DNA from: Methanoculleus bourgensis MS2
Lineage (GTDB): Archaea; Halobacteriota; Methanomicrobia; Methanomicrobiales; Methanoculleaceae
Direction of reading: 5' to 3'
Length of the DNA: 64,000 nucleotides
Assembly: GCF_000304355.2 (NCBI RefSeq)
Contig: NC_018227.2
Span: 2,418,001 to 2,482,000 of the forward strand
A program made the translations under genes and the position numbers. Below are positions 1 through 64,000 of the stretch, piece by piece (positions within the stretch are counted from its first letter, which is position 1; each line of letters opens with the position of its first letter). The notes below the pieces were generated by a model. It saw nothing but the letters and a program-made list of their open reading frames with translations, was not told the DNA's origin and searched no databases.

Positions 1-142
1 GCAATATTCTCCTGTGATATCTGGATCAGCGGAAGAGAGACCACATTCCTCAGGGGGAGATACCGGCGGTACCTGCGATGCCGGCGTTCTTGTTTCCCGG
101 GACCCGGGAGGGTGAAAGGCGACCGTTTTCGCGGATAGCGCC

Positions 143-152
143 AAATATATAT
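143..152 (+). promoter_or_regulatory. TATA box of purH
   Basis: An AAATATATAT stretch ends 25 bases before the purH ATG. That is the usual archaeal TATA-to-start distance, and no clear Shine-Dalgarno precedes the ATG, so the transcript is probably leaderless or nearly so. Inference from spacing only. Confidence 0.5.
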
Positions 153-177
153 CTCTGTATCCCACTCACGTGTAATC

Positions 178-1662
178 ATGAAATGGGCACTGCTGTCTGT
201 CTGGGATAAAACAGGCATTGTTGATCTTGCAAAAGTGCTCGTCGGGCACGATTACCGGCTCCTGAGTTCCGGCGGCACCGGGGCTGCGCTACAGCAGGCG
301 GGAGTTCCGTATACCGACGTCTCTACCTACACCGGGTTTCCCGAGATGATGCACGGCCGGGTAAAGACCCTCCACCCGAAGGTGCACGGGGGTATCCTCG
401 GGCGCCGCGGCATCGATGATGCCGTGATGCAGGAGTATGGCATCGAGCCGATCGACCTTGTTGTGGTGAACCTCTACCCCTTCGAGGCGATGAGCGACGC
501 CGGGCTTTCGCTCGACGAGATCATCGAGTACATCGATATCGGCGGCCCGGCGATGGTCCGGGCGGCGGCAAAGAACCACAAGTACGTGGCGGTCGTGGTG
601 GACCCTGCTGATTACGGAACTGTTGCAGACGCGGTCCGGAGCGGCGGGTTCTCGCCCGAAGAGCGGTTGAATCTCGCCGCGAAGGCGTTTGCCCGGACGG
701 CGGCCTATGACGGCGCGATCACGAACTACCTCACCGGCATCAACCGGCCGTTCCCCGAGGTCCTCAACGTCCAGTTCAGGAACGGGCGGGCGCTGCGCTA
801 TGGTGAGAACCCGCACCAGGCGGCGGCGGTCTACGGGGATGCCGGCATCGCCGCCCAGGAGACGCTCCAGGGCAAGCAGATGTCGTACAACAACTACCTT
901 GACGTCGACGCTGCCGTCGGCCTGCTCCGGGAGTTTGAGGAGTGCGCTGTGGTCATTGTCAAGCACAACAACCCCTGCGGTGTGGCCACGGGGGACGGGC
1001 TTCTTGAGACCTACATCGCCGCCCGGGAGGTCGACCCGGTCTCGGCCTACGGCTCGATCATCGCCATGAACCGCGAGGTCGCGGAGGATGTCGCCCGGGA
1101 GCTCACTGAGACGTTCGTCGAAGTCGTGATCGCTCCCTCCTACACCCCGGAGGCGCTCGAGATCATGAAGGTCAAGAAGAACATGCGGGTGCTCCGGCTG
1201 CCTGAACCGGTGGTGCAGGACGAGATCCGGAGCATCGACGGCGGCGTCCTGGTCCAGCGGGCGGAGCCCTACCGCGAGGACTGGAAGGTCGTGAGCGAGC
1301 GGGAGCCCGACGCCCACGAGATGCGGGCGATGCAACTTGCTTTGAAGGTTTGCCGGCACACGAAGAGTAACGCCATCATATTTGCAGACGAAAAAGCGGT
1401 TCTCGGGATCGGTGCCGGGCAGATGAACCGGGTTGAGTCGGCAGAGATCGCGGTCAAGAAGGCCAGGAAGTCCCTTGCCGGCTCGGCGGTTGCATCAGAT
1501 GCCTTCCTGCCGTTCCCCGACACCCTGGAGGTCGCGGCGGCAGCAGGTGCGACGGCGCTCGTCCAGCCGGGCGGCTCGATCCGCGATGCGGAGGTCATTG
1601 AAGCGGCGAACCGGCTCAACGTCGCGATGGTCTTTACGGGCGTGCGGCACTTCCGGCACTAA
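178..1662 (+). CDS. purH: Bifunctional AICAR transformylase / IMP cyclohydrolase (PurH)
   Basis: Catalyses the last two steps of de novo IMP synthesis: formylation of AICAR and ring closure. At 494 residues it is close to the roughly 520 of bacterial PurH, so both domains are present. The N-terminal cyclohydrolase (MGS-like) domain shows SVWDK near residue 7, LSSGGT near 29 and the FPEMMHGRVKTLHPK block near 54-70. The transformylase half carries KHNNPCG starting at residue 262, with the Lys-His pair of the active site. Many archaea use separate PurO/PurP enzymes instead, so a fused bacterial-type PurH is notable but known in Methanomicrobiales relatives. It stands alone; the next gene is an unrelated membrane protein. 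A T-run follows the stop. Confidence 0.96.
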   Translation: MKWALLSVWDKTGIVDLAKVLVGHDYRLLSSGGTGAALQQAGVPYTDVSTYTGFPEMMHGRVKTLHPKVHGGILGRRGIDDAVMQEYGIEPIDLVVVNLYPFEAMSDAGLSLDEIIEYIDIGGPAMVRAAAKNHKYVAVVVDPADYGTVADAVRSGGFSPEERLNLAAKAFARTAAYDGAITNYLTGINRPFPEVLNVQFRNGRALRYGENPHQAAAVYGDAGIAAQETLQGKQMSYNNYLDVDAAVGLLREFEECAVVIVKHNNPCGVATGDGLLETYIAAREVDPVSAYGSIIAMNREVAEDVARELTETFVEVVIAPSYTPEALEIMKVKKNMRVLRLPEPVVQDEIRSIDGGVLVQRAEPYREDWKVVSEREPDAHEMRAMQLALKVCRHTKSNAIIFADEKAVLGIGAGQMNRVESAEIAVKKARKSLAGSAVASDAFLPFPDTLEVAAAAGATALVQPGGSIRDAEVIEAANRLNVAMVFTGVRHFRH

Positions 1663-1669
1663 ATACCTC

Positions 1670-1674
1670 TTTTT
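1670..1674 (+). terminator. Oligo-T terminator after purH
   Basis: A T5 run lies a few bases after the purH stop codon, as in archaeal intrinsic termination. Weak evidence: no stem is needed and none is seen. Confidence 0.3.
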
Positions 1675-1736
1675 CCGAGCGACTCCAAACAGTTATACCC
1701 TCTGCCTTCTCTCTACGGCCGAAGGTGGTATGCAGT

Positions 1737-1994
1737 ATGAACTACGGCAGTCTCATCCCGGGGTCGTTTGGATACACAAAAGATGCCCTCTGGGGCGAAT
1801 GGGGGCGGGGCCCCATTCTCGTCGTCCTCGCGCTCGTCCAGATGTTCACGCTCTTTTTGGTCCTGCTCTTAAACAGCTACGTCGTCCGGGTGCTCGCCGG
1901 TTGGAGGCCTGCCCCTGACGCTGATGATTGGAGCAGGCTCTTTGTTGGCGGGTGGAAGTGGAACAGCCACTCAATGAGAGCAAATATCAAATAA
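1737..1994 (+). pseudogene. Truncated DUF4013-type membrane protein (5' copy of a duplication)
   Basis: The first 76 or so codons match the intact gene at 3290 almost residue for residue (NYGSLIPGSFGYTKDALWG against DYGSLISGSFEYTKDALWG, and GWKWN in both). The bases upstream of the start, including a TATA-like element, also match. Identity stops at about base 1964, right after GWKWN. The remaining ten codons are unrelated and end at TAA, so the membrane segments that follow in the intact copy are missing. An upstream ATG at 1725 is in frame, but alignment with the intact copy supports 1737. Read as a duplication whose 3' part was replaced by AT-rich DNA; it may still be expressed as a short peptide. 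Confidence 0.75.
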
Positions 1995-2031
1995 GAATCG
2001 TTAAATTATGACTCATAACAAATGCTAGGTT

Positions 2032-2223
2032 ATGTCCAATGGCGGAACGGATACATATAGCTACAAGGGCTGGTTAATATCAGACAGTTTCTTAAAACGT
2101 GCATTCGCAGTATTTGGTTACAATCTCGTCGCGGGTCTGATAATTTGGGTAGGCTTATTCATTATTTTCATGTTTTTCGCAATGATGGCTGCACTTGTAT
2201 TTGGAATGGCTTCTGTGTACTAG
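2032..2223 (+). CDS. Small membrane protein, unknown
   Basis: A 63-residue ORF with a polar N-terminus (about 25 residues, GGTDTYSYKGWLISDSFLK) and then one long hydrophobic stretch from about residue 29 to 61. It is much more AT-rich than its surroundings, and so is the DNA from 1965 on, which suggests transferred DNA. The start follows a weak GCTAGGTT site. Its stop codon TAG is part of the CTAG at 2220-2223 that marks the left edge of the first repeat element, so the original gene may have been longer and been cut by the repeat. I recognise no family. Confidence 0.5.
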   Translation: MSNGGTDTYSYKGWLISDSFLKRAFAVFGYNLVAGLIIWVGLFIIFMFFAMMAALVFGMASVY

Positions 2224-2536
2224 CATCGATTCCTAATACCCAGTACACTCACGAGAAGCGATGACCGATCGGTTTTCGCCCGAACTTGACACTCGCGTGT
2301 CCCGGCGCCACACCGGGGCATCACCACGTACTGCCCCGCTCCGGGGACGGGGGTTTCGTGCCTCGTGCGGGGAGGGGGCGAGCCCCCTCCCCTGCCCCCA
2401 CCCCCCAGGGTGATTCCCACCACGGTCCACTGCCCGGGGCGAGCCGGGGGAAAATCCACCCCACCGGGGTGGGGACGAGCACCTGGACCCGAACAGGGGG
2501 TCAACAGAATCTGATAATTCGGAATCGGTGTACTAG
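2220..2536 (+). repeat. Repeat family B, copy 1
   Basis: Non-coding element flanked by CTAG at both ends (2220-2223 and 2533-2536). Both ends carry CGATTCC in inverted orientation (2227 onward, and GGAATCG near 2521), as imperfect terminal inverted repeats. The interior is very GC-rich, with strong stems such as GGGGGCGAGCCCCC. A second copy at 39574 shares long near-identical blocks, for example CGAGAAGCGATGACCGATCG. It joins family A directly at the right-hand CTAG. Confidence 0.75.
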
Positions 2537-2716
2537 TGGACCGTTTCACCTTATTTTGGTGGTCCCAGTGCGCGGAGGATTGCCCTCGCACGCGAAGCCG
2601 CGAAGGACGCGAAGGGTTCCAATTGGGAGGAGCGACACGGACTTCGCGTCTTCGCGTCTTCGCGCTCTTCGCGTGAGGTGACATTGTGTGAAGATTTAGA
2701 TGCAATGGTCCACTAG
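2533..2716 (+). repeat. Repeat family A (MITE-like), copy 1
   Basis: A 184-bp element. The left end reads CTAGTGGACCGTTTCACCTT; the right end reads ATGCAATGGTCCACTAG, which inverted is CTAGTGGACCATTGCAT. These are imperfect terminal inverted repeats of about 20 bp. The core is a long inverted repeat built from GCGAAG units on the left arm (2590-2620) and CTTCGCG units on the right arm (2640-2680). No ORF of its own; apparent ORFs are translations of the repeat. Confidence 0.8.
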
Positions 2717-2891
2717 TGGACCATTTCACCTTATGTTGCGGGTCCTGATGCGGGGCGAGCGATCGCCACCGCACGCGAAGGCGCGAAGGACGCGAAGGGG
2801 ACTCTGCCGCCCAGCAACCGAACTTCGCGGCTTCGCGCCCTTCGCGTGAGATGGTATTGCATGGACAATATTAGATGCAATGCTCCACTAG
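2713..2891 (+). repeat. Repeat family A (MITE-like), copy 2
   Basis: A 179-bp element that starts at the CTAG ending copy 1, in the same orientation. It has the left end CTAGTGGACCATTTCACCTT, the GCGAAG-type hairpin core and the right end ATGCAATGCTCCACTAG. Just before the right end, ATTGCAT and ATGCAAT form a second small stem around GGACAATATTAG. Confidence 0.8.
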
Positions 2892-2960
2892 TTGGCCATT
2901 TCACCTTACCTCGAGGGTGCGTGGGAGTGATCGCCGGTCTCACGCGTGCTTCCGCGGGAG
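2888..2960 (+). repeat. Repeat family A, copy 3 (left part only)
   Basis: Begins at the CTAG ending copy 2 with CTAGTTGGCCATTTCACCTT and runs through a GATCGCC...TCTCACGCG segment. It then loses similarity at about 2950-2960. No right-hand terminus was found, so this is a decayed or truncated third unit of the array. Confidence 0.55.
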
Positions 2961-3289
2961 CATTCATGGGGCGGAGCGAGAGGTTGTACGCATGAAAGTG
3001 ACCTATTCCCCAGGCTCGCCCCTTCCCCACACCAGTAGACTCTTCTTGCACCCCCACCCCGCCTCGGTGGGAGCAGGGGCAGTCCAGGAGCAGGAGAAGG
3101 AATCCTGGTTGATCAACCAGTTAGCGGAACAGGGGTCCATAGTGCTTGATCCAGACCGATCTGCAGAACTGGGACCGGTTAGGAACGGCCTCTTAGGAAG
3201 GGGAGATGGGGCTTCAACGGTCTTTTTTCCCGGGTGTTCCCAAACGATTATATGTGCCATCTTCTCTCCATGGCTGAAGGTGGTATCTC
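2961..3289. other. Intergenic tail between the repeat array and the DUF4013 gene
   Basis: No gene seen. It holds a perfect 16-bp palindrome, CTGGTTGATCAACCAG, at 3105-3120. Near its right end is TTATATG (about 3249), the probable TATA box for the gene at 3290. The last 50 or so bases match the region upstream of the truncated copy at 1737. Confidence 0.5.
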
Positions 3290-3973
3290 ATGGACTACGG
3301 CAGTCTCATCTCGGGGTCGTTTGAATATACTAAAGATGCCCTCTGGGGAAAATGGGGGCGGTGGATCCTCCTGGTCGTTCTCTCACTTATCCAGGTCTTT
3401 ACCCTCTTCCTGATTCCGCTCTACAACGGCTACATCGTCAGGGTGCTTGCCGGCCGGAGGCCCGCGCCCGACGTGGACCAGTGGGGCAGGCTTTTTATCG
3501 ACGGGTGGAAGTGGAACATCATCAGCCTGATCTACATGATCCCGGTTCTCCTGATCCTGGCCTACTTTGGGGGGCTTGCGGTCCTCTCTGCCATCGGGGT
3601 GCAGGGGGCGACCGACCCTGCAGCCTGGGCTCCTGCGGTCGCCGCCGCCCTCTCCGGCATCCTGCTTGCGGTGCTCGTCGCGATCCTCATATCATTCATT
3701 GCCCTCTTCGCGGTCGTGCGGTTCGCCCACACGGGGAGGTTCGGCGAGGCGTTCAACTTCAGCGCGATCTTTGCTCATATCGGGAGGATCGGGTGGCTGA
3801 ACGTCTTTGTCGCCCTCGTGGTACTGACCGTCGTGGTCGCGGTCGTGGAGTTCGCCCTCATCCTGGTACCAATCATCGGCGTAATCATCCTCCTTCTCCT
3901 CATGCCGGCGTTCATCATCTTTACCTACCGCTACATCACTCTCATTTATGAGAGCGCACCGGCGCCGGCATAA
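3290..3973 (+). CDS. DUF4013 family integral membrane protein
   Basis: 227 residues, mostly hydrophobic. A short polar N-terminus (DYGSLISGSFEYTKDALWGKW) is followed by four or five transmembrane stretches at roughly 25-45, 75-100, 115-145, 165-190 and 190-220. Length, the N-terminal pattern and the LAGRRPAPDVDQWGRLFIDGWK loop fit DUF4013, a family common in methanogens with no known function. This is the complete member of a duplicated pair; the truncated copy lies 1.5 kb upstream beyond the repeat array. Family assignment is from memory of the pattern, so moderate. Confidence 0.8.
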   Translation: MDYGSLISGSFEYTKDALWGKWGRWILLVVLSLIQVFTLFLIPLYNGYIVRVLAGRRPAPDVDQWGRLFIDGWKWNIISLIYMIPVLLILAYFGGLAVLSAIGVQGATDPAAWAPAVAAALSGILLAVLVAILISFIALFAVVRFAHTGRFGEAFNFSAIFAHIGRIGWLNVFVALVVLTVVVAVVEFALILVPIIGVIILLLLMPAFIIFTYRYITLIYESAPAPA

Positions 3974-4012
3974 CCCCCTCCCCCCTTTTCCCCTGCTCCC
4001 GAATCCCCAACG

Positions 4013-4020
4013 TTTAAATA
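4013..4020 (+). promoter_or_regulatory. TATA box of the citramalate synthase-ilvBN operon
   Basis: TTTAAATA lies about 40 bases before the GTG start of the first gene and is the only good TATA-like sequence in this gap. Spacing would place transcription start around 4045. Confidence 0.5.
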
Positions 4021-4058
4021 CGGGTGCTCCCAATTATTTGCGGTGAAACCCACTATGA

Positions 4059-5570
4059 GTGATTGTTTTATTTGGTGAATCGATCCGCTTTTTTGACACT
4101 ACCTTACGGGACGGCGAACAGACACCGGGTGTCTGCCTGACGCCGGCCGAGAAACTTGAGATCGCAACGCACCTTGCCGACGTCGGCGTCCACGTCATCG
4201 AAGCCGGCTCTGCGGCCGCTTCCCTCGGGGAACGCCAGTCCATCCGTGCAATCGCCGATGCCGGGCTTGCTGCCGAAACGTGCACGTATGTCCGGGCGCT
4301 CGCCCAGGATATCGACCTCGCCGCCGATGCCGGTGCCGACTCCGTCCACCTCGTCGTTCCGGTGAGCGACCTCCATATCGCAAAGAAACTCCGCAAAACC
4401 CGGGAGCAGGTCTGCGATATGGCCTGGAGCGCCGTCGAGTACGCGAAGAGCCGCGGTCTTGTCGTCGAACTCTCAGGCGAAGACGCATCCCGCGCCGACC
4501 AGACGTTCCTCGCGGCGATCTTCCGGGAAGGGGTCGAACGGGGTGCAGACCGGCTCTGCTTCTGCGACACCGTCGGGCTCCTCACGCCCGAGCGGGCCGC
4601 TGAACTCATCCCGCCGCTCCTCTTCGCCCCGCTCTCCATCCACTGCCACGATGACCTCGGGTTCGCACTTGCAAACTCAGTCGCCGCCCTCCGTGCCGGG
4701 GCATCATGTGCCCACGTCACCGTCAACGGCCTTGGGGAACGGGCAGGAAACACGGCTCTGGAAGAACTGGCGATGGCGCTTGAGGTGCTCTACGGGGTTG
4801 ATACCGGGATCGCGACCGAAGAGCTCTACCCCCTCTCGACCCATGTCGCCCGGCTCACCGGTGTACCGCTTGCCACCAACAAACCCATCGTCGGCGAGAT
4901 GGCCTTCACCCACGAGAGCGGCATCCACGCCCACGGGGTGATGCGGGACGCGAGCACCTACGAATCGATCCGCCCGGAACAGGTCGGACGGAGACGGCGC
5001 ATCGTCATCGGCAAACACTCCGGGTCGGCGGCGGTCGAGGCCGCCCTCCACGATATGGGGTATGCCCCGGATGGCGCACAGCTCGCCGATATCGTGGCAC
5101 GGATCAAGCAGATCGGGGATACCGGCATGCGGGTAACCGATGCCGACATCATGGCAATCGCCGATACTGTCATGGCGATTGAGTTTAAGCCCTGCCTCGA
5201 ACTCCGCCAGTTCACCATCGTCTCAGGGAGCAACGCGGTGCCGACCGCATCGGTGACGATGCTCGTCAACGGCAGCGAGATCACCGGTGCCGCAGTCGGG
5301 ACCGGGCCGGTGGATGCGGCGATCCGCGCGCTCCAGCGATCGGTGGCCGACGTCGGCAGCGTGCGGCTCGACGAATACCGCGTAGATGCGATAACCGGCG
5401 GCACCGACGCCCTCGTTGACGTATCAGTGAAACTCAGCAAAGACGGGAAGACCGTAACATCGCGGGGCGCGAGGACCGACATCATCATGGCGAGTGTCGA
5501 AGCGGTTATAGCCGGGATGAACAGACTACTCAGGGAAGAGCATGAAGACCGGAGCCAGGACTCTGATTGA
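4059..5570 (+). CDS. cimA: (R)-citramalate synthase / 2-isopropylmalate synthase family
   Basis: A 503-residue enzyme that condenses acetyl-CoA with a 2-oxoacid. Signatures: [14 protein letters not shown] at residues 12-25, HCHDDLG near 195 (metal ligands), NGLGERAGN near 222, HESGIHAHG near 285, and a C-terminal allosteric LeuA dimer domain from about 385. The pattern after the first motif (VIEAGSA..S.GER, then DSVHLVVP) recalls methanogen CimA more than LeuA, and the adjacent ilvB-ilvN genes fit isoleucine synthesis from pyruvate and acetyl-CoA. Strict separation of CimA from LeuA needs a tree. The start is GTG; the ATG at 4055 is out of frame. The 3' end overlaps ilvB by 29 bases. Confidence 0.85.
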
Positions 5571-7218
5571 AGCGCTACAGCGCGAAGGGGTGGACACCAT
5601 TTTCGGCTACCCCGGTGGCTCAGTGTTGCCGATCTACGACGAACTCTACGACTCGTCGATCCGGCACATACTGGTGAGGCATGAACAGGCAGCGGCACAT
5701 GCAGCCGATGGCTACGCACGGGCCAGCGGCCGGGTAGGGGTATGTCTTGCCACCTCAGGTCCCGGTGCGTGTAACCTGGTAACCGGGATCGCGACGGCCT
5801 ACATGGACTCTGTCCCTGTCGTAGCGCTCACCGGCCAGGTACCGACCGGCATGCTCGGGAACGACGCGTTCCAGGAATCGGACATCACCGGCATCACGAT
5901 GCCGGTCACCAAGCACAACTACCTGGTGAAGGATGCCAGTGATCTCGACCGTACGGTGCAGGAGGCGTTCTACATAGCGCGAACCGGCCGCCCCGGCCCG
6001 GTGTTGGTCGACCTCCCAAAAGACGTCACCACAAGCCATGTGAAGGGCGGGGGAACTGCTCCCGGGAAGGTCTCTCTCAGGGGCTACCAGCCCACCTACG
6101 AGGGGCACGTCCGCCAGATCGATAAGGCGCTCGACCTGATTGCCCGTGCTGAACGTCCCCTGGTCTACGCCGGCGGTGGAGTGGTCCACTCAGGGGCGTC
6201 GGCAGAACTCCTGGAGTTTGCTGAGGCCACCGCCATCCCGGTGACGACAACCCTGATGGGGCTTGGCGCAGTCCCCGGCGACCACCCGCTCTGCCTCGGT
6301 ATGCTCGGGATGCACGGCACCCAGACTGCGAATTACGCGGTCACCGAGTGCGACCTCCTTCTTGCCATAGGTGTCAGGTTCGACGACCGGGTGACGGGGA
6401 AGATCGAGACCTTTGCGCCGAATGCCGCGATCATCCACATCGATATCGACCCTGCCGAGATCGGGAAGAACAAGTCGGTCGACGTCCCGATCGTGGGCGA
6501 CGTAAAGGCAGTGCTCCAGGCGCTCCTCCGGCGGATGCAGAAACGCGGGGATACGGCGAACTGGATGGCGAGGCTCAATGCCTGGAAGGCACAGTACCCC
6601 CTCCGCTACCGCGACGACAACCGGCTCCGCCCGCAGTACATCATCCGGGAACTCTCCGACCTCCTGAAGGGCGAGGGGATCATCGCAAGCGAGGTCGGTC
6701 AGAACCAGATGTGGGCCGCGCTCTACTACTGTTTCAGGAAACCCCGGACCTGGCTCACCTCGGGCGGCCTCGGGACGATGGGCTACGGGTTCCCGGCAGC
6801 CATCGGCGCCCACTTCGCCCGGCCGGACCTCCCGGTCGTCGACATCGCCGGTGACGGGAGTTTCCAGATGAACATCCAGGAACTTGGGACGGTGGCGCAC
6901 TACCAGATCCCGGTTAAGGTCGTGATCTTAAACAACATGTACCTCGGCATGGTGCGCCAATGGCAGGAACTCTTCTACGACCGGCGCTACGCCTACACCG
7001 AGCTCCCACCGGTGGACTTTGTGAAGATCGCCAATGCTTACGGGGTCGAGGGAATCAGGGTCGAGGAGAAGGAGGATGTCCGGGAGGCACTCGAGACGGC
7101 ACTTGCCACCGACGGGCCGTTCGTCCTGGATTTCAGGATCGAGCGCGAGGAGAATGTCTTCCCCATGGTCCCGGCCGGTGCCGCGATCAACGAGATGATC
7201 GGGGTGCACCAGGAATGA
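5542..7218 (+). CDS. ilvB: Acetolactate synthase, large (catalytic) subunit
   Basis: 558 residues; a thiamin-diphosphate enzyme forming acetolactate or acetohydroxybutyrate for valine, leucine and isoleucine. It has the N-terminal PYR domain with the ThDP-activating Glu at residue 48 (in VRHEQAAAH), a central FAD/DHS-like domain (about 195-330), and the PP domain with GDGSFQMN near 437 as the Mg-ThDP site. Full length for the family. It overlaps the gene before it by 29 bases and the gene after it by 4 (ATGA), so translation is probably coupled. Confidence 0.97.
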
Positions 7219-7718
7219 AGTCGCACACGTTAAGCGTCCTCGTGGAGAACCGGGCAGGTGTTTTGAGCCGGGTCGCAGGCATGTTCTCGCGCCGGGGGTT
7301 CAACATCGAGAGCCTCGCCGTCGGGACCTGCGAAGAGCCTGATATGAGCAGGATCACGATCGTGGTGAAGGGCGACGGTTCTGTGGTCGAGCAGGTGATG
7401 AAGCAGACCAACAAGCTCATCGACGTCATCAAGGTCTCCGACCTGACCGAGCGGGAGAGTGTGGAGCGGGAGCTTGCCCTCATCAAGGTGGCTGCCGAAC
7501 CAGGCACCTCCCGCGCCGAGATCCTCCAGATCGCCGATATCTTCCGGGCTCAGGTCGTGGATGTCGGTGCAAAGACGCTGGTGCTCCAGGTGGCCGGGGA
7601 TACGGAGAAGATCGACGCGCTCGAGAAACTCCTGCGCCAGTATGGTATCAAGGAACTCGTCCGCACCGGAAAGATTGCCATCCTCCGGGGCGCAAAGACT
7701 GTAAAGAGTTCCAAATAA
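7215..7718 (+). CDS. ilvN: Acetolactate synthase, small (regulatory) subunit
   Basis: 167 residues. The N-terminal ACT domain (about 4-78) contains [21 protein letters not shown], the classic valine-sensing element. A C-terminal small-subunit domain follows (LALIKV... to KTVKSSK). The start is the ATG at 7215, which overlaps the ilvB stop as ATGA; longer upstream ORF sequence in this frame is only the shadow of ilvB. It sets feedback inhibition and activates the large subunit. Confidence 0.96.
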
Positions 7719-7723
7719 CATTC

Positions 7724-7728
7724 TTTTT
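7724..7728 (+). terminator. Oligo-T after ilvN
   Basis: T5 shortly after the last gene of the operon; consistent with archaeal termination, weak on its own. Confidence 0.3.
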
Positions 7729-7815
7729 GGTATGTGCGGTCCGCCTCTGAAATGGGGTGATATCACCGCCTCCAGCGATTGTGTTATATGTTAGCGTGCC
7801 ACACATTGACACAGC

Positions 7816-7923
7816 ATGTTCTTCGGATTACCCCTCCACACGGGACTTATTGTGAGTGGCGCCGTCGCTCTGGTCATTGTGGTGCTCACCCTCTGGGGGC
7901 TCTCCTTCAGGGAGGCCTCCTGA
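7816..7923 (+). CDS. 35-residue single-span membrane peptide, probable symporter accessory protein
   Basis: ATG at 7816, TGA at 7921-7923, and the symporter ATG starts at the very next base. The peptide is a short head (MFFGLPLHTG), one hydrophobic span of about 20 residues (LIVSGAVALVIVVLTLWGL) and a polar tail (SFREAS). Small proteins of this type are encoded directly before sodium:solute symporters in some prokaryotes. The zero-base junction suggests translational coupling and a 1:1 membrane complex. Function is inferred from position and size, not from a motif. Confidence 0.65.
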   Translation: MFFGLPLHTGLIVSGAVALVIVVLTLWGLSFREAS

Positions 7924-9441
7924 ATGGCTGACCTGATAACGTTTGTACTGATCGGGCTCTACTTTGTCGTGCTCATCGGCATCGGGAGCTGGGCCTCGAA
8001 GAAGATCCATAATACCGAGGACTATATCCTCGCCGGGAGGTCGCTTGGGTTCTGGGTCTTCACGATCCTGATCATCTGCTCGGTCTGCAGCGGCATGACC
8101 CTGCTCGGTGTCAGCGGGTTCGGCTACTCCTCAGGCTGGCCTGGGATATGGGAACAGATCTTTGTGCCGCTCGCGGCCTCGTTCTGCATCATCGTCTTCG
8201 GGGTGAAACTCCACGCTGTCGGGAAGGAGCGGGGCTACATGACTGTCCAGGATTACCTCGCAGACCGGTTCGAGAGCCCAAGAGCGCTCCGGGGGCTCTC
8301 CGCCGTCTCGGGGATCATTGTCTCGCTGGTCTACCTGGTAGGGCAGTACACCGCCATCAGTATCGTGCTCGTCTGGCTCTTCGGTATCCCGCACTGGGAG
8401 GCCCTGCTCATCTCCGGGGTTATCATCACCGCCTACACGGTTGTCGGGGGGCTCTACGCCGTATCCTGGACGACCCTGATCCAGGGGGGCATCCTGATCC
8501 TCGGTGTCTTTTTGATGGCACCGTTCGTCATCGTCAGCGCCGGCGGGCTCTCCCACATCAATACCGTGCTTGCCGGGGTCGACCCGAACTTCGTCGAACC
8601 CTGGTTCCCGAGCCCGGCCTACGCACCATACGCCTTTGCGACGCCCGAATTCCTCGTCTCGTTCGGGATCCTCCTGATGGTCGGGCTTGCCTGCGCACCG
8701 CACGTCATCAACAACGTGCTGGCGGCAAAGGAGGCCCGCTACTTTAAGTGGGCGCCGCTGGTTGCGTTCGGCATCTACGGGGTCGTTATGTTCCTGGTGA
8801 AGTTCACCGGGTTTGCCGTGCGGTCGCTCGTTGAGGAGGGGACGATCGTGCTCCCTGCTACCGTGAACGCCCAGGACTTTGCTTTCATATCGGGTGTCGA
8901 GTACGCCATGCCGAACGTGGCGTTATGGGCGCTTTTCGCGGTGATCGTCCTTGCAGCGGTGATGTCCACGACCGACCGGCTCATGCTCACCGTCGGGACC
9001 ATGTTCGCGTGGGATATCTACAAAAACATCCTCCGGCCTTCGGCGCCCGACAAGGAGGTGCTCCTCGTCTCGAAGGTCGCGGTCGTCGTTGCCGCCGGGA
9101 GCACGCTCTGGCTTGCCATCAACCCGCCCCCGATGCTTGCCTGGCTGATCTGGATGGGCATCGGGGTCATGCTCGCGACGTTTGCGGTCCCGCTGCTCGC
9201 CGGACTCTACTGGCGTGGGGCCACCAGGGAAGGAGCGATCGCGAGCATGGGGCTTGGGCTCGTCGCGGCCACGGTCTTCGGCTACTGGCACCAGTTTGTG
9301 GCGCCGCTCCCGGTGCACTTCAGCCTCTATGCGCTCGTGATCTCGGCCCTCACCATGGTCGTTGTCAGTCTCGTGACCGCGTCGAACTCCCGGGACGCAC
9401 TCGACAACACCCAGACCGGCTGGTTCATCCAGTCCCCGTAA
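7924..9441 (+). CDS. Sodium:solute symporter (SSS family)
   Basis: 505 residues with about 13 transmembrane segments. The N-terminus has the family pattern ASKKIHNTEDYILAGRSLG, followed by SGMTLLGVSGFGYSSG, and then the YTVVGGLYAVSWTTLIQ signature near residue 175-190. The substrate cannot be read from the sequence; proline, pantothenate, short-chain organic acids or sugars are possible within the family. It is preceded without a gap by the 35-residue membrane peptide and followed by a T6 run; the next gene is convergent. Confidence 0.92.
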   Translation: MADLITFVLIGLYFVVLIGIGSWASKKIHNTEDYILAGRSLGFWVFTILIICSVCSGMTLLGVSGFGYSSGWPGIWEQIFVPLAASFCIIVFGVKLHAVGKERGYMTVQDYLADRFESPRALRGLSAVSGIIVSLVYLVGQYTAISIVLVWLFGIPHWEALLISGVIITAYTVVGGLYAVSWTTLIQGGILILGVFLMAPFVIVSAGGLSHINTVLAGVDPNFVEPWFPSPAYAPYAFATPEFLVSFGILLMVGLACAPHVINNVLAAKEARYFKWAPLVAFGIYGVVMFLVKFTGFAVRSLVEEGTIVLPATVNAQDFAFISGVEYAMPNVALWALFAVIVLAAVMSTTDRLMLTVGTMFAWDIYKNILRPSAPDKEVLLVSKVAVVVAAGSTLWLAINPPPMLAWLIWMGIGVMLATFAVPLLAGLYWRGATREGAIASMGLGLVAATVFGYWHQFVAPLPVHFSLYALVISALTMVVVSLVTASNSRDALDNTQTGWFIQSP

Positions 9442-9444
9442 CTC

Positions 9445-9450
9445 TTTTTT
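9445..9450 (+). terminator. Oligo-T terminator after the symporter
   Basis: T6 directly after the symporter stop. Between here and the convergent gene a GGGGTGAT...ATCACCC pair (about 9502-9543) could fold. Probably the shared termination region of two convergent genes. Confidence 0.4.
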
Positions 9451-9598
9451 GGTGCCCGGGTGCAACCGCGAGGACCGGGCCACATGGGTACCTCCTATGA
9501 ATGGGGTGATTGGCAGTCTTGCCCCAATCGCATAACCCCATCACCCGGTTCTCACCGGGCGGTCGCCTTGAGGGGGCGGATCCCCGGGACCCGGCCGC

Positions 9599-10906
9599 TC
9601 ACCCCGCAGCCTGGAGAAGACTTGCGATCAGCGTGATCAAAAGGATCGCCGGAACGCAGTAGCGGATGAGCGCCATATAGATCTTCTGCTGCCACCCACA
9701 CCCTCCGATCTCCGTACAGACCCGGGTACGGTCCATATACCATCCCCCGACGATGCTTATGATCAGTCCTGCGACGATAAGACCGATTGTCCCGAAGAGA
9801 TAATCGTTCAGGTCGAGGAGCGGAGTCCCGAGGAGCTCGAGTTCCAGGGCCGTGTAACTGAGGGCTGACGGGAGCCCGAGGAGCATGATTACGCCGAAGA
9901 CGAGGAGCGTCGCACGCTTCCGGGAGTAACCGCGTGAGTCCATCATGGCCGCCACGGGAACCTCGAGCATGGATACCGCAGAGGTGAGTGCCGCGGTAAA
10001 GAGCATCGCGAAGAAGAGCGCCCCGAGGACCATACCAAACCGCATCCCGGTAAAGACTGCGGGCAGGGTGATGAACGTGAGGTTCACCCCGGCTGCAGGG
10101 TCGAGGCCTGCGGTGAAGACCAGGGGGAAGATCACGAGTCCGGCAAGGATCGCGATCAGCATATCAGCGACGGCGATAACGGAGGCGTTCCGGAAGAGGT
10201 CTCCTCCCTCAAGGTAACTCCCGTAGGTGAGCATAACGCCCATACCCACCGAGAGCGAGAAGAAGGCCTGCCCGAACGCCGCGGTCCAGACGGTCGGGTC
10301 GGCAAGCCTTGAGTAGTCAGGGGAGAGGTAGAACCCGATTCCGTCCATGGCCCCTGCCTGGGTGAGCGCAAAGACCACGAGGAAGAGGAGGATCACGACG
10401 AGGACCGGGATGAGAACCCGGGAAACTTTCTCGATTCCCTCCCTGACCCCGGAGCGCACTGTCAGAAAGACGGCTATCCCGGAGAGGAGGAAGAAGATGA
10501 GCGGGAGATAGGAGCTTGTGAACGCACCAAAGTCGACCGGCCGGTTGAGGGCAAAGAAGAGGGCGTAGGCAAGCACCCAGCTTGTGATCACGAGGTAGTA
10601 ACTGAGTACAAGGCTCGCGATGGCGACGACGGCCAGGCCCGCAAAGGAGAACCGTCCTTGTATGGACCGGAAGGCGGTGACCACCGATGTCCCGGTGTTG
10701 CGCCCGATGGCGAACTCCAGCACCATCAGGGGGAGGCCGAAGAGGAGGACTGAGATCAGGTACGGGATCAGGAACGCGCCGCCGCCGTTGGCACCCACGA
10801 TGTAGGGAAAGCGCCAGACATTCCCGATTCCTACTGCCGACCCGATGCTTGCAAGGATGAAACCCAGAGTTGATGACCATTGCTCTCTTCCTGTGTTTCC
10901 TGTCAT
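9599..10906 (-). CDS. Sodium-dependent neurotransmitter-symporter family transporter (NSS/SNF)
   Basis: 435 residues, 11-12 membrane spans. The N-terminal block WSSTLGFILASIGSAVGIGNVWRFPY is the diagnostic NSS motif, with the sodium and substrate site residues of TM1 (GSAVGIGNVWRFP); GGGAFLIPY follows. Prokaryotic members carry amino acids or related amines; the substrate here is unknown. It stands alone, convergent with the SSS symporter, and ends at 9599 next to a GC-rich possible terminator. Confidence 0.93.
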   Translation of the reverse strand: MTGNTGREQWSSTLGFILASIGSAVGIGNVWRFPYIVGANGGGAFLIPYLISVLLFGLPLMVLEFAIGRNTGTSVVTAFRSIQGRFSFAGLAVVAIASLVLSYYLVITSWVLAYALFFALNRPVDFGAFTSSYLPLIFFLLSGIAVFLTVRSGVREGIEKVSRVLIPVLVVILLFLVVFALTQAGAMDGIGFYLSPDYSRLADPTVWTAAFGQAFFSLSVGMGVMLTYGSYLEGGDLFRNASVIAVADMLIAILAGLVIFPLVFTAGLDPAAGVNLTFITLPAVFTGMRFGMVLGALFFAMLFTAALTSAVSMLEVPVAAMMDSRGYSRKRATLLVFGVIMLLGLPSALSYTALELELLGTPLLDLNDYLFGTIGLIVAGLIISIVGGWYMDRTRVCTEIGGCGWQQKIYMALIRYCVPAILLITLIASLLQAAG

Positions 10907-11111
10907 ATCGTCCTGGTCACCTCATAATAACCAATTACCCCGTAGAGATAAATGCATATCCGGCCGGATCCCCGCTGGAACCGGGCACCCCGGCGGCAGG
11001 TTCTGACCGGGTACCCAGCGACCAATGCACTTTTGTACCCGGTTATCCCCATACTACCGGGAAGAGCATGAGCATCAGTTCTCGTGAACACCGGGTGGGA
11101 GGGAGGAGAGG

Positions 11112-11921
11112 TTGAGCGGCCGCTACCCGTTCCTCTTCTCCATCCCCCACGGCGGCGTCTCAGTTCCGCCTGAGGTCCGCGGTCTCGTCAACCTCTCGCG
11201 AAAGGAGATAGTCTTCAACAGCGACCCCCATACCCGCCTCCTCTACGGGTTCGATGATGCAGTGGAGGCCCTAGTTGATTTTGAGGTCTCCCGGATCTTT
11301 GTCGACACCAACCGGGCGCCCTATGAGTATCCGCCGCGGGCCCAGGATGGCGTGATCAAGGTCATCACGCAGGACGGGACCCCGGTATACCGGAAGGGTC
11401 TCGCGCCAGGGAGGGATTTGATAGGAACCCTCCTGCAGAAATACTACTTCCCGTTCCATAACCGGCTGGCCGATGTTATCGATACCCGTCACGTCGAGGT
11501 TGCTTTTGACTGTCACAGCATGCTGCCAAAGGCCCCACCGGTCAGGATGGATGCCGGACGTCCGCGTCCACTCTTCTGCCTGAGCAACAGGGGCGATCGA
11601 TTCGGGAAGCCTCTCCGGAAGGGGGGTCTTGTGACCTGCCCGCCGGAGTGGCTTTCTGCCCTCGCCCGGTCGTTCCAGGCAGAGTTCGACGGGGAGGGGC
11701 GGGTTGCGATGAACGATCCCTTCAGGGGCGGGTTCATAACGGTTGCGCACCACCAGCGGACACGGACCCCCTGGATTCAGATCGAGATCAACCGCGACCT
11801 CTACGAGACTGAGGAGTATATCGACACCGGATCCCACAAGGTCGACGAGGCGCGGATTGCCGAACTCCGGGGGAGGATCCTCTCAGCAGTCGCCGGGTTC
11901 TGGGAGGAGGTCTCCGGGTGA
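11112..11921 (+). CDS. N-formylglutamate amidohydrolase family protein
   Basis: 269 residues of the FGase fold, related to zinc-dependent amidohydrolases. Signatures: SIPHGG near residue 10 (zinc-ligand His), NSDPHT near 36, RAPYEYP near 69, FDCHSM near 136 and a C-terminal IQIEINRDLY. The start is TTG at 11112, chosen because GGAGGAGAGG lies directly before it and no ATG fits. In archaea without histidine-degradation genes nearby the substrate is uncertain; a general N-acyl amino acid or peptide hydrolase is possible. No operon partners. Confidence 0.85.
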   Translation: MSGRYPFLFSIPHGGVSVPPEVRGLVNLSRKEIVFNSDPHTRLLYGFDDAVEALVDFEVSRIFVDTNRAPYEYPPRAQDGVIKVITQDGTPVYRKGLAPGRDLIGTLLQKYYFPFHNRLADVIDTRHVEVAFDCHSMLPKAPPVRMDAGRPRPLFCLSNRGDRFGKPLRKGGLVTCPPEWLSALARSFQAEFDGEGRVAMNDPFRGGFITVAHHQRTRTPWIQIEINRDLYETEEYIDTGSHKVDEARIAELRGRILSAVAGFWEEVSG

Positions 11922-11955
11922 GGCCCCCTCCCCGGTCCCTCCAATGCGATAGCCA

Positions 11956-12110
11956 CTACTGGAGTTTTTTATCTGATATTGTTCATGCAATACCGCCTCA
12001 CGCGAAGCCGCGAAATCCGTGAGGTTACCGCCCCTTCGCGAACTTCGCGGCTTCGCGTGAGGTGGCGATCTGCACCAGGACCCACACGATAAGGTGAAAT
12101 GGCCCACTAC
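11956..12110 (-). repeat. Repeat family A, copy 4 (reversed)
   Basis: About 155 bp in the opposite orientation to copies 1 and 2. The left edge CTACTGGAG...ATCTGATATTGTTCATGCAATA corresponds to the inverted right end of copy 2. The TCACGCGAAGCCGCGAA...TTCGCGGCTTCGCGTGA core follows, and the right edge is ATAAGGTGAAATGGCCCACTAC. It sits in the gap between the amidohydrolase and recQ. Confidence 0.75.
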
Positions 12111-12273
12111 GGTCCACTGTATGGGATAGGGCGGGGTACGATGCACCCGGAGCATTGATCTTCATCCGTTTAGCCTTGCGCACCATCGCAGGCGTTTTCC
12201 CGATCGGGCCCGGTTTTGCCGGAATTTTTCCTTGCGAAGATACTATGCCGGTAGAGCGCCCACAGTTATAGCA

Positions 12274-13527
12274 ATGGATCGCCTGCATCTCATCCTGCAA
12301 CGCTACTTTGGGCATACGGCGTTTAGACCTTACCAGCAGGAGATCATCCAGGACCTCCGGGAGGGGCGCGACGTCCTCGCGGTACTTGCGACAGGAGGGG
12401 GCAAGTCGCTCTGTTACCAGGTCCCCGCGCTCATCGGCAATGGTGTGACGCTCGTGATATCGCCTCTCATCGCCCTGATGAAAGACCAGGTTGACGACCT
12501 GCAGGCCCGCGGGATCTCTGCAGAAGCGCTGAACTCCTCCTGCTCCTACGTTGCGACGCGGCGGATCCTCTCGGAACTTGAAGAGAATGTCGTCCAGATC
12601 CTCTACGTCTCGCCTGAGAAGGCGGTCAGCGACGACTTCCTCGCCCTCATCGCATCCCTCCCCATAACGCTCATCGCTGTCGACGAAGCGCACTGCATAT
12701 CGATGTGGGGGCACCAGTTCCGCCCCGAGTACCGGTCGCTCCAGGTCCTGAAAGAGCGGTTCCCGCAGGTGCCGATGGTCGCCCTGACTGCGACCGCGAC
12801 GCCGGACGTCCGTGACGATATCGCGCGGCAGCTCAACCTCAACAACCCCTCGGTCTATGTCGGGAGTTTCAACCGGGAGAACCTCAGGTATCTCGTCGTC
12901 CAGAAAGAAGAGGACGTATACGAGCGCCTCCGTGGCTACCTGCAGGGCCGGAGAACGGATGCAGGGATCATCTACACCGCAACGAGGGATGGGGCCGAGA
13001 CCCTTGCGGCCCGGCTCCAGGCCGATGGTATCCCGGCCCTCCCCTACCATGCCGGGATGACGGCGGCGGCCCGGGAGCGGACACACGACCGATTCATGAC
13101 CGGGAAGGTTCCGGTCATCTGTGCGACAAGCGCGTTCGGTATGGGGATCGATAAGCCGGATGTCAGGTTCGTCGTCCACTACGATATGCCAAAGACGCTT
13201 GAGGCCTACTACCAGGAGAGCGGCCGGGCGGGGAGAGACGGAGGCGAGAGCGACTGCATCCTCTTCTACCACGACGATGACGCAAAACGCCTGAGGTCCT
13301 TCATCGACCGCGACCTCCCCTCTGAGTTCCAGCGGGAGGTTGCACGCTCAAAACTGCAGAAGATGGTGGACTACTGCAGCATCGCGGCAGGGTGCCGGAG
13401 ACGGCAGATCCTCGAGTACTTTGGGGAGCGGTTTGAGACTCTTCCCTGCAGCGGTTGTGATGCCTGTACCCCGTCCCGCGGACCTGAGCACCGGAAGTCT
13501 GGTGCTGTCCGTCCCGCATCCGGCTGA
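12274..13527 (+). CDS. recQ: RecQ-type ATP-dependent DNA helicase (short form)
   Basis: 417 residues, a 3'-5' superfamily 2 helicase. Present: the RecQ motif 0 (FGHTAFRPYQQEII near 12-25), Walker A ATGGGKSLCYQ near 44, the DEAH box with its RecQ-specific aromatic loop (VDEAHCISMWGHQFRPEY near 137-154), TATAT, motif V (ATSAFGMGIDKPD) and motif VI (YYQESGRAGRDG). The C-terminus has a cut-down zinc subdomain (CRRRQILEYFGE...CSGCDAC) but no winged-helix or HRDC region, so it is about 200 residues shorter than E. coli RecQ. A TTG at 12232 would add 14 residues; the ATG at 12274 aligns better with the family. Confidence 0.93.
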   Translation: MDRLHLILQRYFGHTAFRPYQQEIIQDLREGRDVLAVLATGGGKSLCYQVPALIGNGVTLVISPLIALMKDQVDDLQARGISAEALNSSCSYVATRRILSELEENVVQILYVSPEKAVSDDFLALIASLPITLIAVDEAHCISMWGHQFRPEYRSLQVLKERFPQVPMVALTATATPDVRDDIARQLNLNNPSVYVGSFNRENLRYLVVQKEEDVYERLRGYLQGRRTDAGIIYTATRDGAETLAARLQADGIPALPYHAGMTAAARERTHDRFMTGKVPVICATSAFGMGIDKPDVRFVVHYDMPKTLEAYYQESGRAGRDGGESDCILFYHDDDAKRLRSFIDRDLPSEFQREVARSKLQKMVDYCSIAAGCRRRQILEYFGERFETLPCSGCDACTPSRGPEHRKSGAVRPASG

Positions 13528-13625
13528 ACCGCCGGGTTCCCGGCGTATCCACCCGGGTCCTCCCCCTGCTCTCCGGGGAAACATCTATTATCCATACAGC
13601 AAAGTGAGCACCCCGGGGAACTGTC

Positions 13626-13847
13626 ATGAAGAAGTTATACCGTTCAACGGTTGACCGGTGGATCGCTGGGATATGTGGCGGCATCGGAGAATACTTTGAG
13701 ATCGACCCGAATATCATCAGGGTGGTCTGGGTTGTCATCACCGCGATCACGGGGTTCATCCCTGGTATCGTCGCCTATATCCTGCTCTGGATCATCCTGC
13801 CGCAGCACGGGGAGGTGCGCCCCGTTGAGGCATCCCCGGGGACGTAA
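13626..13847 (+). CDS. PspC domain membrane protein
   Basis: 73 residues. The whole protein is one PspC domain: KKLYRSTVDRWIAGICGGIGEYF then DPNIIRVVWVV and a hydrophobic span ending in LLWIILPQ. Bacterial PspC links membrane stress to the phage-shock regulon; stand-alone archaeal copies are common and of unknown role. ATG start with no strong Shine-Dalgarno. Confidence 0.92.
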   Translation: MKKLYRSTVDRWIAGICGGIGEYFEIDPNIIRVVWVVITAITGFIPGIVAYILLWIILPQHGEVRPVEASPGT

Positions 13848-14198
13848 GCAGTCGGTGATCCGGCCCGGCCCCTGCTTCTCTTTTCCGGGATGAGATCCGG
13901 CAGATCGCAAGGGCATCCCGGATAGGAACAATCCCGGCCGCTGGCTCAGCGTGAGAACACCCCTGCCGGAGTGAAGTTTCAGAACGATACCAGAGGGTTG
14001 CTTGACACCCTTCCACGGCTAAAGCCGGGTACCTGGCTTTGCATCTTCCTGATCCCGTTTTTGCCAAATACTATTTATACAGAGGACGGGTATTGCCCCT
14101 AAACAGGCACTCGGTGGTACCAGGAAGACGATCCGATCGGGTCTGCATGCCTGGTATGATACCTGGTATGCCGGTTGTGCTTTTTCGGGTGATGGGGA
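13848..14198. other. Intergenic region, no gene seen
   Basis: No plausible coding sequence. A hairpin-capable CGGCTAAAGCCGGGTACCTGGC stretch lies near 14018-14037. TATTTATA near 14071-14079 may be the TATA box for the aminotransferase at 14199, giving an untranslated leader of about 90 bases. Confidence 0.4.
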
Positions 14199-15602
14199 AT
14201 GTTGGCCAGATTTGGTTCATACCTGAACATCGAAGAGATCGTGGATTGCATCCATTCTGACCGGGTGCTCGACGAGGATACGATTAGAGAGTTTGAGAGA
14301 AAGTTCGCACACTATATCGGTGCTCCCAGGTGTTTCGCAACAAACCAGGCGCGTGCAGGCCTCCTCATAGCGCTGAAATCTCTCCCGATATCACCCGGGG
14401 ATGAGGTGATCGTCCAGAGTTTCACGTTTCAGGGCGTTATCGACGCTATCCTGGACGCGGGGGGACAACCTGTTCTCATCGACAACTCGCCTGATGATCT
14501 GAACGCGGACGTCGGGGCAATCGAGAAGAGTGTGACAGAGAAGACTAAAGTTATTATTGCAACGCACCTCTTTGGAGTTCCCTGTGATATCGATGCGATC
14601 TCTTCCCTTGCACGTGAGAACGGGTGTTATGTGATAGAAGACTGCGCCCAGTGTCTTGGTGCCGCCTTTGGTGGGAAAGGCGTCGGCACGTTCGGGGATA
14701 TGTCGATATTCAGTTTCAACTACGAGAAACATATGACGACCGGCCAGGGAGGGATCCTCGCCGTCAACAACCGCGACCTGATCGGTGCTGTTGAAAAAAC
14801 CGTCGACACCTACCGGAGGGTGCCCCTGAATCCGGAGAAGTGTTTTGTCTACGGGATGCTTCTTGAGCATCTTGCACTGGAACGGCCGCAATACAAGACG
14901 AGACTGACGGCGACGTTTGGAGAAGAATGCTACCGGCGTGATGGGAAGTTGTTTGAGGAGATGGATGGCCTGGTGGAGGCGGGCGCCACAGAGGAGGGGA
15001 TCCGGGCGGCGCTCCTCCCGTACCTGGAAAAACATGTCAGGAGGTCACGATCAAGGGTTCAGCTGGGGATCCTTCCGGAATGGGCTTCCCGTCGATTACT
15101 CAGTTTCAGGGATAGGTTCAGGACCCCTCCCCGCAAGCGTGTGGAGTCTGAGCACCTGCTCATGAACACCTACAGGGCAGCAGTCGGTTGTATCGCGCTG
15201 GACCATCTCGATGCCGTAAACAGGACCAGGAATGAGAATACGGAGCGGTATCTTGCCGAACTGGATGGGCATGATGCATACGGCATGCTCACTATATCGG
15301 GAAAAAAGCAACCGGCGTTCCTGAAGCTGAACGTGCTCAACAATACCTCATACAGTGTTCCAGAGATCACCAGGAAGGCGCGGAAGCGTGGGTTTGAGCT
15401 TGGAAACTTCCAGTGGCCCAAGCCTGTCCACCTCACCTACCCCTATGACGTCCTTGTCCCGCACCGGAGGGAGGATCTACAGACGAGTGAATATATCGCG
15501 GGTCATCTCATCAACGTCCCCATCCACTATTACGTTACCCCTGAGGATATCACCAGCATCGTGGAGTTCCTCACCCAGATAGGCTCACGGAGAACCGCAT
15601 GA
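14199..15602 (+). CDS. DegT/DnrJ/EryC1/StrS family PLP-dependent aminotransferase
   Basis: 467 residues. Members usually aminate nucleotide-linked sugars. The PLP region is visible: SFTFQGVIDAILDAGG, DCAQCLGAAFGG, and the lysine block SIFSFNYEKHMTTGQGG, where Lys in NYEKHM is the expected Schiff-base residue. It is 60-90 residues longer than typical members, with an inserted helical, basic segment around residues 220-320 (YRRDGKLFEEMDGL...RRSRSRVQL). It is not beside other sugar-nucleotide genes; the only partner is the convergent FemAB-like gene. The substrate is unknown. Confidence 0.88.
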   Translation: MLARFGSYLNIEEIVDCIHSDRVLDEDTIREFERKFAHYIGAPRCFATNQARAGLLIALKSLPISPGDEVIVQSFTFQGVIDAILDAGGQPVLIDNSPDDLNADVGAIEKSVTEKTKVIIATHLFGVPCDIDAISSLARENGCYVIEDCAQCLGAAFGGKGVGTFGDMSIFSFNYEKHMTTGQGGILAVNNRDLIGAVEKTVDTYRRVPLNPEKCFVYGMLLEHLALERPQYKTRLTATFGEECYRRDGKLFEEMDGLVEAGATEEGIRAALLPYLEKHVRRSRSRVQLGILPEWASRRLLSFRDRFRTPPRKRVESEHLLMNTYRAAVGCIALDHLDAVNRTRNENTERYLAELDGHDAYGMLTISGKKQPAFLKLNVLNNTSYSVPEITRKARKRGFELGNFQWPKPVHLTYPYDVLVPHRREDLQTSEYIAGHLINVPIHYYVTPEDITSIVEFLTQIGSRRTA

Positions 15603-15756
15603 AAACGTCCGGGATTGGGTAATGGGAGATCTCCGTCTCTATTCGCATCCGGGATAGGGTTTGCGCATCTAGGGAAGAGGACAAACCCCTGCCCCGACTC
15701 ATACCTGATTCCGGCCAGCCTACAGGGTCTCCGGGTGCGACTCATCGGGCCCCCGG

Positions 15757-16767
15757 TTACCATCTGCGCCCGATAAAGGTATCAATGGTATTCTTGGCGG
15801 CGTAGGCGGCTCTTGCCCTGGGGGCAATCTTTGCGACCTGGTAGTAAGGGGTCAGGACTGGATTATAACTCGCGTAAAACGCCGTCAACCGTGGTGTATT
15901 GCCTGTCTGGAGGTTGAACCCCTCAAATCCACGGCTTTGTAGATCCTTGCAGATCTCGGTGAAAAGATACGTATGCGCCTCTGTCTCCCTCAGTTCCGGG
16001 TCGGCTGCTGCCGACCATGCGTGTGCGTGCCGTCTGTCCCAGACAACAATTGTTGAGGTCGCGATCTCTCCTGACGGTGTTTTGGCGCACCACATCTCAC
16101 CGAGTTTCCTCGAACCGATCAGGGAGATCATACCATTGAGAAATTTTTCAGGGACCGGCGGTGCAAGATCCTGTCTCTGGAACGTTCTCCGGAAGAGATC
16201 ATTGTATGCCCCGCTGTCGATCTTTTTCTCTGCGGAGATCCCGTTCTTTGCTGCCCGTTTCAGGGCGTTCCTCACGGTCCGTGACGTGGCGTCGGCAACG
16301 GCATCTTTCAGCACGAGATAGTTGGTAAAGAGCACGTTGCTCTTCCACCCGTCCCAGGTGAACGGGCGTATATCCACAAGCCCGGGAGAGTTCGTCAGGT
16401 GGACTGCATCGAAGTGCGCTGCCAGGTGGTCCCTGAGCGCCCCCATGATCGAGTGCCTGTGGAGCAGTTGTTTCTTGCCTTTTATGCTCTCTGATGGGAG
16501 GATGCAGACCCCTCCAAACGGCGTCATGGAAGCGTCTGTCGTTGCGAGGGAGAGCACCGGGAACGGGCGCACGTAGAGCGCACAGCCTCCAAGAAGGTCG
16601 TCCTGCCTATAGACTCCTAGAATCGTGGTCCTCCTCCCGGTTAATCCTCCAACAGTCGTTACCCAGTCGCTCAGGTGAAAGACGGTCCCCTCGACAGACT
16701 CCTTCACAACATCATCCCATCGGGTGTAGTCTTCCGGCGGGATTTCACATACCTCGAGTTCAGACAT
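15757..16767 (-). CDS. FemAB/GNAT-fold acyltransferase-like protein
   Basis: 336 residues from the ATG at 16767; a GTG at 16812 would add 15. Two tandem GNAT-like halves, with the second marked by SGEIATSTIVVWDRRHAHAWSAAADPELR and GFEGFNLQTGNTPRLTAFYASYNP, fit the FemAB or lipid II:glycine glycyltransferase superfamily. Archaea lack peptidoglycan, so the acceptor must be something else, such as a surface sugar or a protein. It is convergent with the DegT aminotransferase, and both could modify a surface glycan; that link is inference. Confidence 0.75.
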   Translation of the reverse strand: MSELEVCEIPPEDYTRWDDVVKESVEGTVFHLSDWVTTVGGLTGRRTTILGVYRQDDLLGGCALYVRPFPVLSLATTDASMTPFGGVCILPSESIKGKKQLLHRHSIMGALRDHLAAHFDAVHLTNSPGLVDIRPFTWDGWKSNVLFTNYLVLKDAVADATSRTVRNALKRAAKNGISAEKKIDSGAYNDLFRRTFQRQDLAPPVPEKFLNGMISLIGSRKLGEMWCAKTPSGEIATSTIVVWDRRHAHAWSAAADPELRETEAHTYLFTEICKDLQSRGFEGFNLQTGNTPRLTAFYASYNPVLTPYYQVAKIAPRARAAYAAKNTIDTFIGRRW

Positions 16768-17018
16768 CTCTTTGACGCTCTGGTGCTCGCTAGCACGGGG
16801 ATGCGGCGACACCGGTGGTGGGAATACCCTTCTGCTGCCGCGACGCTCGTAGAGTTCGTCCTCAATCTTCCGGCACCGCCTTCTCTATCCTCTGCTACTC
16901 TGATGAAGGCATTTCTATTGCCGTATTCAGCGGCTTACCGCGAAGGGTATCAGGGGGTACCTGTATATCAACCTGTTCCCCCGACGGGGGGCACCTGCAG
17001 GGGTGCCGGAGGTCCGTC

Positions 17019-17606
17019 TCACTTCCCGATCCGCACCGTCCGGTGGTGGAGGCCGGACCACGGCTTCCCGTCTGACCTGGGGAAGGTTCCGTGGGTGGTT
17101 GACCGGACGTCCTCGATAGTGCAGAATGCAGAGGGGCTCATCTCCTCGACCATTCCAGTAACCCGCAGGAGGTCGCAGCGTCTCACCACTGAGTAAAAGA
17201 TGGTGCACGGTCCGTGAAGCCCCTCGGCGGCAACGACCGTGACGCCATACCCGGTGGCCCTGACGGCGTCGATGAGAGAGCGGTCCTCGCGTGAGGTGAT
17301 CACCCGGAGGACGCAGACCCCCATGGCGAGCTTCTCCTCGAGGAGGATGCCGGCATAGTTCCCGGTAGCAAATCCGGCCGCGTACGAGATGAGGTAGACT
17401 GGATTCGCGAAATCATTGACGACGAGGCCGAGCGAGACGACCCAGAAGAGGATCTCGATAAAAGCTATAACCGGAACAATGAGACGGCCGCCCCGGGCGA
17501 GAAGTATGATCCTGAGCGTCTCGAGGCTGACATCGATCACCCGCGCCCCGAAGACAAGGAGTGGTATGAGGACCGGGGTGAGAGCGCCGGCAGAGAGGAA
17601 GTCCAT
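17019..17606 (-). CDS. UPF0316 family membrane protein (DUF5698/DUF2179)
   Basis: 195 residues from the ATG at 17606 (MDFLSAGALTP). The N-terminal half has three membrane spans with the family block VFGARVIDVSLETLRIILLARG. The C-terminal half is a soluble domain (LRVITSREDRSLIDAVRATGYGVTVVAAEG) of the DUF2179 type. Function unknown. It is transcribed in the same direction as the antiporter upstream, 147 bases apart. An upstream ORF start at 17660 lacks support. Confidence 0.85.
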   Translation of the reverse strand: MDFLSAGALTPVLIPLLVFGARVIDVSLETLRIILLARGGRLIVPVIAFIEILFWVVSLGLVVNDFANPVYLISYAAGFATGNYAGILLEEKLAMGVCVLRVITSREDRSLIDAVRATGYGVTVVAAEGLHGPCTIFYSVVRRCDLLRVTGMVEEMSPSAFCTIEDVRSTTHGTFPRSDGKPWSGLHHRTVRIGK

Positions 17607-17753
17607 ATGGGGAAATCGCCCGGCCGGGTATAAGAGGATGCAGTTACGAACCGGCAGCAACCCCGGGTCGGCGTGAAGTATGAGCAGAAAATCCGGGATC
17701 CTCCCCTCACAGCGCCGCGGACGCGCATCAGAAACCTGTACGCCGGCTGGAGA

Positions 17754-19787
17754 TCAGGTCTGTTCAGACTGGTTTTTCGGGGATGAGGAACTCACCGCAT
17801 CCGACCTGCGGCGGAAGAGGGGGGAGATCTCCCCGTTACCCCGCCCGGCATCAATGAGGATACAGAGATCCCCGGCCTCGATCATCGTCCCGCCATCCGG
17901 CCCGGCAAGCGTCTCCGCTCCCCTCCTGATCGCGAGCACCGTCACGTCGTACTTCTGCCGCAGGTTGGTCTCTGCCAGGGTCTTCCCGGCTATCGGAGCC
18001 CCCTCCTCCACCCGGACGATCGATATCGCGGCGTTATCAAGGTGCAGCTCTATATCGCGGAGTGACGGCACCTGCTCCGACGCCTCCCTGAGCATCTCGT
18101 AGCGGTCAGTCCGCATCGAAGCGACAAGCCTGTCGATATCGGTCTTCGGCACCGGATACTTGATCAGGACCCGCATAAGCACCTCGGCAGCGGTCTCAAA
18201 CTCCTCGCAGATCACCTCATCCGCCCCGAGCGTGTAGAGGGAAAGGGAGTCTTCCATGTACCTGGTCCGGGTGATGATCGCGCACTTCGGGTTCATCTTC
18301 CTTGCGATCGCCGTAACCTGACGTGCAGTGGCTGCGTTCGGGATGGTGATGACCACCACACGTGCGCCTTCAACCCCGGCATTGGCAAGGACACTCTCAT
18401 TTATGGCATCACCAAAGAAGATCGGCTCACCTTTCTTCCGTTCTTCCCGCACAGTCTTTGGGTTAAGCTCGATGGCCATATACGGGACTCCCGTGCTCCG
18501 CGCCGCATCGGCGACGTGCCGTCCCATCGGTCCGAACCCGACGATGACGATATGCCCTTTCTTCGGGCCGTTGGCGGGAGCTACCTTCAGGGCTGCGTCC
18601 CTTGCCTTGAGCCAGCCCGGCAGGGGCAGGCGGCGGACAGCGGAGGTCACGCGCGGAGCTGAGGCGATGACGAACGGGGCGACCGTCATCGTCCCGACCG
18701 ATACGGCGAGGAAGACCTGCTCAAGGTCGGGACCGAGCAGGCCGTACTCGATCCCGGACCTCGAGAGGATGAAGGCGAACTCACCGATCTGGCCGATGGC
18801 AAGCCCGGTGAGGATCATGTTCTGGAGGGAGACCCCCGCCGGGATGACGGCGACAGCCCCGATGATCGCCTTGAGAATGATGATGCCGATGATGAGCCCG
18901 ACGATCGGGAGTGCATGAGCCGCGAAGAAACCGGTGTTGAGAAGCATCCCCATCGAAACGAAGAAGAAACTCGTAAAGATGTCGCGGAAGGGGATGACAC
19001 TCGAGAGGGCCGCGTTGCTGTACTCAGACTCAGAGATGATCAGACCCGCGAGGAAGGCCCCGAGGGCGAGGGAGAGGCCGGCGCGGGAGGTGAGCCACGC
19101 AGTCCCGAGGCAGAGTGTGATGACGGTGATCATGAAGAGTTCCCGGCTCCGGAGGCTTGCGACCCGGTAGAGGAGGCGGGGAACGACCCAGAGGGCACTC
19201 ACCGTGACGACCCCGAGGAGGATGAGGCCGATCCCGAAGTTGATGAGCGAGGGGACAACTCCTGCCGACCCCATCCCGCCAAGCATCGGGACGAGGAGGA
19301 TCATCGGCACGGTGCTTAAGTCCTGGAGGACCGATATCCCGAGTGCGAGCCGCACCGGCGGCGTGTCCACCTCTCCCCGGTGCTGGAAGACGGTCAGCAT
19401 CACGGTGGTGCTTGTGTGGGCAAGGAGCATCCCGAAGAAGATCGCTTCCGGTGGGGCGAGGCCGAAGGCTGAGGCTATGACGGCGACGACGCCAATCGTC
19501 AGGCCGATCTGGAGCACCCCGCCGGTGAGCATCCCCTTCTTCATCTCAAGGAGGCTCTTGAGCGAGAGTTCCATGCCGATGGTGAAGAGGAGGAAGATGA
19601 TACCAAGTTCTGCAAGGATCTCCACATCTGCCCGGTTCGTGATGAGGCCAAGGCCGTGGGGCCCGGCGATGATACCGGTGAGGAAGAACGCCACGATCCC
19701 CGGCATCTTCAGCCGGTAGCAGAGGGCGAGTGCTCCGATAGAGAGGGCAAATATGATCAGGATCTGTTCGAGAAAGGTTGCGTCCAT
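17754..19787 (-). CDS. Cation:proton antiporter with RCK domains (CPA2, KefB type)
   Basis: 677 residues. Residues 1-380 are the membrane transporter with about 12 spans and CPA2 features (YRLKMPGIVAFFLTGIIAGP, LLFTIGMELSLKSL, LGISVLQDLSTVP). Residues 405-520 are an RCK-N/TrkA-N Rossmann domain (HIVIVGFGPMGRHVADAARSTG, then FGDAINESVLANAGV). From about 570 an RCK-C/TrkA-C domain follows. This is the arrangement of ligand-gated K+ or Na+ efflux antiporters. The tail after TrkA-C is polar and serine-rich. Confidence 0.93.
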   Translation of the reverse strand: MDATFLEQILIIFALSIGALALCYRLKMPGIVAFFLTGIIAGPHGLGLITNRADVEILAELGIIFLLFTIGMELSLKSLLEMKKGMLTGGVLQIGLTIGVVAVIASAFGLAPPEAIFFGMLLAHTSTTVMLTVFQHRGEVDTPPVRLALGISVLQDLSTVPMILLVPMLGGMGSAGVVPSLINFGIGLILLGVVTVSALWVVPRLLYRVASLRSRELFMITVITLCLGTAWLTSRAGLSLALGAFLAGLIISESEYSNAALSSVIPFRDIFTSFFFVSMGMLLNTGFFAAHALPIVGLIIGIIILKAIIGAVAVIPAGVSLQNMILTGLAIGQIGEFAFILSRSGIEYGLLGPDLEQVFLAVSVGTMTVAPFVIASAPRVTSAVRRLPLPGWLKARDAALKVAPANGPKKGHIVIVGFGPMGRHVADAARSTGVPYMAIELNPKTVREERKKGEPIFFGDAINESVLANAGVEGARVVVITIPNAATARQVTAIARKMNPKCAIITRTRYMEDSLSLYTLGADEVICEEFETAAEVLMRVLIKYPVPKTDIDRLVASMRTDRYEMLREASEQVPSLRDIELHLDNAAISIVRVEEGAPIAGKTLAETNLRQKYDVTVLAIRRGAETLAGPDGGTMIEAGDLCILIDAGRGNGEISPLFRRRSDAVSSSSPKNQSEQT

Positions 19788-20434
19788 GGTATAGTTCCGT
19801 GCTTGTTGTATCCGGCGGGTTATTGTGCCACTGTGCCGGGTGCTGTGGGCGGCCCCTGTTGTGGCGCGGTCCTGCGGCCCGGAGCATGCGCATTCCGAGC
19901 AGGGCCATACCGGTGTTCTGTTGAGAGATACACCTGATCTTCGATAACCCGGCCGATAGAATACAGGGAATTGTTGCCCTTCTCTTTAGATAATAATTCT
20001 GTATCCGGCTCTGAATTGCTGACCCGCTGATGCGTGTAGTTGTTTGTTGATGCACGGCGGATACGGTCCCTGTGCCTGTACCGGGACCGCGCCGCCATCA
20101 GGCGGTTGAGGGGATGCGAACAGGGTGGGCGCGAGTACTGCGGGCACCCAACCGCGGTTTCCCGACTTAGTAATAGTCCGCCCGCCTGCCTCCAGGAGTC
20201 GTTCCGGCGCGTGGGGCTCAAGACCGGCTCCCCGGTCGTCGAAGGGCCGGAGCCACGGGGGCGTAAAGCAGAGCAGGCTCCTGCACGGTGATTCCTGATT
20301 CCACCGCCGTGGATATCCGGGTGACCGTGATGAACACGCTGAGGTGCCGGCCCCGGCTTCACCGGTGAGGAAAGCGGTGTGCCGGCTGCAGGATACCGGT
20401 AGAGTGGAACGGGCTGGTTCCGTAGACCCGTATC
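19788..20434. other. 647-bp intergenic region, no gene seen
   Basis: Overlapping ORFs exist on both strands but none has a recognisable pattern or start signals. A GGTCCC...GGGACC hairpin lies near 20068-20092. None of repeat families A, B or C is found here. Its left end must hold the antiporter promoter. Confidence 0.4.
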
Positions 20435-20905
20435 TCAGGTTTTCGATCCCGTTTCATGGGTCCACTCCCGGAGGATCCTGAGGATATGCTCCCTGGCAAC
20501 CCTGATCCCCTCTTCGACCGCCGGATCGACCTCCCGGCTGAATGCCTGGATCTCCCCCACTTCGATCCCCACAGTCACAACCTCTCCAACATACCCGAGT
20601 TCCCGGGCTATCGTTACCGCCTCCCCGATACCGATATCGTGGAGCGCGCATGCCGGGAGGGTCCGCGAAGGCGGCGTTTCAAAGACGAGGACATCGCCGA
20701 TATGGTCGCCGACGCCCACCATCGCATCGACGATCACCACCTTATCATACTCTTCCATCAGCGGAATCAGGCCAAATCCCCCGGCGCCGCCATCGATGCA
20801 GTCGACGCCGGGACACCTCCTCTCGAGCAGCCGCATCACTAAAAGCCCGGCCCCGTCGTTTCCCATGAGGGGGTTCCCGCACCCGATGATACAGATCCGG
20901 TTCAT
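20435..20905 (-). CDS. Hydrogenase maturation protease (HycI/HyaD/FrhD type)
   Basis: 156 residues from the ATG at 20905. It begins IIGCGNPLMGNDGAG, in which the Glu or Asp after the glycine loop (Asp16 region) is the Ni-sensing acid of the family; DGGAGGFGLI and VIVDAMVGVGD follow. These endopeptidases trim the large-subunit C-terminus of [NiFe] hydrogenases after Ni insertion. In a methanogen the client could be F420-reducing or membrane-bound hydrogenase; no hydrogenase genes lie in this window. Divergent from the RimK-type gene. Confidence 0.9.
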   Translation of the reverse strand: MNRICIIGCGNPLMGNDGAGLLVMRLLERRCPGVDCIDGGAGGFGLIPLMEEYDKVVIVDAMVGVGDHIGDVLVFETPPSRTLPACALHDIGIGEAVTIARELGYVGEVVTVGIEVGEIQAFSREVDPAVEEGIRVAREHILRILREWTHETGSKT

Positions 20906-21007
20906 CTGCACAAGTAATCCTTCCTCACCGATTATATCTAGCAAGATACAAAATGATAATGAGACCCTGACGAGATCTCTGTGTCCAGGGAGCGGAACGT
21001 GAGGCGC

Positions 21008-21802
21008 ATGATCCATATCGTACCAAAACCGACTGATACGCCGGATGATGACTCGACCGGCGCCGTTATATGGGAACTGAAGAGAGCCGGTGCCCGGTGC
21101 AGGGTTCTTGACCTCGGTGCGGTCGACCCCCTCGACTCCGGGCTTGAGAACGAACTCATATGGGTCTGCGGGATCCGGCAGGACGGGCATCAGTTTGAGA
21201 CCCTGAACGTGCTCTCACTCCATAACCGGGTGATCAACACACCTGAAAGCATCGTCGCCTGCGCATCAAAAGCGATGACAACCGCGCTTCTCCTGAAGTG
21301 CGGGGTGCAGACGCCTGAGACGGCTTATATCAAGGCTGAGGCGCAGGCACGTGACTTCGTTCTCCGGCATGGAAAGGTAGTCTACAAACCACTCTATGGC
21401 TACGACGGGAACGGCATCAGGCTGGTGACCAAACCCGACGAACTCGGGCCTGGACCCTGGTACCTGCAGGAGTACATCCGGAACGATCGGGACTACCGCG
21501 TCTTTGTCCTTGGCGGGGAGGCTGTCGGCGCAATATCCCGCGTATCAGACAGTCTTACACACAACATCCATCAGGGCGGGACTGGCATGCCCGTCACGAT
21601 CGATAAGGATATGCGTGCCATCGCCGAAGCCGCAGCGTCGGCAGTCGGGATCGATTACTGCGGCGTCGATCTCCTCCATGATGGGGAAGGCTACACAGTT
21701 CTTGAGGTGAACGGGACGCCAAACTGGCACTGCATGGCGGCACCCATCCCGGAACTGCTGGCCAGGTACCTCATCCAAGAAGAGCGCAAGATGCGTGCCT
21801 GA
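21008..21802 (+). CDS. RimK-family ATP-grasp ligase, MptN-like
   Basis: 264 residues from the ATG at 21008, preceded by GTGAGG; a GTG at 20981 would add nine. The ATP-grasp core is clear: GKVVYKPLYGYDGNGIRLV (nucleotide-binding lysine and glycine loop), WYLQEYI, DYRVFVLGG, and the metal-binding end DYCGVDLL...VLEVNGTPNW. In methanogens RimK relatives add alpha-linked glutamate to tetrahydromethanopterin (MptN) or to coenzyme F420 (CofF). MptN is my preferred reading, but the sequence alone does not decide. The first 90 residues are the variable substrate domain. Confidence 0.78.
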   Translation: MIHIVPKPTDTPDDDSTGAVIWELKRAGARCRVLDLGAVDPLDSGLENELIWVCGIRQDGHQFETLNVLSLHNRVINTPESIVACASKAMTTALLLKCGVQTPETAYIKAEAQARDFVLRHGKVVYKPLYGYDGNGIRLVTKPDELGPGPWYLQEYIRNDRDYRVFVLGGEAVGAISRVSDSLTHNIHQGGTGMPVTIDKDMRAIAEAAASAVGIDYCGVDLLHDGEGYTVLEVNGTPNWHCMAAPIPELLARYLIQEERKMRA

Positions 21803-22075
21803 GAGGAGAGGAGTGGTGGGGCCGGGGCGCCCGGCAGCATACCCACCTGTCAATGACGCCGTATTCTCATGAATGCGCGAGTACCGGGCGTCCTCACTGG
21901 AGATACTCGATCTCTTTGAGCGTCTTTTCGGCAAGTTCCCGCATCCGGGCAGAGATCCTCCCGGATGATGAGAACTCCACATCTTTCATGGCGTTTGCAA
22001 GTTCCGTTCCGAGCACGAATATTGCGTATTTATGCTCCATTTTGCTTTTATGCACCTGAGAAGGATCGATCTTCA

Positions 22076-22080
22076 ACGCA
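22076..22080. repeat. 5-bp target-site duplication, left
   Basis: ACGCA directly before the left terminal repeat of the insertion sequence; the identical ACGCA follows the right end at 23399-23403. A 5-bp duplication is what ISH3-type elements make. Confidence 0.85.
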
Positions 22081-23398
22081 CAGTACTTCGCTAATTTTCG
22101 AACCAGCATATTCTCTGCCGAACCCGGAAACCCGCACAAAAACGAAAGATTTATATCGTTTGCAGGCGCCCCCTCATGCCTTTTGCCAAAAGCAAGAAGA
22201 CGACCTGCAGAAAGAGTAACGACCTCAAGCCGAAAGAATGTTGTGCTCACGCCATTGCGGCGCTGGACCAGCACCTCACCATCCCGATCCAGGGTCGGCT
22301 CACCCAGACCGACCTGTTTCAGGCTCTGGTCGGCATGGCCGCGATGCAACAATCGATTCACTCGATCACCGGGTTTTTGGAGCATGTACCCTGTGAGACG
22401 TCATTTCGCTATCATCTCAACAAACTGGCTATGGATGATCTGGAGCAGAAGAGCACTGCTATCCTCACCCACCTCGTGCACCACGTCCTGAAACCCGGGA
22501 ACGCGTATCAGTTTGCGATTGACTACACCAACGATCCGTACTACGGGAAGACTTCCGACGAGAACGAATCATATATCCTCCGAAGCAAACGCAAGCAATC
22601 GACGAACGAATTCTACTCCTACATCACCCTCTACGTGACCACCAGAGACCGGCAGGTGACGTTGGCCGTGTATCCGGTGCGGCAGGGGATCGCAAAGGTT
22701 GGGTACATCGCCCGGTGCCTCGACCGGATTGCCGAACTCGGGCTCAAGGTCGAGGTCCTCTGCCTGGACCGGGAGTTCTATACCCGGAAGGTCTTCGGGT
22801 TTCTGACCCAGGTGCAGGTACCGTTCATCGTTCCCGTCAAGAAGCAGAGCAACCGCATGAAAGCACTGCTCCAGGGGACGCAGTCCCGGTATGCCGAGTA
22901 CCGGATGAGAGGAAAACCATCACTTCCCCTGACGATTGCCATTGCCGTGAAGTATGCGAAGGGGAGACGAGGAAAATACGGCGCTGAGAATCTGGGCTAC
23001 GTTGTCGGCGGTATTGCCTGGCATCCGCTCCGGGTGCACCGGATCTACCGATCACGGTTCTCGATCGAGGCATCCTACCGGATGCGCAACCAGGTGAAAC
23101 CCAGGACGAGCACAAGAAACCCCGTGATTCGGTATCTCTATGCAATCATCTCGTTTCTGCTGAAAAACGTCTGGATCGCTCTCTTATGGATACATTTCTC
23201 GCCGGTGAAGCAGGGACCGCGAACGATTGAAATGCGCGCGTTTCGATTCGATGCTTTTCGACTCATAATCTGGGAAGCGATCCGGGCATCGATGGGGATG
23301 GTGAAAGGAATTACGGTGTTACGGCAACGGGTTTAGAGAAAGGATGGTAGAACAAGGTCAAACAGAAGGAGAGGTGAGGGAGATTTAGCGAAGTACTG
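22081..23398 (+). mobile_element. ISH3-like insertion sequence, complete
   Basis: 1,318 bp with one transposase gene. Left end CAGTACTTCGCTAATTTT (22081-22098); right end, inverted, CAGTACTTCGCTAAATCT (23381-23398): 14 perfect bases and 16 of 18 overall. The 5-bp direct repeats ACGCA flank it, and the transposase is intact. Unbroken ends, duplication and ORF point to a fairly recent insertion. The target was the UPF0058 gene downstream of dnaG. Confidence 0.92.
22176..23336 (+). CDS. ISH3-family (DDE) transposase
   Basis: 386 residues. The catalytic triad can be placed: Asp116 in FAIDYTNDPYYG, Asp198 in LCLDREFYTRKVF, and Glu298 in SRFSIEASYRMRNQ; the last has the Y-(2)-R-type pattern of IS4/ISH3-like enzymes. 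The N-terminus is basic (AKSKKTTCRKS), as expected for end binding. Full length and uninterrupted, so probably active. It lies wholly between the two terminal repeats. Confidence 0.92.
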   Translation: MPFAKSKKTTCRKSNDLKPKECCAHAIAALDQHLTIPIQGRLTQTDLFQALVGMAAMQQSIHSITGFLEHVPCETSFRYHLNKLAMDDLEQKSTAILTHLVHHVLKPGNAYQFAIDYTNDPYYGKTSDENESYILRSKRKQSTNEFYSYITLYVTTRDRQVTLAVYPVRQGIAKVGYIARCLDRIAELGLKVEVLCLDREFYTRKVFGFLTQVQVPFIVPVKKQSNRMKALLQGTQSRYAEYRMRGKPSLPLTIAIAVKYAKGRRGKYGAENLGYVVGGIAWHPLRVHRIYRSRFSIEASYRMRNQVKPRTSTRNPVIRYLYAIISFLLKNVWIALLWIHFSPVKQGPRTIEMRAFRFDAFRLIIWEAIRASMGMVKGITVLRQRV

Positions 23399-23403
23399 AC
23401 GCA
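23399..23403. repeat. 5-bp target-site duplication, right
   Basis: ACGCA, identical to 22076-22080, directly after the right terminal repeat. Confidence 0.85.
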
Positions 23404-23535
23404 TAATACTGCGAGAATTTCAGTTCAGGATTTGCCAATTCAAAATAGTCTTTAATCTCTGTAAGAATCCCATGTAAGGCTATTAATTCTTCCTTGTGCA
23501 TATTCTCTCCCGGAGAGAAAAATGGTAAATATAAA

Positions 23536-23546
23536 CATATATAAAT
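23536..23546 (-). promoter_or_regulatory. TATA box of the split UPF0058 gene
   Basis: Read on the minus strand as ATTTATATATG, 35-45 bases before the ATG at 23501. A GGGAGAG Shine-Dalgarno sits just before that ATG. The gene thus seems to have had its own promoter besides read-through from dnaG. Confidence 0.5.
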
Positions 23547-23564
23547 TTGCACGCCGGAAAAATT

Positions 23565-24785
23565 TCACCCTATCTTTATAAGCCTGATGGATAGAGGACG
23601 TTTTATGATCCCCTTAAAATCGCGGGCAGCCACGAACTCCAGATTCTTTCCCCCGATCTGGTCGAGGAGTTTCTGATCGACGACGCGATCGACAACAACT
23701 CCTTCAACATCGCCACCCAGGGTCTGGAGCGCCCCTTCAAGATCGGTAGCATTCGATTCCAGGAGGACGGCATAATCTGAGGACAGGAACCGTGCGATCC
23801 GCCGGTCCCGGACATCGGCCATATGCTCTCCGAGCGTCGGGGGGGTCTTCTGACCCCCTTCTCTTCCGGTCTTTTGCTGTTGCGATGGTCGTTCGTCTTC
23901 CAAAACCTCACGTGTACCGGCAGTTGTGCGCGCAGGCGGTTGTCCCGCCGTCCCCTCGCCAGGGATGTGGTCGGCAACGACCTCCACGGGCACTTTGTTC
24001 CTGAGCGCCTTGACGATCTCCTTGCGGCTCATCTCCTCGACGCTCTTCCCCCGCGGGCAGTATGCCACAAAGTCGATCTCAGCGATCTGAAGAAGTTCGC
24101 GGAGGATCAGTTCCCCTCCCCGGTCTCCGTCGAGCAGGGTCGTCGCGGTCTTCTGCGAGCAGAGATCGATGATGATCTGCGGAACATTGGTCCCCTCGAC
24201 CGCAACCGCGTTCTTGATCCCGTAGCGCAGCAGGTTGATCACGTCGGCCCGCCCTTCGACAAGGATGATGGCATCCGAGGCCATGACGTTCGGGCCGGCA
24301 TGCACCTTCTCTTCACCGAGGAGTTCGAGTTTCTCTATCCTGATGACTTCCCTGACCTCGTCCAGCAGGTCATCGCTGTTTATGGTGCCTTCATCAAAGT
24401 CCTCGAGAAGGAGTTCCTTAGCACGTTCGACGATCCTGCGCCGCTTGGTCACCCTGATATCCTCGATGCGGTCGACTTTCATGCGCGCTGTGCATGGCCC
24501 GACCCGGTCGATCGTCTCCAGCGACGAGGCAAGGAGCGCGGTCTCCGCACGGTCGAGCGATGATGAGATGAGTATCTCACCTTTCGTCTCCCCTCTCCTT
24601 GTCGTTATCTGGACATCGATCCTGCCGACGCGGCCGGTCCTCTGTAAATCACGCAGGTCAAGGTCTTCGCCGAGTAAACCTTCAGTCTGGCCGAAAATAG
24701 CGCCCACTACGTCAGGTTTATCGACCACCCCCTCGGTCTGCAGAGTAAGATGAATAAGATACTTTGTAGTTTCCGGTGAGTACAT
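23565..24785 (-). CDS. dnaG: Archaeal DnaG-type primase / exosome subunit
   Basis: 406 residues. An N-terminal archaeal DnaG domain (TTKYLIHLTLQTEGVVDKPDVVGAIFGQTEG) is followed by a TOPRIM domain with IILVEGRADVINLLRYG (catalytic Glu) and LLDGDRGG (Asp-x-Asp). A charged linker follows (about 275-320, rich in Gln, Arg and Pro), then a C-terminal domain. In archaea this protein binds the RNA exosome and can make short primers. The UPF0058 gene begins 64 bases downstream on the same strand, a pairing seen in other archaea. Confidence 0.95.
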   Translation of the reverse strand: MYSPETTKYLIHLTLQTEGVVDKPDVVGAIFGQTEGLLGEDLDLRDLQRTGRVGRIDVQITTRRGETKGEILISSSLDRAETALLASSLETIDRVGPCTARMKVDRIEDIRVTKRRRIVERAKELLLEDFDEGTINSDDLLDEVREVIRIEKLELLGEEKVHAGPNVMASDAIILVEGRADVINLLRYGIKNAVAVEGTNVPQIIIDLCSQKTATTLLDGDRGGELILRELLQIAEIDFVAYCPRGKSVEEMSRKEIVKALRNKVPVEVVADHIPGEGTAGQPPARTTAGTREVLEDERPSQQQKTGREGGQKTPPTLGEHMADVRDRRIARFLSSDYAVLLESNATDLEGALQTLGGDVEGVVVDRVVDQKLLDQIGGKNLEFVAARDFKGIIKRPLSIRLIKIG

Positions 24786-25043
24786 GGAATGTTGCCCCCT
24801 TCAATGTAAATCTGATCGCCGTATGCCATGCAGGTTTTCATGTGCGCGGACATAGGTGTCAGTTATATGTCTATGGTACGATTACTTAAATCAGATGGCA
24901 TCATGAACGCAAGGTTTTTCAAAGCGGAAAGCCAGAATTGAAGCCAGACATGATTTTGATTTTAATTTCTCCTGCTTAATATCTTATCCGTAATAAAAAG
25001 TCGCTCCGCTCCGGTAGTCTCTGTAACTCCCATCCGTGCCGGC

Positions 25044-25361
25044 TCAGGCACCGGATGCGGAAAGGAGCTTAAGGATTTCGGGCTTTGATAGACCGGAAAT
25101 GGCCACGGTCTTTGAGGTAGATGTGTGTCCGGAGATGATGCTCACGTCTGCCCGGGATACGCCGAACGTCTCTGCGATAAGATCAATGATGGCGCGGTTT
25201 GCCTTCCCGTCGACAGCCGGGGCCGCTACCTGGCAGCGGATACTCTTCCGCCACTCGTTGTAGCCTGCCGGAAACGAGGTTCTTCTGGCGCCTGCCGTAA
25301 CATCAAGCAGTATGGTGACGCCACTTCCGGTTTCAGTAACAGCATCGGCGTAGGATTCCAT
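25044..25361 (-). CDS. UPF0235 / DUF167 family protein (YggU-like)
   Basis: 105 residues, the full length of this small alpha/beta family. Signatures: LLDVTAGARRTSF at the N-terminus (family ...V.PgAk.. pattern), VAAPAVDGKANRAIIDLIAETFGV, then ISGHTSTSKTVAISGL. The fold is known from structural genomics; the function is not. No operon partner: 195 bases of AT-rich DNA separate it from pyrC. Confidence 0.92.
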   Translation of the reverse strand: MESYADAVTETGSGVTILLDVTAGARRTSFPAGYNEWRKSIRCQVAAPAVDGKANRAIIDLIAETFGVSRADVSIISGHTSTSKTVAISGLSKPEILKLLSASGA

Positions 25362-25555
25362 ACGGGTTCTCCTGAAGAAGTGTCGCCCGACACTAACGAA
25401 CGGTGATCACAGGCGGCTTGTGCCGGTCCTCACCCGATCGTACCCTATATGCCGGGCGTGCCTGTCGCGCACCTGGGTTGTCCCGCGGATCATATCCGGG
25501 CGTCCCGCCAGGTGATCACCCGGGGACCTATAAGATGCGCTGTATCGGCTATATA

Positions 25556-26818
25556 TTATTTATATCCAGGTGATAAAAATCCTTGCCCGGGATACCATGC
25601 CGGTTGCGGTTCATAATATTCCCGACGGGAGTAGGCACGCCTGCCCCGGACGACCACCTCCTCCGGGAAGACCGCATTGAGCCCCTCAAACGGCGACCAG
25701 CCGCACTTTGCGTGGAGCCGGGAGGCGTCGATGCGGGTCACTTCGTCAGGGTAGAGGGCAAAATCCGCCCGGTCGCCCGGCTCAAACCCCGCCCGAGGGA
25801 TGCCGAGGATGGCGGCGGGCCTCCAGGACGTCTTCTCCATAACCGAGGCGAGAGTTATCCGGCGATTCCGGACCGCTGCCACGAGAAGCGGCACCATCGT
25901 CTCGACCCCGGGGACACCGGAGGGAGCGATCTGGAACGGCAGGGCCTTCTCGCGGAGCGTGTGCGGGGCATGGTCCGAAGCGATGACATCGATCCTATCC
26001 CAGCAGGACCAGAGGCCGCGCCTGGTCTGCTCGTCCCTGAGCGGGGGATTCATGCGGGCCCGGGTATCGTCATCCTCGAACATCCCGCGCGAGAGGAAGA
26101 GGTGGTGCGGTGTCACCTCCACCGTGCCGCGTGCGGCCTCGATTGAGGCGGCGGTGCTCATGTGGCAGAAGTGGAGCCGCATGCCTCGGGGGGCGAGGGC
26201 TGATGCGGCCTGCACGGCGCGCGCCTCCCCAGCGCCGGAGCGTGCGTTATCGTGAGCGGTGAGCGTTGCAGGGGCCGGACCCGAAACCTCCTCGGCGTGG
26301 ACCGTGGCAAGTCCCCCGAGAGCATGGATGCGGGCAAACAGCCCCCTGAGGGTCTCCGGTTCGAGTCCTTCGCCGTAACTCGACGGTGCGGCGAAGGTCT
26401 CCCCGAACGCCATCGCGCCGGCGTTCCACATCCCCTCGAGATCGGCGCCGGGCACGACGCCGGCATTCACCGCAAACCCGCAGACTGCATGCCCCTCAGC
26501 CTCACGAATACGGGCCCGGAGGAGTTCGGGCGTGGTGAGGGGGGGGACGGTGTTCGGCTGGTCGACCACGACCGTCACCCCGCCGGCGACCGCGCTCATC
26601 GTGCCCGTCCGCCAGTCCTCTTTCTCTGCCTGCACCCCTCCCCGCATATGGACGTGCATGTCGACCGCCCCCGGGAGACAGGTGAATCGGCTGCAGTCAA
26701 TCGTCTCGTCGGCACGCACCGGTGCGCCGACGTGCCGGACGAAACCCCCGGCAATGACGATATCAGCGCGCCGACCCGTCGGGAGCGTCACGTTCCTGAG
26801 CACCAGGTCAGCAGTCAT
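25556..26818 (-). CDS. pyrC: Dihydroorotase
   Basis: 420 residues from the ATG at 26818. Third step of pyrimidine synthesis: carbamoyl-aspartate to dihydroorotate. Metal-binding signatures: GAVDMHVHMRGG near 55-64 (HxH), then HAEE near 170, LHFCHMST near 218 and SDHAPHT near 283 (catalytic Asp). Class I length. The start overlaps the stop of the DUF2156 gene as ATGA, so the two are co-translated. Last gene of the GNAT-DUF2156-pyrC operon. Confidence 0.94.
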   Translation of the reverse strand: MTADLVLRNVTLPTGRRADIVIAGGFVRHVGAPVRADETIDCSRFTCLPGAVDMHVHMRGGVQAEKEDWRTGTMSAVAGGVTVVVDQPNTVPPLTTPELLRARIREAEGHAVCGFAVNAGVVPGADLEGMWNAGAMAFGETFAAPSSYGEGLEPETLRGLFARIHALGGLATVHAEEVSGPAPATLTAHDNARSGAGEARAVQAASALAPRGMRLHFCHMSTAASIEAARGTVEVTPHHLFLSRGMFEDDDTRARMNPPLRDEQTRRGLWSCWDRIDVIASDHAPHTLREKALPFQIAPSGVPGVETMVPLLVAAVRNRRITLASVMEKTSWRPAAILGIPRAGFEPGDRADFALYPDEVTRIDASRLHAKCGWSPFEGLNAVFPEEVVVRGRRAYSRREYYEPQPAWYPGQGFLSPGYK

Positions 26819-27726
26819 CTGCGGCACGCCTCCAGGTCGTCCCGGGTCGCGTGGTGCACCTCGACCATGTAGGCGGGGCGGTAGCGCGTCTTTGATTCAC
26901 GGAGCCCGGGCACGCCCATGTCACATTCCCGGTTGATGTAGCGGTAGCGGTTCAGGAGCGCTGCTGCCGTCCCGGTCGTGATGACCTGGTAGATCCCCTG
27001 GTAGGTCTCGGGGAGCGCCTTCTCGAAGTGAACGACCGCCATATCTTCATTGACCGGTCCGACAACCGATATCGCCCCAATGGTACCTTCAATCCGGACA
27101 ATCCATCCCATAAGCCCGATATCAAAGAAGTGGTTCACGGCAAACAGGATGGCATCCTTTTCGTAAGCAAGGATGGGCACGGAGTCACAGTCCCGCCACT
27201 CACACCAGATGACCAGGAATTCCCAGACTTCATCGATATTCTCCCTGGTGATCTCCTCGACCGTATACTCATGCTCCCTCCCGAAACGGTTGACCTGGCG
27301 CCGGATAGTGGCATAGTCCCTCCCGTGGAGACCGGCAAGGTCTTCGGTCCGGTAGATGTAGTCAAAGTAGTCCCGGTCCGCGTGCAGGGGCAGGTCAGGG
27401 TAGAGCTCGCGGATCCACGCCTCACTCCCCGGGTCCAGTACCAGCAGGGGAGACGGCCCCCCCTCCCTGACCGCGAGATCGATGACTTCAGCGACCAGAT
27501 CCGGGTTCCTGGGCCCGATGGGAGGCCGAAACGACGTCACGCCGTTGATGGTGCTGGAGAGGATAATTGTGCCTTCCGCTTCGCAGAAGCGGTAGTCGGC
27601 ATAGTGGTTCCAGCAGACCATATTCGCAAACGTGTTGTCGCTGTGCACCTGGGGGTACTGCCGGTAATGCCGCAAAAAGAGGTCACGATCGTCCAGGCTC
27701 ACGGGTTTGAAGTCAGAGAATCTCAA
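26815..27726 (-). CDS. DUF2156 domain protein (GNAT-like fold)
   Basis: 303 residues. The N-terminus (FKPVSLDDRDLFLRHY...SDNTFANMVCWNHY) and C-terminus (YINRECDMGVPGLRESKTRYRPAYMVE) match the DUF2156 family, whose fold resembles the C-terminal domain of phosphatidylglycerol lysyltransferase (MprF). The chemistry here is unknown; an aminoacyl- or acyltransferase acting on lipid or sugar is the usual guess. It sits between a GNAT gene (6-base gap) and pyrC (4-base overlap). Confidence 0.85.
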   Translation of the reverse strand: MRFSDFKPVSLDDRDLFLRHYRQYPQVHSDNTFANMVCWNHYADYRFCEAEGTIILSSTINGVTSFRPPIGPRNPDLVAEVIDLAVREGGPSPLLVLDPGSEAWIRELYPDLPLHADRDYFDYIYRTEDLAGLHGRDYATIRRQVNRFGREHEYTVEEITRENIDEVWEFLVIWCEWRDCDSVPILAYEKDAILFAVNHFFDIGLMGWIVRIEGTIGAISVVGPVNEDMAVVHFEKALPETYQGIYQVITTGTAAALLNRYRYINRECDMGVPGLRESKTRYRPAYMVEVHHATRDDLEACRR

Positions 27727-27732
27727 GCATGC

Positions 27733-28164
27733 TCACCTCTCTTCCGGGTACCACCGCATGGGGATGTGCCCCTCCATTCTCCGGAACCCAAGCGGGGTAT
27801 AGAACGCCTCGGTTCCGGGCTCGGCAACAAGGGCAACCCAGGTGACACCTGCAGATTTACAGTAATCCAGCAGTGTTGATAAGATCATCGTTCCGATGCC
27901 ACGGCCCCGGTAGCCAGGGAGGACGACCAGGTCTTGGATGTAGGCGTCCGAGACCCCGTCTGAGATTACCCTGCCCATGCCGACCGCTCTGCCGGTGGCG
28001 GAGTCGATGGCGACGGCGAAGGCAAAACTCCCGGCGATGAGGGCGCCAAGCCCTGTCGGATCCCATATCTCGTTCCACCAGCCTCCCGCACGGTAGAGAT
28101 CGGCGATCATCTCTACATCCCAGATATCCACCAGTCGCACCTCGATGCCAGTCTTCTCCACCAT
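27733..28164 (-). CDS. GNAT family N-acetyltransferase
   Basis: 143 residues, a single acetyltransferase domain. The acetyl-CoA pyrophosphate loop is DLVVLPGYRGRGIGTMIL near 90-107 (the R/QxxGxG/A motif as RGRGIG), and the C-terminal TEAFYTPLGFRR is typical. The substrate is unknown. The start is supported by GAGGGA just before the ATG. First gene of a likely three-gene operon ending with pyrC; a family A repeat sits directly upstream. Confidence 0.9.
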   Translation of the reverse strand: MVEKTGIEVRLVDIWDVEMIADLYRAGGWWNEIWDPTGLGALIAGSFAFAVAIDSATGRAVGMGRVISDGVSDAYIQDLVVLPGYRGRGIGTMILSTLLDYCKSAGVTWVALVAEPGTEAFYTPLGFRRMEGHIPMRWYPEER

Positions 28165-28199
28165 TCCCTCGTACCTCCCTATAATACCGTATAACTGTG

Positions 28200-28367
28200 G
28201 TAGTGGAGCATTTCACCTTATCGTGCGGGTCGGTGCAGAACGCCACCTCACGCGAAGCCTTGACGCCCATGAGATTACTATTGCCTGCACCTTCCCTTCG
28301 CGCTCTTCGCGGCTCCACGTGAGTTGATGGGATGCCACGTGGAATATTAGATGCAATGATCCAGTAG
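28200..28367 (+). repeat. Repeat family A, copy 5
   Basis: 168 bp between the GNAT promoter side and the 3' end of hypE. The left end GTAGTGGAGCATTTCACCTT and the right end GATGCAATGATCCAGTAG are inverted relatives. The core keeps CTCACGCGAAGCC and TTCGCGCTCTTCGCGGC arms. The terminal CTAG is changed to GTAG at both ends, so this is an older or differently inserted copy. Confidence 0.75.
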
Positions 28368-28419
28368 TAATGTATCAGCAGGGATCGGGGAGAGTGTAAA
28401 AAACGGTGTGGTTATCCCA

Positions 28420-29415
28420 TCAGCAGACACGCGGGACCGGGTCGCCGATCGGCGGTTCAATGAACCGCTCTCCGCCGATGGCAGTCCGCATGGTCACGTG
28501 AGAACCTTCGATGACTTCGCCAACAATCGCCGCATCCCGCCCGTAGGGGTGCGAGCGGAGCGCCGCAAGGATGGCCTCTGCATCGTCGGGTGCGACTCCC
28601 ATGACGACCTTCCCTTCGTTTGCTACCTCGAGAGGATCGATGCCGAGCATGCCGGCGGCGCTCTGGACGCTCTTCCGGAAGGGGAGAGCCTCTTCCTCGA
28701 TGACGACGCCCACCCGGCTCTTTTTCGCCATCTCGTTGATGGCGTTGGCAAACCCGCCCCGGGTCGGGTCTTTCATGGCATGGATGTCCCCGGTCGCGAG
28801 CGCACCCTCGACGAGCGTCCAGAGAGGAGCGACGTCGGAGTGGATCTGGCCGCCGAAGTCGAACCCCTCGCGGTGAGCCATGATGGCGATTCCGTGGTCG
28901 CCGATGGTGCCGCTGACGATGATCGCGTCGCCGGGCACAAGCCCGTTGTCTCGCACCACCCGCTCGGCGACACCGATCCCGGCGGTGTTGATGATGATGG
29001 CGTCAAGCGCCCCCCGCTCGAGCACCTTGGTATCGCCGGTAACGAGGCTTGCCCCGCACTCGTCGAGCGCGGCATCCATCGATGCAACGATCCGCTCGAG
29101 ATCGGCGACATCGAAGCCTTCGGGGATGACCATGCCGCAGGAGAGCGCGACCGGCCGGCCGCCCATCATGGCAAGGTCGTTGATGGTCCCGCAGACGGCG
29201 ATTCGCCCGATATCCCCACCGGGGAAGAAGATCGGCGAGACGACATGGTTATCGGTCGTAAAAACGATATTCTGGCCGTTGAGCGGGATGACCGCTCCGT
29301 CGTCGAGCGACTCAAGCCCGATTCCGCCGGCGTTGTTGTGCCTGAGGTTGGTGATGACGCGCAGGAGCTCGCCCATCACTTCGCCGCCGGCACCATGCAT
29401 GAGGTTAACTTTCAT
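28420..29415 (-). CDS. hypE: Hydrogenase maturation protein HypE
   Basis: 331 residues from the ATG at 29415. HypE dehydrates a carbamoyl group on its C-terminal Cys to a thiocyanate, the source of CN ligands for [NiFe] hydrogenase. The C-terminus is DPVPRVC, with the required last Cys. The PurM-like ATP site is seen in HGAGGEVMGELL, LESLDDGAVIP and GTINDLAMMGG. The start overlaps the hypA stop by four bases. Last gene of hypC-hypA-hypE. Confidence 0.96.
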   Translation of the reverse strand: MKVNLMHGAGGEVMGELLRVITNLRHNNAGGIGLESLDDGAVIPLNGQNIVFTTDNHVVSPIFFPGGDIGRIAVCGTINDLAMMGGRPVALSCGMVIPEGFDVADLERIVASMDAALDECGASLVTGDTKVLERGALDAIIINTAGIGVAERVVRDNGLVPGDAIIVSGTIGDHGIAIMAHREGFDFGGQIHSDVAPLWTLVEGALATGDIHAMKDPTRGGFANAINEMAKKSRVGVVIEEEALPFRKSVQSAAGMLGIDPLEVANEGKVVMGVAPDDAEAILAALRSHPYGRDAAIVGEVIEGSHVTMRTAIGGERFIEPPIGDPVPRVC

Positions 29416-29753
29416 ACTTCGTCCACTTCTATCTCTATGTTCGTGACTACGATCTCCATTCCTGCAACAATTTCCGGGAGTTTCCCGCACCGTGGGCAGA
29501 CGAACCGCTCGCTTCCCTCGTAGCCGCAGGAACAGCGGGTGCGCGCCTCGATATCCCGGCACGAGAGCCGGGCGCCTGAGAAGAGCGGGTCGTCCTCGAT
29601 GATGATATTGAAGAGGAATTCCACCTGCTCCGGGTTCACCATCGCCATTTTGCCGACATCCACAGAGACGCACTTCACCTCTTTTGCGCTGTTCTCGAGC
29701 GCTGCGCGGCGGGCGGTCGCGTAGATGTCGTAGGCGATGCTGTACTCGTGCAT
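29412..29753 (-). CDS. hypA: Hydrogenase nickel-incorporation protein HypA
   Basis: 113 residues. It begins MHEYSIA, in which His2 is the nickel ligand. The zinc site has two Cys pairs, CSCGYEG and CPRCG (residues near 74-90). It delivers Ni to hydrogenase large subunits. Overlaps hypE by four bases and hypC by one. Confidence 0.96.
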   Translation of the reverse strand: MHEYSIAYDIYATARRAALENSAKEVKCVSVDVGKMAMVNPEQVEFLFNIIIEDDPLFSGARLSCRDIEARTRCSCGYEGSERFVCPRCGKLPEIVAGMEIVVTNIEIEVDEV

Positions 29754-29980
29754 TACTCCTCCATCATCGCGGCGTGGACCTGCCTGAAGACCTCACGGGT
29801 CTCAAGCCCCTCCTCTCTGCTGAGACGCTGAATGGCAAACCCGACGTGGACGAGCACGAACTCCCCGACGCTCACGTCCACGAGGTCGAGCCTGACCTCC
29901 TGCTTCAGGTCTCCAAAGTCAACGACCCCGATATTGCCATCCTTTATCTCCAGCACCTCAGCGGGCATTGCGATACACAT
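29753..29980 (-). CDS. hypC: Hydrogenase assembly chaperone HypC
   Basis: 75 residues. It begins MCIAMPAEVLEI, with the essential Cys2 exposed after Met removal; DFGDLKQEVRLDLV and VHVGFAIQRL are family blocks. It carries the Fe(CN)2CO unit with HypD; hypD, hypB and hypF are not in this window. First gene of the operon; AT-rich DNA at 30095-30130 is the probable promoter region. Confidence 0.95.
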   Translation of the reverse strand: MCIAMPAEVLEIKDGNIGVVDFGDLKQEVRLDLVDVSVGEFVLVHVGFAIQRLSREEGLETREVFRQVHAAMMEE

Positions 29981-30194
29981 TCTCTTCCTCTCCTGTTATT
30001 TTGTCCGGACGTCAAAAAAGGTTGACCATGCTGCACAGGAGAACCCGGCGATGGCCCCTTTCGGCTGGATTGCGCCCCCCGGATTCCCGTATTCTAATAA
30101 TATAATTCAGACTGGAAGCGTAAAAAAGTATGTTAACTTCCGGCTCCTCTCCCGGAGGACCGGATACCGGGGTGCGCAGGTCCCGGCCCCCCGG

Positions 30195-30872
30195 CTACCC
30201 TCTCTTCCGAAACACCGCTTCGATCTCGGCCCGGGGGAGATCCCTGCCCCTGATCCGCATCTGCCAGCGGTGCGTCCGGACCGAGACGGGGGCGAGCGGT
30301 GCGAAGAGTACTGCCACCTCAGTCTCGGTGAAGTAGTGAGTGATGATGCCGCCCCCTCTGCGGAATGTCTGCGGCTCTGTCTCCGCTCCCTTTCCGGCAC
30401 GCATATCCTCAACAGAGAATGCGCGGAAGAAGACCGCTCCCCCGGGCCTGAGCACCCGGCAGATCGCGGATGCCACGCTCTTCCGGCCCGTTTCGGGAAG
30501 GTGGCCGGCGAGGTGGACCAGGAAGACCGCGTCGAAGACCTCCCCGCGGAACGGCAGGCACGCTGCATCGGCGACAACGAGGGCGGCTGTCGTGGTTCCC
30601 GGGCGCCGCCGGGCGAGGCTGACGGCACGGGGGGAGATATCGACCGCGGTCACGCTCCAGGGCTGCCTGATGAGTGCGGCGAGGGTCTTCCCGTTCCCGC
30701 ACCCGAGTTCCAGGACGGCGGCACCTGCCGGGAGGTCGGGGAGCGGCGGCGGTGCACCACCCCAGAGGTCTCCTCTCCTCCGGTAATCCTCGTCCCAGGC
30801 AGATTTGTGTGTGTTCACGGATCTCAGGTCGGTGCCGCCGGTGGATAAGGGTTCGTGCCATCCGGTCCACAC
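30195..30872 (-). CDS. Class I SAM-dependent methyltransferase
   Basis: 225 residues from a GTG at 30872; a GTG at 30818 (giving NTHKSAWDEDY) is a credible alternative start. Motif I is VLELGCGNGKTLAAL, post-I TAVDISPRAVSLA, motif II DAACLPFRGEVFDAVF, and motif III RVLRPGGAVFFRAF. The C-terminal part (HYFTETEVAVLFAP) is that of small-molecule or tellurite-type methyltransferases. The substrate is unknown. It stands alone, divergent from the exported-protein pair. Confidence 0.88.
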   Translation of the reverse strand: MWTGWHEPLSTGGTDLRSVNTHKSAWDEDYRRRGDLWGGAPPPLPDLPAGAAVLELGCGNGKTLAALIRQPWSVTAVDISPRAVSLARRRPGTTTAALVVADAACLPFRGEVFDAVFLVHLAGHLPETGRKSVASAICRVLRPGGAVFFRAFSVEDMRAGKGAETEPQTFRRGGGIITHYFTETEVAVLFAPLAPVSVRTHRWQMRIRGRDLPRAEIEAVFRKRG

Positions 30873-31001
30873 AGGGTTTTGAGCAAGATATCGAAGCGGG
30901 CGCCTCTCCTAATATTGCTGTAATAGGAGTATAATCAGGGGAGCGCCCTGGAGAACCCCCATCCGAGAAAGATACTTATCTAGAGGAACCACATTACCAC
31001 T

Positions 31002-32186
31002 GTGGATCTTCAGGATGCTGTTGTAATGATGCTGGCTCTGGTCGTCTTTACTGCGATCCTGTTCAGCCCTTCCCCGACGCCGCTGGACGCTGCCGGTTCA
31101 CCGGACCCCGGGCCCCCACAGCCGGCCCCTGTCCAGAACCTCTCCTCTGTCCTCGCCGGGGCCGGGGAGCGGTTCCTTGACGGCCAGCCCCTGAATGTCG
31201 CCCCTGTGCCGGTACAGGAAGGGTCAGACGACCCTGTTGTCCCTGATGAAAATACGACCTCGCCGGGTGAGAACAGCACGGCAATCGTACCTGATTACGA
31301 TGACGACGAACTGGTCGGCCTGGTCGAAAACAGCAGCGTTTCGCTCATGTTGCTCTCCTTGCAGAGCACCAGTGCCCTCTACTCCTGGGACGAAAAGTCA
31401 GTGAAGGAGAACGCTGCATCGCTTCAGGCGTTCGCAAAGACGGTTCTCAGGGACGCAGAGAAACTGGAGGTCTCAGAGTTTCAGGAACCTGTGAAGGCCG
31501 CGTTCACCTCCTCTCTCAAGTCGTATGTGGCAGCCGGCGAGACGTTGCAGGGGAATGACCCCCTCAACAGTACAAAGGTGGATACGGCTCTCGGAGAGAT
31601 CCAGTGGGGATCGATCCATCTTCGTGAGGCATTTGAGGGTCTGGACCATCCAGTGCTGCATGTACCGCAGGAGGTTGTCGAGGTCAATTTCTCCGGATCC
31701 AGATCGCACACCGGGTCCGGCACCGGCGAAGAACTGGCGCTCCTGCAACGGTACCTCTATGAGGACCGGAATCGTGCAAATGATATCTCCTTGATGTTAG
31801 CGGCGGCAAGAGAGATCGGTGCGTACTATCAGTTCAACGGGAGTGGAGAGGTGGTTGCGGCGGATCCTGGAAGAATGTTCCTGCTGGTTGAGGTGAAGGC
31901 TACAAACCTGGGCCATAAAGGAGATAACAGGGTATACAGAATCCGGACCCCGGATATCAGTGCATTCACCCTTCATTGTCGCGACAACACCTATTCTCCA
32001 ATAAAACTTGCGCCCCGGACGTCGCTCGGCGAGCCGTACGGTGCGGCGACGCTGGACCGTTACGAGAAGAAGGTGGGATACATAATCTTCGATGTCCCGG
32101 AAGCGCTCGCTATTGATGAATGCTATGTTCAGGTGGATCTTGGTGGAGGGGAATCTCCTGTCTGGGCACTCGGAAAGACACTTTAA
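31002..32186 (+). CDS. Exported protein with DUF4352-like C-terminal domain (paralogue 1)
   Basis: 394 residues, GTG start. A signal or anchor helix at 7-22 (VVMMLALVVFTAILF) is followed by a Pro- and acid-rich linker with several Asn-x-Ser/Thr sequons (NLSS, NTTS, NSTA, NSSV). A helical middle follows at about 105-215, then a beta-rich C-terminal domain from about 290 with FLLVEVKATNLGHKGD and GYIIFDVPEAL. That domain resembles DUF4352/telokin-like extracellular modules. The next gene has the same plan. Likely surface-exposed and glycosylated; function unknown. Confidence 0.75.
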   Translation: MDLQDAVVMMLALVVFTAILFSPSPTPLDAAGSPDPGPPQPAPVQNLSSVLAGAGERFLDGQPLNVAPVPVQEGSDDPVVPDENTTSPGENSTAIVPDYDDDELVGLVENSSVSLMLLSLQSTSALYSWDEKSVKENAASLQAFAKTVLRDAEKLEVSEFQEPVKAAFTSSLKSYVAAGETLQGNDPLNSTKVDTALGEIQWGSIHLREAFEGLDHPVLHVPQEVVEVNFSGSRSHTGSGTGEELALLQRYLYEDRNRANDISLMLAAAREIGAYYQFNGSGEVVAADPGRMFLLVEVKATNLGHKGDNRVYRIRTPDISAFTLHCRDNTYSPIKLAPRTSLGEPYGAATLDRYEKKVGYIIFDVPEALAIDECYVQVDLGGGESPVWALGKTL

Positions 32187-32485
32187 GAGCCGTGCAATAA
32201 TGACGTAAGCGCAATCTGGAGATATAGAGTTGTCCCATTCGCCCTTGAAATTCAGATGAGGCAGAGCGGAAAACTGAGAGACTGCATGGATGAAAACAGC
32301 CTTTTCCCCGCCTCACCCCATGCGGTGGACCATGGGGGCTAACTGCCACCGGGGAGAAGACGATGGCCTCCTTCGTGAAAGGACGCTCTGGGCATCAAGC
32401 CGGTGGCGAGGTCTCCTCACCCACCGATGAGCGCGGGGGAGTTCACCCGTAACAAATATCCATATGGTGCATTATACTCTTACCA
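32187..32485. other. Spacer between the two exported paralogues
   Basis: 299 bases with no gene. GCATTATAC at about 32468 is the probable TATA box of the second paralogue, only some 15 bases before its GTG, so that transcript may be leaderless. Confidence 0.4.
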
Positions 32486-33601
32486 GTGGCAGCGAGAAGT
32501 TCTCACGCGGTGGTACTGCTTGTAGCCGGCTGTATCGGGGCAATCCTGCTCGTGCACTTCCTTTTCCCGGGAGCGTTCGCGGCAGTCTCTCCTTATCATC
32601 CGGCAAACGGATCCGGCACCGACCGGGCTCTGGAGATAGGTGACCTTTCCGGGGATGCACCCCCTCTCGGGGTCGGGGCAGAAAACAGCACAGTGCTCCT
32701 TCTCGAACCGATGAATGACGACGAGAGGCTGGAGGCGCTGATCGCCAGTACGAGCGTTCCGCTCCTGGAACTCTCAGTGGGACAGATTTATTCCGCGCAT
32801 ATCCGTGACGATGCCGCGCTCCGTGACCGGGCAGCCGATATCCGTTCTCTTGCAGGCAGTCTCCGTGCCGATGCTTTAGCGCTTGAAGTGTCGCCAGAAG
32901 TGACGTCTGTCCGGTCAGATTTTATTGCGGCGCTTGATGAGTTCATCGCAGCCGGCACCCTGCTTGAGGTGAGCGTCCCCCTGAACCGGAGTGTGTTGGA
33001 TGAGGCACTGGGCCACCAGATTCTTGGCGCTGAACACCTCTCCGATGCCCTACAGGACTGCAAATCCCCTCCTGCCGACAGCCCGGATATTGAACCGGTT
33101 CCGATGAACCTTATGGCAAAACCGGTTCCTGCATTCCCTGACGCCCTGCAGAACGGTGAGCGGTTCTGTTACGATGATGCCGGCGGGGCAAACTCCGGTT
33201 CATTGATCGTCAGCCAGGTCAGGACGCTGCAATCGTTCCATACCGCCGGTCTGAAACCAGAGAAGTACGCCGCAAAGCCCGGGGAATCCTTCCTGCTGGT
33301 CACCATAAAGGCAACCCACCTCGGCCATAAGGGGGACGGCACGAACTATCGTCTCCAGAGTCCCCGGGAGAACGCCTTCACCCTCCACTACCTTGGAGAG
33401 ACCTACCGCCCGATAGCGTCGCCCGGGCCGACCAACCAGGGCGGATCCTACTCAGGGGGCGCTCTCGGCCGGCACGAGTCTATAAGCGGGTACCTCTTCT
33501 TCGAGGTACCGGAGGACTTTGACCCGTCCCATGCCTACCTTGAGGCAAGCGTCGGTGGGTCCAGGCCGGTCTGGCATCTCGCAGGGGGAGGGGCGGCGTG
33601 A
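32486..33601 (+). CDS. Exported protein with DUF4352-like C-terminal domain (paralogue 2)
   Basis: 371 residues, GTG start. Hydrophobic anchor at 8-30, short linker, helical middle (about 80-190) that lines up with that of paralogue 1 (for example LIASTSVPLLELS against LVENSSVSLMLLS), then the same C-terminal module: FLLVTIKATHLGHKGD, NAFTLHYLGETYRPI, GYLFFEVPEDF, PVWHLAG. The two genes are clearly a tandem duplication that has diverged widely outside the C-terminal domain. Surface protein of unknown role. Confidence 0.75.
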   Translation: MAARSSHAVVLLVAGCIGAILLVHFLFPGAFAAVSPYHPANGSGTDRALEIGDLSGDAPPLGVGAENSTVLLLEPMNDDERLEALIASTSVPLLELSVGQIYSAHIRDDAALRDRAADIRSLAGSLRADALALEVSPEVTSVRSDFIAALDEFIAAGTLLEVSVPLNRSVLDEALGHQILGAEHLSDALQDCKSPPADSPDIEPVPMNLMAKPVPAFPDALQNGERFCYDDAGGANSGSLIVSQVRTLQSFHTAGLKPEKYAAKPGESFLLVTIKATHLGHKGDGTNYRLQSPRENAFTLHYLGETYRPIASPGPTNQGGSYSGGALGRHESISGYLFFEVPEDFDPSHAYLEASVGGSRPVWHLAGGGAA

Positions 33602-33620
33602 TCTTTGTATGGCGGCAGGC

Positions 33621-34094
33621 TCACACGTCCCCCCGCCGCACGAACCGGAGCGACGCCGAGTTCATGCAGTAGCGCTTATAGTTCGGCGGCGGCCCATCGT
33701 CAAACACATGGCCCAGGTGGGCGTCGCACCGCCTGCAGAGCACCTCGGTCCGGGTCATGGAGAACCGGGTGTCAATATCTCTCCTGATATTCAGGTCTGA
33801 GACCGGTTTTGTGAAACTCGGCCAGCCTGTGCCTGACTCAAACTTTGTTTCCGAGGAGAAGAGGTGGTTGCCGCAGCATACGCAGACATACAGACCGTCC
33901 TCCCTGCAGTCCAGGTACTTCCCGGTGAAGGCCGGTTCCGTGCCCCCCCGTCTGGCAACAGAGAACTGCTCCGGCGTCAGCTGCCGCTGCCACTCCTCGT
34001 CGGATTTGACGACCTTAGGAACCTCTTCCACCTCTCCGGATATGGCGTTGCAGATCCTCACGACCTTGAGTGGTCCTGGAGTATCTCCGCTCAT
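33621..34094 (-). CDS. msrB: Peptide-methionine (R)-S-oxide reductase MsrB
   Basis: 157 residues from the ATG at 34094, chosen because GGGAGGAG precedes it at normal distance. Reduces R-methionine sulfoxide in proteins. Zinc-binding pairs CVCCG and CRRCDAHLGHVF, the core FESGTGWPSFTKP, and the catalytic Cys in RYCMNSASLRF near the end are all present. A roughly 25-residue N-terminal extension (VVRICNAISGEVEEVPKV) precedes the usual start of the domain. Convergent with the exported protein gene. Confidence 0.95.
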   Translation of the reverse strand: MSGDTPGPLKVVRICNAISGEVEEVPKVVKSDEEWQRQLTPEQFSVARRGGTEPAFTGKYLDCREDGLYVCVCCGNHLFSSETKFESGTGWPSFTKPVSDLNIRRDIDTRFSMTRTEVLCRRCDAHLGHVFDDGPPPNYKRYCMNSASLRFVRRGDV

Positions 34095-34214
34095 CAGCAA
34101 CTCCTCCCGGCACCCCTATCTGCGAATCATATATAATCGTTCCTGTCCAGTGATCCAGAGCCTGCGATTCCTGCTCCCGTATCGCCTCCGGGGCCGGACA
34201 CGCTTCCGGATCTG

Positions 34215-34221
34215 TTATATA
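34215..34221 (+). promoter_or_regulatory. TATA box of the lipoprotein gene
   Basis: TTATATA, 22 bases before the ATG at 34243; implies a leaderless or very short-leader transcript. Confidence 0.45.
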
Positions 34222-34242
34222 GCCTCCGGTCGATGAACCATC

Positions 34243-34698
34243 ATGCAGAAGGTGTCGCTGAAGAAGAGTTATGTGAGTCCTCTGCTCCTCGCCTGTCTCA
34301 TCGGTTTTGCTCTCGCGTCAGGTTGCACCGAGACCCCGGAGGTACCGGCCCCGACACCGGAGGCGACACCACCCGCTCACACTACCCACTCACCAGCAGG
34401 GCCGCAACCATCGTTCTCGGCCACCGTCACCGCGCTGAAGAAGCATTTCCGCACCGATATGTCCTGTTACTGGGTTGCGACGGGGATGGTGACCAACACC
34501 GGCGATGCGCCCGGGAGGAATGTAGTCATCCGTTTCATGCTCATCGACGACGAGACCGGCATGGTCCGGTCGACCGAGACTACGCTGGTTCCCCGGTTCC
34601 AGGCAGGCGAGACGACGATATTCACCGTCGATCCGCTCCCCGGCGACTGCGATCGGCAGTACCATGCCGAGATTGAGGTTATGTATGATATCCCGTAA
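34243..34698 (+). CDS. Lipoprotein with an immunoglobulin-like (FxLYD-type) domain
   Basis: 151 residues. Signal peptide with lipobox-like ALASGC: cleavage before Cys28 would leave a lipid-anchored protein. A Pro/Thr-rich spacer of about 30 residues follows, then an all-beta domain (VATGMVTNTGDAPGRNVVIRFMLID...FTVDPLPGDC) of the kind seen in FxLYD or CARDB-like surface modules. Function unknown. It precedes the iron-sulfur flavoprotein but has a separate promoter region. Confidence 0.7.
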   Translation: MQKVSLKKSYVSPLLLACLIGFALASGCTETPEVPAPTPEATPPAHTTHSPAGPQPSFSATVTALKKHFRTDMSCYWVATGMVTNTGDAPGRNVVIRFMLIDDETGMVRSTETTLVPRFQAGETTIFTVDPLPGDCDRQYHAEIEVMYDIP

Positions 34699-34742
34699 GC
34701 AGGAACCGGTGCGCGCATTGAAACAGTTGTATAACGTTATCT

Positions 34743-34750
34743 GGAAGGAG
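34743..34750 (+). promoter_or_regulatory. Shine-Dalgarno of the flavoprotein gene
   Basis: GGAAGGAG, six bases before the ATG at 34756, fixes that start. A TTGTATAAC TATA-like element lies about 20 bases further upstream. Confidence 0.55.
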
Positions 34751-34755
34751 ATTAC

Positions 34756-35427
34756 ATGAAGATACTTGGAATTAACGGAAGTCCCCGCGGTTCGCGGAGC
34801 CAGACGCTTCGACTTGTTCAGGCCGTCCTCGATGGGGCCGGGAGCGCCGGCGCCGATGTAGAACTCGTGGATATCTGCAAACTCGATATCGAGTACTGCA
34901 ACGGTTGCACGGTCTGCTACGAGCGGGGGGAGTGTGTCAAAGAAGACGACTTTGCTGAGCTGTACCAGAAGATGCTTGAAAGCGATGGGATTGTGCTTGG
35001 CTCGCCCAACTACATCAACTCCGTCACCGCCCAGGTAAAAACCATGCTCGACCGGATGGCGGACGCCATCCACTGCCAGATGTTTATTGGGAAGTACGGG
35101 TGCGCCGTCGCCACGGCAGGGGGGTCCGGGGCCGATGAGGTCGTGGCCTACCTCAATGGCGTTCTCCAGACCCTTGGCGCGAACACTGTTGGCGGTGTCG
35201 GCGTGGTTCTCGGGGGAGACCCGGAGGCGATCGTGCCTGCGGAGGGGAGGGCCTACGAACTCGGCAGGAAACTCGTACGAGCTATCGAGAATAAAGAGAC
35301 CTACCCGGAACAGGAGAGACTCCACGCCGAGATGCTCGAACGGATGCGGGCCCTAGTCATGGCGAACAAGGACCGCTGGCACCACGAGTACGAGCACTGG
35401 AAGGCGACCGGGCGGATATCTGAGTAG
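34756..35427 (+). CDS. Iron-sulfur flavoprotein (Isf-like), flavodoxin-fold FMN reductase family
   Basis: 223 residues. The FMN phosphate loop is GINGSPRGSRSQTLRL at the N-terminus, and a second flavin loop is VLGSPNYINSVTAQVKTMLDR. Between them the compact cysteine motif CNGCTVCYERGEC (C-x2-C-x2-C-x5-C, residues about 49-61) fits the [4Fe-4S] site of archaeal Isf, which passes electrons from ferredoxin to O2 or H2O2. The nearby msrB and rubrerythrin genes are also oxidative-stress types, but they are not in one operon. Confidence 0.88.
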   Translation: MKILGINGSPRGSRSQTLRLVQAVLDGAGSAGADVELVDICKLDIEYCNGCTVCYERGECVKEDDFAELYQKMLESDGIVLGSPNYINSVTAQVKTMLDRMADAIHCQMFIGKYGCAVATAGGSGADEVVAYLNGVLQTLGANTVGGVGVVLGGDPEAIVPAEGRAYELGRKLVRAIENKETYPEQERLHAEMLERMRALVMANKDRWHHEYEHWKATGRISE

Positions 35428-35442
35428 GACATCCCGCCCCGC

Positions 35443-38400
35443 TCACCGGCGGATCTCGTCGATGATCCGCTGCAACCCCTCCCTGACCTCAGGCAGCGCC
35501 TCTGCAGCCGCCTCCGTGAGCGCCGGGATTGCTGAATCCCCCATATCGACCAGGGCCCGCTCAGCCCGCTTTCTGACCACGACGACGTCGTCCCGGAGCG
35601 CCCCGATGAGAGGGGCGACGGCCTTCCCCCCCCCTATCCGGGCAATAGCTTTGACGGCATTCGCCCGCATCTCGATGGAGGGGTCGGATAGTGCTTCTGT
35701 GAGTACAGGGAGCGCGTCCTCGCCGACCCGTTCCACCTCTGCCCACCGGTCCAGTGCCATGAGATAGAGCGCCAGTTCTTCTCCGGTCCGCGGTTCCCAG
35801 CCTGCCGCTTCCAGCGCTTCGGCAGCCCCGGTCCGGAACTCTTCATCCCCGGAGCGGAGCGCGCTGACCAGGTGACCCTGCACCGTGCCCCGGGGATCCT
35901 TCAGGGCCTCGAGTGCGGCGTACCGGACCCGGTCATCCACATCGCTTAAGCCCCTGACCAGGGGTTCGATGGCACGTCTATCCCCGATATATCCAAGCGA
36001 GCGGGCGGCGGCAACCTTGACCTCCTCATCCCTATCCTGCATTGCCAGGGTCAGCGGCTCTATCGCCTGCCTGCTCCCCATGTAGCCAAGCGCCTCAGCC
36101 ACGGTCGCCCGGACCTCACTATCAGGTTCCCGGTGCAGGGATTCGATCAGGGCCTCGATTGCCTGCTCGTTCCCGATCTTACCCAGGTTGCGGGCAGCGA
36201 CGAGCCTGACGAACCGATCAGTGTCGTTGAGTGCGTCCATGAGCGGCGCTACCGCGGTCGTGCGCATCTCCCCGAGGATACTGGCGGCGGCGGCCTGGAT
36301 CTCCGGGTCTTCGCCCCTGAGTGCGCGGATGAGGCCGTCTACGGCAGGGCGTCCCATCATGATAAGGCGTGTAGCGGCGCCGAGCTGTGCGTTCCAGGTC
36401 TTCTCCTTAAGCGCCGCGATGAGCGTATCGATCTCCTGCTTGCCGGACTGCTCAAACGCCTTCTTATCCTCCCGCCGGGTCGATCTCTTCTTCTTCGGAG
36501 CCTGCTCTTCCTCCAGGACCTGGCTGCCGAGTGCTCTCCGCCAGACATCTATCACCTGCCGTTTCCTGAGAGCGGCCGCTGCTTTTGCCCTCACGTCCTC
36601 GTCCTCATCTTCCAGGGCATAACGCAGCGCTTCACCTGCCTGCTTATCCGGAATCTCCCAGAGAGCATCAATCGCGGCAAGGCGCATCTCTTTCCCCCCC
36701 TTCCTCAATACCAGGAAGAGGGGGTCAACCGCCAGAGACCCAAACTCCCCCAGCGCACGGGCGACTCCCCACCTGACCTCAGGTGCCGCATCTCCCAGGT
36801 GCTCGATGAGGACTGGGACCGACTCGCCGGCGCCGATGAGCCCTATCGCCTTCGCCGCCATAACCCGGACGACCGGCACCGGATCGTCCAGCGCCTCTTC
36901 GAGCGGCCCGAGGGCGTTGCGCCCGAAGGTCGCGACGGCATCGACTGCGGCGACCCGAACACCGTAGTACCTGTCCCCGAAGAGTTTTATGAGCGGCTCG
37001 ATTGAGCGGCGGTCGCTGATACGTCCAAGCGCGCGGGCAGCGGCGATACGCACATCCTCCCTGGCATCGTCGAAGAGTTGGATCAGCGCTTCAACGGCAT
37101 CCTCGTCCCCGATCTCACCGAGTCCGTCAGCAGCGGCAATACGGACCCCATGGTGGGGGTCATTGAGCGCCCCGATGAGATACCTGACCCCCTCCTTCCC
37201 CATGCCCTGCAACGCGGCAATCGCCGCCATCCTGACACTCGCATCGCTGCTCCTGAGCGCTTCAAGGCATCGTTCCAGGGCCGTCTTCTCCAGGACCGGT
37301 TCTGTGGACTCAGGTGGCCCATCCCGGGTGAGCTCCGGGATTTCGAGTTCCTGCGGCACCTCGCTCTCCTTCCCGGAACCAGGCTCTTCCTCGTGCTCCT
37401 GCTCTGCGGTTTCATCTATACCGGCAATTGCCTGCTCAAAATCGAGCGGTATCAGCTGCTCCAGCGGGACCGTCGATCCCATGGGGGCCGGCGCCTGCCT
37501 GAGCCGGGCCTTGACCTGTGCCCACGCATCTTCCGCCCTCCGGCTCTCCCTGAGCAGATCTTCGAGATCCAGGGTTTCTCTGGGTTCCCCGTCAGCCTGC
37601 TCTTCCGGCCTCTCCAGACTGCCTGTGGTTGGCACCTCCTCTTCCGCGGGTAGCGGAGGGCGTTTCCGGGTCTGCCTGCTGCGAGCATAGTCAGGCCGCC
37701 CGAACTGATCCTCGAAGCGCTTCTGGTTGGCAAGCCCCTCGTTGAGTTCCCGTTTGTACCGGGAGGAATCTTCCTGCACCGGCAGGTTCCGGGACGTCTC
37801 CTCCTGGCGCCGCCGGATGTACGCGATCGCATTCCGCGCCCTCTGTTGCCGTGCAGGGTCCGCCGACCTGGCTTCCAGGTTTAGGGCATCGAGTGCAGGC
37901 TGCCCCAGCTGCTGCAGCGCTTCGCTCGCGCCGATGCGGACACCTGAGTACTCGATCTCGAGGGCCCGGATGAGCGATGGGATAGCCACTCTCCCCATGT
38001 GGATAAGCTCGTTCCACTGCTCTTTTGCTATCAGGTATTCTGCTCGCTGCAGGTCGCTCTGCGGTCTCCAGCCCAGCCGGTCGAGCGCCCACGCTGCCTC
38101 CATTCGGACCTGATGCGAGGAATTATTGAGGGCTTCGACCAGCACGGGCTTCGCCCGGCCATCACCCATCTCCCCGAGCGCCTCAACAGCACGGACGCAG
38201 ACATCAACCTTCGGATCCCTCACCGCCCTGATGAGTGCCGGGAGGGCCCGGGAGTCGTGAATCTTCCCGAGCGCCCGTGCCGACTCGCTCCGTATCCCGG
38301 CATCCTCGTTAGCGAGGGCCTTGATGAGGATGGGGACGGCTGCTCCCTGGAGTTTTGCAAGTTCCGCCCAGTCTTCCAGGAGATAGTAGAACTCGACCTT

Positions 38401-38922
38401 CTCCTGAAGATCGTCCGGCGCCCACCTGAGCCTGGTGAGCACCCCGGCAGCCTCTTTCCTGACTGAAGGGTTGCCGTCATGAAGCGCTTCCGAGAGAGGC
38501 GGGACCACCTTCCTACCCATTCCCTGGAGGGCGATCACGGCGGCACGCCTGATCGCCGGGCGTTCATGGTACAGAGCGGGCAGCAGCGCCTCAAACATCT
38601 CATCGCCTCTTTGCGCTATTGCACCGGTGATGGATGCCTGCAGGGCGGGGCTTGCCCTGAGAACCAGGGCGAGGAGCAGGGGGATGGCAGAGGTCCCGGC
38701 AGAGGCAAGCGCCTCTGCCATCCGGGTCCGTGACGTGGGGCCGGTATTCTCCAGCGCGCCGAGAAGGTCCGGGAGAGCAGGAACACCGAGCGTGCAGAGA
38801 GCCCTCGCTGCATCGGCGCGGATGGCGGGGTCTTCTCCGCCCAGGGCCCTGATCAGGCCGGGGTAATCCTTCTCCTGCTCTAACTTCCTGATACTTGTTC
38901 GAAACCTGTCGAAGAATGCCAT
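35443..38922 (-). CDS. Giant HEAT-repeat (PBS-lyase type) protein
   Basis: 1,159 residues from the ATG at 38922, which has GGAGAT directly upstream; the ORF could start 21 codons earlier without such a site. Nearly the whole protein is about 30 tandem helical repeats of roughly 31 residues with the pattern DP.VR..AA.ALG.IGD..AV.PLI.AL. A charged, Pro/Glu-rich linker at about residues 365-555 splits it into an N-terminal and a C-terminal solenoid. No signal peptide or membrane span. HEAT solenoids are protein-binding scaffolds; the partner is unknown. Smaller relatives act as phycocyanobilin lyases in cyanobacteria, which is not relevant here. Confidence 0.9.
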   Translation of the reverse strand: MAFFDRFRTSIRKLEQEKDYPGLIRALGGEDPAIRADAARALCTLGVPALPDLLGALENTGPTSRTRMAEALASAGTSAIPLLLALVLRASPALQASITGAIAQRGDEMFEALLPALYHERPAIRRAAVIALQGMGRKVVPPLSEALHDGNPSVRKEAAGVLTRLRWAPDDLQEKVEFYYLLEDWAELAKLQGAAVPILIKALANEDAGIRSESARALGKIHDSRALPALIRAVRDPKVDVCVRAVEALGEMGDGRAKPVLVEALNNSSHQVRMEAAWALDRLGWRPQSDLQRAEYLIAKEQWNELIHMGRVAIPSLIRALEIEYSGVRIGASEALQQLGQPALDALNLEARSADPARQQRARNAIAYIRRRQEETSRNLPVQEDSSRYKRELNEGLANQKRFEDQFGRPDYARSRQTRKRPPLPAEEEVPTTGSLERPEEQADGEPRETLDLEDLLRESRRAEDAWAQVKARLRQAPAPMGSTVPLEQLIPLDFEQAIAGIDETAEQEHEEEPGSGKESEVPQELEIPELTRDGPPESTEPVLEKTALERCLEALRSSDASVRMAAIAALQGMGKEGVRYLIGALNDPHHGVRIAAADGLGEIGDEDAVEALIQLFDDAREDVRIAAARALGRISDRRSIEPLIKLFGDRYYGVRVAAVDAVATFGRNALGPLEEALDDPVPVVRVMAAKAIGLIGAGESVPVLIEHLGDAAPEVRWGVARALGEFGSLAVDPLFLVLRKGGKEMRLAAIDALWEIPDKQAGEALRYALEDEDEDVRAKAAAALRKRQVIDVWRRALGSQVLEEEQAPKKKRSTRREDKKAFEQSGKQEIDTLIAALKEKTWNAQLGAATRLIMMGRPAVDGLIRALRGEDPEIQAAAASILGEMRTTAVAPLMDALNDTDRFVRLVAARNLGKIGNEQAIEALIESLHREPDSEVRATVAEALGYMGSRQAIEPLTLAMQDRDEEVKVAAARSLGYIGDRRAIEPLVRGLSDVDDRVRYAALEALKDPRGTVQGHLVSALRSGDEEFRTGAAEALEAAGWEPRTGEELALYLMALDRWAEVERVGEDALPVLTEALSDPSIEMRANAVKAIARIGGGKAVAPLIGALRDDVVVVRKRAERALVDMGDSAIPALTEAAAEALPEVREGLQRIIDEIRR

Positions 38923-39057
38923 ATCTCCTGATCCATAGAAAACATGCCGGGTGCGCTGTTCAAACAAATCCCTGCTGATTTGCATGAAAATTTCTATTCA
39001 CAGAGCCAATAAATGTTCCATTCCGCGCCCGGCAGCGTGCTGTGGTCTTGATCGCTG

Positions 39058-39308
39058 CTAGTACACCGATTCCAAATGAACAGACCATATCTGGCCTTCA
39101 TCCCACCCCCCACGGAGCGCTCCCATCCGTCCCCCCACCCCGCCCGCCCATTCGGCGCTCCTCTCCCGCCCCCGGTAGGGGCGGGGGCAGTGTCCGGGCG
39201 TATATCCGGTGGAAAGCCATCCTCAGGGATGCAAACACCCGGAAAGCGTGAAACGAGATCGATACCCCCTCCATTGAGAGTGCCGGTAATTGAGAATCGA
39301 TGTACTAG
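39058..39308 (-). repeat. Repeat family B, copy 3 (reversed)
   Basis: Flanked by CTAG at 39058-39061 and 39305-39308. The left end CTAGTACACCGATTCC is the reverse complement of the right end of copy 1. The right end GAGAATCGATGTACTAG mirrors its left end. The interior is diverged but keeps GC-rich stems (CCCCGGTAGGGGCGGGGG). Confidence 0.65.
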
Positions 39309-39577
39309 TAGAGCATTTCATCTAAAATTTCCCATGAAAACCGCCCCGATATGGTGAGTGGGAGACCCCCTGCTCTGGTGCATCGTGCCCCGGGTCCGGC
39401 TTGTGCGGGGAGGGGGCGAGCCCCCTCCCCTGCCCCCACCCCCCAGGGCGATTCCCACCACGGTCCACTGCTCGGGCTCGCCTGGGGAATCGGTCGTGTT
39501 CATGGGTACCATCGCCTCACGCGAGGGGCTGGCGATCCGCATCAGGACCCGCAAAATAAGGTGAAATGCTCCACTAG
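39305..39577 (-). repeat. Repeat family A, copy 6 (reversed, interrupted)
   Basis: CTAG at both ends. The left edge CTAGTAGAGCATTTCATCTA is the inverted right terminus of family A. The right edge, about 39518-39577, has ATCGCCTCACGCGAGG...AAGGTGAAATGCTCCACTAG. Between them, at roughly 39345-39510, lies a block nearly identical to the middle of family B copy 1 (the GGGGGCGAGCCCCC and CCCAGGG.GATTCCCACCACGG stretch). This copy therefore carries B material inserted in its middle, or is a recombinant. Confidence 0.65.
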
Positions 39578-39850
39578 TGCAACGATTCCCGATAACCAGT
39601 ACACTCACGAGAAGCGATGACCGATCGGTTTTCGCCTGATTTTGACACTCGCGAGTCCCGGCGCCACACCTGGGCATCACCACGCACTGCCCTGCTCCGG
39701 GGACGGGGGTTTCGTGGGTCGTGCCTCGTGCCTCGTGCCTCGTGCGGGGAGGGGGAGAGCCCGGGGTAATTCACCCCACCGGGGTGGGGACGAGCACCTG
39801 AACCCGAACAGGGGTCAACTGAGTCTGATAATTTGGAATCGGTCCACTAG
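39574..39850 (+). repeat. Repeat family B, copy 2
   Basis: CTAG at 39574-39577 and 39847-39850. The left 120 or so bases are almost identical to copy 1 (ACGATTCCCGATAACCAGTA, then CACTCACGAGAAGCGATGAC). The right 80 or so bases also match and end GGAATCGGTCCACTAG. The middle is shortened relative to copy 1 and contains a 7-base unit, GTGCCTC, repeated three times at about 39720-39740. Confidence 0.75.
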
Positions 39851-40030
39851 TTCAGCTGAGATGTCGATTCCTGTCAGAATCCCGGGCTGATAACTCCACG
39901 CATCGCGGGTTTGTGAGGGGTATTGACGGTCCGCCTCACACATGAAAAGAGACTACATCCGCAAATGAGATGGCTCGATGCAGTCCGGCCCGGCCGATGC
40001 GAATCTTTATCGCTGTGAGATCGGTATACG
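39851..40030. other. Gap before the GalT-like gene
   Basis: 180 bases with no gene; carries the promoter of the GalT-like gene. I see no further repeat unit beyond the CTAG at 39850. Confidence 0.35.
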
Positions 40031-41092
40031 GTGGACGCTATGGTCAAACTTGATATCACCCGGTTGCCGGGTATCGTGCAGGAACTCGGGCCGGATATGG
40101 CCGCGGTCTTCTCCCGGATATACTCCTGGTACGTCGAACCCGGGCGCCTGGTCTTCCCCGACGCGATGAAAGAGTGGGTGCGGGAGAAGTACGGCGATAT
40201 CGAGACACAGCAGATCGTCAGGGTGACCAATAACCTGACCGGCGAGAGCACGCTCTTCAACTCCATCAGGGCACGCCGCCCGGTGCTGACGCCCCACGCA
40301 GAGGAGGTACTGGACGTGCGGACGCTGGCAGAGAAGGGGCCGTTTGCAAACCCCCTTGAGGAGACGCCTGCCGACACGTTCGGAAGAATCGACGGCGACC
40401 ACTGGATCACGGCAAGCAATATCGCCAAGTATGATTTTCTCCATGCTATCATCATCGCCAGGGACACAAACCCCTACGTCACCGCAGAACCGCAGGTAGC
40501 CGATCTGATCAGCGTAGCCATCCGGTGGTGTCAGGATGCGCACCGCGCTGACCCGCGGGCGATCTACCCCTTCCTCATCTGGAACTTCCTCTGGCGTGCG
40601 GGGGCGAGCATCGTGCACAACCACGCCCAGATCCTGCTCACCCATCGCCCCTACACCGCTCCAGCACGGATCGAGCGCGTCAGGGAGGAATACCGACGCC
40701 GTTACGGGACCGGATACTACGAAGACCTCTTCAGGGCCCACACTGCCATCGGTCTTGGGCTCATCTACAAGAACGCCCGGGTCATGGCACACCTTACTCC
40801 TAAAAAAGAGCATGAAGTCGTGATCATCACAGAGTCACCGCACGATCTCGCCCCCGCACTTGCGAAAGTGCTTGAATGCTACCGGAACATCGGGGTGCAG
40901 AGTTACAACGCAGCGGTATACATGCCTCCGCTCGAAGAGCAGGGCCACTACGTCGCATGGCTGGTGGACCGGGGCGACCTTCGCTCCCGGACCTCGGATA
41001 TCGGGGGGATGGAGCTCTACGCGGGAACGCCTGTGGTCTCGTCGGACCCCTTCCGCCTGATGGAGCACCTTGCAGCAGTCATGCTGCCGTGA
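40031..41092 (+). CDS. Galactose-1-phosphate uridylyltransferase-like protein (HIT superfamily)
   Basis: 353 residues from a GTG; the ATG at 40040 preceded by GGTGG is an equally good start. The GalT nucleotidyl-His region is recognisable: NFLWRAGASIVHNHAQILL, in which HNHAQ corresponds to the HPHGQ active site of GalT. Other blocks are THNLTG-like VTNNLTGESTLFNSIRARRP and EHEVVIITESPHD. The true substrate (galactose-1-P or another sugar-1-P) is unknown. Convergent with a GT4 glycosyltransferase, which hints at shared sugar metabolism. Confidence 0.82.
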   Translation: MDAMVKLDITRLPGIVQELGPDMAAVFSRIYSWYVEPGRLVFPDAMKEWVREKYGDIETQQIVRVTNNLTGESTLFNSIRARRPVLTPHAEEVLDVRTLAEKGPFANPLEETPADTFGRIDGDHWITASNIAKYDFLHAIIIARDTNPYVTAEPQVADLISVAIRWCQDAHRADPRAIYPFLIWNFLWRAGASIVHNHAQILLTHRPYTAPARIERVREEYRRRYGTGYYEDLFRAHTAIGLGLIYKNARVMAHLTPKKEHEVVIITESPHDLAPALAKVLECYRNIGVQSYNAAVYMPPLEEQGHYVAWLVDRGDLRSRTSDIGGMELYAGTPVVSSDPFRLMEHLAAVMLP

Positions 41093-41107
41093 GCAGGCGG
41101 CCTATGG

Positions 41108-42262
41108 TCAGCAGAGGATTGTGTCGTGGTTCGCGGCCTTCCTGTAGGAGTCCTCCATCCGCTCCGCGATGCGGCTCCATTGGAAACACCCCTTCACCTT
41201 TTCAAGTCCCTTGCGTCCCATACAATGCGATCTCCCGGGGGAGTCAGCCACCACTGAGAGCCCTTTGGCGATCGAATCAGGGTGCGGCTGCACCTTGACC
41301 CCGTCGGTTCCGTGCTCGATGTTCTCGGAGAGCCCACCGACGTCGGACGCGACCACGCATCGCCCGGCGCTCCACGCTTCAAGGAGCACAAGCCCGAAGG
41401 GTTCATTTCTGCTCGGGATGGCAACGATATCGCTCGCGTTGAGGAGCGAGACGTAGTCGGCATCGTCCAGTCGCCCAAGGAAACGGACGGGGAGTGACCG
41501 GGCCCGCGTCCCGAGGCCCTGGCGCATCTGTCCGTCGCCGACGAAGGCAAACTTGCCGTCGGGGTGCTCCCGGAGGAGGCCTGGAGCCGCATCTACCAGC
41601 ATATCAGGCCCCTTCTGCCATGCAAGCCTCCCGACAAAGAGTATCAGCGGGGAGTCCGGGTCAAAGCCGTAGCGTCGTTTAACCTCCTCGGGATCGACGT
41701 CTGCCTGGTAGTGGTCGGGCACGATGCCGTTTGGGACAACATCGATCTTCCAGTCGGGGATATCATAGAGTTTCATGGCCTCCCGGCGGAGTGTCGAGGA
41801 GACTGCTGTTATGCGTTTCGCGATCAATCCCCCGTAGCGTTCAATCCCCGATATCTCAGGGAATGGCCACCCGCTGCTGAAGGCGTTCCCGTTCCTCCCA
41901 AACTCAGTCGAGTGATAGGTGAAGATGGTCTCACGGTCCCGGAGCCGGTGGAGTGCGTCGACCACATGCCAGTCATGGAAGTGCAGGAAGTCAAACGAAG
42001 GCGCATCAAACCCCCTGAACCGGTCGATCATCCTCCTGCTCATATCGGAACAGTACTGGACGATGTCCGCTCCTGCCGGCCGGCAGTAGTGATACCGGAC
42101 ACCGTTAATCTCGGTGTCCCTGCCCTCTCCCCGGGTGAAGTAATGCACTTCGTGGTGACGTGCCAGCGTCTCGGCGAGGTTTGTCGCCGCATTCGCGAGT
42201 CCGCCGACACGCTCCGCATACAGTGACTCCCAGCAAAAAAATGCTATTTTCAGACTTTCCAT
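41108..42262 (-). CDS. Glycosyltransferase family 4 (glycogen-synthase-like)
   Basis: 384 residues from the ATG at 42262, which has GAGG six bases upstream; an in-frame ATG at 42274 is possible. The N-terminal domain has IAFFCWESLYAERVGGLANAATNLA (acceptor glycine loop, as in GT5/GT4 synthases) and FLHFHDWH. The C-terminal donor domain has LFVGRLAWQKGPDML and the E-x7-E motif in PSRNEPFGLVLLEAWSAG. Probably forms or extends an alpha-glucan or a surface glycan from NDP-sugar. The neighbouring GalT-like enzyme may supply or recycle sugar phosphate. Confidence 0.9.
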   Translation of the reverse strand: MESLKIAFFCWESLYAERVGGLANAATNLAETLARHHEVHYFTRGEGRDTEINGVRYHYCRPAGADIVQYCSDMSRRMIDRFRGFDAPSFDFLHFHDWHVVDALHRLRDRETIFTYHSTEFGRNGNAFSSGWPFPEISGIERYGGLIAKRITAVSSTLRREAMKLYDIPDWKIDVVPNGIVPDHYQADVDPEEVKRRYGFDPDSPLILFVGRLAWQKGPDMLVDAAPGLLREHPDGKFAFVGDGQMRQGLGTRARSLPVRFLGRLDDADYVSLLNASDIVAIPSRNEPFGLVLLEAWSAGRCVVASDVGGLSENIEHGTDGVKVQPHPDSIAKGLSVVADSPGRSHCMGRKGLEKVKGCFQWSRIAERMEDSYRKAANHDTILC

Positions 42263-42531
42263 GGTATTCCTCATCGTAAATTATCCGGGCATCATCCGTC
42301 CGTACAGGAGGTCCGGAGCGGCCTGGATCACCTTCGCCCCCGCACCAGAAACCCGGTATATTCTCCTGCCGACCTCGGGGGTACGAGGACCCCCTCCTGA
42401 TGAAACGTTGATGGATATCAGGCTGGCCAGCCTGCAGCCAGTGCGCTTCATATCCACTCAAAGTTGATATATCTTTCCCGGATTCCCAAAATAGTCTAGG
42501 GAGAGGTGTTTCCGGGATCTGGTGGACACGA

Positions 42532-43031
42532 TCAGGGGGAGAGCGATTCTTTCAGGCGCTTCTCCAGGTGGTCACCATGCGAGCCCATCCAGTAGAGTTT
42601 CCGACAGGCCGGGCACCAGGAGAACTCCTTTCCCCTGGCTGACCTGGGGGCGTAGCGTGCCTCCTGGATCTCCCGCATGGTAGCCGGCCGGAGGCGCGTA
42701 TTGCAGAGCGAACAACGGCTCATCCTGATCCCGGGCTCGATGAGCCCGAGGCCGGCGCAACCTGCCTGACCTGCTCCATGACGTCTTCGGATGCGATGTA
42801 GACCGCCTGTGCACCGCCCCGGCGTGCGAGTTCGCGGTCCCGGGTCAGGAGGATCCGGTCATCCTTTGAGGCGATATCGAGAAGAAGCGTATCTTCCCGG
42901 GTGTTGCCTGGGGAGAGGCTGTTTGCGCTCATCGTGTCATACCCCATAAACCGGAGGTATCGGGTGAGCGTCCCGAGCATCCTGTCGGTCAGGAACCGCC
43001 GCGGGCTCTGTTCAGTCGATCTTGGAGACAT
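42532..43031 (-). pseudogene. Mut7-C RNase-like protein, frameshifted
   Basis: The N-terminal part reads SPRSTEQSPRRFLTDRMLGTLTRYLRFMGYDT...DRILLTRDRELARR...MEQVRQV, the PIN-like Mut7-C domain. In that frame it then runs into APASGSSSPGSG and a stop near 42720. The other frame reads AGLGLIEPGIRMSRCSLCN on through the C-terminal zinc ribbon (CSLC...CPAC) to a stop at 42532. One base appears lost near 42758-42765 (GTTGCGCCGG). The ATG at 43031 lies inside the end of the radical-SAM gene. A sequencing or assembly error, real decay, or a functional two-protein split are the options. Confidence 0.75.
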
Positions 43032-44025
43032 ACGCGATGCGCCCACCGCACTCCGTACAGGTATGGTCTTTAAGCCCCCGCATCCGGACCCCAAACCCCG
43101 ACCGCTCGATGACGAGGTTGCCGCAGGCGGGGCAGTAGGTGCTCTCGTAGGGGTGGTTGAAGACATTGCCCAGGTAGGGGTAGTGGATCCCGAGGTCTTT
43201 TGCACGCTCGTAGATCTTCTCAAGTGTCCTGGTCTCAGTCGGCCTTACCTCCCGCATCTTATAGTCGGGATGGAACCGGGTGAAGTGCATCGGGGTATCG
43301 GGCCCGAGGTTTTCGAGCACCCACCTGATGAGCGCTTCCATCTCTTCCATGGAATCGTTCTGCCCCGGGATGACCAGTGTGACCGTCTCGATGTGCAGCC
43401 CGAGTTCTTTTGCGAGGACCGTCGCGTCGAGGACCGGCTGCAACCGCCCCCCGCAGACCTTCCGGTAGAAGGTGTCTGAGAACGATTTGATGTCGACGCG
43501 GAACGCGCTCAGCATCGACGAGATCTCGCGGAGCCCTTCCTCGGTGATGTAGCCGTTTGTGACATAGATGGTCCCGAGGTTCTTTTCGCGCGCGAGCGTC
43601 CCCATCGCAAGCGGGTACTCGTGCCAGATGGTGGGTTCGTTGTAAGTCCAGGCGATACTCGCGGATCCTGACGCCAGCGCCCGTTCCACGCCCTGCTCCG
43701 GGCTCCGGTCCCGGAGCGCCTGCGTCTCCAGCGCCTGCTGGGAGATGTGCCAGTTCTGACAGTGCGCGCAGTGGAAGTTGCACCCGATGGACCCAAGCGA
43801 GTATGAGAGCGTTCCAGGGAGGAAATGGAAGAGCGGCTTCTTCTCGATGGGATCGACTGCTTCGGCGGCAACCTTTCCGAAGGTTGCGGCATAGAGCGTA
43901 CCGCTGCGGTTGATGCGGACGCCGCAGACCCCCTGCTTTCCCTCCCGTATGGTGCACCGGTGGGAACAGAGCGAGCAGCGGACGGTGTTATCTTCCAGTT
44001 TCTGATAGAGTCGCGCTTCGTGCAT
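43012..44025 (-). CDS. amrS: AmmeMemoRadiSam-type radical SAM enzyme
   Basis: 337 residues from the ATG at 44025. The radical SAM cluster motif is GCNFHCAHCQNW (C-x3-C-x2-C). The N-terminus has a metal-binding region CSLCSHRC...GVCGVR and the C-terminus has CPACG and CTECGG ribbons. These match AmrS, part of the AmmeMemoRadiSam group that co-occurs with an AMMECR1 and a Memo-like protein; the physiological reaction is not known. The other two members are not in this window. Its 3' end overlaps the Mut7-C gene. Confidence 0.92.
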   Translation of the reverse strand: MHEARLYQKLEDNTVRCSLCSHRCTIREGKQGVCGVRINRSGTLYAATFGKVAAEAVDPIEKKPLFHFLPGTLSYSLGSIGCNFHCAHCQNWHISQQALETQALRDRSPEQGVERALASGSASIAWTYNEPTIWHEYPLAMGTLAREKNLGTIYVTNGYITEEGLREISSMLSAFRVDIKSFSDTFYRKVCGGRLQPVLDATVLAKELGLHIETVTLVIPGQNDSMEEMEALIRWVLENLGPDTPMHFTRFHPDYKMREVRPTETRTLEKIYERAKDLGIHYPYLGNVFNHPYESTYCPACGNLVIERSGFGVRMRGLKDHTCTECGGRIAYVSKID

Positions 44026-44147
44026 ATGACCACCGCATGAGAATGAGGGGGTATGAGGTATGTATCTTGCGGGGCTCGCGGGCGGCGTGAGCGGGAAGTC
44101 CCGCGCCGGTGGGGGTAGGTAGTTCACCACTGTGGTGCAAGGCCGGG

Positions 44148-44297
44148 CTACCGCCCGTCTCTCTCCTCGCCTTCTTCGTCGTACTCGATGACCAGCGCTC
44201 CTCGGTATCCGCAGCGCTTGCACTGGTAGATCCGGCCGGTGTATCCGCCGGTAATCATCCAGACTTCTGTGGAGTTGCATACAGGGCAGTGCAGCAT
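44148..44297 (-). CDS. Small zinc-ribbon protein
   Basis: 49 residues from the ATG at 44297 (MLHCPVCNSTEVW); an ATG at 44321 would add eight residues. It is essentially one ribbon: CPVC and CKRCGYRG with 20 residues between, then an acidic tail ending EEGEERDGR. Too short for a functional guess beyond metal binding and possible RNA or protein contact. Divergent from pyrH by 45 bases. Confidence 0.7.
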   Translation of the reverse strand: MLHCPVCNSTEVWMITGGYTGRIYQCKRCGYRGALVIEYDEEGEERDGR

Positions 44298-44342
44298 CTT
44301 CAACAGGTATATGAGTGGCATCAGGGATAATAATAGGGTGGA

Positions 44343-45047
44343 ATGAAGAAGATCGTCATATCCCTGGGCGGCTCGGTTCTGGTCCCTTCGCTTGAATCGA
44401 ACAATATCAGCCGGTATGTCTCTGTCCTGAAGCGGATTGCCGAAAGGTGCCAGATTTTTATCGTTGTCGGCGGCGGCGGGGAGGCACGCCGGTACATCAG
44501 GGTCGCCCGCGACCTCAGCGCCGGTGAGGCGGCGGCTGATGAACTCGGGATCATGGTAACAAGGCTGAACGCGCGCCTCCTCTTGGCCGGACTTGGGGAT
44601 GCGGCCTACCCCCGCGTTGCGGAGAACTACACGGAGGCACGGGAGTTTGCAGAGACTAAAAAGATCGTTGTCATGGGCGGCATCACTCCTGCGCAGACGA
44701 CCGACGCGGTATCCGCGGTCCTCGCCGAGAGCGTCGGTGCCGATCTCCTGATCAACGCCACGTCGGTTGACGGCATCTACAGCGCCGACCCGAAGAAGGA
44801 TGCCAGCGCGGTCAGGTATGAGCATCTGACGCCGCAAGACCTCCTCGATATCATCACCCGGGGCAGGATGGATGCAGGTGCCAATACGGTGCTCGACATC
44901 GTTGCAGGAAAGGTTGTTGAGCGGTCCGGGATCCCACTCCTGGTGCTCGACGGCCGTGACCCTGAGAACCTCTACCGGGCAATCGTGGAGGGGGCCTCTG
45001 TCGGCACCATCGTGAGCAGGGAGAACTCAAATCCCCTGCTTGCCTGA
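44343..45047 (+). CDS. pyrH: UMP kinase (uridylate kinase)
   Basis: 234 residues of the amino-acid kinase fold. The start KKIVISLGGSVLVP has the phosphate-binding lysine; VVGGGGEARRYI and VVMGGITPAQTTDAVSAVLAE follow, then the UMP site NATSVDGIYSADPKKD. The short archaeal length (about 230) and the lack of the GTP-responsive insert of bacterial PyrH fit archaeal UMP kinase. Alone, just upstream of tRNA-Pro. Confidence 0.94.
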   Translation: MKKIVISLGGSVLVPSLESNNISRYVSVLKRIAERCQIFIVVGGGGEARRYIRVARDLSAGEAAADELGIMVTRLNARLLLAGLGDAAYPRVAENYTEAREFAETKKIVVMGGITPAQTTDAVSAVLAESVGADLLINATSVDGIYSADPKKDASAVRYEHLTPQDLLDIITRGRMDAGANTVLDIVAGKVVERSGIPLLVLDGRDPENLYRAIVEGASVGTIVSRENSNPLLA

Positions 45048-45101
45048 ACTCCTCCCCATCGGTAACTATTTTTGTCTGCTTCCCCAATATGTAGTGGTAC
45101 A

Positions 45102-45176
45102 GGGGCAGTAGGGTAGCCTGGTCCATCCTAGAGCGTTTGGGACGCTTTGACGGCAGTTCGAATCTGCCCTGCCCCA
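45102..45176 (+). tRNA. tRNA-Pro (TGG)
   Basis: 75 bases. The acceptor arms GGGGCAG (45102-45108) and CTGCCCC (45169-45175) pair perfectly, with discriminator A. The anticodon stem GAGCG/CGCTT closes the loop TTTGGGA, which places anticodon TGG at 45138-45140. The T arm is GGCAG-TTCGAAT-CTGCC. The 3' CCA is not encoded. No intron. The nth gene starts seven bases after it. Confidence 0.94.
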
Positions 45177-45182
45177 TCTGAT

Positions 45183-45860
45183 ATGAACCGCGAGATCGCC
45201 TGTGAGGTGTACCGTCGCCTCCTCGCACACTATCCTATCGTCGGCGGCAAACGCCACTTTATCGATTTCGACAGCCCTTTTGAGTCGCTGATCCTCACCA
45301 TCCTCTCCGCGCAGACGACGGACCGCGCTGTCAATGCTATCCGCGACGATCTCTTCTCCCGCTACCCGACGCCGGAGGCGCTCGCCCGCGCGGAGCCCGA
45401 GGAGGTGGAGCCGCTCATCAGGAGCATCGGTTTCCACCACTCAAAGGCCCGCTACATCGTCGGGACGGCGAGAAAACTTATCTCCGACTTCGGCGGGGAG
45501 GTTCCGAGGACGATTGCGGAACTGCAGTCGCTCCCCGGCGTCGGGAGGAAGACCGCAAACATCGTCCTCTCTCACGCGTTCGGGATCAATGTCGGTATTG
45601 CCGTCGATACCCATGTCCGCCGGGTTTCGAAGCGGATCGGGTTTACCGACAGCACCAACCCGGATATCATCGAGCGCGACCTCATGGCCCTCTTCCCTGA
45701 GGAGGCCTGGCAGGACATCAACTATCTCCTGATCCGCCTCGGGCGCGAGGTCTGCACGGCGCAGAACCCGAAGCATGAGGAGTGCTTCGTTGCGGACCTC
45801 TGCCGGTACTACCGGGACCTCCGCCGGTACTACCGGGACCTCCGCGCCGGGGAGGAGTGA
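45183..45860 (+). CDS. nth: Endonuclease III (DNA glycosylase/AP lyase)
   Basis: 225 residues from the ATG at 45183; the upstream ORF runs through the tRNA gene. Removes oxidised pyrimidines. The helix-hairpin-helix is LPGVGRKTANIVLSHAFG (catalytic Lys in GRKTAN) and the catalytic Asp is in VDTHVRRV. The usual C-x6-C-x2-C-x5-C [4Fe-4S] loop reads CTAQNPKHEECFVADLC, so the second ligand is His instead of Cys. A 21-bp in-frame tandem duplication near the end (45803-45823 and 45824-45844) doubles the RYYRDLR segment. Confidence 0.93.
   Translation: MNREIACEVYRRLLAHYPIVGGKRHFIDFDSPFESLILTILSAQTTDRAVNAIRDDLFSRYPTPEALARAEPEEVEPLIRSIGFHHSKARYIVGTARKLISDFGGEVPRTIAELQSLPGVGRKTANIVLSHAFGINVGIAVDTHVRRVSKRIGFTDSTNPDIIERDLMALFPEEAWQDINYLLIRLGREVCTAQNPKHEECFVADLCRYYRDLRRYYRDLRAGEE
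45803..45844 (+). repeat. 21-bp perfect tandem duplication inside nth
   Basis: Two identical 21-base units beginning CCGGTACTACC sit back to back and encode RYYRDLR twice. In frame, so the protein end is kept; probably a recent slippage event. Confidence 0.85.
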
Positions 45861-45991
45861 GCGAAAGACCGGATAGGGCGGGAGCTGAGAGACCCCTCCC
45901 TCTCCCGGCTCAACAGAAAGGCTCCCGCAGCGCGCGGCCGGGCGGTGGAGATCCGCGAGCAGCTTTTTGGGGAGATGACGGGCGCTCTTGC

Positions 45992-46549
45992 TCACCAGTG
46001 CTCATAGCGCACCAGTTCCGACAACTCCTTGCGTCGTTTTGCCCGCGGCCGGTCCGCGGGATACCCGAGCGGGGTGAACGCGACCGGCTCGACGCCCTCT
46101 GGGATGCCCAGGACCTCACGCGCCGCGGTGGTGTCGAAGGCGGCGACCCAGTGGGTCCCAAGGCCCAGGCTCGCGGCCGCGAGCGTCAGGTGGTCGACGG
46201 CGATTGCCACGTCCACATCACTGTAGTTCTTCCCATCGGAGCGGGTCCATGCCTCCGACGAGACCGTGCAGGCGCACACGAGGAGGGGGGCCTCCAGGAA
46301 GAACGTTCTATCATAGATGCGCCCGAGTTCGCGCTCCTTCCCGGCGGTCCGGATCACGATGAACCGGAAGGGCTGCCGGTTCGCCGCCGTCGGGGCCAGT
46401 CGGGCGGCCTCGAGGACTGCATTGAGTTTCTCCTCCTCGACTGCGGCCTTTGTAAACGACCCGACACTGTAGCGGTTCCGGGCAAGATCGAGAAAACTTT
46501 CAAACCCCTTCCCGGCCGGGGATCTACCAAAGAGTTTTGTGATGGCCAT
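45992..46549 (-). CDS. Nitroreductase family protein
   Basis: 185 residues, FMN-binding nitroreductase fold. NRYSVGSFTKAAVEEEKLNAVLEAARLAPTAANRQPFRFIVI is the typical N-terminal FMN site (R-(S)-R and S/T-x2-N-x-QP pattern). The middle has VDVAIAVDHLTLAAASLGLGTHWV, and the end has the FTPLGYPAD block. Reductant and substrate are unknown. A single gene with its own promoter region, divergent from the DUF1894 gene. Confidence 0.92.
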   Translation of the reverse strand: MAITKLFGRSPAGKGFESFLDLARNRYSVGSFTKAAVEEEKLNAVLEAARLAPTAANRQPFRFIVIRTAGKERELGRIYDRTFFLEAPLLVCACTVSSEAWTRSDGKNYSDVDVAIAVDHLTLAAASLGLGTHWVAAFDTTAAREVLGIPEGVEPVAFTPLGYPADRPRAKRRKELSELVRYEHW

Positions 46550-46715
46550 GATGCCCGCGTTGTACCTCCACCCATATATGGTTGTCCGGGCAGGGGTGTG
46601 ACGAAGCCCCTGACCTGTAGCCCGCTGTCAGATGAGGAAATACTGTTCCCGCCCGGCCCCTATCGAGCAGGGCGTTAACACAAAGTTTATTCGTATGGGG
46701 GCGAACATTCTATGG

Positions 46716-47024
46716 ATGGCATCGCGGTGCGTAAACAACCTCGGTGGAAAGGTGCTCCTCATGGATGTGACACCCGAACAGGTGAATGGCTACGTGCGAA
46801 AGCACTGCAAAGAGTACTATGAGATGCCTCCGGACTTTGTCTTCAAAGATATCCGGATGCTTCTGAAGTCTCCCATGCTTGTCGGCCTCCAGATTCGTAA
46901 ACAGAAGGTTCTGCTACCGTTTACAAAGCCCTGTCCGGGCTATGGGACGATGCTTTATGAGGTGGCGGCAAAGGAAGAAGACCTTGATTTTATCCGTAAC
47001 AACCTCTTGAAGGTCTCGGAGTGA
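46716..47024 (+). CDS. DUF1894 family protein (methanogen-specific)
   Basis: 102 residues from the ATG at 46716. TTTATTCG-like AT sequence about 30 bases upstream suits a leaderless transcript from that ATG; starts further upstream (46632, 46695) seem less likely. The pattern CVNNL...LLMDVTPEQVNGYVRKHC, then EMPPDFVFKDIRM and LLPFTKPCPGYGTM, resembles DUF1894, a small methanogen family with one solved structure and no known function. The match is from memory of the family pattern, so moderate. Confidence 0.65.
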   Translation: MASRCVNNLGGKVLLMDVTPEQVNGYVRKHCKEYYEMPPDFVFKDIRMLLKSPMLVGLQIRKQKVLLPFTKPCPGYGTMLYEVAAKEEDLDFIRNNLLKVSE

Positions 47025-47291
47025 CTGCTCCTCCACCAACGCGGGGGCTTTCCGCCTGCCCCCTTTTGTAAGCGGGGCAGTTGCTCAAGTATCGCACCTG
47101 CTCTCCGGGTTGCCGGGTGGACGTCTGCGGGGACGGGGCGGGAGCAACCTGCAACGACCCCGGGACTGCAACTGTTCACGAAAATGGGCAGGCAGCTCTC
47201 AAATATCGCCTAAAATAGCTTTCTTGACGCTCAAATCATAAATCTGCTCCCATTTCAGCAGATCCTGCCGCCCGGGTGGAGTGGTATGACC
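47025..47291. other. Gap before the phosphate operon
   Basis: No gene or repeat of the three families seen. It includes T-runs near 47061-47066 that could end the DUF1894 transcript. Confidence 0.3.
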
Positions 47292-47332
47292 GATCGCTAT
47301 ATAGCCCCTGACGGAAAAACCTTATAGCGATC
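47292..47332. promoter_or_regulatory. Inverted repeat over the promoter of the phosphate-uptake operon
   Basis: GATCGCTATA (47292-47301) and TATAGCGATC (47323-47332) are a perfect 10-bp inverted repeat with 21 bases between, so the half-sites are centred 31 bases apart, near three helical turns. The left arm contains the TATA box (CTATATAG, 47297-47304) and the right arm ends three bases before the GTG start. This suits a repressor site that blocks TBP; as RNA the right arm could alternatively fold. Inference. Confidence 0.6.
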
Positions 47333-47335
47333 ATT

Positions 47336-47965
47336 GTGGGCATTAAAGAGTGGGTAATCCCTCAGGACAAGGTTTTTTTTGATCTCTTCGACAGGATGGC
47401 CGCAACAGTTGTTACCGCAGCCGATCTGCTGGTCGAATTCGTCGAGAATTTCGAGAACGTGAAAGAGCAGTGCTACAGGATGAAGCAGATCGAGCACCAG
47501 GGAGACGAGATTACACACCAGATCTACGAGCAGCTGAACCGGACGTTCATCACGCCACTTGAGCCGGAAGAGATCTCCCGGCTTGCATCGGCGCTGGACG
47601 ATATCCTCGATTACATCGACGGCACTGTGCAGCAGATGTACGGCTACGGCATCACCGAGACCGACGCCCATATGGTCGAACTTGCAAAGTTGATCCAGCT
47701 CAGCGTCATCGAGATCGAGAAGGCCGTCAACAGCATCAGGTCGATCAATGACCCGGGTATGATCGAGGAACGGTGCATTGAAGTGAACCGTCTGGAGAAT
47801 ATCGCAGACAATGTCCTTGGCCATGCCATCATGGATCTCTTCAAAACGGAGGATGCGATCACTATCATAAAACTCAAGGATATCTACGAAAACCTGGAGA
47901 TAGCGACTGATAAGTGTGAAGATGTCGCAAATGTCCTGAGCGATATAGCTATCAGACACACCTGA
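47336..47965 (+). CDS. DUF47 / PhoU-like protein, Pit accessory
   Basis: 209 residues, GTG start. Entirely helical with PhoU-like repeats of charged coiled helices (for example ENVKEQCYRMKQIEHQGDEITHQIYEQLNRTFITPLEPEEI, the recognisable DUF47 region). It lies five bases before the PiT transporter gene. DUF47-Pit pairs are widespread and the DUF47 protein is thought to control transport by binding metal and the carrier. A dyad over the promoter suggests regulation of the pair. Confidence 0.93.
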   Translation: MGIKEWVIPQDKVFFDLFDRMAATVVTAADLLVEFVENFENVKEQCYRMKQIEHQGDEITHQIYEQLNRTFITPLEPEEISRLASALDDILDYIDGTVQQMYGYGITETDAHMVELAKLIQLSVIEIEKAVNSIRSINDPGMIEERCIEVNRLENIADNVLGHAIMDLFKTEDAITIIKLKDIYENLEIATDKCEDVANVLSDIAIRHT

Positions 47966-47970
47966 CCGCT

Positions 47971-49155
47971 ATGGACCTGATCATCATCCTCGGCATCCTG
48001 CTCGCGTTACTCTTCAATTTCGCGAACGGCCTGAACGATGCCGCCAATTCGATCGCTACCATCATTGCGACCAAGGCCCTGACGCCCCTGCAGGCGGTGC
48101 TCCTCGCGGGAGTCTTCAACCTCCTTGGCCCCCTTATTTTTACCACAGCGATTGCAGCGACCATCGGGAGGGGGATCGTCGACCCCATATTCCTCACACC
48201 GCCGCTGATCCTCATGGCCATGGTCGGTGCGGTTCTCTGGGTCCTTGCGACTTCATATCTCGGAATCCCCGTATCCAGCAGCCATGCCCTTATAGGGGGG
48301 CTTCTTGGCGCCGGGATTGCAGCCGCCGGGATTGGCGCAGTCTTCTGGCCGTCGCTTGCCCTGCTTAAGCAGGTCATCGTCTACGGATTCGCCGGGGCGA
48401 TTCCCGGTGCTATCATCACTGGTGTGTTTGCGCTCTGGAAGGGTGACTTCAAGCCGTGGAACCTGCTCCTCGGCGGGCTCATCGGGATGACGATAGCCAT
48501 CCCGCTTGCCATCGCAACCGGGTTTTTGAAGATCAACGGTATCCTGGCGGTCGTTCTCTTCATTGTCATCTCCCCCATGCTCGGGCTCATATCCGCGTTT
48601 GCCCTCGGTATCATCGTCGCCCGCATCTTCCGCAACTACCCTCCACGGCGCCTGACGAGTCACTTCAGAAACCTCCAGATATTCTCGGGGTCGCTTCAGG
48701 CAGCAGGTCACGGTGGCAACGATGCCCAGAACGCGATGGGAATCATCACCGCCATGCTCCTTGCCGGCGGGTTGATCTCCGAGTTTGTCGTCCCGCTCTG
48801 GGTTATACTGGCATCATCGCTCGCCATATCGGTCGGAACACTCCTTGGCGGATGGCGCGTCGTGGATAAGATGGCCAACCGGATCACAAAGATACGCCCC
48901 TACCAGGGGTTCTGCGCCTCGACCGCTGCCGGGAGCGTCCTTTCGCTGATGAACGTCTTTGGCGTTCCTGTCTCGACGACCCACGCGATAACCGGCGCGA
49001 TCATGGGTGTCGGCGCGACCCGCGGCTACTCGGCAGTTAAGTGGGGCGTGGTTCGTGAGATCCTTATTGCATGGCTCCTGACCATACCAGCGGCGGCGGT
49101 CGTGGCCGGGATCTGCTTCTTTGCCGCCCGGATCCTCTCCGGCGGAGTTATATGA
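47971..49155 (+). CDS. pit: Inorganic phosphate transporter, PiT family
   Basis: 394 residues, about 10-11 membrane spans in two halves related by an inverted duplication. Both PiT signatures are visible: LLFNFANGLNDAANSIATIIATKAL at the N-terminus and the second GHGGNDAQNAMGIITAML near 250, plus PVSSSHALIGGLLG and PVSTTHAITGAIMG. Low-affinity cation-coupled phosphate uptake; sulfate or metal-phosphate use is possible in some relatives. Follows its DUF47 partner. Confidence 0.95.
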   Translation: MDLIIILGILLALLFNFANGLNDAANSIATIIATKALTPLQAVLLAGVFNLLGPLIFTTAIAATIGRGIVDPIFLTPPLILMAMVGAVLWVLATSYLGIPVSSSHALIGGLLGAGIAAAGIGAVFWPSLALLKQVIVYGFAGAIPGAIITGVFALWKGDFKPWNLLLGGLIGMTIAIPLAIATGFLKINGILAVVLFIVISPMLGLISAFALGIIVARIFRNYPPRRLTSHFRNLQIFSGSLQAAGHGGNDAQNAMGIITAMLLAGGLISEFVVPLWVILASSLAISVGTLLGGWRVVDKMANRITKIRPYQGFCASTAAGSVLSLMNVFGVPVSTTHAITGAIMGVGATRGYSAVKWGVVREILIAWLLTIPAAAVVAGICFFAARILSGGVI

Positions 49156-49326
49156 CGGGGCCGCCTCCATGGAACTCCCCGGACTACCGGCCATGCGGAG
49201 AACCCGGTTCACCCTCTATCTTCACCGGTCGGGTCGACTGACCGGTACACCCCTATCGACGATCCGGGGCAGTCCGGCCATTCTGAGGGGAGGCGGCCTG
49301 GCTGCCCATGAGCATCGGTTCACTTA

Positions 49327-51993
49327 ATGCCTGCAACAACCAAGTATTCTTCAGAAATGCGTGAACCGGCAGTAAAAAAGATTCTCTACTGGTGCGACAA
49401 CTGCAACGTCCCCCTCATCGGGCGCACCTGCGCGTGCGGTGCCAGGAGCAGGGAGATCCCGCTCCTGCAGCCACATGATGTCCGCCCTGCACTGGCAGCG
49501 GATATGGCCCTTATCCGGAGCCTTCTTGCCGCGCAGTTCGGCGATATCCCCCTGCCGGGAGTCGTGCTCCTGAACAAGACCGGCGGTACCGACAGGGCCG
49601 ACCTCGTGATCGTGCACGGCGACCGGTTCGGCTGGCTCACGTTTGACCCGGTCACCCGGCAGTTCAGCCTCGATATCGCCCCTGAGGCGCTCCCGTACAT
49701 CCTGCCGCATGCAACCCGCGGCATCGTCGACCTCGAGGCAGAGCGTGCCGTGAACGCCCACAAGGGGCGCATCGGCGGGAAACGGTTCCCCTTATCGACC
49801 CCTGTGCCCGACGGGACTGTTATCGTCTCCTACAAAAACCGGTTTGGCACAGGTGTCGTGAAGGACGGGCAGGTCCGGGTGAAGGAACTCGTCCCCGTCG
49901 AGCCCCGGACTCGCCCCGACCCTGGCTGGGACGTGGTGATCGGGAAGAACCGGTATCACCTGAAGAACCTTGAGCGCAACGCAGTCCGCACCATCAGAAA
50001 GCACATGAACGACCGGCCGTGCGTGAACGTATCGTTCTCCGGCGGCAAGGACAGCACCGCCGCCCTCCACCTTGCCCGTAAGGCAGGGGTGGAGAAGGCG
50101 TTCTTCATCGATACCGGGATCGAACTCCCGGAGACGGTGGAGTTCGTGGCGTCGCAGGGCGTCGAGATCATCAGGAAAGGCGGCGACTTTTTCCAGGCGG
50201 TCGAGAAGGCAGGCCCGCCGGGGAAGGACCTCCGCTGGTGCTGCAAACTCCTGAAACTCCACCCCTTAAAGATCTACCTTAGCAGCATCGGCCCCTGTGT
50301 CACCATCCAGGGGAACCGCTGGTACGAGTCCTGGAACCGTGCTGACCTTGACGAGACAAGTCAGAACCCGGCAAACCCCCTGCAGCTGAACGTCTCGCCG
50401 ATACGGAACTGGCGGGCGCTCGAGGTTTTCCTCTACCTCTGGTGGCGCAAGGCCCCCATAAACCCGCTCTATGAGAAGGGGCTTGAGCGGATAGGCTGTT
50501 ATCTCTGCCCGGCGGCACTCGAGAGCGAGTACGAGGGGCTCCGGAAGATGCACCCGGAACTGACCGAACGCTGGGACGGGTTCCTCGAGCGGTGGGCAAA
50601 GAAGACAGGGATGCCGGACGCCTACCACCAGTGGGGGCTCTGGCGGTGGCGGGCGCTGCCGCCGAAGATGCGTGAACTCTGCAGGGACCAGGGCATCCCC
50701 CTCAACGATGACTTTACGTTGCAGGCGGCCCCGGTGAAGGAATTGATAGAGGTGGCAGAGATGGAGACTGCACGATCCTGTGAGCCGGCATCACCGGCAG
50801 GAAAAGAATTTTCCGCAGAAGAGATCCGCCGGGATTTCCCGATCCTTGGCGATATTATCTACCTGGACAACGCTGCGACGAGTTTCTCGCCTGAGCCGGT
50901 GGTAGAGGCACTCGTCGAGTTCGAGCACCGTTACCGGGCCAACGTCGGCAGGGGAATCCACCGCCTGACGCAGATCGCGACCCAGCGCTACTGGCATGCC
51001 CACGAGAAGGTGGCCCGGTTCATCGGCGGGGAAGCGGGCGTCACCATCTTTACGAAGAACACCACGGAAGCGATCAACATGGTTGCGCAGGGGCTCTCCT
51101 GGAAGCCGGGCGACCGTGTGGTGACCACTGTCCTTGAGCACCACTCAAACCTCCTGCCGTGGAGAGCGCTTGGCAAGCAGGGCGTCTCCCTCGACGTGAT
51201 CGGGATCGATGCCGACTACTCGCTTGACCTCGCCGCGCTCGAGGAGACCCTGGAGAGAGGCGGTGTCCGGCTTGTCGCCGTCACCCACGCCTCAAACGTG
51301 CTCGGCGTGACGACGCCGGTCGAGGAGATTGCCGGAATGTGCCAAAAACACGGTGCCCTGCTCCTGGTGGACGCCGCACAGTCTCTGCCGCACATGCCGG
51401 TGGACGTCTCGCGTCTCGGCTGCGACTTCCTCTGCTTCTCGGGGCACAAGGTCTTCGGGCCGACCGGCACCGGTGTTCTCTGGATGCGGGAGGCGATCCT
51501 CGAGCCATCGGTCCTTGGCGGCGGTATGGTCGAGAGCGTGACGGCGGAGGAGTTTGTGCCAGCCGAGGGCTACCAGCGATATGAGGCCGGGACGCCGAAC
51601 GTCGGCGGCGGGATAGCGCTCGGTGTCGCCGTGGACTACCTCTCGACGATCGGGATGGAGAGGATACACCAGTATGAGGAGCGCCTGACCGCCCGACTCA
51701 TCGAAGGGCTCTCCCGGATCGAGGGGGTCAGGGTCTATGCCTCCCGGAGGGCCGGGTCACGCATCGGTGTCGTCTCGTTCACCATCGACGGCCTTCACCC
51801 GCAGGAGGTCGCCCACCTACTCGACGAAGAGGCGGATATTCTGGTGCGGTCGGGGCACCACTGCTGCCAGCCGCTCATGGAGCATCTCGGCCTTCCAAAC
51901 GGGACGGTGCGGGCGAGCCTTGCGGCCTACACAACCGAGCAGGAGATCGACCTCCTTCTTGCGGCCGTCAGCGAGATCAGCCGGGGCAGGTGA
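49327..51993 (+). CDS. Fusion: zinc ribbon-PUA-like-PP-loop reductase (APS-reductase type) + SufS-type cysteine desulfurase
   Basis: 888 residues. Residues 17-38 are a zinc ribbon (CDNC...CACG). About 135-195 resembles a PUA segment (DGTVIVSYKNRFGTGVVKDGQVRV). Residues 205-480 are a PP-loop domain: SFSGGKDSTAALHLA near 237, then Cys305-Cys306 and Cys391-x2-Cys394, the CC...CxxC signature of [4Fe-4S] APS reductases. From about 497 it is a complete class V aminotransferase: YLDNAATS near 511, PLP-lysine 708 in FSGHKVFGPTGTG and the active-site loop RSGHHCCQPLM with Cys846. It would join a sulfur donor and an ATP-dependent activating or reducing site in one chain. A second ATG at 49357 is possible. 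Specific substrate unknown. Confidence 0.88.
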   Translation: MPATTKYSSEMREPAVKKILYWCDNCNVPLIGRTCACGARSREIPLLQPHDVRPALAADMALIRSLLAAQFGDIPLPGVVLLNKTGGTDRADLVIVHGDRFGWLTFDPVTRQFSLDIAPEALPYILPHATRGIVDLEAERAVNAHKGRIGGKRFPLSTPVPDGTVIVSYKNRFGTGVVKDGQVRVKELVPVEPRTRPDPGWDVVIGKNRYHLKNLERNAVRTIRKHMNDRPCVNVSFSGGKDSTAALHLARKAGVEKAFFIDTGIELPETVEFVASQGVEIIRKGGDFFQAVEKAGPPGKDLRWCCKLLKLHPLKIYLSSIGPCVTIQGNRWYESWNRADLDETSQNPANPLQLNVSPIRNWRALEVFLYLWWRKAPINPLYEKGLERIGCYLCPAALESEYEGLRKMHPELTERWDGFLERWAKKTGMPDAYHQWGLWRWRALPPKMRELCRDQGIPLNDDFTLQAAPVKELIEVAEMETARSCEPASPAGKEFSAEEIRRDFPILGDIIYLDNAATSFSPEPVVEALVEFEHRYRANVGRGIHRLTQIATQRYWHAHEKVARFIGGEAGVTIFTKNTTEAINMVAQGLSWKPGDRVVTTVLEHHSNLLPWRALGKQGVSLDVIGIDADYSLDLAALEETLERGGVRLVAVTHASNVLGVTTPVEEIAGMCQKHGALLLVDAAQSLPHMPVDVSRLGCDFLCFSGHKVFGPTGTGVLWMREAILEPSVLGGGMVESVTAEEFVPAEGYQRYEAGTPNVGGGIALGVAVDYLSTIGMERIHQYEERLTARLIEGLSRIEGVRVYASRRAGSRIGVVSFTIDGLHPQEVAHLLDEEADILVRSGHHCCQPLMEHLGLPNGTVRASLAAYTTEQEIDLLLAAVSEISRGR

Positions 51994-52095
51994 GGCGCCG
52001 TCCCCTACCCCACGCTCCCACCATGACCAGAACAGGCGTTCAACCGGGATAACCCCAAAAAGCGCTCTCTCCGGGGGCACTTACCCGGCTCATCC

Positions 52096-52322
52096 CAGTA
52101 AGAGTTCTGGCCGGGCATTTTTCTCACACCCTCGTTAAATCAGAGTGCCAGGGCAAGCTGAGTCCACCAAGGTCTCACGCGAAGATCGCGAAGGACGTGT
52201 CTCCCCCCCGCCACCCTTCGCGCTCCCCCGCGTGCGGCTGGCGATCACGCCCACAAACCCGCACCATACGGTGAATTGGTCCACCCGTTCATTATTCCAG
52301 GACGCGATCGTTTTACTGCGGA
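52096..52322 (+). repeat. Repeat family C, copy 1
   Basis: Starts CAGTAAGAGTTCTGGCCGGG and ends GATCGTTTTACTGCGGAA, a decayed inverted pair compared with copy 2. Between them are the CTCACGCGAAG...CTTCGCG type core and a reversed family A right part (GGCGATCACGCCC...GTGAATTGGTCCACC). Sits between the fusion gene and fdhD. About 80% identical to copy 2 by eye. Confidence 0.7.
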
Positions 52323-52341
52323 AGGTGGACTTACTGCCGCC

Positions 52342-53100
52342 CTACGCGCCGATCCCTGCTATCCGCTCCGCGTGTGCATAGACTGCTATATCCGGGGTGC
52401 CGGCGGACCCGACAACGCAGAGCCCGGTCTCCTCTGCGACCTCCACGGCAAGGGCGGTCGGAGATCCGGTGGAGATGATCGCCGGGATGTTGGCGAACAG
52501 ACACTTCCTGACCATCTCTGAGGTGATACACCCGGTGCTGACGGCAACTGTCCGGGGGAAGTCGACGGAGTTTTGCAACCCATAACCGATAACCCGGTCG
52601 AGGGCGTTGTGCCGGTCTATATCTTCCGATCTGGCAATGATGCTGCCACCGGCAACGAGGGCGACTGCCTCGATCCTGCCGGCAGGAATGCGGGCATCTG
52701 GAGCGAGGAGGGCGGCGACGGCGGCCGCGATCTCGGGGACGGATATAATGAGATCGGAGTTGATCGTGGGCAGTTTCTCTGTGTCGATGTAGGAGACAGC
52801 CCCCCCGCACCCAGAGAGGATGGTCTTCTTTGTGCTGACCCGCTTGAAGAGGTTCCTGGTAAGGACGCTTATCCGGTTCTCTTCAATCCTGACCGACTCG
52901 ATTTCGTCAACATTCCTGATGATCTCTTCGGTGTAGAGATAGCCGGTGATGAAGTCCTCGAATCTGGCCGGGCTCAGGATCGCAGTCGTCATGTGCCGCC
53001 CGTTGACGAAGATCGCAACCGGCGTCTCCTCGGCGGCATCCTGGGTGGTCTGCCCGGCGGAGCCGTCGTCGATGGGAATACAGGGGATTTTCTTAAACAT
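52342..53100 (-). CDS. fdhD: Formate dehydrogenase sulfurtransferase FdhD
   Basis: 252 residues from the ATG at 53100, with GTGAGG upstream. FdhD hands sulfur to the Mo- or W-bis-pyranopterin cofactor so that formate dehydrogenase becomes active. Family blocks: ETPVAIFVNGRHMTTAILSP, FITGYLYTEEII, DRHNALDRVIGYGL, AVSTGCITSEMVRKC and STGSPTALAVEVAEETG. Where E. coli FdhD has CxxC this protein reads SGCGGAVSY, with only the first Cys. Formate dehydrogenase genes are not in the window. An in-frame ATG at 53154 would add 18 residues. Confidence 0.93.
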   Translation of the reverse strand: MFKKIPCIPIDDGSAGQTTQDAAEETPVAIFVNGRHMTTAILSPARFEDFITGYLYTEEIIRNVDEIESVRIEENRISVLTRNLFKRVSTKKTILSGCGGAVSYIDTEKLPTINSDLIISVPEIAAAVAALLAPDARIPAGRIEAVALVAGGSIIARSEDIDRHNALDRVIGYGLQNSVDFPRTVAVSTGCITSEMVRKCLFANIPAIISTGSPTALAVEVAEETGLCVVGSAGTPDIAVYAHAERIAGIGA

Positions 53101-53385
53101 GGTCCTCACGTTACAGTGCTTGCACGCGGCCCGGGAGTAGGGTCGTTTGTGCATAGAGGTGCACGGTGCAGAACTATAATACCAGGCGTCTCCCCGGGAT
53201 TGGGGATGGAGTGGCCTTGACCGTGCGGGGTACTCTCGATAAAGGGTATCGGTCATGGTAGAGTTGTGTCCTGCGCCTCATGAGCGTTTAGCCCCGGAGG
53301 GTGTCACCAGCCCGCAATTGCCCTGCAACTCCTGCGGGTTCCGTATACTACTTAAGACCTCGCTACTCACTAATCCTGGGTAATT

Positions 53386-54570
53386 ATGGAAAGCGCCGCA
53401 CTATCTATCGAGTTCCAGATGAGTCTCCTCCTCTTCCTCGCGCTCGCCGGCTACCTCCTGGCATCCAGGATCAACCAGTCAGCGACGATCGGGGCCATTT
53501 TCGTGGGGCTCCTGGTCGGCCCGAGCATGCTCGGCCTGATCACCTACACAGAGTTCGTCCGGAGCCTGGCCCACCTGGGCGCGATCATCCTTCTCTTCGT
53601 CATCGGCTTTGAGTTCAATGTCAGGGATATCCTGAAAGCACGCTATGCCGTCATAGGAATCCTCGGCGTGGTCATACCGTGGATTGGCGGCTACGCTACT
53701 GCTATCCTCTTTGATTTTGACTTCATAAGCGCGGTATTCATCGGCACGGCGCTGACCGCCACGAGTATCGCCATCACCGCGAACGTCCTCAAGGAGATTG
53801 GCATGCTCCAGACCGGAGCGGCAAAGGCGATCATCGGCGCCGCGGTCATCGACGACGTTCTCTCTCTCCTGGTGCTCTCCGTTTCCACCGGTCTGGTGAG
53901 CGGGGAGATCTCAGTGGCAGGGATCGTCCTTATGTTCGCCAAAGCGGTCGGGTTCATCGTCATCGCCGGCGTCGCCGGGCTCTTCGGCGTTCGAAGGCTC
54001 ATCGAGCGCATGGACGCATCAGCCCTGGCGCGGAGGTATCCAGAGTTTGTCTTTATCTTCGCCATGATGATGGCGTTTCTCTATGCGATGCTCGCCGATC
54101 TCGTGGGCTTATCAGGGATCATCGGTGCGTTCATCGCCGGAGTCTCCTTCGGCAGCGTCGAGCTCCGGCAGAGCAAGGGTGTCAAGGAAGGCGCCGAGTA
54201 CTTCCAGATCATCTTCGCCTCGATCTTCTTTGTGTCGCTTGGGATCCTCGCGGACGTCAAGGCGCTCACCCCCGACATCCTCATCTTCCTCGTGGTGCTG
54301 ACCCTGGTCGCCATCGTCACCAAGGTCATCGGGTGCGGCCTGCCCGCCAGGGCGATGGGGATGTGCCGCGAAGACGCCCTCATCGTCGGGTTCGGGATGG
54401 CGCCGCGGGGCGAGGTGGCGATGATCGTCGCGCTGATCGGGCTGGACTCGGGGCTCATCGGCCAGAACATCTTTGTGGCGATCGTCCTGATGAGCCTGCT
54501 GACTACCATCATCACCCCGATCGTCTACCGGAACTGGTTCTTCAGGGGCGCGTACTGTGCTATAGAATAA
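53386..54570 (+). CDS. Cation:proton antiporter (CPA2, no RCK domain)
   Basis: 394 residues, about 12 membrane spans and no soluble domain, unlike the antiporter at 17.8-19.8 kb. Typical blocks: LLVGPSMLGLITYTEFVRSLAHLGAIILLF, LTATSIAITANVLKEIGML, then AAVIDDVLSLLVLSV. The two adjacent aspartates are those of electrogenic NapA/NhaA-type Na+/H+ exchangers. The start lies shortly after an AT-rich TACTTAAG promoter-like site (about 53349-53356). Alone in the region. Confidence 0.93.
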   Translation: MESAALSIEFQMSLLLFLALAGYLLASRINQSATIGAIFVGLLVGPSMLGLITYTEFVRSLAHLGAIILLFVIGFEFNVRDILKARYAVIGILGVVIPWIGGYATAILFDFDFISAVFIGTALTATSIAITANVLKEIGMLQTGAAKAIIGAAVIDDVLSLLVLSVSTGLVSGEISVAGIVLMFAKAVGFIVIAGVAGLFGVRRLIERMDASALARRYPEFVFIFAMMMAFLYAMLADLVGLSGIIGAFIAGVSFGSVELRQSKGVKEGAEYFQIIFASIFFVSLGILADVKALTPDILIFLVVLTLVAIVTKVIGCGLPARAMGMCREDALIVGFGMAPRGEVAMIVALIGLDSGLIGQNIFVAIVLMSLLTTIITPIVYRNWFFRGAYCAIE

Positions 54571-54680
54571 CCCGGGGAGAAGCCAGAACCTTTTTTGAAG
54601 GGTCGGCCCGGCATCCCTTTCCCCTCTACTGGGATCCGCAGAGAGGGGAGGGCGGAGCCCCCCTCCGGGATGCTTCCGGC

Positions 54681-55136
54681 TCACCAGACTTCGGGAAACG
54701 CCATGTTGGTGTAGATGTCCTCGAGGCGCGCCTTGTGGCCGCGCTCCATCGAGGCGAGGCTCTCGAATAACTCTATCTGTTCTGGATCCACGCTGAGACT
54801 CGCGAGCTGGGTGTACATCTGCATTGCGTCGAGCTCCTTCCGAATCGCGATGACCAGGCCGTCGAGTGGTTTTAAGTCGGCCGAGAGCGGCGGGGTCTCC
54901 AGGGTCTCTGCAACCTTGTAGTCCCGCTTCGTGTCAAACCCGAGTTTTCGGGGCTCCTTCATGAGAAGCGCCTCAAGGGTCTTTCTGTGTTTGCTCTCCT
55001 CTCCGGCAAGTTCGTTGAAGAGGCTTTTCAGGTTCTCGTCCTCGACCTTCTCCCGGACCGTGCGGTAGAAGGTGTAGGCCTCAATCTCCCTGTCGATGGC
55101 GTTTGATATGATGGAACGATACTCTTCGACATCCAT
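54681..55136 (-). CDS. Rubrerythrin / ferritin-like di-iron protein
   Basis: 151 residues from the ATG at 55136 (MDVEEYRSI); an ATG at 55148 adds four. A four-helix ferritin-like fold with di-iron ligands in EIEAYTFYR, then EESKHRKTL, and in the second half KELDAMQMYTQLA and SMERGHKARL. The E-x-Y and ExxH patterns are right for carboxylate-bridged iron. No rubredoxin domain, so it is the short form. Likely peroxide defence or iron handling. Confidence 0.88.
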   Translation of the reverse strand: MDVEEYRSIISNAIDREIEAYTFYRTVREKVEDENLKSLFNELAGEESKHRKTLEALLMKEPRKLGFDTKRDYKVAETLETPPLSADLKPLDGLVIAIRKELDAMQMYTQLASLSVDPEQIELFESLASMERGHKARLEDIYTNMAFPEVW

Positions 55137-55148
55137 GACTTCATGCAC

Positions 55149-55575
55149 CGGCGGGCAAGTAACACGCCAGGGTTCTTAAACCTTGTTGGGCCGGGGTCCG
55201 GTATCGCGTGTGTTAACGAGGGGCGAGCAGGGTGGGTCCAGCTCCGGCTTGATCCCCGGGTTCACTCCAGATACTGGACCCGGGTGGCGATAGCCGGGGA
55301 AAGCCGCGTCCGGGGCCGCAGGGGGAGTGCAGGGGTAGCCCGGACCTGGTTCTTCCCCCCCGGGGTGAGCCGGGGGATACTCCGCGTTCACCAGAACCGA
55401 CATGGGGGTAACCGAGCTTGAACCTCGCCGATAGCCAACCCGGAACGCATTGCACCCACGTGGTAAGTTCGCGCCAATGGGGGTCTCCCCCTCCCCTGTC
55501 TCACCGGGTAGCGATACTCGCAAACCCACACTCTGTCCGGCCTCCTCTCCCGCCTCCGCGAGGATCGAGCCAACT
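55149..55575. other. Intergenic region, no gene seen
   Basis: GC-rich; ORFs in it lack family patterns. Several stems such as CCCCCCCGGGG are present but no clear repeat of families A or B. With 55823-56004 it makes an 857-bp gene-free stretch between the rubrerythrin-like gene and thrS, interrupted only by repeat C copy 2. Confidence 0.4.
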
Positions 55576-55822
55576 TTCCGCAGTAAGAGTTCTGGCCCGG
55601 CATTTTTCTCACATTCCCCTCGCTAAATCAGAGTACCCCGGCAAGCTGACAAGGTCTCACGCGAAGCCGCGAAGAACGCGAAGGACTGTCTTTCATCCCC
55701 CGTCCCCCTTCGCGCGCTTCGCGTCTTCGCGTGCGGCTGGCGATCACGCCCACGCACCTGTGACAGACGGTGAACCGGGCCACTCGTTCATTATTCCAGG
55801 ACGGGATCGTCTTACTGCGGAA
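55576..55822 (+). repeat. Repeat family C, copy 2 (intact ends)
   Basis: 247 bp with perfect 13-bp terminal inverted repeats: TTCCGCAGTAAGA at 55576-55588 and TCTTACTGCGGAA at 55810-55822. The middle has the hairpin core CACGCGAAGCCGCGAAGAACG (55660-55680) opposite CGCGCTTCGCGTCTTCGCG (55712-55730). It then has a reversed, decayed family A right part (GGCGATCACGCCC...GGTGAACCGGGCCACTCG). Confidence 0.8.
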
Positions 55823-56004
55823 GGTGGGATCGAGGGCAGTGCGAAGCGAAAAACCACACGGAAGAACCGTGCCCGGGTGTGGCCGTGAATGCAACCTTTC
55901 GGGGTGAACAGGTAGGGTTTCACCAAAGCCCAACGCCGTAATGCACAGGCCGGAGGGGCAGAACACCAGGATACCTGAACCAGGCCCGCGAAAAAAGAGA
56001 TTGA

Positions 56005-57840
56005 TTAGATGAACCGGGGTTTCAGAGAGAGAAGTCTCGGGGTGTAGAGGGGGCGGAAGGGCTTTCCGGCAGTCTCCATCTTCACCGCCTGGATGAGTTC
56101 ATCCTCGGTCATCGTCTCCTTATAGGGCTTCTTCTTCTCCGAGAGTTTCCTGATGGTGACCGTGAGCCGGCCGGTCTCGGCCTCCTGGTCGCCGATCACC
56201 GCGACGTAGGGCACCCAATCCATCCCGGCCCCGCGGATCTTCTTGTTCACGCTCTCGTCCCGGTCGTCGATGTCTGCTCTGATACAGGCGGCATTGAAGC
56301 GTGCGCAGATCTCCTCCGCAAAGCAGATATGCCGCTCCGCCACCGGCACCAGTCGAACCTGGGTCGGCGCGAGCCAGGTCGGGAGCGAGGGGACATCCTG
56401 GGTTGCTGTGTTCTCAAGCAGCGCGCATATCACTCGCTCGATCGAGCCCGTCGGTGAGCAGTGGAGAATCGGGGGATGGACTTCCACCCCTTCCGGTGTG
56501 TAGTACTTGATATCGAACCGGTCTGCGCTCTCCACATCGATCTGGACCGTCGGGTTCTCGATGGGCCTGCCCTGTGCATCGATCGCCGCGAGGTCGGCCT
56601 TCGCGATCCAGTAGTGCGTCCGCTCCGAGAGGATCTCAATCAACATCGGCACGCCCGACTTCGCGACGAGGTTCTTTATCCAGAGTTCATACTGCTCAAA
56701 GAAGTCCCGGGTGCACCGGAAGATCCCGACCAGCGGGGTCTCGAGGTCCTCACCGCTCTTCCAGCCGATCGCGAGCTGCTCCTCGAAACTTGCGAGTGCA
56801 TCGTCCACGTCCCGGCAGAGGGTATGCATATCAGGCATCGTGAAGGCGCGGAGGCGCTTCAGACCGATCACTTCGCCCTTCTGCTCGTGCCGGAACGAGT
56901 AGGTCGAGAGCTCGTAGAGTTTCATCGGGAGGGTGTTTGGCGAGATGTGCATATCGTGCATGATCGAGAACATCCCGAAACACGCCGCGAACCGGAGCAT
57001 CATGTCGCGGTTGCCGCTCTTGAACCGGTACTGCCGTTCCCCGAACTTGGCGGCATGCTCCGCGATCGCCTGATCGCCAAGGTCGTACATCACGGGGGTC
57101 TCCACCGGCATCCCGCCGTACTCAAGCACATGCGCAAGGACATAGTCGGCAAGGAGGTCCCGGATCAGCTTGCCCCGGGGCATCCAGCGGTGGTGACCGA
57201 CGTCAGAGCGCGGCTCGTACTCCACAAGTTCCTTGGCCCGCATCAGGTCCACGTGGGCGGGCTCGATTCCCTCCGGCCCCGGATACCCGAGTTCTTTCCT
57301 GATCAGGGAGGCGAAAGGCGTGTTCTCCTTTGCGTAGTCGGCCACGTCTTTTCGTTCCCCTTCGGGGGTGAAGACGAAGAACTCATGCTCGATCTCCTTC
57401 TTCGGGGCAGCCGCTCCTTCGCCGGGCACGATCGTCCGGGAGAGCTCCGAGAGCGGGTGGCCCTTGCAGGAGAGCGAGAAGGCCTTGTACCAGCCAAACG
57501 GCGCCCGTTTTACAACAAACCCGTCCATCCCGGCGATAGTCTCGGCAAGGCCCCGGAGAACATTCACCGCCGCTTCCGGCGATGCAAGGTCGGAGGAGAG
57601 GTGGGCGTAGGGGTAGATCATGATATTGGTGGTGCCAAGCTGCCGGGCAGTGGTGACGATCTCGTCCGCCGCCTGCCGTACGGCATCCTCGATATTCTCC
57701 TCGTCGACAGACTCAACCGCGCAGAAGACGGCGAGCGCCTCATCGAGGGCGTCCTTTGGGACCGCATCCTCTTCGGCGACCTTCGTCTTCTTCCGGGCCT
57801 CGTACTCGATATGATCAGAGTGGATCAGAAGAAGTCGCAT
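56005..57840 (-). CDS. thrS: Threonyl-tRNA synthetase, archaeal type
   Basis: 611 residues. Charges tRNA-Thr. The N-terminal 140 or so residues ([24 protein letters not shown]) form the archaeal D-tyrosyl-deacylase-like editing domain that removes mischarged serine. The catalytic core shows motif 2 ([26 protein letters not shown]) and zinc or active-site residues in [14 protein letters not shown]. The anticodon domain holds [16 protein letters not shown] and [15 protein letters not shown]. It has its own TATA box (about 57886-57880 on the minus strand). Confidence 0.96.
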
Positions 57841-57879
57841 TGTTATCCCCAGTTGAACCGTTCAATATCTGTTTTCCTG

Positions 57880-57886
57880 CTATATA
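57880..57886 (-). promoter_or_regulatory. TATA box of thrS
   Basis: TATATAG on the minus strand, about 40 bases before the thrS ATG at 57840; separates thrS from the dcd-topA group upstream. Confidence 0.45.
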
Positions 57887-57966
57887 GTGCATAACGCTCT
57901 TCGGGCGGGAGCACATGAAGCCCCGCCCATCCCTTCCCGCTTCGGGCGGCAGAATGCGCGCGAGCT

Positions 57967-58524
57967 TCACGCGCTGCGCGCATTCTCGTGGTAGCGGGAG
58001 AGGGTCGCCTGCCGCTGGTCCATGTACTTCGCGTCCTGCTTCATGTTATACGGGCGCGCGGCGCGGTCAGTCCGATAGAAGACCAGCTGCCCGATCGGCA
58101 TCCCCGCATAGACCCGGACCGGCCGGGAGTTCACGTTGCACATCTCAAGCGTTATCGTCCCCCGGAATCCCGCATCGATCCAGCCTCCCGTCTGGTGGAG
58201 TTCGATCCCAAGACGCGCGATACTGCTTTTCCCTTCGATGCTCGCCACGACGTCGTCGGGGAGCTCGATCGCCTCCAGGGTCTCGGCGAGGAGAAACTGC
58301 CCGGGGCGAAGGACGATCGAGTCGGCAACCATCTCCTCGACATTAGAGCAGACGCTCTCCTTCTCGTAGGGGTCGATCACGGTATCTCCCGGAACGTACC
58401 AGACAAAGTGAGAACCAAGCCTGATATCGAGGGAGTTTGGCTGGATCAGGCCGGGATCGTAGGGTTCCACCTTGATATACCCATGCCTGATGCGGTCTTC
58501 TATCTGCCAGTCGACAAGAATCAT
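57967..58524 (-). CDS. dcd: dCTP deaminase
   Basis: 185 residues from the ATG at 58524. Converts dCTP to dUTP for dTTP synthesis. Visible motifs: [20 protein letters not shown]-like [22 protein letters not shown] with the catalytic Glu-Ser region near [24 protein letters not shown], and QLVFYRTD. The shorter length compared with the bifunctional M. jannaschii enzyme does not by itself exclude dUTPase activity. Fifth gene of the gatB-topA group; 26 bases after trmJ. Confidence 0.95.
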
Positions 58525-58550
58525 GCTCCTAGATCTCTCCTCAAAGCCAG

Positions 58551-59249
58551 TTAGTCTTTGTTTTCCATGTGCCACTCCGCCCTGCGCATCAGGCCATGGA
58601 GCGTGCTCACCTCGCGGGTGGTCAGTTTTGTCCGGCCCAGAACCCGGCGGAGGAGGATCATCGTGTTCTCCCGCTTGAAATCAGGATGGTCGATCCGGTC
58701 GAGGAATGCGTCGAAGTGCCGGTAGAGCGACCCCATCTCGACCTGCCCGGCCAGGGGGTAGGTCCCGCGCGGCAGGTTTGCAAGCTCGTAGCAGAGGATG
58801 CCCACCGCGTGGGAGAGGTTCAGGATAGGGTATGCCTCAGAGGTTGGGATGGTGCAGATGAGGTTTGCACGCGCGAGTTCTTCGTTCGCGAGGCCCCAGT
58901 TCTCCCGCCCGAAGAGGACTGCGACCGTCCCGTCGATATCGGCGATGATCTCCCTGACCTCAGCTGGCGTGTAGTAGGGCATCCGCATCGCGGTGCAGAC
59001 CGATTTGCTCACCTCGCCGGTCGTTGTGACCACGAAATCAAACTCCCGGTAGACCTCATCGGTCGTCATCCGGCGGGCGCCATCAAGGACATCGCGGGCA
59101 TGGGAGGCGCGCATGGCGGCATCATCGCCGAGCGGGCAGGGGTTGACCAGGACCAGCCTGGTAAACCCGAAGTTCTTCATCACCCGGGCGGCAAACCCGA
59201 CGTTTCCCTCATAGAGGGGTTCTACCAGGACAATTGAGATCTCAGGCAT
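58551..59249 (-). CDS. trmJ: tRNA/rRNA methyltransferase, TrmJ-like SPOUT family
   Basis: 232 residues. The trefoil-knot SPOUT fold is marked by [22 protein letters not shown] at the N-terminus, [15 protein letters not shown] and [13 protein letters not shown], the SAM-binding knot. Archaeal relatives 2'-O-methylate tRNA position 32. Three bases after the GGGP synthase gene. A helical C-terminal tail of about 70 residues follows the knot. Confidence 0.92.
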
Positions 59250-59252
59250 GTA

Positions 59253-59945
59253 TCACTGTACCGCCCGGACCGTAGCCCGGAGCACATCGATCCCGTCCTC
59301 GTAGACAGCGTTCCCTACGACGATTGTGTCGGCGATACTCCCCATCTCCGCCGCCTGCTCAGCCGAGCGGATACCGCCGCCGTAGTAGAGGATAGCGTGC
59401 TCGATCGCATCAGACGCCGCCCGCACGATATCTGGATCCCCATAGGTCCCGCTGTACTCGATATAGACGATCGGGAACCGGAAGTAGCGGTCCGCCACTC
59501 CCACGAACGCGGCCACATCCTCCTTTGCGAGAGTGCAGTCCGCCCCGGTCACCCGCCCGACAGCAGAGGCCGGGTTGAGGACGATGTAGGCCTCGGGCAC
59601 CACGATATCCCAGTTGATGCTGCCGCTGTTACGGAGCCAGGCGTAGTGTTTCCCAATGATCCAGCGGGCGTCGCTCGTGTTCATCACGCTCGGGACAAAG
59701 AGGTGGTCGACCTCCCCGTCGAATATGGCGCAGTCGGGGCTCGCCGGTTCCACCACCAGCGGCAGCCCATAGGCTGAGACCATATCCAGGAGTTCGCGGA
59801 GGTTCTCCTGCGTCACGTTCAGGGTGCCCGAGAGCATCAGAGCATCGGTACCGCTCGTCACGATCTCCTCGACGGCGCCCGGCGGGAGGTGTTTGTCAGG
59901 ATCCAGTTTCGTCACGTGTGCCCAGGTCTTCCAGTTTGCGTGCAT
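59253..59945 (-). CDS. Geranylgeranylglyceryl phosphate synthase
   Basis: 230 residues of the GGGPS/PcrB (TIM-barrel) family. Makes the first ether bond of archaeal membrane lipids from sn-glycerol-1-phosphate and geranylgeranyl diphosphate. Motifs: HVTKLDPDK near the N-terminus, DALMLSGTLNVT, EPASPDCAIF, YIEYSGTYG and the phosphate-binding YYGGGIRSAEQA...DTIVVGNAVYED. A strong marker of archaeal origin. Four bases after topA and three before trmJ. Confidence 0.95.
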   Translation of the reverse strand: MHANWKTWAHVTKLDPDKHLPPGAVEEIVTSGTDALMLSGTLNVTQENLRELLDMVSAYGLPLVVEPASPDCAIFDGEVDHLFVPSVMNTSDARWIIGKHYAWLRNSGSINWDIVVPEAYIVLNPASAVGRVTGADCTLAKEDVAAFVGVADRYFRFPIVYIEYSGTYGDPDIVRAASDAIEHAILYYGGGIRSAEQAAEMGSIADTIVVGNAVYEDGIDVLRATVRAVQ

Positions 59946-59949
59946 GGTG

Positions 59950-62745
59950 TCACTTCAGATGGCCAATGTAGTCATGGAGTCTGGCCTCTGCGATGCCGGT
60001 GATCGATGAGACCTTCTCCGGGTCGGCCTCACGAAGCGTGGCGGCGTCGTAGATGCCTGCAAGGTAGAGCCGCTGCACGGTCGCCTCCCCGATGCCGGGG
60101 ATCGCCAGGAGTTCCTTTCGTCCGCGTTCGAGCACCGCTTTGGTGATCTTCGCCGGGGTAGGGCGACCAAGATGGCTGCAGACCAGATCCACATGTTTAT
60201 GTACGGTTTCCGGATTAATGCCGGTTTTGATTGAGAGGTAGGGGATGGGGAGGTAGCAGAGGTCGTCAGGGCTTGCGACGCCGCCGGCCTGGTACTTCTT
60301 CAGGCTGACCGCGGGGACCCCGGCCTCCCGGAGGGCGCGCTCGTTGCAGAGCCCGCGGGCTGCCTCCAGGAGTTCCGTCGCCCCGGCATCGCCTATGCCG
60401 GCCTTCTTCAGGGCCGCAGGGTTCGCCTGCGAGAGCGCGCGGATATCCCCGATCCCCTGCTCGAGAAGACTTCTCGTGATCTTCGCGTGGCTCCGTCCCC
60501 TGCGTGGGGGGATGATCTTCCGGACAAACTTCCGGAGTTCCGAGCGGCGGCGGAGGACCTCGAGCGCGTCCTCTGCCTCCCTGATGAGCTGGCCCGCCTC
60601 CCCGATGCTGACACCGACGGCCCCTGAGAGATCCACTGGCTGCATGCCTGCGATCTCAGAGACTGTATAGATATGGTGCGCGTGCAGGCGCTGCATAAGG
60701 TCGTCGATCATCGAGGGCATCATCCGGAGCGCCTCGATGTTCGACTCGATGTGGCTGCAGAGCGGACAGCCTATCGTCCAGGGTCGGGAGCCTTTCCGGA
60801 TCAGGCGGACGTGGGAGAGCCCGTGCTCCTCACAGGTCTCGTCCAGCCGGATCGCCCGTCCCCAGGTGCTGCCGGGCAGGCTGATGTTGAACCGGCACTC
60901 CGGGTAGCCGGTGCACCCGATGAACTGGGAGATGCCGATGTGCCGGATCCGGAGGTCGTGGCCGCAGACAGGACAGGGGCCGACGGTGTGCTCCTCCGCG
61001 GTCTGCTCCATGATCTCCTCGCCGATCTCTTCCTCGTGCGCCTCGAGTTTGTCAAAGACCCGGTGAAGCATCCCGCGGGACTCGGTAACGACGTCTTCGC
61101 GGGAGCGCTCGCGCTGCTTGATGAGTTGCATATGCTCTTCAAGCGTCCTGGTCATCTCAGGCTCCGTGATCGTCGCCGCATGGTTGTCGAGCGCATCCGT
61201 GACTGCCCTCCCGACGAGCGTCGGGCGGAGCGGGTTCCCCTCCACGTAGCGGCGGGAGATGAGTTTGCCGATCACCTCATGCCGGGTGCTCTTCGTCCCG
61301 AGGCCGTGCTCCTCCATCACCTGGATGAGCCGGCTCTGGGAGTAGCGGGCCGGCGGCTGCGTCTGCTTCTCTTCGAGGTTCACGCTCCTGATAGGCAGGC
61401 GTTCTCCCGCGGTAATTACCGGGAGGATCTTCTCCTTCGCCTCCGAGTAGGGGTAGACCCGGCGCCACCCCGCGGAGAGGAGCCGGCTGCCCGTGGCAGC
61501 GTAGGGTTCGCCGGAGGCATCAAAGGTGCACCTGACAGTCGCCCACGTCGCGTCGGGCGAGAGGGTCGCAAGGAATCGGCGGACAATGAGTTCGTAGACC
61601 TTCCAGCGGTCCTGCCCGAGGGCCTCCCGGGTTGCCGCACCCGTGGGATGGATCGGGGGATGGTCGGTGCTCTCCTTCTTGCCCCGCGTCGGGACCGGCC
61701 GCCGGTGCTGCCGCACCCAGGCGATATCCGCGTCAAACACCCCTCCCCGGAGCGTATCGAGGATCGCGTTCAGGTCCAGGGATTTCGGGTAGACCGTGTT
61801 GTCAGTCCTCGGGTAGGAGATGTACCCGTTCATGTAGAGATCTTCAGCAAGCCGCATCGCGTTTGCCGCTGAGAGGCCCAGGCGGCTCGCTGCGACAATG
61901 AAGGTCGTGGTGTCGAACGGGGCCGGCGCCCGGTCGTTCTTCTGCCCCTCTTTTACGTCTGTGACCACGAGCGGCTCCTTTGTCCCTGCCTCTGCAGCGA
62001 GAGCCGCTTCGTGGTCGGTGAACCGCCCGGCGGTGTGCCGCGCCTCCACCGGCTGCTCTTCCTTCTCGGTCATGAGCGAGAGCATCCAGTAGGTCTGGGG
62101 GACGAAGTTCTCAATCTCGCGCTCCCGGTTCACGATCATGGCAAGCGTCGGGCTCTGGACCCGGCCTACTGATAGGATGTTCCTGCCGCCCCGCCGGGCC
62201 GCGAGACTGATGAACCGGGTCAGCGACGCTCCCCACATCAGGTCGACCATCTGCCGGACCTCGCCGGCAGCCGCGAGCGCGAAGTCAAGGTCGGTCAGGT
62301 TATCAAAAGCTGACCGTATCTCCGCTGGGGTTATCGCGGAGAACCGGGCCCGGTTAATCCTGACTGCAGGGTTCACCGCACGGACGAGCTCATAGGCTTC
62401 CTTCCCTATCAGTTCACCTTCGGTATCGTAATCGGTGGCGATGGTGACGAGGTCCGCCTTCTTTGCCAGTTTCTGGATGAGGTTGACGATCTTCTTCTCG
62501 GTCGGTTTCTTGACGGTGCCGGCGTCGATGAGGGTTCTTGGGGTGTGGACCTTGCTCCTCCAGTTCGTATAGCCGGGCTCGAAGTCCACCTCCACCACGT
62601 GCCCCTTGAGGCCGACCACCGTCTTTGTGTCGAAGGAGTAGGTGGAGACGCCCCCCTCCTTCACCGCTCTCACCTTCTCGTTGCCGGCAAGGATTTGCGC
62701 GATCCGGTTTGCTGAGATATTCTTCTCTGCGATGATCAGGTGCAC
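59950..62745 (-). CDS. topA: DNA topoisomerase I (type IA)
   Basis: 931 residues. N-terminal TOPRIM (HLIIAEKNISANRIAQILAG...TDYDTEGELIG), then the cleavage core with active-site Tyr in MNGYISYPRTDN, and zinc-finger Cys at CPVCGHDL and GYPEC near 600, with a second ribbon (CPLCSH). From about residue 680 it has repeated helix-hairpin-helix segments (for example IPPRRGRSHAKITRSLLEQGIGDIRAL and IPGIGEATVQRLYLAGI). It is longer than the bare archaeal TopA core because of these DNA-binding repeats. Six bases after gatB, four before the GGGPS gene. Confidence 0.95.
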   Translation of the reverse strand: MHLIIAEKNISANRIAQILAGNEKVRAVKEGGVSTYSFDTKTVVGLKGHVVEVDFEPGYTNWRSKVHTPRTLIDAGTVKKPTEKKIVNLIQKLAKKADLVTIATDYDTEGELIGKEAYELVRAVNPAVRINRARFSAITPAEIRSAFDNLTDLDFALAAAGEVRQMVDLMWGASLTRFISLAARRGGRNILSVGRVQSPTLAMIVNREREIENFVPQTYWMLSLMTEKEEQPVEARHTAGRFTDHEAALAAEAGTKEPLVVTDVKEGQKNDRAPAPFDTTTFIVAASRLGLSAANAMRLAEDLYMNGYISYPRTDNTVYPKSLDLNAILDTLRGGVFDADIAWVRQHRRPVPTRGKKESTDHPPIHPTGAATREALGQDRWKVYELIVRRFLATLSPDATWATVRCTFDASGEPYAATGSRLLSAGWRRVYPYSEAKEKILPVITAGERLPIRSVNLEEKQTQPPARYSQSRLIQVMEEHGLGTKSTRHEVIGKLISRRYVEGNPLRPTLVGRAVTDALDNHAATITEPEMTRTLEEHMQLIKQRERSREDVVTESRGMLHRVFDKLEAHEEEIGEEIMEQTAEEHTVGPCPVCGHDLRIRHIGISQFIGCTGYPECRFNISLPGSTWGRAIRLDETCEEHGLSHVRLIRKGSRPWTIGCPLCSHIESNIEALRMMPSMIDDLMQRLHAHHIYTVSEIAGMQPVDLSGAVGVSIGEAGQLIREAEDALEVLRRRSELRKFVRKIIPPRRGRSHAKITRSLLEQGIGDIRALSQANPAALKKAGIGDAGATELLEAARGLCNERALREAGVPAVSLKKYQAGGVASPDDLCYLPIPYLSIKTGINPETVHKHVDLVCSHLGRPTPAKITKAVLERGRKELLAIPGIGEATVQRLYLAGIYDAATLREADPEKVSSITGIAEARLHDYIGHLK

Positions 62746-62751
62746 TGCGGA

Positions 62752-64000
62752 TTACACCCCGCCCATCTTGATAGATTCGGAGACGATTCGCCTGAGTTCC
62801 CGCGGATCCGCCCGGCCCCGGGTCTCCTTCATCACCTGGCCAACGAGGAAGTTCAAGGCTCCTTCCTTCCCGCTCCTGTAGTCCTCCACCGCCTGCGGGT
62901 TCGCGCTGATCACCGCCTGGACGAGTGATGTGAACTCGTCCCCCGCGGCCCTGCCGAGTTTCTCACGTTTCACGATCGTGGCCGGCTTCTCGCAGGGCCT
63001 GCCTTCGACGCAGGCATCAAGCATCTCGCGCAGGACCTGGACACCTGCCCGGTCGGTGATGGTGCCTGCCTTGAGGAGTTCAAGGAGTTCTGCGATGTGG
63101 CCCGGCGGGACGGCGGCAATACCCATGTCGCGGTAGTTGAGTTCCCCAAGAAGGGTATCGGCTACCCAGGTGGCGGCGAGGGCTGGGTCGATGTGGGCGA
63201 CCTCCTCATAGAAGTCGGCGAGTTTCGGGTCGCCGGTCAGGGTCCTCGCATGATTGAGCGATACGCCGTACTGCTCCATAAACCGGTTCTTCCGTGCGGT
63301 AGGTAGTTCAGGAAGGTCAATCTCTGCCACCCACGCAGCAACGCGGAGCGGCCTGAGGTCGGGGTCAGGGAAGTAGCGGTAGTCGTGCTCCTCCTCCTTT
63401 CCGCGGGCGGAGGTGGTGATCCCGCGCCCTTCCATGAAGTGCCGGGTCTCCCTTGCTACCTTCAGTCCGCGCCGGAGAAGGTTCCTCTGCCTGGTCACCT
63501 CAAAGGTGAGGGCTTTCTCGACGCCCTTGTAGGAGGAGATGTTCTTGACCTCGACCCGCTCTGAGCCCTCAAGCGAGATGTTTGCATCCACACGCAGGCC
63601 GCCTTCCCGGTCGCCGTCAAAGACCCCCAGGTACTCGAGGACCGTCCGGAGTTTGTTGAGGAACCGGCGTGCCTCCTGCGGGGAGCGCATGTCAGGTTCA
63701 GTGACGATCTCAAGGAGCGGGATACCTGATCTGTTATAGTCGACGAGCGAGTACTTCGAGGCGCCGGTGACGTGGACCAGTCTTCCGGGGTCCTCCTCGA
63801 GGTGCACCCGGGTGATCCGGATGATCTTCTCGTGCCCCTCGTCGTCCTCGATCTCGACGGTCCCCTCTACCGCGAGCGGTTTGTCGTGCTGGGTGATCTG
63901 GTAGGCCTTCGCAAGGTCAGGATAGAAGTAGTTCTTTCTGGCGAACTCAGACTCTTCGAGCACCCTCATGTCGAGGGCTTTTGCCACCCGGAGGCCGTAC
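62752..64000 (-). CDS. gatB: Aspartyl/glutamyl-tRNA amidotransferase subunit B (3' part; runs off the window)
   Basis: Open at the window edge; about 415 C-terminal residues are seen (YGLRVAKALDMRVLEES onward). With GatA and GatC it turns Glu-tRNA-Gln and Asp-tRNA-Asn into the correct amides. Family blocks: ARKNYFYPDLAKAYQITQHDKPLA, HLEEDPGRLVHV, DYNRSGIPLLEIVTEPDMRSP and VKNISSYKGVEKALTFEVTRQ; the C-terminal YqeY-like tail follows. First seen gene of the topA group. Confidence 0.95.
   Translation of the reverse strand, partial: YGLRVAKALDMRVLEESEFARKNYFYPDLAKAYQITQHDKPLAVEGTVEIEDDEGHEKIIRITRVHLEEDPGRLVHVTGASKYSLVDYNRSGIPLLEIVTEPDMRSPQEARRFLNKLRTVLEYLGVFDGDREGGLRVDANISLEGSERVEVKNISSYKGVEKALTFEVTRQRNLLRRGLKVARETRHFMEGRGITTSARGKEEEHDYRYFPDPDLRPLRVAAWVAEIDLPELPTARKNRFMEQYGVSLNHARTLTGDPKLADFYEEVAHIDPALAATWVADTLLGELNYRDMGIAAVPPGHIAELLELLKAGTITDRAGVQVLREMLDACVEGRPCEKPATIVKREKLGRAAGDEFTSLVQAVISANPQAVEDYRSGKEGALNFLVGQVMKETRGRADPRELRRIVSESIKMGGV

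Follow-up and report, generated by a model that had tools for sequence, protein, structure and literature searches.

A Conserved Fusion of a PP-Loop Domain and a SufS-Type Cysteine Desulfurase in Methanomicrobiales, a Candidate Sulfur-Delivery Protein Linked to fdhD

Introduction

Which donor first supplies the sulfur of thio-modifications and sulfur-containing cofactors in methanogens is not settled (PMC5372739). In 2024, a fusion of CysH to the cysteine desulfurase SufS was reported in mSystems as cluster 536, which occurs exclusively in Methanomicrobiales with few unfused sets, and it was filed under assimilatory sulfate reduction without a tested function (PMC11237513). In Escherichia coli, FdhD takes its sulfur from a desulfurase: it binds and stimulates IscS, the sulfur source for bis-MGD (PMC6239281).

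Here, we describe a gene from Methanoculleus bourgensis MS2 that evidently belongs to the same protein family as cluster 536. It lies in a 64,000-nucleotide stretch of the chromosome (NC_018227.2, positions 2,418,001 to 2,482,000; the window), to which coordinates refer unless they are marked C1, for the genome. The existence of the fusion is already published; our literature searches turned up no such functional reading of it, no rejection of the CysH label, and no mention of an association with fdhD.

Results and Discussion

Architecture of the Fusion

An earlier note on this DNA had claimed that a single chain joins a PP-loop half, with a Cys pair at 305-306 and a CxxC at 391-394, to a complete SufS-type desulfurase with a PLP lysine (Lys708) and an active-site Cys846, and that the chain also carries a zinc ribbon and a PUA-like region. 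This description stands in all its parts. The plus strand at 49327-51993 is an uninterrupted open reading frame of 888 aa that contains both Pfam domains, PAPS_reduct (PF01507, residues 234-396, E 1.7e-33) and Aminotran_5 (PF00266, residues 511-877, E 1.1e-123), while the minus strand of the same interval is interrupted by stops and has no competing gene. Translation may instead start at Met11 (49357), the point from which most relatives align. From the N to the C terminus, the order is zinc ribbon, pre-PUA/PUA-like region, PP-loop (PAPS_reduct) domain, linker, and SufS-type desulfurase, with the following features:

49327..51993, + strand: fusion gene, Zn-ribbon/PUA-like/PP-loop (PAPS_reduct) plus SufS-type cysteine desulfurase, 888 aa
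49378..49464, + strand: zinc ribbon, residues 18-46 (C23, C26, C35, C37), near-invariant in 78 fusions and the wider family
49465..49896, + strand: pre-PUA and PUA-like region, residues 47-190; PF01472 in homologues; modelled strands E163-169, E172-179, E182-189
49924..50706, + strand: PP-loop ATP-pyrophosphatase domain (PAPS_reduct fold), residues 200-460, by PF01507 and Foldseek
50038..50055, + strand: intact PP-loop motif SGGKDS, residues 238-243, invariant across the whole family
50239..50244, + strand: Cys305-Cys306 dyad (RWCCK), predicted cluster ligands, invariant and aligned with the CC of 2goy
50497..50508, + strand: Cys391-x-x-Cys394 (GCYLC), predicted cluster ligands, invariant and aligned with the GCEPC of 2goy
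50707..50814, + strand: flexible inter-domain linker, residues 461-496, pLDDT <50 at 472-492
50815..51981, + strand: SufS-type cysteine desulfurase domain, residues 497-885, by PF00266 and likeness to 5b7s
51448..51450, + strand: Lys708, PLP lysine (SGHK), in 51/51 fusions
51862..51864, + strand: Cys846, persulfide cysteine (RSGHHC), in 51/51 fusions; RSGxHC is common to stand-alone relatives

The PUA-like region is genuine, though degraded. Pfam PUA has no match in the M. bourgensis protein itself, and PF01472 matches 14 of 50 homologues (best E 5.5e-24). With the zinc ribbon and the PP-loop with its CC and CxxC, this places the N-half close to the archaeal PUA-PAPS_reduct family (PRK13795-like), the PUA feature being seen via homologues; the PRK13795-type NCBIfam model scores 389.7 bits, under its curated equivalog cut-off (745). 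The desulfurase half has the fold-type I PLP domain, SGHK lysine, and RxGxHC active-site Cys of a SufS-type (class II) enzyme, with 46% identity and a Foldseek TM of 0.93 to the T. onnurineus desulfurase 5b7s. It does not reach the NCBIfam TIGR01979 cut-off (419.9 vs 475.1 bits), which is nonetheless its best NCBIfam match, and judged by these features it is a divergent archaeal SufS.

The AlphaFold2 model of the whole chain has a mean pLDDT of 91.5 and is disordered only at the first 13 residues and at residues 472-492. Its pTM of 0.66 goes with this disordered linker: each half is well folded, and the model does not fix their mutual orientation or the placing of Cys846 relative to the PP-loop. 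Modelled alone, the N-half reaches a pLDDT of 92.9 and a pTM of 0.91. Foldseek then matches it to the APR/PAPSR/CysD fold and also to TtuA, NcsA, and LarE, and the matches listed for the whole chain are SufS structures only. Across an alignment of 78 fusions, no variation is seen in the SGGKDS loop or at Cys305, Cys306, Cys391, and Cys394, and in 50 N-halves that include distant, non-fused homologues, SGGKDS, the cluster-type cysteines, and the zinc cysteines remain invariant or nearly so. Mean column conservation is 0.80 for the PP-loop vs 0.75 for SufS. Conservation is lowest in the linker (25-67 residues long in 51 fusions). By their invariance and alignment, the four cysteines are predicted ligands of a [4Fe-4S] cluster. 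Apart from the CC dyad, one Cys of which might be free, the N-half contains no invariant spare Cys for persulfide carriage.

Sulfate Assimilation and DNA Phosphorothioation

By its published name, the protein would be a CysH-type APS/PAPS reductase that carries a desulfurase and serves sulfate assimilation, and the earlier note had likewise called the PP-loop site APS-reductase-like. The likeness itself is genuine: the N-half is homologous through PF01507, its invariant CC and CxxC align with the ligand residues of the Pseudomonas APS reductase 2goy, and the family has been named CysH-SufS (PMC11237513). The main counter-argument to discarding the name is that Methanocaldococcus jannaschii MJ0973, perhaps a distant relative, is reported to have weak APS reductase activity (PMC3448663). 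As a statement of function, however, the description fails. Where the fusion family has an invariant, intact SGGKDS, 2goy has SGAED. The catalytic Cys of ECGLH, known from APR biochemistry, should follow the CxxC and is absent from every family member inspected. ATP sulfurylase (Sat, PF01747) was found in 0/61 relatives with working controls, CysN above cut-off was likewise found in 0/61, and this missing APS supply largely refutes the assignment. We therefore rejected it on the intact SGGKDS, the absent ECGLH Cys, and the lack of ATP sulfurylase in the 61 genomes, and we consider a role in sulfate assimilation highly improbable.

A second known setting for the same pair of domains is DNA phosphorothioation, in which case the protein would be a fused DndA-DndC. 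PADLOC matches the chain to DndA, SspA, BrxP, and, weakly, DndC, and the GxRxxESxxR and GCxxC motifs are common to the fusion and DndC. However, DndC has RWCT rather than RWCC, carries extra cysteines, and is only 23-28% identical. The M. bourgensis genome has no DndD match, on which ground we rejected this candidate, and DndD scored above cut-off in only 5/61 relatives, all of which encode a DndC apart from the fusion; a role of this kind is barely credible. In those five genomes (G012, G017, G038, G046, and G050), the DndD-family gene stands beside that separate DndC and is unrelated to the fusion.

Distribution and History

Full-length fusions are present in loci of Methanoculleus, Methanogenium, Methanofollis, Methanoregula, Methanolinea, Methanospirillum, Methanocalculus, and Methanocorpusculum, and their occurrence in so many genera rules out an assembly artefact. 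On a SufS tree whose rows were labelled fused or solo by ORF length, the fused/unfused state changes 4 times, a pattern that fits one old fusion kept through Methanomicrobiales with few later splits. The earlier note had named separate halves with unrelated roles in relatives as evidence against a joint function; in relatives G060 and G026, the halves are split but still adjacent. Some genomes additionally hold PP-loop-only paralogues.

In the tree built on the PP-loop, the sister group of the fusions is a stand-alone clade whose genes adjoin purH and dnaK (purH and grpE-dnaK-dnaJ in the stand-alone homologues). The next group out consists of ferredoxin-bearing homologues of Methanosarcina/Methanocella-type families (f8 and f14, named from gene content), and a second paralogue forms the far clade. 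The Methanosarcina-type N-half homologues have a C-terminal ferredoxin domain, and several adjoin an Nfn/Sud-like flavoprotein pair and thrS; the ferredoxin in place of SufS, taken with such neighbours, hints at a redox reaction. Genes of another paralogue group, from Methanosarcina-type genomes, adjoin purH and a Cas4-like nuclease gene. We note that M. bourgensis also encodes a second zinc-ribbon-PUA-PP-loop paralogue (C1:2303705-2305208) with the same CC and CxxC and no fused desulfurase, and that this unfused paralogue is present in nearly all Methanomicrobiales genomes searched.

Other Desulfurases

The earlier note's remark that methanogens often lack cysteine desulfurases does not apply to Methanomicrobiales: SufS has been reported in 30/32 genomes of the order, in which SufBC is almost always present and no SufE has been reported (PMC8351635), and three further NifS/IscS-type genes accompany the fusion in M. 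bourgensis. The fusion is the only intact SufS-type enzyme of this genome. Together with the SufBC and SufE pattern, this would suit a house-keeping SufS that supplies Fe-S assembly through SufBC, its fused N-half being incidental or a SufE substitute. Against such a role, no suf gene stood out among the neighbours that recur around the fusion, several relatives retain a separate SufS beside it, and the three NifS/IscS genes are at hand in M. bourgensis; we regard it as improbable. Decayed SufS-like gene remnants at C1:1618201-1618468 (pieces of 84% and 68% identity around stop codons) suggest that a second SufS copy has been lost from this genome.

Gene Neighbourhood

As the earlier note had reported, fdhD lies next door:

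52342..53256, - strand: fdhD, sulfurtransferase/chaperone for formate dehydrogenase, convergent neighbour, PF02634 E 7.3e-52

The association is conserved. Of the fusion loci flanked on each side by at least 2.5 kb, many of which come from one genus and are not independent, 33/54 have fdhD within 3 kb of the fusion, in four relative arrangements; in one relative (locus L060), it is directly downstream. Around non-fused PP-loop homologues, fdhD was found within 3 kb in 0/34 loci, so the linkage follows the SufS half. The four arrangements occur in different families and show repeated rearrangement with the linkage kept. Fusion loci without fdhD are mostly Methanoregula-type and usually have co-directional thiM and thiE, mostly ∼90-160 bp downstream. 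Further neighbours in fusion loci, in place of fdhD or in addition to it, are MoaE, a MoaD/ThiS-like carrier, a ThiF/MoeB-like activator, and LarE. A conserved association with fdhD is what a sulfur donor to FdhD would be expected to have, and the desulfurase probably also serves FdhD and Moco. Sulfur acceptors pair with PLP enzymes elsewhere in this genome as well. A second fdhD follows an IscS-type desulfurase directly on the same strand (C1:470400-472757), so that both fdhD copies are desulfurase-paired, and thiI adjoins a putative Sep-tRNA:Cys-tRNA synthase gene (C1:864008-866584).

These neighbours raise the question of whether it is the desulfurase that does the work, as a donor dedicated to FdhD and to molybdopterin and thiamin synthesis, while the N-half acts on a cofactor or carrier by activating it, or only targets or regulates the desulfurase, and leaves RNA alone. 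FdhD, MoaE, MoaD/ThiS, ThiF, LarE, and ThiM-ThiE all speak for it, as does the pairing of the second FdhD with a desulfurase, and RNA-modification genes were not seen adjoining the fusion. However, the N-half is the better conserved of the two and its ATP site is intact, it also exists unfused, in homologues without linkage to FdhD, and its zinc ribbon and PUA homology indicate nucleic acid. On balance, we find this explanation unlikely, if a good deal more plausible than a house-keeping SufS.

Proposed Function

The reading that we favour, to which we would give about an even chance, is that the fusion combines in one chain a persulfide donor and an ATP-dependent Fe-S thiotransferase, with RNA the most likely acceptor and the desulfurase also serving FdhD, Moco, and thiamin carriers. 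The C-terminal SufS domain would use PLP on Lys708 to take sulfur from L-cysteine and form a persulfide on Cys846, which the flexible linker (∼25-65 residues) would bring to the N-terminal domain. There, the intact SGGKDS PP-loop would activate the acceptor by ATP-driven adenylation, and the predicted [4Fe-4S] site at Cys305/Cys306/Cys391/Cys394 would aid sulfur transfer to it; one Cys of the CC dyad might be free and take the persulfide. The N-terminal domain's likeliest acceptor is RNA, to which the zinc ribbon and PUA-type region point. In parallel, the desulfurase arm may act as a local sulfur donor for FdhD, and so for formate dehydrogenase sulfuration, and may feed the MoaD/ThiS-type carriers used in making molybdopterin and thiamin.

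The invariance of the catalytic residues in both halves is consistent with a thiotransferase, as is the likeness of the N-half fold to the ATP-dependent sulfurtransferases TtuA, NcsA, and LarE, and the lack of a reported SufE in the order (PMC8351635) leaves room for a built-in acceptor. A point against it is that four Cys ligands are predicted vs three in TtuA/NcsA: a fully Cys-ligated cluster has no obvious open iron for bound sulfide. The redox hint from the ferredoxin-bearing homologues, the activity reported for MJ0973, and the shortage of spare invariant cysteines in the N-half also speak against it. The earlier note had proposed a fused persulfide donor and ATP-activating partner for thiolation of an RNA or cofactor. 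The domains, the invariant catalytic residues, and the link to fdhD, conserved in four arrangements, support that proposal in part; a reductase-like function is not supported. For RNA, it is the domain content that suggests a thiolase; the PUA basis for RNA binding would be the decayed PUA-like region, and our literature search for an RNA enzyme of PUA-PAPS_reduct type found nothing direct.

As to which RNA, the M. bourgensis genome encodes a separate ThiI and one NcsA-like enzyme, so that s4U8 and s2U34 already have candidate enzymes. The single PF01171 match in the genome is the NcsA-like gene. We know of no archaeal enzyme for s2C32. This modification has been reported in Archaea, and a review describes only the bacterial TtcA for it (PMC5372739). 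A more specific and tentative version, which we think doubtful as a whole, is a self-contained RNA thiolase with a fully Cys-ligated [4Fe-4S] cluster that uses ATP to modify a specific RNA position (e.g., s2C32) and also charges FdhD, in which case formate dehydrogenase maturation and RNA modification would share one sulfur gate. We offer s2C32 as a lead only.

On the evidence of its sequence, the fusion is real and conserved, probably a sulfur-delivery device, and not the sulfate-assimilation enzyme of its annotation. A fused donor and acceptor would name both sulfur-transfer partners at once, and the CysH/assimilatory sulfate reduction label would need correcting for a large family from organisms in which ATP sulfurylase was not detected. 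The link to fdhD offers a testable route to formate dehydrogenase sulfuration in hydrogenotrophic, formate-using methanogens.

Comparison with Known Systems

The IscS-ThiI pair (tRNA 4-thiouridine; thiamin) resembles the fusion in that a desulfurase feeds a PP-loop enzyme with an RNA-binding domain, and the proposed dual use has a counterpart in E. coli IscS, a single desulfurase that serves ThiI, FdhD, and Moco. IscS and ThiI are, however, separate proteins, with THUMP/rhodanese domains where the fusion has PUA and a zinc ribbon. The tRNA thiolases TtuA/NcsA likewise combine zinc binding, a PP-loop, and a [4Fe-4S] cluster (predicted in the fusion) but have three cluster cysteines and belong to a different family. 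DndA-DndC and SspA-SspD also pair a desulfurase with a PAPS_reduct-type Fe-S PP-loop protein and have SGGKDS, GxRxxES, and GCxxC in common with the fusion; DndC differs in having RWCT where the fusion has RWCC, and the genome that carries the fusion is without dndD. The N-half is homologous to the archaeal PRK13795/PUA-PAPS_reduct proteins (NCBIfam NF010366-NF010369; PRK08557), with which it shares the zinc ribbon, PUA, PP-loop, CC, and CxxC, although Methanosarcina/Methanocella-type members end in a ferredoxin and the fusion ends in SufS. Closest of all is CysH-SufS cluster 536 (PMC11237513), which is evidently the same family; it was filed there as sulfate reduction, whereas the tests reported here favour sulfur transfer.
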